Both the position numbers and the translations under genes were made by a program. The notes under the pieces were generated by a model, which worked only from the letters and a program-made list of their open reading frames with translations, ran no database searches and had not been told where the DNA came from. From contig CATZPU010000010.1 in assembly GCA_958422845.1 (NCBI GenBank), forward strand, positions 1 to 14,207: a stretch of 14,207 nt of DNA. Reading direction: 5' to 3'. This stretch comes from an uncultured Lachnospiraceae bacterium (lineage in GTDB: Bacteria; Bacillota; Clostridia; Lachnospirales; Lachnospiraceae). Below are positions 1-14,207 of this stretch, piece after piece; within the stretch, counting starts at the first letter, position 1; each line of letters opens with the position of its first letter.

Positions 1-122
1 TCAAAATAGATACGAATCCGTATTTCCTGTATACAAGGCCGCGCGTCAGCAAAAATGAGAGCGATGATATTCTGCGGACCGTGCGGGAGCTTTTGGAGGC
101 GATCGGGAAGCTTGGAGCGTGA
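1..122 (+). CDS. C-terminal end of a protein, possibly transcription-repair coupling factor Mfd (partial)
   Basis: The open frame enters from the left edge (first full codon at 3) and stops with TGA at 120-122. About 39 residues remain, including NPYFLYTRPR followed by a probable helix, ILRTVRELLEAIGKL. The fragment is too short to show a catalytic motif. The Mfd suggestion rests on context: in many Clostridia mfd lies immediately upstream of a PrsA-type foldase lipoprotein, which is the next gene here, and a short basic strand followed by a terminal helix would suit the Mfd C-terminal domain. This is inference; any gene with a helical C-terminus would look similar. No terminator is visible after the stop. 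Confidence 0.4.
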   Translation, partial: KIDTNPYFLYTRPRVSKNESDDILRTVRELLEAIGKLGA

Positions 123-139
123 AAAAAGGAAAACAGCTC

Positions 140-168
140 TTGCGGGATGGGTAGAAAACGGTTATAAT
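140..168 (+). promoter_or_regulatory. Probable promoter of the foldase lipoprotein gene
   Basis: A perfect -10 TATAAT at 163-168 lies 17 bp downstream of a weak -35 TTGCGG at 140-145. The expected transcription start is near 175, giving a leader of about 175 nt. Confidence 0.55.
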
Positions 169-174
169 ATCAGA

Positions 175-348
175 ATGAGCGCAGTTGTGAAGGCGGGATT
201 CGACTACAAATGGCGGCGCGCCCTGTAATGGATACTGCCGGACAGTTATGAAAACAACTGCAAATGAGAAAGATACAGGGAGATATGTGAGAATCGGGGC
301 ATATCTGCCTGTATTGCGTCGTTTGAACGGCGAAGAATGGAGGATACG
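175..348 (+). promoter_or_regulatory. Structured 5' leader of the foldase gene with alternative pairings
   Basis: The leader contains a strong hairpin: TACAGG 274-279 with CCTGTA 308-313, stacked through one G-G mismatch on AGATATG 281-287 with CATATCT 300-306. A competing partner exists for the same strand: CCCTGTA 221-227 is complementary to TACAGGG 274-280. A long-range helix pairs GCAGTTGT 181-188 with ACAACTGC 254-261. An 8-bp palindrome GGCGCGCC lies at 215-222. No U-run follows the hairpins, so a terminator is not indicated. It matches no riboswitch I recognise. Confidence 0.4.
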
Positions 349-1842
349 ATGATGAAAGGTTTGAAGAAAACGGCTGTACTGGGATTATGCGCCGGTCTGG
401 TGCTGACATCTCTTGCAGGCTGTTCAAAAAAGGAGACATTTGATAGAGAGGCGGCAGCGATCACGGTAAACGGCCAGACGGTATCGGCGGGCGTTGTGAA
501 TTTTGCACTTAGATACAATCAGGCAAATTATGAATCGCTGTATATGTCGCTCGGACTGACTGATCCGTTTAATCAGGATATGTACGGAGCAGGTACGACG
601 CTTGGCGACGATATGAAGAATGTGCTTTCCGATGAGCTGACGAATGCGATGCTTGCAGAGCAGAAGGCGCAGGAGTACGGCGTAGCGCTGACAGACGAGC
701 AGAAAACTGCGATCGCGGATGCGGCAAAGAGCTTTATCGCTGCAAATGAGGAAGAGGTTTTGGAAAAGCTTGGCATCACAGAGGCAGATGCACAGCGTTA
801 TCTGGAGCTTTCGACGATCCGCACGATGATGGAGACTGAGATGAGTGCGGATGTCGATACAGAGGTATCAGACGAGGAAGCAGCTCAGAGAAAGATACAG
901 TACGTTCTGTTTACTCCGGTCACAGACGAGGAGCTTGCGGCTGAGACGGAGACAGAAGAAGCGCAGAGCGAGACGGCGCAGTCCGAGAGCGAAGAGACAC
1001 AGACTGAGTCCGCTGAAGAGACAGAAACCGAAAGCGAGTCAGAAGCACAGAGCGAGGCTGCGGAATCTGAGACGGCAGCCGAAACAGAAGAAGAGACTGC
1101 ACAGCTTACAGAAAAAGAAGATGTAAAGACGCAGAGCGCCGACGAGACGGAAACAGAAAGCGAATCTGCAAAAGCAGAAGAGGAAACTGAAGCATCGGAA
1201 ACAGAAACTGAGGCAGCAGAGACGGAGACAGAAGATCCGGAAGCAGCCGAGGCGATGGAAAGAGCCCGCGTCCGTGCAGAGGAAATGCTCGCAAAGCTTC
1301 AGGACGGCGCAGAGTTTGAGAAGGCAGCAGAAGAGATGGGCAAGACGGCTTCCACTACAACATTCGGAGCAGACTATTCCATCACAGAGCTGGCAGAAGC
1401 CACAGAAGGACTGACAGACGGTACGCTTGTAGAGACTCCGGTAAAGACAGCGAACGGCTATTACGTAGTCAAGGTGCTTTCCGAGCTCGACCGTGAGGCG
1501 ACAGATGCAAAGAAAGAGTCTATCGTAAAGCAGCGCAGGCAGGAGCAGATCGCTTCCCTGTACACGGAGTGGACAGAGGCAGGAGAGGTAACTGTCGATG
1601 ATAAGGTAATGGCAGGCATCACATTTGATTATCACCTGACGCAGCCGACAGAGGCGCAGACGGAAGCCGTCACAGAGGCAGCAGGTGAGACGGAGAGCGA
1701 AGCCGTCACAGAGGCAGCAAGTGAGACGGAGAGTGAAACCGTTACAGAGGCAGTAAGCGAAACAGAAAGCGAGGCTGCCACAGAGGCGGAAAGCGAGACA
1801 GAAAGCGAGGCTGCCACAGAGGCGGAAAGCGAGACAGAGTAA
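349..1842 (+). CDS. prsA: PrsA-like parvulin peptidyl-prolyl isomerase lipoprotein with acidic insert
   Basis: Predicted extracytoplasmic foldase that assists folding of secreted proteins, anchored to the outer face of the membrane by a lipid. The start is placed at 349 (352 is equally possible) because GGAGG at 339-343 lies 5 or 8 nt upstream; the ATG at 337 overlaps that site. A basic, hydrophobic signal peptide ends in the lipobox LAGC (Cys25). A helical SurA/PrsA-type N-terminal region follows. The parvulin domain begins at KIQYVLFTP (about residue 181), is interrupted by about 100 residues rich in E, S and T (about 198-300), and resumes with RAEEMLAKLQDGAEFEKAA through NGYYVVKVLSELDREA. 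Residues 440-497 are tandem 12-residue repeats of the form (A/T)(A/V)TEAxSETESE. At 497 residues it is much longer than the usual 280-350, and the excess is the insert plus the tail. The fold assignment is good; isomerase activity is inferred. Confidence 0.85.
   Translation: MMKGLKKTAVLGLCAGLVLTSLAGCSKKETFDREAAAITVNGQTVSAGVVNFALRYNQANYESLYMSLGLTDPFNQDMYGAGTTLGDDMKNVLSDELTNAMLAEQKAQEYGVALTDEQKTAIADAAKSFIAANEEEVLEKLGITEADAQRYLELSTIRTMMETEMSADVDTEVSDEEAAQRKIQYVLFTPVTDEELAAETETEEAQSETAQSESEETQTESAEETETESESEAQSEAAESETAAETEEETAQLTEKEDVKTQSADETETESESAKAEEETEASETETEAAETETEDPEAAEAMERARVRAEEMLAKLQDGAEFEKAAEEMGKTASTTTFGADYSITELAEATEGLTDGTLVETPVKTANGYYVVKVLSELDREATDAKKESIVKQRRQEQIASLYTEWTEAGEVTVDDKVMAGITFDYHLTQPTEAQTEAVTEAAGETESEAVTEAASETESETVTEAVSETESEAATEAESETESEAATEAESETE
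940..1248 (+). repeat. Low-complexity E/S/T-coding insert inside the parvulin domain
   Basis: This purine-rich stretch is built from short irregular units of GAG, ACA/ACG, GAA, AGC and GCA codons encoding ETE, ESE, AETE and similar. It falls between the first strand and first helix of the rotamase domain. Its composition keeps most other frames open, which explains the long antisense open frames here. Confidence 0.7.
1666..1839 (+). repeat. 36-bp tandem repeat, 4.8 copies, at the 3' end of the foldase gene
   Basis: Units start at 1666, 1702, 1738, 1774 and 1810 (the last is 30 bp, ending at the stop). Each encodes 12 residues, (A/T)(A/V)TEA(A/V/E)(G/S)ETESE. The last two units are almost identical in DNA, which suggests recent duplication; the first three have diverged. 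Confidence 0.9.
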
Positions 1843-1868
1843 AAAAACAGGAATCAGCAGATAAAGAG

Positions 1869-1914
1869 GCGGCTGTCGGTGCAGATACTGACAGCCGCTA
1901 AAATTTTGCATTTT
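1869..1914 (+). terminator. Rho-independent terminator after the foldase gene
   Basis: A 12-bp stem (one G-U pair) is formed by 1869-1880 and 1887-1898, with a 6-nt loop GCAGAT. It is followed by an imperfect T-rich tract TAAAATTTTGCATTTT. Confidence 0.8.
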
Positions 1915-1940
1915 GTATGAAAAAAACGACCGACGATTAC

Positions 1941-1974
1941 TTGACAGTAATGTTGAAAGCTTTACCATTGTCAA
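1941..1974. repeat. Interrupted inverted repeat upstream of the first Rpn-gene promoter
   Basis: TTGAC 1941-1945 plus AATG 1949-1952 are complementary to CATTGTCAA 1966-1974, with a 3-nt bulge in the left arm. The centre holds AAAGCTTT. It lies about 20 bp upstream of the -35 element and could be a protein-binding site, but this is weak. Confidence 0.3.
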
Positions 1975-1992
1975 AAAATAAAATACCTTTAG

Positions 1993-2021
1993 TTGCAATT
2001 CACTTAGAAATTAAATATAAT
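1993..2021 (+). promoter_or_regulatory. Promoter of the first Rpn-like gene
   Basis: TTGCAA at 1993-1998, a 17-bp spacer, and a perfect TATAAT at 2016-2021. The expected start near 2028 gives a leader of about 109 nt. Confidence 0.75.
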
Positions 2022-2033
2022 AAAGACAACGAA

Positions 2034-2129
2034 GCGGTTAGGTCAGTAGGGGAGAGGAACATAGAATTGTAAATATGTAACCGAGGGCTGAATACCGTCA
2101 TAGTATTACGCTGCCCTCCTAAAAGGAGG
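2034..2129 (+). promoter_or_regulatory. Leader with mutually exclusive hairpins around the Shine-Dalgarno site
   Basis: Three helices can be drawn. A: CGGTTA 2035-2040 with TAACCG 2078-2083, enclosing a smaller ACATA/TATGT pairing. B: GAGGGC 2083-2088 with GCCCTC 2113-2118, continued by AATAC 2091-2095 with GTATT 2103-2107. C: CCTCCT 2115-2120 with AGGAGG 2124-2129, loop AAA. Helix C buries the whole ribosome-binding site of the downstream TTG start. B and C share 2115-2118, so forming B frees the site. This is the layout of a translational switch. The 5' domain matches no riboswitch class I recognise. Confidence 0.5.
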
Positions 2130-2136
2130 AACGAAC

Positions 2137-3015
2137 TTGAGCAAGGAAAACAGAACTTATAGGGACGGCGTGTTTGTAGATTTATTTTTTCGCTGGCGAG
2201 AAGCAAAGGCAAACGCACTTAGCTTGTACAATGCTTTAAGCGGCAGTCATTACGACAAGCCGGAAGAAGTGCGGATGCTGAAACTGGAAGACGCGGTGTA
2301 TAAAGACTTTGAGAATGACATATCATTTCTGATAGAAGAGAAGATATTTGTGCTCGGCGAGCATCAAAGTACGATAAACGAAAATATGCCGCTGCGTTTT
2401 CTGTTATACATCGGCAGACTTTACGAGACGCTTCTGGAGGTAGAGGATCGGTATAAAGAAAAGAGGATTCCGCTTCCTACGCCTGAATTTTACGTATTTT
2501 ACAATGGGGCAAAAGAATATCCAAGTCATGTGACGCTAAAGCTGTCGGATGCGTTTATCGTAAAAGAGCGCCATGCATTTGATCTGGAAGTAGTCGTTCA
2601 TGTATATAATATCAACAAGGGCATGAATCCTGAATTATTAGAGGGCTGCCCTATATTAAAAGAATACTGTCAGTTTGTTGATATCGTTTCGAAATATAAG
2701 GGACAGAAGGGAAAACTGAAATCTGCCATAGAAGAATGCATGCAGAAAGGAATCTTGACCGATTATTTATCAGAAAGAGGATCGGAGGTAACGAATATGT
2801 TGATCGCTCAGTATGATTATGAAAAGGATATGGAAGTAAAACAGAAGGAGGCAAAAGCAGAAGGAAGAGCCGAGGGCAAGACAGAAGGTGAAACGTATAT
2901 GGCGAAGCTTGTCTCGTTTTTGTGCAGGAAAAAGCGTTACAGCGATCTGGAGAAGATCGAGGATCCCAAGAACAGGGAGAAGCTGTTTGCAGAGATGGAG
3001 GCGGAAGAAAAATAA
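2137..3015 (+). CDS. Rpn-like PD-(D/E)XK nuclease family protein (first copy)
   Basis: Member of the Rpn / PD-(D/E)XK 'nuclease family transposase' group; family members are DNA endonucleases linked to RecA-independent recombination in E. coli. The start is TTG at 2137, set by AGGAGG at 2124-2129 with a 7-nt spacer; no ATG in frame fits better. The active-site signature is visible: Asp61 in NDISF, then the strand LGEHQSTINENMPLR with Glu75 and Gln77 (E-x-Q replacing E-x-K). It is followed by the family blocks PEFYVFYNG (about 117-125) and LEVVVHVYNINKGMNPELL (about 150-168). The C-terminal part has a G/E-rich tract, AEGRAEGKTEGE, typical of the family. Length is 292 residues, normal for the group, with no frameshift. 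It stands alone between its own promoter and terminator. Cellular role unknown. Confidence 0.85.
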   Translation: MSKENRTYRDGVFVDLFFRWREAKANALSLYNALSGSHYDKPEEVRMLKLEDAVYKDFENDISFLIEEKIFVLGEHQSTINENMPLRFLLYIGRLYETLLEVEDRYKEKRIPLPTPEFYVFYNGAKEYPSHVTLKLSDAFIVKERHAFDLEVVVHVYNINKGMNPELLEGCPILKEYCQFVDIVSKYKGQKGKLKSAIEECMQKGILTDYLSERGSEVTNMLIAQYDYEKDMEVKQKEAKAEGRAEGKTEGETYMAKLVSFLCRKKRYSDLEKIEDPKNREKLFAEMEAEEK

Positions 3016-3040
3016 TTATGGACCGATAGGTTTAGGGCAG

Positions 3041-3070
3041 GAGATCGGAGAAATCCGGTCTCTTTGCTTT
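3041..3070 (+). terminator. Terminator of the first Rpn-like gene
   Basis: A 9-bp stem, GAGATCGGA 3041-3049 with TCCGGTCTC 3054-3062 (one G-U pair), loop GAAA, followed by TTTGCTTT. Confidence 0.75.
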
Positions 3071-3169
3071 AATGCCTCATATCAGTATCGTGCAGTCGGT
3101 ACAGATCCGTGTTTTGATGACGTTTTTTTCTTTCAAAAGTTGCTCAAATTGATGTATATATATTTCGCC

Positions 3170-3198
3170 TTTAAAAGTAAGCGGAGCTGTATTATAAT
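3170..3198 (+). promoter_or_regulatory. Promoter of the nitroreductase gene
   Basis: A perfect -10 TATAAT at 3193-3198 follows a weak -35 TTTAAA (3170-3175) after 17 bp. The start would be near 3205, giving a leader of about 38 nt. Confidence 0.55.
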
Positions 3199-3242
3199 AG
3201 TAGAAAAAAGAGCGAACAAAAACAGTAAGGAGGATAATTGTT

Positions 3243-3761
3243 ATGGATGCACTGGAAGTGATCAGAACCAGAAGAAGTGTAAAACGGTTCAAGCCGGATA
3301 TGATTCCGAAGGATATTCTTGAGAAAATTATCGATGCAGGCACGCATGCGCCGAGCGCAATGAACAGACAGTCTCCAATCATTGTTGCAGTCACAAATAA
3401 AGAGATAAGGGACAGGCTCTCCAGACTAAATGCCGAAATTATGGGGACGCAGAGTGATCCGTTTTATGGGGCTCCGGTCGTACTTATCGTACTGGCAGAT
3501 AAAAACTGCGTAAACCGTGTGTATGACGGAAGTCTCGTCATGGCAAATCTGATGCTTGCAGCGCATAGTCTGGGAATCGGAAGCTGTTGGATACACCGCG
3601 CAAAGGAAGAGTTTGAGCGGGAGGAAGGAAAAGAGCTTTTGAGTTCACTCGGTATCGAGGGAGAGTACGAAGGGATCGGCCACTGCGTGCTCGGCTATGC
3701 GGATGGAGAATATCCGAAGGAATCCAAGCGAAAAGAGCATTGGGTATACTACGCAGAATAA
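3243..3761 (+). CDS. Nitroreductase family protein (FMN-dependent oxidoreductase)
   Basis: Predicted cytoplasmic flavoprotein of the nitroreductase fold, using NAD(P)H to reduce nitro compounds or quinones; the natural substrate cannot be read from sequence. The N-terminal signature ALEVIRTRRSVKRF contacts the FMN phosphate in this family. APSAMNRQ (about 37-44) and LGIGSCWIH (about 110-118) match the later flavin-binding blocks. At 172 residues it is a short member, of the size common in Clostridia. The start is supported by AAGGAGG about 9 nt upstream. It has its own promoter and does not overlap either neighbour. Confidence 0.88.
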   Translation: MDALEVIRTRRSVKRFKPDMIPKDILEKIIDAGTHAPSAMNRQSPIIVAVTNKEIRDRLSRLNAEIMGTQSDPFYGAPVVLIVLADKNCVNRVYDGSLVMANLMLAAHSLGIGSCWIHRAKEEFEREEGKELLSSLGIEGEYEGIGHCVLGYADGEYPKESKRKEHWVYYAE

Positions 3762-3789
3762 TTTGAAAGAGAAGCTGCTGCAAAAGGAA

Positions 3790-3818
3790 TTGCGTGGGGA
3801 CGGCTGGCACGTTATACT
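3790..3818 (+). promoter_or_regulatory. Promoter of shikimate kinase / L,D-transpeptidase
   Basis: TTGCGT at 3790-3795, a 17-bp spacer and TATACT at 3813-3818. The start would be near 3825, which places the GGAGG at 3835-3839 in the transcript and favours translation from 3845 rather than 3833. Confidence 0.5.
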
Positions 3819-3844
3819 GGTAAGGAAAAGATATGGAGGATGGT

Positions 3845-4375
3845 ATGGCGGAGAATATTTTTTTGATAGGTTTTATGGGGGCAGGCAAATCGACCGCAGC
3901 ACGAATGCTGAAGGAGCGCTGCGAAATGCAGCTTTTGGAAATGGATGAGGAGATCGAAGCGCGGGAGAAAATGAAGATCTCCGAGATTTTTGAAAAAAAG
4001 GGCGAAGCATATTTTCGTGCTCTGGAGACGGACCTTTTGCGGGAGCTTGAAGGAAAGCAGGATATTGTCGTCTCCTGCGGCGGCGGCGCGGCGATGCGTG
4101 CATGCAATGTAGAAGCGATGAAAAAGAGCGGAAAGATCATTTATCTGAGCGTGCGTCCTGACACAGTGCTTTCACGCGTAGCAGGCAGTCATACGCGCCC
4201 TCTTCTGGAAGGAAATATGAACGAGGCGTATGTCAGGGCCATGATGCAGGAGCGGCTGCCGAAGTATATTGCGGCTGCTGATATTACAGTGGAAACAGAT
4301 GAAAAAAGTGCGGAGGCGATCTGTGCGGAGATAGTCAGAAAGATGAAAGAACTGTCAGAACTGCGGCAGGTATAG
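3845..4375 (+). CDS. aroK: Shikimate kinase
   Basis: Phosphorylates shikimate at the 3-hydroxyl using ATP, the fifth step of the shikimate pathway to aromatic amino acids. The start at 3845 is preferred to the in-frame ATG at 3833: GGAGG at 3835-3839 serves it, and the numbering then matches the family closely. Walker A is GFMGAGKST (9-17), shikimate-binding Asp34 is in MDEEIE, Arg58 is in AYFRALE, and the Gly triplet is at 79-81 in SCGGGAA. The lid arginine is in TRPLL (Arg118) and the adenine-side arginine is in QERLPKY (Arg137). Length is 176 residues, normal. No other aro gene lies nearby. The next gene starts 43 nt later with no clear terminator, so the two are probably co-transcribed. 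Confidence 0.93.
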   Translation: MAENIFLIGFMGAGKSTAARMLKERCEMQLLEMDEEIEAREKMKISEIFEKKGEAYFRALETDLLRELEGKQDIVVSCGGGAAMRACNVEAMKKSGKIIYLSVRPDTVLSRVAGSHTRPLLEGNMNEAYVRAMMQERLPKYIAAADITVETDEKSAEAICAEIVRKMKELSELRQV

Positions 4376-4393
4376 GAAGTATGGTCTGACAGT
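4351..4393 (+). repeat. 9-bp inverted repeat straddling the aroK stop codon
   Basis: ACTGTCAGA 4351-4359 is perfectly complementary to TCTGACAGT 4385-4393, with a 25-nt loop. No U-run follows. It may affect expression of the downstream gene or be chance. Confidence 0.35.
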
Positions 4394-4418
4394 GTAAAAT
4401 CAGGGGGATAAATAGGGA

Positions 4419-6161
4419 ATGACGGAGGAGAACAGAGGAAAACGCGAACGCTTAAGCGGAAGAGCCCGTGTGTATACAGGGGAGAACTATACACAGCGAA
4501 GCGGACAGAGCGATACAGAATATAACACTCCGAAGCGCAGAAGGCAGGACGATACGGGAAATAACGGTTCGCTGCGCAGAGAGCAGAGTGATACGGAATA
4601 CAGAGCTTCACAGCGCAGGAGACAGGACGATACAGAATATAATACTCCGAAGGGCAGGAGACAGAGCAGTACGGGATATAGCGTTTCGTCTCGCAGAGAG
4701 TACAGAGATTTGGAAGGCGGCGCACTACAGCGCGGACGAAAGGCAGATACGAAGAGAGAAAAGGGATTTCAGGAAAAGCTGCGCAGCCATAGGATCGGCA
4801 GACTGCGGCGCGTACTGTATTGCTTCGGGGGGCTTGCCGCCGCTGCTTATATTGGGGCGGCAGTGTATTTCGGGATGCATTTTTATGAGGGGACGGTTAT
4901 CCTTGGAATGGACTGCAGCCAGATGACGGCAGAAGAGGTCAAGCAGGCTGCGGCGAAGAAGCTGGGGGCGTATGAGCTGACGATTTTGGAAAGAGAAGAT
5001 AAAACAGAAACGATCGGTGCAGGGGAGATCGCTCTTAATTTTGTAGATGACGGAAGCATTGACGAGATGCTTTCGGCTCAGCGGTCTTATTTCTGGCCGG
5101 TCATGATGTTTTTGGCGAAAGGCAGAGCAGATTCTGTGGCATTTTCATATGATCGGGATGCCGCGATCGGACGGATCAATGCACTTGCGTGCATGGACAG
5201 TATTCGTGCCGTTGCTCCGCGGGATGCATATATTGAAGCGGGAGAGTACGGTTTTGAAGTAATAAGAGAAGTTATGGGAACGACGCTGAATAAGGACAAA
5301 ACGAAAGAGCTTCTTTTGGCGTGCCTTGATAAGGGAAAGAACCGCGTTTCTCTCGATGAGGAAGGCTGTTACGTCGATCCGCAGATTTATCACGACAATG
5401 AGGAGCTTGTGCGGGATGCCGCCTCTATGAGCGAGCTTGCAAGTGCGGATATTGCGCTTGATTTCGGTACGGTACAGGAGGTGGTGGACGCTTCCGTGAT
5501 GCGGGACTGGATCGTAGAAATATCTGACGGCGTGTTTGCAATAGACGATACGTGTGTAGAACAGTATGTGGAAGAACTGGCGGCGAAGTACGATACTTTC
5601 GGTCTCCCGTTGGAATTTCAGACGTCTCTTGGAACGACAGAGACGCTCTCAGGAGGCGATTATGGATGGTGTCTCGATCAGGAAGAGACGCTTTTGGCGC
5701 TCAGAACCGCGATGGACGAAGGGTATCGCGGTACTCTGGAGCCGGTGTATCTGTATTCTGCAATGAGCCATGAAAATAACGGGATTGGCTATACGTATGT
5801 GGAGATCTGTCTTTCGCAGCAGCGGATGTGGTGTTATGAAAATGGAAATCTTATCGTAGACACACCGGTCGTTACCGGAAATCCGAACAAAGGAAATGCT
5901 ACGCCGTCAGGCGGCGTGTGGGCGATCGACGCAAAAAAGCGGGATGCGATATTGACGGGAGAAGGGTATACATCTCCTGTGGATTACTGGATGCCGTTTA
6001 ACGGCGATGTGGGAATCCATGATCTGAAGGAGCGGGCATATTTCGGCGGAACGATCTATCTTTCAAACGGTTCACACGGATGCGTCAACACGCCGTATGA
6101 GCAGGTGCAGACGATCTATGATGCAGTATCGATCGGAACTCCGGTCATTGTATATGAATGA
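4419..6161 (+). CDS. Membrane-anchored L,D-transpeptidase with peptidoglycan-binding domain
   Basis: Predicted cell-wall enzyme that makes 3-3 cross-links or attaches partners to peptidoglycan stems. From the N-terminus: a cytoplasmic, strongly basic region of about 125 residues with 13-residue repeats (residues 32-96); one membrane span at about 132-151 (GGLAAAAYIGAAVYFG); a peptidoglycan-binding-4-like domain (FYEGTVILGMDCSQMTAEEV); a long spacer; and a YkuD catalytic domain from about 458. The active site is complete: His534, then SNGSHGC with His553 and nucleophile Cys555, 25 residues before the end. At 580 residues it is usual for the clostridial two-domain form, apart from the repetitive tail. 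The ribosome site is an atypical GGGGG 11 nt upstream. No beta-lactam-type transpeptidase motif is present. Confidence 0.9.
   Translation: MTEENRGKRERLSGRARVYTGENYTQRSGQSDTEYNTPKRRRQDDTGNNGSLRREQSDTEYRASQRRRQDDTEYNTPKGRRQSSTGYSVSSRREYRDLEGGALQRGRKADTKREKGFQEKLRSHRIGRLRRVLYCFGGLAAAAYIGAAVYFGMHFYEGTVILGMDCSQMTAEEVKQAAAKKLGAYELTILEREDKTETIGAGEIALNFVDDGSIDEMLSAQRSYFWPVMMFLAKGRADSVAFSYDRDAAIGRINALACMDSIRAVAPRDAYIEAGEYGFEVIREVMGTTLNKDKTKELLLACLDKGKNRVSLDEEGCYVDPQIYHDNEELVRDAASMSELASADIALDFGTVQEVVDASVMRDWIVEISDGVFAIDDTCVEQYVEELAAKYDTFGLPLEFQTSLGTTETLSGGDYGWCLDQEETLLALRTAMDEGYRGTLEPVYLYSAMSHENNGIGYTYVEICLSQQRMWCYENGNLIVDTPVVTGNPNKGNATPSGGVWAIDAKKRDAILTGEGYTSPVDYWMPFNGDVGIHDLKERAYFGGTIYLSNGSHGCVNTPYEQVQTIYDAVSIGTPVIVYE
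4512..4706 (+). repeat. 39-bp tandem repeat, five copies, in the L,D-transpeptidase gene
   Basis: Five in-frame units begin at 4512, 4551, 4590, 4629 and 4668. Each encodes 13 residues on the pattern DTEYNTPKRRRQD (variants DTGNNGSLRREQS, DTEYRASQRRRQD, DTEYNTPKGRRQS, STGYSVSSRREYR). Units 1 and 4 are most alike. The translation lies on the cytoplasmic side of the membrane span. Confidence 0.85.
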
Positions 6162-6175
6162 TTCTAAAATACATC

Positions 6176-6204
6176 TTTACAAGATATTGGAATTGAGGTA
6201 TACT
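6176..6204 (+). promoter_or_regulatory. Promoter of nrdD
   Basis: TTTACA at 6176-6181, a 17-bp spacer and TATACT at 6199-6204. The expected start is near 6211. Confidence 0.7.
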
Positions 6205-6221
6205 CTAGTGACAATATATAG
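6180..6221. promoter_or_regulatory. Pair of candidate NrdR boxes
   Basis: Two copies of the NrdR-box core CWATATATWG: CAAGATATTG at 6180-6189 (9 of 10 positions) and CAATATATAG at 6212-6221 (10 of 10). They are 32 bp apart, about three helical turns, the spacing known for cooperative NrdR binding. The first overlaps the -35 element and the second covers the transcription start, so binding would block the promoter. NrdR is the ATP/dATP-sensing repressor of ribonucleotide reductase genes. Confidence 0.7.
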
Positions 6222-6235
6222 TTGAAACTGAAAGT

Positions 6236-6262
6236 CGGTCTGTAGTAATCTATTACAGGCCG
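6236..6262 (+). promoter_or_regulatory. Hairpin in the nrdD leader
   Basis: A 9-bp stem (one G-U pair), CGGTCTGTA 6236-6244 with TACAGGCCG 6254-6262, loop of 9 nt. The following sequence, AAGTGTTT, is a poor U-tract, so this is either a weak terminator for the upstream gene or a leader structure. Confidence 0.45.
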
Positions 6263-6301
6263 AAGTGTTTGCCAGTATGTATAAAGAAGGAGTAGCAGAG
6301 T

Positions 6302-8434
6302 ATGTATGTAATCAAAAAAGACGGAACGAAGGAAGCATTTAATGTGCAGAAGATCATCGTTGCCGTAAATAAATCAGCAGCCCGCATCTTGTATAAGTTT
6401 ACAGAGGAAGAGCTTCAGTTCCTCTGCGATTTTGCGAAGGAAAAAGCGGAGTCTCTGCATAAAGAGGGCATCACGATTCAGGAGATGCACAACATCGTTG
6501 AGGGAGCGCTGGAGGCTGTGAATCCTGCCGTAGCGAAAAGCTATCGCGATTACCGCAACTACAAGCTTGATTTTATTCATATGATGGACGATGTTTACAC
6601 AAAAAGCCAGTCTATCCGCTATATCGGCGATAAGAGTAATGCAAATACGGACAGCGCTCTCGTTGCGACGAAGAGGAGTCTTATCTTTAATGAGCTGAAT
6701 AAAGAGCTTTACCGTAAGTTTTTTATGACGCGGGACGAGCTGCAGGCGTGCAAGGACGGATATATTTACATTCACGACCAGTCGGCGCGTCTTGATACGA
6801 TGAACTGCTGTCTGTTTGACGTCGGTTCTGTTTTAAAAGACGGATTTGAGATGGGAAACGTCTGGTACAATGAGCCTAAGACGCTCGATACGGCGTTTGA
6901 CGTTATGGGAGATATTATTTTGAGTACGGCTGCGCAGCAGTACGGCGGTTTTACCGTGCCGGAAGTAGATAAGATCCTTGCTCCATACGCAAAGAAAAGT
7001 TTTGAAAAATATCAGGAAGAATTTATGAAATATGCCGATCCGTCATGGGAGGGCGCAGAGGAAAGATCGTATCAGTATGCGCAGGACAAGGTTCGCCGTG
7101 ACTGCGATCAGGGCTGGCAGGGGATTGAGTATAAGCTTAATACCGTAGGTTCTTCACGTGGGGATTATCCGTTTGTGACGGTGACGCTCGGTCTTGGCAC
7201 AGATGATTTTGCAAGGATGATCTCTATATCTCTGCTGGAAGTCCACAAAGGGGGACAGGGAAAAACGGGAAATAAAAAACCGGTTCTTTTCCCGAAGATC
7301 GTGTTCCTTTATGATGAAAACCTGCACTGTCCGGGCGGCGCATGCGAGGATGTGTTTGAGGCAGGCATCGAATGTTCGGCAAAGACTATGTACCCTGACT
7401 GGCTTTCTATGACAGGCGAGGGATATATTTCAAGCATGTATAAAAAATACGGAAAGGTGATCAGCCCGATGGGCTGCCGCGCATTCTTAAGCCCGTGGTA
7501 TGAGAGAGGCGGTATGGAGCCTGCTGACGAGAATGATTCTCCGGTATTTGTCGGCAGATTCAATGTGGGCGCCGTCAGCCTTCATTTGCCGATGATCCTT
7601 GCAAAATCCCGTGCGGAGAGCCGTGATTTCTATGAAGTGCTTGACTATTATCTGGAAATGATCCGCCGTCTGCATATCCGCACGTACGAGTATCTTGGCG
7701 AGATGCGTGCTTCTACGAATCCGCTTGCATACTGCGAGGGCGGATTCTATGGCGGGCATTTAAAACCGAATGACAAGATCAAGCCGCTCTTAAAGCCGAT
7801 GACATCGTCCTTTGGCATTACTGCACTGAACGAGCTGCAGGAGCTTTATAATGGAAAATCAATCGCAGAAGACGGACAGTTCGCACTGGAGGTATTGCAG
7901 TATATCAATGACAGAGTTGCGGAATTCAAAAGAGAGGACGGCTGGCTTTACGCGATCTACGGTACACCGGCAGAGAGCCTCTGCGGACTTCAGGTGGAGC
8001 AGTTCCGCAAAAAATACGGAATTGTTGAGAATGTTTCCGACCGTCCGTACGTAAGCAACAGCTTCCACTGCCACGTAACAGAGGATCTGACACCGATTGA
8101 AAAGCAGGATCTGGAAGGTCGTTTCTGGGAGCTTTGCAACGGCGGAAAGATACAGTACGTACGTTATCCGATCGATTACAATATCGAGGCGATCAAGAGC
8201 CTGATCCGCCGTGCAATGAGCCTTGGATATTATGAAGGAGTAAATCTGTCCCTTGCCTACTGCGATGACTGCGGCCATCAGGAGCTGGAGATGGATGTGT
8301 GTCCGAAATGCGGTTCCCGCAATCTCACAAAGATCGACCGAATGAACGGTTATCTTTCATATAGCCGCGTCCACGGCGATACGCGTCTGAACGCAGCAAA
8401 AATGGCAGAGATCGCAGAACGAAAAAGCATGTGA
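6302..8434 (+). CDS. nrdD: Anaerobic (class III) ribonucleoside-triphosphate reductase
   Basis: Glycyl-radical enzyme that reduces ribonucleoside triphosphates to deoxyribonucleotides without oxygen. An N-terminal ATP-cone (about residues 1-95, beginning YVIKKDGTKEAFNVQKI) indicates allosteric control by ATP/dATP. The conserved active-site block TMNCCLFDVG is at 166-175. The C-terminus has a zinc-binding site of four cysteines (654, 657, 667, 670; CDDC and CPKC) and the radical motif RMNGYLS with Gly683. The 710-residue length is normal and the frame is intact. The start is supported by AAGGAG at 6287-6292, 9 nt upstream. The activase gene nrdG, usually next to nrdD, is not in this window. 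The paired NrdR-like boxes upstream suggest dNTP-responsive repression. Confidence 0.96.
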   Translation: MYVIKKDGTKEAFNVQKIIVAVNKSAARILYKFTEEELQFLCDFAKEKAESLHKEGITIQEMHNIVEGALEAVNPAVAKSYRDYRNYKLDFIHMMDDVYTKSQSIRYIGDKSNANTDSALVATKRSLIFNELNKELYRKFFMTRDELQACKDGYIYIHDQSARLDTMNCCLFDVGSVLKDGFEMGNVWYNEPKTLDTAFDVMGDIILSTAAQQYGGFTVPEVDKILAPYAKKSFEKYQEEFMKYADPSWEGAEERSYQYAQDKVRRDCDQGWQGIEYKLNTVGSSRGDYPFVTVTLGLGTDDFARMISISLLEVHKGGQGKTGNKKPVLFPKIVFLYDENLHCPGGACEDVFEAGIECSAKTMYPDWLSMTGEGYISSMYKKYGKVISPMGCRAFLSPWYERGGMEPADENDSPVFVGRFNVGAVSLHLPMILAKSRAESRDFYEVLDYYLEMIRRLHIRTYEYLGEMRASTNPLAYCEGGFYGGHLKPNDKIKPLLKPMTSSFGITALNELQELYNGKSIAEDGQFALEVLQYINDRVAEFKREDGWLYAIYGTPAESLCGLQVEQFRKKYGIVENVSDRPYVSNSFHCHVTEDLTPIEKQDLEGRFWELCNGGKIQYVRYPIDYNIEAIKSLIRRAMSLGYYEGVNLSLAYCDDCGHQELEMDVCPKCGSRNLTKIDRMNGYLSYSRVHGDTRLNAAKMAEIAERKSM

Positions 8435-8442
8435 TAAAACAG

Positions 8443-8603
8443 TTCAGTACGACAGCAGTGCAAAAAAAGGCGAAACAGGCTTGCCTGTATGAGCCTCTTT
8501 TTGGTACTGCGCAGTCGGGCGGAACGCCCGACAGTCACAGACAAAAGTGCCGTAAGGTACGACTGACGGCGAAGCCGGCAGGTCTGTGACATGTCGTACT
8601 GGA
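8443..8603 (+). ncRNA. Multibranched structured element closed by a long-range helix
   Basis: A perfect 10-bp long-range helix, CAGTACGACA 8445-8454 with TGTCGTACTG 8592-8601 (12 bp counting outer T-G and T-A pairs), encloses several hairpins. These are the terminator-like hairpin 8462-8502; GTCGGGCG 8514-8521 with CGCCCGAC 8525-8532; and a 9-bp helix GTCACAGAC 8534-8542 with GTCTGTGAC 8582-8590. The last carries two arms: GTGCC/GGTAC 8547-8560 with a GTAA tetraloop, and CTG-CGGC/GCCG-CAG 8563-8581. Almost every base can be paired. I recognise no Rfam family. It could be a structured RNA, a leader of the peptidase gene, or a MITE-like repeat whose ends are the closing helix. Confidence 0.5.
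8462..8502 (+). terminator. Terminator-like hairpin after nrdD
   Basis: A-tract, AGGC 8468-8471 with GCCT 8493-8496, an inner helix ACAGG 8475-8479 with CCTGT 8484-8488, then TTTTT at 8498-8502. A-tract and T-tract can pair and the hairpin would work on either strand. It begins 27 nt after the nrdD stop. Confidence 0.65.
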
Positions 8604-8629
8604 AGACTGGCGAAAACTACGTTTTACAG

Positions 8630-8720
8630 GAATGGGCTAAACGCCCATTCAGCCGCAGGGAGCTGCAAAGCAGCGAGAAGCCCCACAGGGGCGCTCTGCG
8701 GTCTGCATGGCAAAGCAGAG
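8630..8720 (+). ncRNA. Second run of hairpins upstream of the M42 peptidase
   Basis: GAATGGGC 8630-8637 pairs with GCCCATTC 8643-8650. A three-way junction is closed by CGCAGGG 8654-8660 with CTCTGCG 8694-8700 (one G-U) and holds GCTGC/GCAGC 8662-8674 and GCCCC/GGGGC 8680-8692. TCTGC 8702-8706 pairs with GCAGA 8715-8719. GCAGAG 8715-8720 can instead pair with CTCTGC 8694-8699 and break the junction, giving two exclusive states 28-50 nt before the peptidase start. No sigma-70-like promoter was found in 8503-8747. Confidence 0.45.
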
Positions 8721-8747
8721 ATTGTAAGATCGGGGAGGAAAACAGAT

Positions 8748-9776
8748 ATGAACTATATTGATTATATAATGGATATGACGCAGAAACTTCTGGCAATACA
8801 CAGTCCGTCAGGATTCACGCATAACGCGGCGCGTTTTCTTTGCGAGGAGCTTACAAAACTTGGATACGTGCCAAAACTAACGAATAAGGGCGCAGTGCTT
8901 GTGGATCTCGGCGGGGAAGATACTGAGGATGCAGTCCTTCTGGCTGCCCATATCGATACGCTTGGAGCCATGGTTACTCAGATTAAAGAAAACGGCAGGC
9001 TGAAGCTTACGAATATCGGAGGGCTGAATCCGAATAACACGGAGGCTGAGAACTGTCACGTTTATACGAGAGACGGAGAAGTTTATGATGCGACATTTCA
9101 GCTTACGGACGCGTCGGTGCATGTGAATGGAAAATACAGTGAGGAGAAGCGCACGTATGACAGCATGGAGGCGCTTCTTGACGAACTTGTTTCTTCAAGA
9201 GAGGATGTGGAGAAGCTTGGTATCATGACGGGAGATTTTGTCTGCTTCGAGCCGCGTACGGTCGTAACAAAGAGCGGCTATATAAAGAGCCGTTTTCTCG
9301 ACGATAAATTCAGCTCCTGCATTATTCTCGGATATGCAAAGTATTTAAAAGAACAGGGGATTACTCCAAAACGCCGTGTATACGCAATGTTTACCACATA
9401 TGAAGAAGTGGGACATGGGGGAGCGGCTGCCATACCGGAAGGTGTGACAGAGATGATCTCTGTCGATATGGGATGCGTCGGGGAAGGACTTTCCTGTGAT
9501 GAGACAATGGTATCGATCTGCGCGAAGGACAGCACAGGACCGTATGATTACGACGTTGTTTCAGGGCTTGTACAGGCTGCAAAGGAAAACGGAGTTTCCT
9601 ATGCGGTTGACGTATATCCGTATTACGGATCAGATGCAGATGTTGCACTGCGAGCAGGATATGATATTCGTCATGGTCTGATCGGGCCGGGCGTGTACGC
9701 TTCACATGGATATGAACGTTCCCACAGGAAGGGAGCAGAAAATACGTTTGAATTGCTGAAAGCATATTTGGGCTGA
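8748..9776 (+). CDS. M42 family metallo-aminopeptidase
   Basis: Predicted cytoplasmic, tetrahedral, two-metal aminopeptidase that trims peptides. The start is at 8748, set by GGGGAGG about 8 nt upstream; the frame stays open to 8586 but that part falls in the hairpin element and encodes nothing recognisable. Metal ligands and catalytic residues follow the family order: His68 in AAHIDTLG, bridging Asp185 in FLDDK, Glu219 (catalytic) and Glu220 in YEEVGHGG, Asp240 in SVDMG, and His320 in YASHGYERSH. An N-terminal block PSGFTHNAARF and an SGY-containing middle domain are also typical. Length is 342 residues, normal. The gene ends just before a strong terminator and appears to be transcribed alone or with nrdD. 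Confidence 0.92.
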   Translation: MNYIDYIMDMTQKLLAIHSPSGFTHNAARFLCEELTKLGYVPKLTNKGAVLVDLGGEDTEDAVLLAAHIDTLGAMVTQIKENGRLKLTNIGGLNPNNTEAENCHVYTRDGEVYDATFQLTDASVHVNGKYSEEKRTYDSMEALLDELVSSREDVEKLGIMTGDFVCFEPRTVVTKSGYIKSRFLDDKFSSCIILGYAKYLKEQGITPKRRVYAMFTTYEEVGHGGAAAIPEGVTEMISVDMGCVGEGLSCDETMVSICAKDSTGPYDYDVVSGLVQAAKENGVSYAVDVYPYYGSDADVALRAGYDIRHGLIGPGVYASHGYERSHRKGAENTFELLKAYLG

Positions 9777-9817
9777 AAAAAGCATACCAAAGAGAAATAA
9801 TGAATAGACAGAATGTG

Positions 9818-9863
9818 GCTGCTGTGAAATATCTGCTGAGGATATTTTGCGGCAGCTGTTTTT
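9818..9863 (+). terminator. Strong terminator after the M42 peptidase gene
   Basis: A 16-bp uninterrupted stem (three G-U pairs), 9818-9833 with 9841-9856, loop TGCTGAG, followed by TGTTTTT. Confidence 0.9.
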
Positions 9864-9973
9864 ATGTTATAGGAAAGACCTTGTCACGCTGATGCGTGAG
9901 GAGGTGTTGCATTTTGGTGGTATATGCAGTACAGAAGAGAAAATGCAATTACGCTGCATGTGAAAAATTACAA
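9864..9973. other. Intergenic stretch with direct and inverted repeats
   Basis: This part of the 453-nt gap before the second Rpn-like gene encodes nothing I can support. It holds ATAGGAAAGAC at 9869-9879 (repeated at 11239-11249), a small hairpin TCACGC-TGAT-GCGTGA at 9884-9899, and a 9-bp inverted repeat TTGCATTTT 9907-9915 with AAAATGCAA 9940-9948. Confidence 0.6.
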
Positions 9974-10002
9974 TTGACATTATAAATAATTTGTGATATA
10001 AG
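9974..10002 (+). promoter_or_regulatory. Distal promoter of the second Rpn-like gene
   Basis: A perfect TTGACA at 9974-9979, 17-bp spacer and TATAAG at 9997-10002 preceded by TGA, an extended -10. A start near 10009 gives a 221-nt AT-rich leader with small hairpins, such as GCATA-TTAT-TATGC at 10152-10165. Nothing else is recognised in the leader. Confidence 0.7.
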
Positions 10003-10186
10003 AAAATAAAAAGAATTATATAAGATAAACGAGATATAAAAGACAAGTCATTTCTGCTTTATGAAAAAAACAGAGTCTTTGCCTATGGCATCATCAAACA
10101 GCTTTTCGCTGAATATTCAAAGTACATTTTGCTTTCGATTTGTAATTTACAGCATATTATTATGCCATATATTTTCGCTGTTTTTC

Positions 10187-10215
10187 TTGCAAGATGGCAG
10201 GAACATTCTTATAAT
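10187..10215 (+). promoter_or_regulatory. Proximal promoter of the second Rpn-like gene
   Basis: TTGCAA at 10187-10192, 17 bp, TATAAT at 10210-10215: the same two hexamers and spacing as the promoter of the first Rpn-like gene. The predicted start near 10222 falls within the ribosome site, so its transcript would have only about 8 nt before the ATG. Confidence 0.5.
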
Positions 10216-10229
10216 AAAAGGAGAAACAA

Positions 10230-11174
10230 ATGAATAATGAACTCTCAAACAGTATTTCCCGGCAAGGTTTGGAAGCGCGATGTGACGCTCAGTGTAAGAA
10301 AGTACTTAGTCAGAAGATCATTCTTGCGTGGATTTTGAAGTATACGACGGATGAATTTTCGGCTCTTTCGATTGAAGAAGTTATGGATTGTATCGAGGAA
10401 GAGCCGGAGGTGGGCAGTGTTCCGGTAACTTTTTCAGGCAGAGAGGAGATTGACGGATTGCCCAATGAGAGCAGCATTCCTGCGGAGGGTGTGATCTATT
10501 ACGATATCCGTTTTGCTGCATATGTTCCTCTTCGCGGGGAAAAGATCAGAGTAATCATAAATGTAGAGGCACAGAAGGATTTTTATCCGGGTTATCAGAT
10601 TGTGACGAGAGGGATATTTTACGATGCGAGGATGCTGTCCGCCCAGCTTGGCAGGGAATTTACTCCGACGAATTACGATGAGTTGAAAAAGGTGTTTTCT
10701 ATCTGGATCTGTATGGAAGCGCCTGCTTATATCGGCAATGCGATTTCTGTGTATCAGATGAGGAAGAAAGATCTTGTAGTGGGGATTCCGGATCTGCCTC
10801 AGGCGTACGATAAGCTGTCAGTCGTGATTGTGGCGCTGAATGATAAAAAAACTACGGCAGATGAATTTCTTGCAATGATGAACGTATTGTTTTCGGTTGA
10901 GAAGCAGGCGGAAGAAAAAAGAAGGATACTTGAACAGCAGTTTCATATACCGATGCAGACTGAATTAGGGAAGGAGATAGGGCTTATGTGCAATTACAGT
11001 GATTATGTAGAGGCAAAGGGAATTGAAAAGGGTGTGCGTCAAGGTGAGGCGCAAAGCAGGATGGAAATCGCGCAGAAGCTTCTAAAGATGGGAATGAAGC
11101 TGGAAGGGATCGCGGAGGCGACATCTCTGCCGATGGAGGTGATTAAAGGGATCGCGCTTCCGGAAAAAATATAA
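10230..11174 (+). CDS. Rpn-like PD-(D/E)XK nuclease family protein (second, divergent copy)
   Basis: Another member of the PD-(D/E)XK 'nuclease family transposase' group abundant in Lachnospiraceae, from a different subfamily than the gene at 2137. The start is supported by AAAGGAG at 10217-10223, 6 nt upstream. The core is visible: GVIYYDIRFAAYVP with Asp92, then VIINVEAQKDFYPGYQIVTRG with Glu113 and Gln115 as E-x-Q, followed by IFYDARMLSAQL. A C-terminal helical region contains the G-spaced tract AKGIEKGVRQGEAQ and ends with a short repeat-like helix pair (IAEATSLPMEVIKGI) common in the family. Length is 314 residues and the frame is intact. It sits alone between two strong terminators. Nuclease activity and role are inferred. 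Confidence 0.83.
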   Translation: MNNELSNSISRQGLEARCDAQCKKVLSQKIILAWILKYTTDEFSALSIEEVMDCIEEEPEVGSVPVTFSGREEIDGLPNESSIPAEGVIYYDIRFAAYVPLRGEKIRVIINVEAQKDFYPGYQIVTRGIFYDARMLSAQLGREFTPTNYDELKKVFSIWICMEAPAYIGNAISVYQMRKKDLVVGIPDLPQAYDKLSVVIVALNDKKTTADEFLAMMNVLFSVEKQAEEKRRILEQQFHIPMQTELGKEIGLMCNYSDYVEAKGIEKGVRQGEAQSRMEIAQKLLKMGMKLEGIAEATSLPMEVIKGIALPEKI

Positions 11175-11186
11175 TACAGTTGCATA

Positions 11187-11233
11187 ATGTCCCTAAAAGA
11201 AGCGATAGAGTGCCTTCTTTTAGGGACATTTTT
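11187..11233 (+). terminator. Terminator of the second Rpn-like gene
   Basis: A perfect 16-bp stem (11187-11202 with 11214-11229; a 17th A-T pair outside), 11-nt loop, then T5. It begins 12 nt after the stop. The stem is oriented for the plus strand only; no T-run follows on the minus strand, so the convergent repressor gene has no obvious terminator of its own. Confidence 0.92.
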
Positions 11234-11265
11234 GCGCCATAGGAAAGACTGTGCCGCGTCGAATG

Positions 11266-12306
11266 TTATGCCTCTGCCGCCTGAGGCGCTTCTCCCGCCG
11301 TACCGTCCGGATAAAAGGAAACATCCAGAATCTTCCGCTGATAGGGAAGCGAGGGGTTTTCAATCCGCATTTGGAGCGTATGAACGGCTGTCTGTGCTAT
11401 ATCCATACTGGAACTGCATGCGATGGTGCTAAGCGGCGGAAGATACGGAAGCCCCTGACGGAGGCGGTCGAAGCCGATGACGGAAATATCTTCCGGCACA
11501 CGATAGCCTGCAAAACGAAGCGTATTAAGGATCACATATGCAGCCTGATCGTGGAAAACAAAGATGCCTGTGTAATCGATCGGTGAGAGAAGTTCAAGGA
11601 TCTCGCTGCAGTCTGCGGAGATCGGAAGCTTGTCTACGGAAGTGATCGTGCGGATACAGTCTGCTCCGAAACCATGCTCTGCAAGGGCGGCGCGGAATCC
11701 GCGGTCACGCTGTATCTGGGAGCCGTTTTTCTCAGGTCCCGGTACGTAGAGAAAACGGCGGTGTCCGAGACGACAAAGCTCCTTTCCGGCAATGTAGCCG
11801 CCTGCGTAGTCGTTGCAGCAGACGAGATCAGCCTGTATGTTGTCGATCTCACGGTCGACCAGTACAAAAGGAATGTTGTGTTTGCGGATCAGTCTGGTCG
11901 GCGCTGCGTTTGTCGTATATGGGAAAAACAGAATGCCGTCCGCAGAATTTGATATTGCAACATTGATCATATGAAGGACGAGGTCATCTCGGAGGTTCGT
12001 TATAAGTATCATGACCTCGTATCCGGATTCCTTCAGAAGACGGTCCATTTGCGAGATCAGGAGAGAATAATGATGGTTCAAAATATCATCTACGATGATG
12101 GCGATGATATTGCTTCGGCCGGAGCGCAGTCCAGAGGCAAAATTATTCCGGATATAGCCAAGTTCATGAGCCGTATTTTGGATTTTTTCTACAGTCTGTA
12201 CAGGCAGTTTCTCATCACCGCGCAGGGCACGGGATACAGTATTGACGGAATAACCGCAGCGCTCGGCAATTACTTTCAGTGTAACTCGTGGTGTTCTGGT
12301 ATTCAT
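11266..12306 (-). CDS. LacI family transcriptional repressor
   Basis: Predicted sugar-responsive DNA-binding regulator of the divergent ABC transporter operon. On the minus strand, the ATG at 12304-12306 is preceded by GAGGAAG 4 nt upstream. The N-terminal helix-turn-helix is VTLKVIAERCGYSVNTVSRAL (about residues 8-28), with a typical second part EKLPVQTVEKIQNTAHELGYIRNN and a hinge-like SGLRSGRSN. The remainder is a periplasmic-binding-protein-like effector domain (SADGILFFP, IPFVLVDREID, GRRFLY-like strand GHRRFLYVPGP, and ISVIGFDR). Length is 346 residues, normal. CpG-centred palindromes in the divergent promoter region are its likely operators. The inducer is unknown; a plant-type oligosaccharide is plausible from the neighbouring binding protein. 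Confidence 0.93.
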   Translation of the reverse strand: MNTRTPRVTLKVIAERCGYSVNTVSRALRGDEKLPVQTVEKIQNTAHELGYIRNNFASGLRSGRSNIIAIIVDDILNHHYSLLISQMDRLLKESGYEVMILITNLRDDLVLHMINVAISNSADGILFFPYTTNAAPTRLIRKHNIPFVLVDREIDNIQADLVCCNDYAGGYIAGKELCRLGHRRFLYVPGPEKNGSQIQRDRGFRAALAEHGFGADCIRTITSVDKLPISADCSEILELLSPIDYTGIFVFHDQAAYVILNTLRFAGYRVPEDISVIGFDRLRQGLPYLPPLSTIACSSSMDIAQTAVHTLQMRIENPSLPYQRKILDVSFYPDGTAGEAPQAAEA

Positions 12307-12417
12307 AAGGCTTCCTCACTGATGTTATATTTGTTATATGATCTTAGACCATGTATCTCCACTGATGTCAGTACATAAAGAGTATGCGTCTCTTATACTT
12401 ATGTGCTTGATTGTGTA

Positions 12418-12445
12418 TTTATATGATTATATCATTTTTTGACAA
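12418..12445 (-). promoter_or_regulatory. Promoter of the LacI-family gene with palindrome over the -35
   Basis: On the minus strand, TTGTCA (12445-12440), a 16-bp spacer and TATAAA (12423-12418). The expected start near 12411 gives a leader of about 105 nt. A perfect 12-bp palindrome ACAAATATTTGT at 12442-12453 overlaps the -35. An imperfect hairpin at about 12374-12405 lies in the leader. Confidence 0.5.
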
Positions 12446-12542
12446 ATATTTGTGAAAAGGAAAAAGAAAAAATGCACAAAAAATTCTGAGAAAAATTGTG
12501 TTAAATAACGAAATAATTAAAATGAATGAAAAATAAAAACAA

Positions 12543-12631
12543 TTTAACCGTTAAAAAAACGAAAAAATAAAAAATAAGTATTGACAAATTATAAGAATAA
12601 CGTTAATCTAATATTACAAGTTAACGTTAAC
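12543..12631. promoter_or_regulatory. Three operator-like palindromes for a LacI-family regulator
   Basis: O1: TAACGTTA at 12598-12605, centred on CG. O2: the perfect 12-bp GTTAACGTTAAC at 12620-12631, also centred on CG, 24 bp from O1. O3: TTTAAC-C-GTTAAA at 12543-12555, about 52 bp upstream of O1, the same half site with one extra base at the centre. O1 overlaps the -10 region and O2 the expected transcription start. A CpA-like or CpG-centred dyad is typical of LacI-family binding; CcpA is an alternative binder. Confidence 0.65.
12581..12609 (+). promoter_or_regulatory. Promoter of the sugar ABC operon
   Basis: A perfect TTGACA at 12581-12586, 17-bp spacer and a poor -10, TAATCT (12604-12609). 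The start would be near 12616. The weak -10 is embedded in the operator pair. Confidence 0.55.
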
Positions 12632-12680
12632 CTTCCGGAGGGGATAATTAAACACTGCAATCTGAAAGGAGAGTTTTTAG

Positions 12681-14009
12681 ATGAAGAAAAGAATAACCAG
12701 AAGTATCGTGGCAGCCGGATTAGCTGCATCTATGGTAATGTCAATGGGAATCGGCGCTTCTGCAGAAGATGGTTCCACACAGGGAACGAACACATTTGTA
12801 GACGGCGGTACAGAGATGTCTTTCTGGACATTTCAGGATCAGCACGTAGGATTCTGGACCTCTATGGCTGATATCTGGAATGAGCAGAATCCGGACAAGC
12901 CGATCAACCTTACGGTTACGATCGGAGAGTCTCATTCCCTGCACAGCAAGCTGCTCGTAGCGTGTCAGGCTGGATCAGGCGCACCGGATATGGCTGATAT
13001 TGAGATCGGGTATTACGGAGCATTCCTGAAAGATGGTTATCTGCTTCCAATCAATGATGCAGTAGAGCCTTATAAAGATGATCTGGTTATGTCCCGTGTA
13101 GAGATGTACGGTGACAAGGAAGGCAACTGGTACGGCGTAGACTTCCATCTGGGTGCATCGGTATGCTACTACAATATGGATATTATGAATGAAGCCGGTA
13201 TAGATCCTGCAACGATCGTGACGTGGGATGATTACGTAGAAGCCGGTAAGGTTGTTCTTGAAAAGACAGGAAAACCGATGTGTGCAGTAGAGACGGCAGA
13301 CCTGTTCCTTCCGCAGATGATGCTCCTTGAGAAGGGCGTTCAGTATGTAGACGAGGATGGCAACCCGAATATCGCTACAGAAGAGCATGCAGAAGTTATT
13401 AACTACATCAGAGAAATGATCAACCTTGGCGTGTGTGAAGTAGCTCCGGCAGGATATTTCCATTCAGAAGAGTGGTACGGACATCTCAATGACGGTGGAG
13501 TAGCTTCTCTGGCAATGCCGCTGTGGTACATGGGAAGATTCACGGATTACTGCGCAGATCTTGATGGTAAGATGGCGATCTATCCGATTCCGGTATGGAA
13601 CGAAGGCGACACACGTGAAGTGCTTCAGGGCGGTACAGGTACATCTGTTATCAAAGGCACAGAGAACGAAGAGCTGGCAAAAGAGTTCCTTGCATTTGCA
13701 AAATGCTCCAAAGAAGGATGTACGTATGAGTGGGAGAACCTTGGATTTGACCCAATCCGTACAGAACTTTGGGACGATCCGGCGATCACAGACGATCCGG
13801 ACAACAAGTTCCTCAATTACTTTACAACAAATCCGTTTGATATCCTGAAAGAGAACGGTACAGACCTGACAGCGCCGGATATCTCCGGAGCATACTCTGC
13901 GACATACAGCACACTTGTATCTACGACATATTCAAATGCATTCGAGATGGCATTTGATCAGGATGCAATGGAGCTGTTGCAGAGCGAACAGGATTCTATC
14001 ATCTACTAA
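12681..14009 (+). CDS. Sugar ABC transporter substrate-binding protein (family 1)
   Basis: Extracellular solute-binding protein that captures a mono- or oligosaccharide and delivers it to the permease encoded next. AAAGGAG at 12665-12671, 9 nt upstream, supports the start. The N-terminus is a signal peptide, MKKRITRSIVAAGLAASMVM, ending in GASA-ED (cleavage probable after Ala28). No lipobox cysteine is present, which is unusual for a Gram-positive binding protein. The rest has the family 1 layout: TEMSFWTFQDQHVGFWTSM at the start, GAPDMADIEIGYYGAFLKDGYLLPI, GVDFHLGASVCYYNMDI, and a C-terminal TGTSVIKGTENEELAKEFLAF block. Length is 442 residues, normal. It resembles arabinose/arabino-oligosaccharide-type binding proteins, but the ligand cannot be assigned from sequence. 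Divergent LacI regulator and downstream permease confirm the role. Confidence 0.9.
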   Translation: MKKRITRSIVAAGLAASMVMSMGIGASAEDGSTQGTNTFVDGGTEMSFWTFQDQHVGFWTSMADIWNEQNPDKPINLTVTIGESHSLHSKLLVACQAGSGAPDMADIEIGYYGAFLKDGYLLPINDAVEPYKDDLVMSRVEMYGDKEGNWYGVDFHLGASVCYYNMDIMNEAGIDPATIVTWDDYVEAGKVVLEKTGKPMCAVETADLFLPQMMLLEKGVQYVDEDGNPNIATEEHAEVINYIREMINLGVCEVAPAGYFHSEEWYGHLNDGGVASLAMPLWYMGRFTDYCADLDGKMAIYPIPVWNEGDTREVLQGGTGTSVIKGTENEELAKEFLAFAKCSKEGCTYEWENLGFDPIRTELWDDPAITDDPDNKFLNYFTTNPFDILKENGTDLTAPDISGAYSATYSTLVSTTYSNAFEMAFDQDAMELLQSEQDSIIY

Positions 14010-14026
14010 TTTCAGAAACAAAATAT

Positions 14027-14095
14027 TGGCTGAGACAGCCATGACAGTAAGGGGCGTCGAAGAAAACGGCGCCCCTTGCCTGCTTTAGGGGCAGG
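14027..14095 (+). promoter_or_regulatory. Intercistronic stem-loops between binding protein and permease genes
   Basis: A small hairpin TGGCTG-AGA-CAGCCA (14027-14041) is followed by an 11-bp stem (one G-U), 14049-14059 with 14067-14077, loop AAGAAAA. GCCCCT 14071-14076 can pair instead with AGGGGC 14087-14092, and CCTGC 14079-14083 with GCAGG 14091-14095. No clean U-run follows. Such stems commonly protect the binding-protein mRNA and lower permease expression. Confidence 0.55.
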
Positions 14096-14122
14096 AGAGA
14101 GAAGAAAGGAAGGAGGAGCAGG

Positions 14123-14207
14123 ATGAAAAAGAAGAAAAGCCTTTTCCGTAAATTTTTATATTCACAGAAAGTGGCTCCTTACGTATTTATCGCTCCATTT
14201 ATTATAA
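14123..14207 (+). CDS. Sugar ABC transporter permease, N-terminus (partial)
   Basis: The gene runs off the right edge after 28 codons. AGGAGG at 14111-14116, 6 nt upstream, supports the start. The visible part is a lysine-rich cytoplasmic tail (MKKKKSLFRKFLYSQK) followed by the beginning of a membrane segment, VAPYVFIAPFII. This K-rich tail plus 'APYxFIAPFI' is the usual opening of MalF/LacF/AraP-type permeases. Position straight after the binding-protein gene supports the call. Confidence 0.8.
   Translation, partial: MKKKKSLFRKFLYSQKVAPYVFIAPFII

What the first reader, a model, noticed from the sequence alone, without database searches (positions are those of the whole stretch)
8443..8720. 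Dense nested-hairpin element between nrdD and an M42 peptidase gene
Nearly every base of about 280 nt can be placed in helices. A perfect 10-bp long-range helix (8445-8454/8592-8601) closes a multibranch domain that contains a terminator-like hairpin, an 8-bp and a 9-bp perfect stem and two further arms, one with a GTAA tetraloop. A second domain (8630-8720) has a three-way junction that can be broken by an alternative pairing of 8694-8699 with 8715-8720 just before the peptidase start. No promoter was seen in 8503-8747, so the element may be carried in mRNA reading through from nrdD. Two explanations compete: an undescribed structured RNA or regulatory leader, or a mobile palindromic repeat (MITE-like) with 10-12-bp terminal inverted repeats.
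Basis: seen in the sequence. Interest (0 to 1): 0.7.

Follow-up and report, generated by a model that had tools for sequence, protein, structure and literature searches.

The report
Hairpin-rich transposon relic behind nrdD
The folded stretch between two ordinary genes looks like an old copy, plus half of another, of a small jumping DNA element that occurs in up to dozens of copies per genome in related bacteria and whose folded shape has been kept through matching mutations.

Summary
It is best explained as a MITE-like (non-autonomous transposon) insertion, not an nrdD or M42 leader. Window 8436-8610 is one full copy (model match 8440-8606, 117.9 bits); 8630-8711 resembles the right half of a second copy. 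Young copies are about 176 bp, start GTAAC, end GTTAC and carry 8-bp target duplications (16 of 17 with >=6/8 identical, 8 exact). One site is exactly empty in a close relative. Complete IS66-family elements in the same bacterial family have similar ends and 8-bp duplications, so an ISBst12-type IS66 transposase is the probable mover (inferred). Unusually, the four-arm interior shows strong pair covariation (52 of 53 pairs, in a model-fitted alignment), although 54-94-bp derivatives with little interior have similar flanks. No Rfam match to the element. What preserves the fold is open.

The parts
8436..8610 (+). Complete, old copy of the repeat (model R1 matches 8440-8606; degenerate GTAAC/GTTAC ends inferred on either side; no target duplication recognised)
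   Evidence: 117.9 bits, E 6.4e-34, model 1-169 of 169, the only match in the window; the window copy was one of the 24 sequences the model was built from.
8445..8454 (+). 5' strand of the closing (terminal inverted repeat) helix, pairs with 8592-8601
   Evidence: the helix covaries in relatives (columns 8-17 with 166-174).
8592..8601 (+). 3' strand of the closing helix
8455..8510 (+). Arm 1: long hairpin, terminator-like on the + strand (8477-8496, then CTTTTTGGTA)
   Evidence: 3 terminator-like sites in 8300-8800, shuffles 0.8, sd 1.0; homologous arm in the 24 rows of A1.
8514..8532 (+). Arm 2: hairpin with the core GGGCGGAACGCCC (8517-8529), nearly invariant in the aligned genus copies
8534..8590 (+). 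Arm 3: three-way junction with inner hairpins 8547-8560 and 8563-8581
8630..8711 (+). Resembles the right half (arm 2, arm 3, 3' closing strand CTGCATGGC) of a second copy of the GCCATGC subtype; not matched by R1 itself
   Evidence: 83.7% over 43 nt (8669-8711) with L001; 88% over 8630-8675 with G024; alignment; one search gave no R1 match here.
6302..8434 (+). nrdD (anaerobic ribonucleotide reductase); its stop codon (8432-8434) lies directly before the element
   Evidence: Pfam NRDD 5.9e-116.
8748..9776 (+). M42 peptidase gene downstream of the element
   Evidence: Pfam Peptidase_M42 5e-74.

Best explanation
The feature is a decayed insertion of a 176-bp-class MITE (miniature inverted-repeat transposable element) next to what looks like a right-half remnant of another copy. 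Shown, in relatives: copies are scattered, young ones end GTAACAGTTCAG.../...CTGAATAGTTAC, are flanked by 8-bp target duplications, and sites are polymorphic between species. Inferred: an IS66-family (ISBst12-type, single-ORF) transposase acting in trans recognises the roughly 15-19-nt ends and moves the element into mostly T-rich 8-bp targets; the cargo is not coding but a four-arm palindromic fold. Inferred and less sure: the fold makes insertions tolerable or acts as a weak insulator/terminator near genes, and is kept by selection or by palindrome-templated repair. In the window the copy sits directly behind the nrdD stop codon and would be read as part of any nrdD transcript that continues downstream.
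For: Dispersed copies: 42 of 47 genus genomes at E<=1e-3, up to 49 matches in one genome (G024) with 60 candidates scored per genome; end motif with <=2 mismatches in 21 of 47 genomes, most in G016 (63+59 on the two strands) and G020 (65+56), where one copy can count twice; backward-pattern control 1 match in all. Target duplications: 17 copies with both ends readable, 16 with >=6 of 8 identical and 8 exact; with shuffled partners means 3.6 and 0.48, maxima 8 and 4 in 2000 shuffles. Empty site: L181 query 1-496 and 673-1169 adjoin in G016 with an 8-bp overlap, 98% and 99% identical. Presence/absence at the L177 site: filled in G020 and G016, element absent in six inspected relatives (L257, L258, L259, L263, L267, L269), separate inverted copy in G022. 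Mover: L407, IS66 transposase (481 aa; DUF6444 + DDE_Tnp_IS66; NF033517 264.2 bits, cut-off 180) between GTAACTATTCAGAACCACCC and GTAACTATTCAGCACCCCG with duplication ATAATTTT 8/8; the MITE right end in L181 is GTAACTATTCAGAACAGCA, the first 15 nt being the same. Transposase ORFs of L408/L409 are followed by GTAACAGTTCAGCCATGC, the left end of GCCATGC-subtype copies such as L188. L436, in the same genus: 2267 bp, ends GTTACTATTCAC, duplication ACTATTTT 8/8, DDE_Tnp_IS66 2e-10. ISDge4 (IS66, ISBst12 group) is reported with ends GTGACTACTCAGCA/GTAACTGCTCAGCA and an 8-bp repeat (PMC12898284, passages).
Against: The window's own genome is not held, so its copy number is unknown, and no target duplication is recognisable at the window copy. 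The genomes richest in the MITE mostly lack an IS66 transposase in the assembly: PF03050 at E<=1e-20 in 13 of 47 genomes, none in G011, G015, G016, G020-G024; with NF033517 only fragments in G015, G020, G024; a relative of the L402 protein at E<=1e-5 in 5 of 47. The assemblies are in many contigs, so absence is weak evidence. None of the autonomous elements I examined has the whole 19-nt end of the L181 type; the longest shared stretch is 15 nt there and 18 nt for the GCCATGC subtype, whose transposases are cut by contig edges. Classical IS66 elements of the genus share only GTAA and 8-bp duplications with the MITE. Covariation of the interior is more than a passive MITE needs.
Confidence: 0.87

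Rival explanations
1. The interior is a selected structured RNA (cargo or domesticated non-coding RNA) that rides on a MITE: transcribed in sense, it acts in cis on mRNA ends (termination, stability) or in trans.
For: 52 of 53 pairs with changes on both sides, 91.8% of cells paired against 64.6% shuffled, in A7 (27 sequences, 23 of them from other genera); 20 BLAST-picked copies of two genomes: 49 compensated double changes, 1 broken double, 10 wobble, 12 broken single, 3 chronically mismatched pairs set aside. G-U outnumber A-C cells 41:18 in A7 (binomial p 0.004) and 41:10 in A3, as expected for RNA of the sense strand. Arm 1 of the window is terminator-like.
Against: A3 and A7 are picked with or fitted to the model, which favours both results; G-U:A-C is 20:16 in A1 (BLAST-found loci, then filtered by motif) and 10:4 in A4 (BLAST-picked), together p 0.20. 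No orientation preference: flanking genes (+,+)13, (-,-)11, (+,-)8, (-,+)6 of 38. Derivatives of 54-94 bp with little interior have 7-8 of 8 matching flanks, so the interior seems not to be needed for movement. The simple scan found no terminator in L177. No transcript data.
Confidence: 0.2
2. The fold is kept without selection: palindrome-templated (quasipalindrome) repair copies one arm onto the other, so that covariation is a by-product of mutation in a palindrome-rich MITE.
For: Compensated changes prevail even among similar copies; the strand bias is not significant in the sets not picked by the model. The mechanism is recalled from general knowledge, not tested here.
Against: Some internal mismatches persist over many copies (pairs 219/271, 140/214 and 18/276 of A3), and unpaired columns are as conserved as paired ones in A7 (mean identity 0.617 and 0.602, columns with at least 20 letters), which simple arm-to-arm copying does not explain.
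Confidence: 0.3
3. A cis-regulatory leader of the M42 peptidase gene or a 3' element specific to nrdD.
For: The element lies between these genes in the window and, in reduced form, in L001 (R1 29.7 bits at 5855-5967).
Against: Only 1 of 50 M42 loci has an R1 match upstream of the gene; copies elsewhere lie beside other genes; in the ten other M42 loci tested no nrdD match was found.
Confidence: 0.02

Closest known systems
IS66 family, ISBst12 group (ISDge4; PMC12898284, passages seen)
   Same: GTAACTnnTCAG-like ends, 8-bp direct repeats, one large ORF with an IS66 transposase domain in the elements found here (L407, L436, L390, L397).
   Different: The element here has no gene and is about 176 bp; I did not see its interior in these ISs, but did not compare it systematically. 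That the Lachnospiraceae ISs belong to the ISBst12 group is inferred from ends and single ORF, without a tree.
Pneumococcal BOX, RUP and SPRITE repeats (PMC3049150, passages seen)
   Same: Small repeats; BOX and RUP with terminal inverted repeats and target duplications; stable predicted folds; modular size variation (BOX); insertion into one another; SPRITE close to 3' ends of genes.
   Different: Sequences were not compared; here the added module (about 51 nt) can sit in three different arms, and host and ends differ.
bcr1 repeats of Bacillus cereus (search listing only; properties recalled)
   Same: Dispersed mobile-like repeat with a fold (recalled).
   Different: Not compared here.
MITEAba12 (PMC6382973, passages seen)
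   Same: Non-autonomous element tied to an IS by its ends and duplication length.
   Different: Mostly 113 bp, 9-bp duplications, attributed to ISAba12.

Membership tests
MITE | Short, non-coding, terminal inverted repeats | tested here: met
   176 bp between GTAACAGTTCAGAACAGCA and (reverse complement) GTAACTATTCAGAACAGCA in L181; the window copy keeps the closing helix but its outermost bases have decayed.
MITE | Target site duplication | tested here: met
   8 bp in related copies, 16 of 17 with >=6/8; not recognisable at the window copy itself.
MITE | Many dispersed, mainly intergenic copies, polymorphic between relatives | tested here: met
   Of 38 parsed copies 29 are clear of open frames of 150 aa or more, 8 overlap one at one end, 1 (L166) is spanned by a 159-aa frame. 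Not testable in the window's own genome.
MITE mobilised by IS66 family, ISBst12 group | Ends and duplication length shared with an autonomous element | tested here: met
   L407 (15 nt and 8 bp) and L408/L409 (18 nt, one end only); ISDge4 ends from PMC12898284.
MITE mobilised by IS66 family, ISBst12 group | Transposase present with the MITE in the same genome | tested here: inconclusive
   L402 relatives in G010, G015 (fragment), G018, G033, G044, 5 of 47; not found in most high-copy assemblies.
MITE mobilised by IS66 family, ISBst12 group | Transposition in trans demonstrated | not testable with these tools
   Needs an experiment.
Known Rfam family | Score at or above a gathering threshold | tested here: not met
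   Window 0 matches; 10 and 16 related loci: only a T-box, two tRNAs and an rRNA outside the element. At E<=10 window 8400-8760 gave four matches, all far below gathering scores (best sucC 19.7 bits, threshold 50).
Cis-regulatory leader of M42 or nrdD | Conserved association with one gene family | tested here: not met
   1 of 50 M42 loci.
Structured RNA | Covariation of base pairs | tested here: met
   A3 and A7 lean towards the model.
Structured RNA | Transcription and function as RNA | not testable with these tools
   No expression data available.

The most novel reading that the evidence does not exclude
A Lachnospiraceae-wide family of IS66-type MITEs carries a conserved four-arm structured RNA as its cargo, selected in its own right: the fold is maintained by compensatory mutation across genera, grows by insertion of a roughly 51-nt hairpin module into arms 1, 2 and 3, and serves the element or host at transcript ends.
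Probability: 0.2. Interest if true: 0.75.

Novelty: new member of a known kind. Interest (0 to 1): 0.45.

Why it matters
It explains a class of hairpin-rich intergenic DNA in Lachnospiraceae, links it to a little-studied transposase group, and gives a large natural data set (dozens of copies in some genomes, several genera) for asking why a parasite-like element keeps an RNA-like covarying fold. It also warns that covariation alone does not make an intergenic structure a regulatory RNA.

Tried and rejected
Rejected: known Rfam RNA; leader of M42; tRNA/tmRNA; classical IS66 as the direct source of the ends, since they share only GTAA and 8 bp. Led nowhere: plasmid collection (no match); exact end motif in viral contigs; arm-2 core in viral contigs, 12 stretches, best R1 score 18.8 bits; transposase L385 in viral contigs (no relative). 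Paper searches: 0 papers; 0; 3, unrelated by title; 854 papers hold at least one of two short terms; one listed, none relevant by title; 85, 10 listed; 258, 12 listed; I found no description of this family there, in an open-access library only.

Results against or weakening my reading: the stop-codon adjacency looked striking in the first sample (60 of the 137 matches; 24 of 36 copies with a sense upstream ORF lie 0-8 nt behind it, several at the same gene in different genomes) but was 4 of 21 in the sample from three genomes, so I do not build on it. One search used 38 of 53 fetched loci; the rest were not parsed by my motif search. A1 used 24 of the 26 copies listed (two shorter ones, L069 and L075, left out). 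A7 was given 24 of the 29 family loci L122-L150 (left out L122, L137, L143, L146, L149) plus L181, L192 and the window. wrongly included two reverse-strand rows; one search replaces it. In one search the right end was chosen by a score that included the flank match, which favours matches; 71-, 276-, 327- and 328-bp forms matched at only 3-5 of 8.

Full report
What was checked. There is no Rfam family, no tRNA and no promoter-like site in 8300-8800.

Not a leader. The M42 protein was used to find 50 related loci in species genomes. Of the 11 loci tested only L001 (Parablautia sp. Marseille-Q6255, M42 90% identical; Parablautia is a genus of Lachnospiraceae) has nrdD next to M42, with a shorter intergenic stretch whose right part is 84% identical over 43 nt. 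The covariance model R1 found a match upstream of M42 in 1 of the 50 loci, L001 (29.7 bits); a second weak match (L008, 28.7 bits) begins at the end of that gene.

A dispersed repeat. BLAST with window 8435-8750 gave matches at E<=0.01 in 21 of 47 genomes of the genus of L001's genome, 15 of them in G024. Reading the loci showed one architecture: a closing helix made of the two ends, arm 1 (long hairpin), arm 2 (GGGCGGAACGCCC core) and arm 3 (three-way junction). The window's 8440-8606 is a complete unit; 8630-8711 resembles the right half of another subtype. Family matches below about 60 bits should be read with care, since reverse strands of true copies score up to 46.7 bits; most of the 28 printed family sequences show the same arms by eye.

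A transposon. Copies were fetched from G023, G020 and G024 (53 loci; 38 parsed). In young ones the unit runs from GTAACAGTTCAG to CTGAATAGTTAC and is flanked by 8-bp, mostly T-rich repeats: of 17 copies with both ends readable 16 match at 6 or more of 8 and 8 exactly, against means of 3.6 and 0.48 for shuffled partners. The decisive case is L181: in G016 the flanks adjoin with exactly the 8-bp overlap, so that 176 bp are absent. The L177 site is filled in two genomes, lacks the element in six inspected ones and holds an inverted copy in a ninth. Of the 38 parsed copies 29 are clear of open frames of 150 aa or more, 8 overlap one at one end and 1 is spanned by a 159-aa frame. Elements with the same ends but other sizes exist: single examples of 54, 59, 64, 68, 81, 94, 122 and 227 bp match at 7-8 of 8 flank bases, other forms (64, 59, 71, 276, 327, 328 bp) at 3-5 of 8. 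The ends alone therefore seem to suffice for movement.

The likely mover. GTAA ends with 8-bp duplications suggested IS66 (recalled). Classical IS66 elements of the genus share no more than that. ISDge4 of the ISBst12 group is reported with GTGACTACTCAGCA/GTAACTGCTCAGCA ends and an 8-bp repeat (PMC12898284, passages). Transposase remnants with GTTACT[AG]TTCAC ends were found in G015 and G033, and family searches gave complete elements: L390 and L397, and L399 with a stop in its frame (duplications 8/8 in all three), and above all L407, whose right end GTAACTATTCAGAAC equals the first 15 nt of the MITE's right end, with duplication ATAATTTT 8/8; an ISL3-type transposase (two ORFs) is nested inside it. 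L408/L409 carry the end of the GCCATGC subtype behind a transposase cut by the contig edge. In the MITE's own genus L436 is complete (2267 bp, ACTATTTT 8/8), but only 5 of 47 genomes hold a relative of the L402 protein at E<=1e-5, and the richest ones mostly do not. That such a transposase moves the MITE is inferred.

The unusual part. The interior covaries strongly: A3 (66 distinct rows, model-picked) 95.1% of cells paired against 87.0% shuffled, 294 double-changed cells against 83.8; A7 (27 sequences: 23 from other genera, L125 from G001, L181, L192 and the window) 52 of 53 pairs with double changes, 91.8% against 64.6%, score 0.590 against 0.156 shuffled and at most 0.094 when slid. Both alignments lean towards the model. 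In 20 copies picked by BLAST from two genomes 49 double changes keep a pair, 1 breaks it, 10 single changes are wobble and 12 break. A sense-RNA signature (G-U over A-C) is seen in the model-picked sets (41:18 in A7, 41:10 in A3) but not significantly in the others (20:16 and 10:4, together p 0.20). Flanking genes show no orientation preference. Hence selection on RNA, selection on DNA hairpins and palindrome-templated repair all remain possible.

Verdict. An old copy, and apparently half of another, of a new family of MITEs with IS66/ISBst12-type ends; ordinary in kind, unusual in the depth of its conserved fold.

Noticed in passing
L224, L233, L253, L327, L236; L201-L203, L080, L088: A roughly 51-nt hairpin module (GGCGCTGA...CCAGTGG...CGTTTAGCGCCGACCGAAGCGGAGCGTAGA) is inserted once to three times in arms 1, 2 and 3 of larger copies while the outer pairings are kept; its origin is unknown.
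   Followed up: partly
L062, L064, L077, L079, L086 beside the full copy; L073 by eye: Several copies are followed by a partial duplicate of their arm 1 or end, a recurrent arrangement of unknown cause; the window's full copy plus half copy may be similar.
   Followed up: no
L144, about 1501-1675 (-): A diverged relative lies between a 23S rRNA match and two tRNA genes.
   Followed up: no
L407, about 3822-5598: An ISL3-type insertion sequence (two ORFs with DDE_Tnp_ISL3) is nested inside the IS66-type element.
   Followed up: partly
window 11186-11230: Perfect 17-bp inverted repeat (AATGTCCCTAAAAGAAG, 11-nt spacer) just behind the ORF 10230-11174.
   Followed up: no
window 1651-1830 and 4492-4725: Repeats of 36-nt and 39-nt period inside an ORF without Pfam match at E<=1e-5 and inside an L,D-transpeptidase gene.
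   Followed up: no
window 2137-3015: Transposase_31 (YhgA-like) protein, E 5.1e-06.
   Followed up: no
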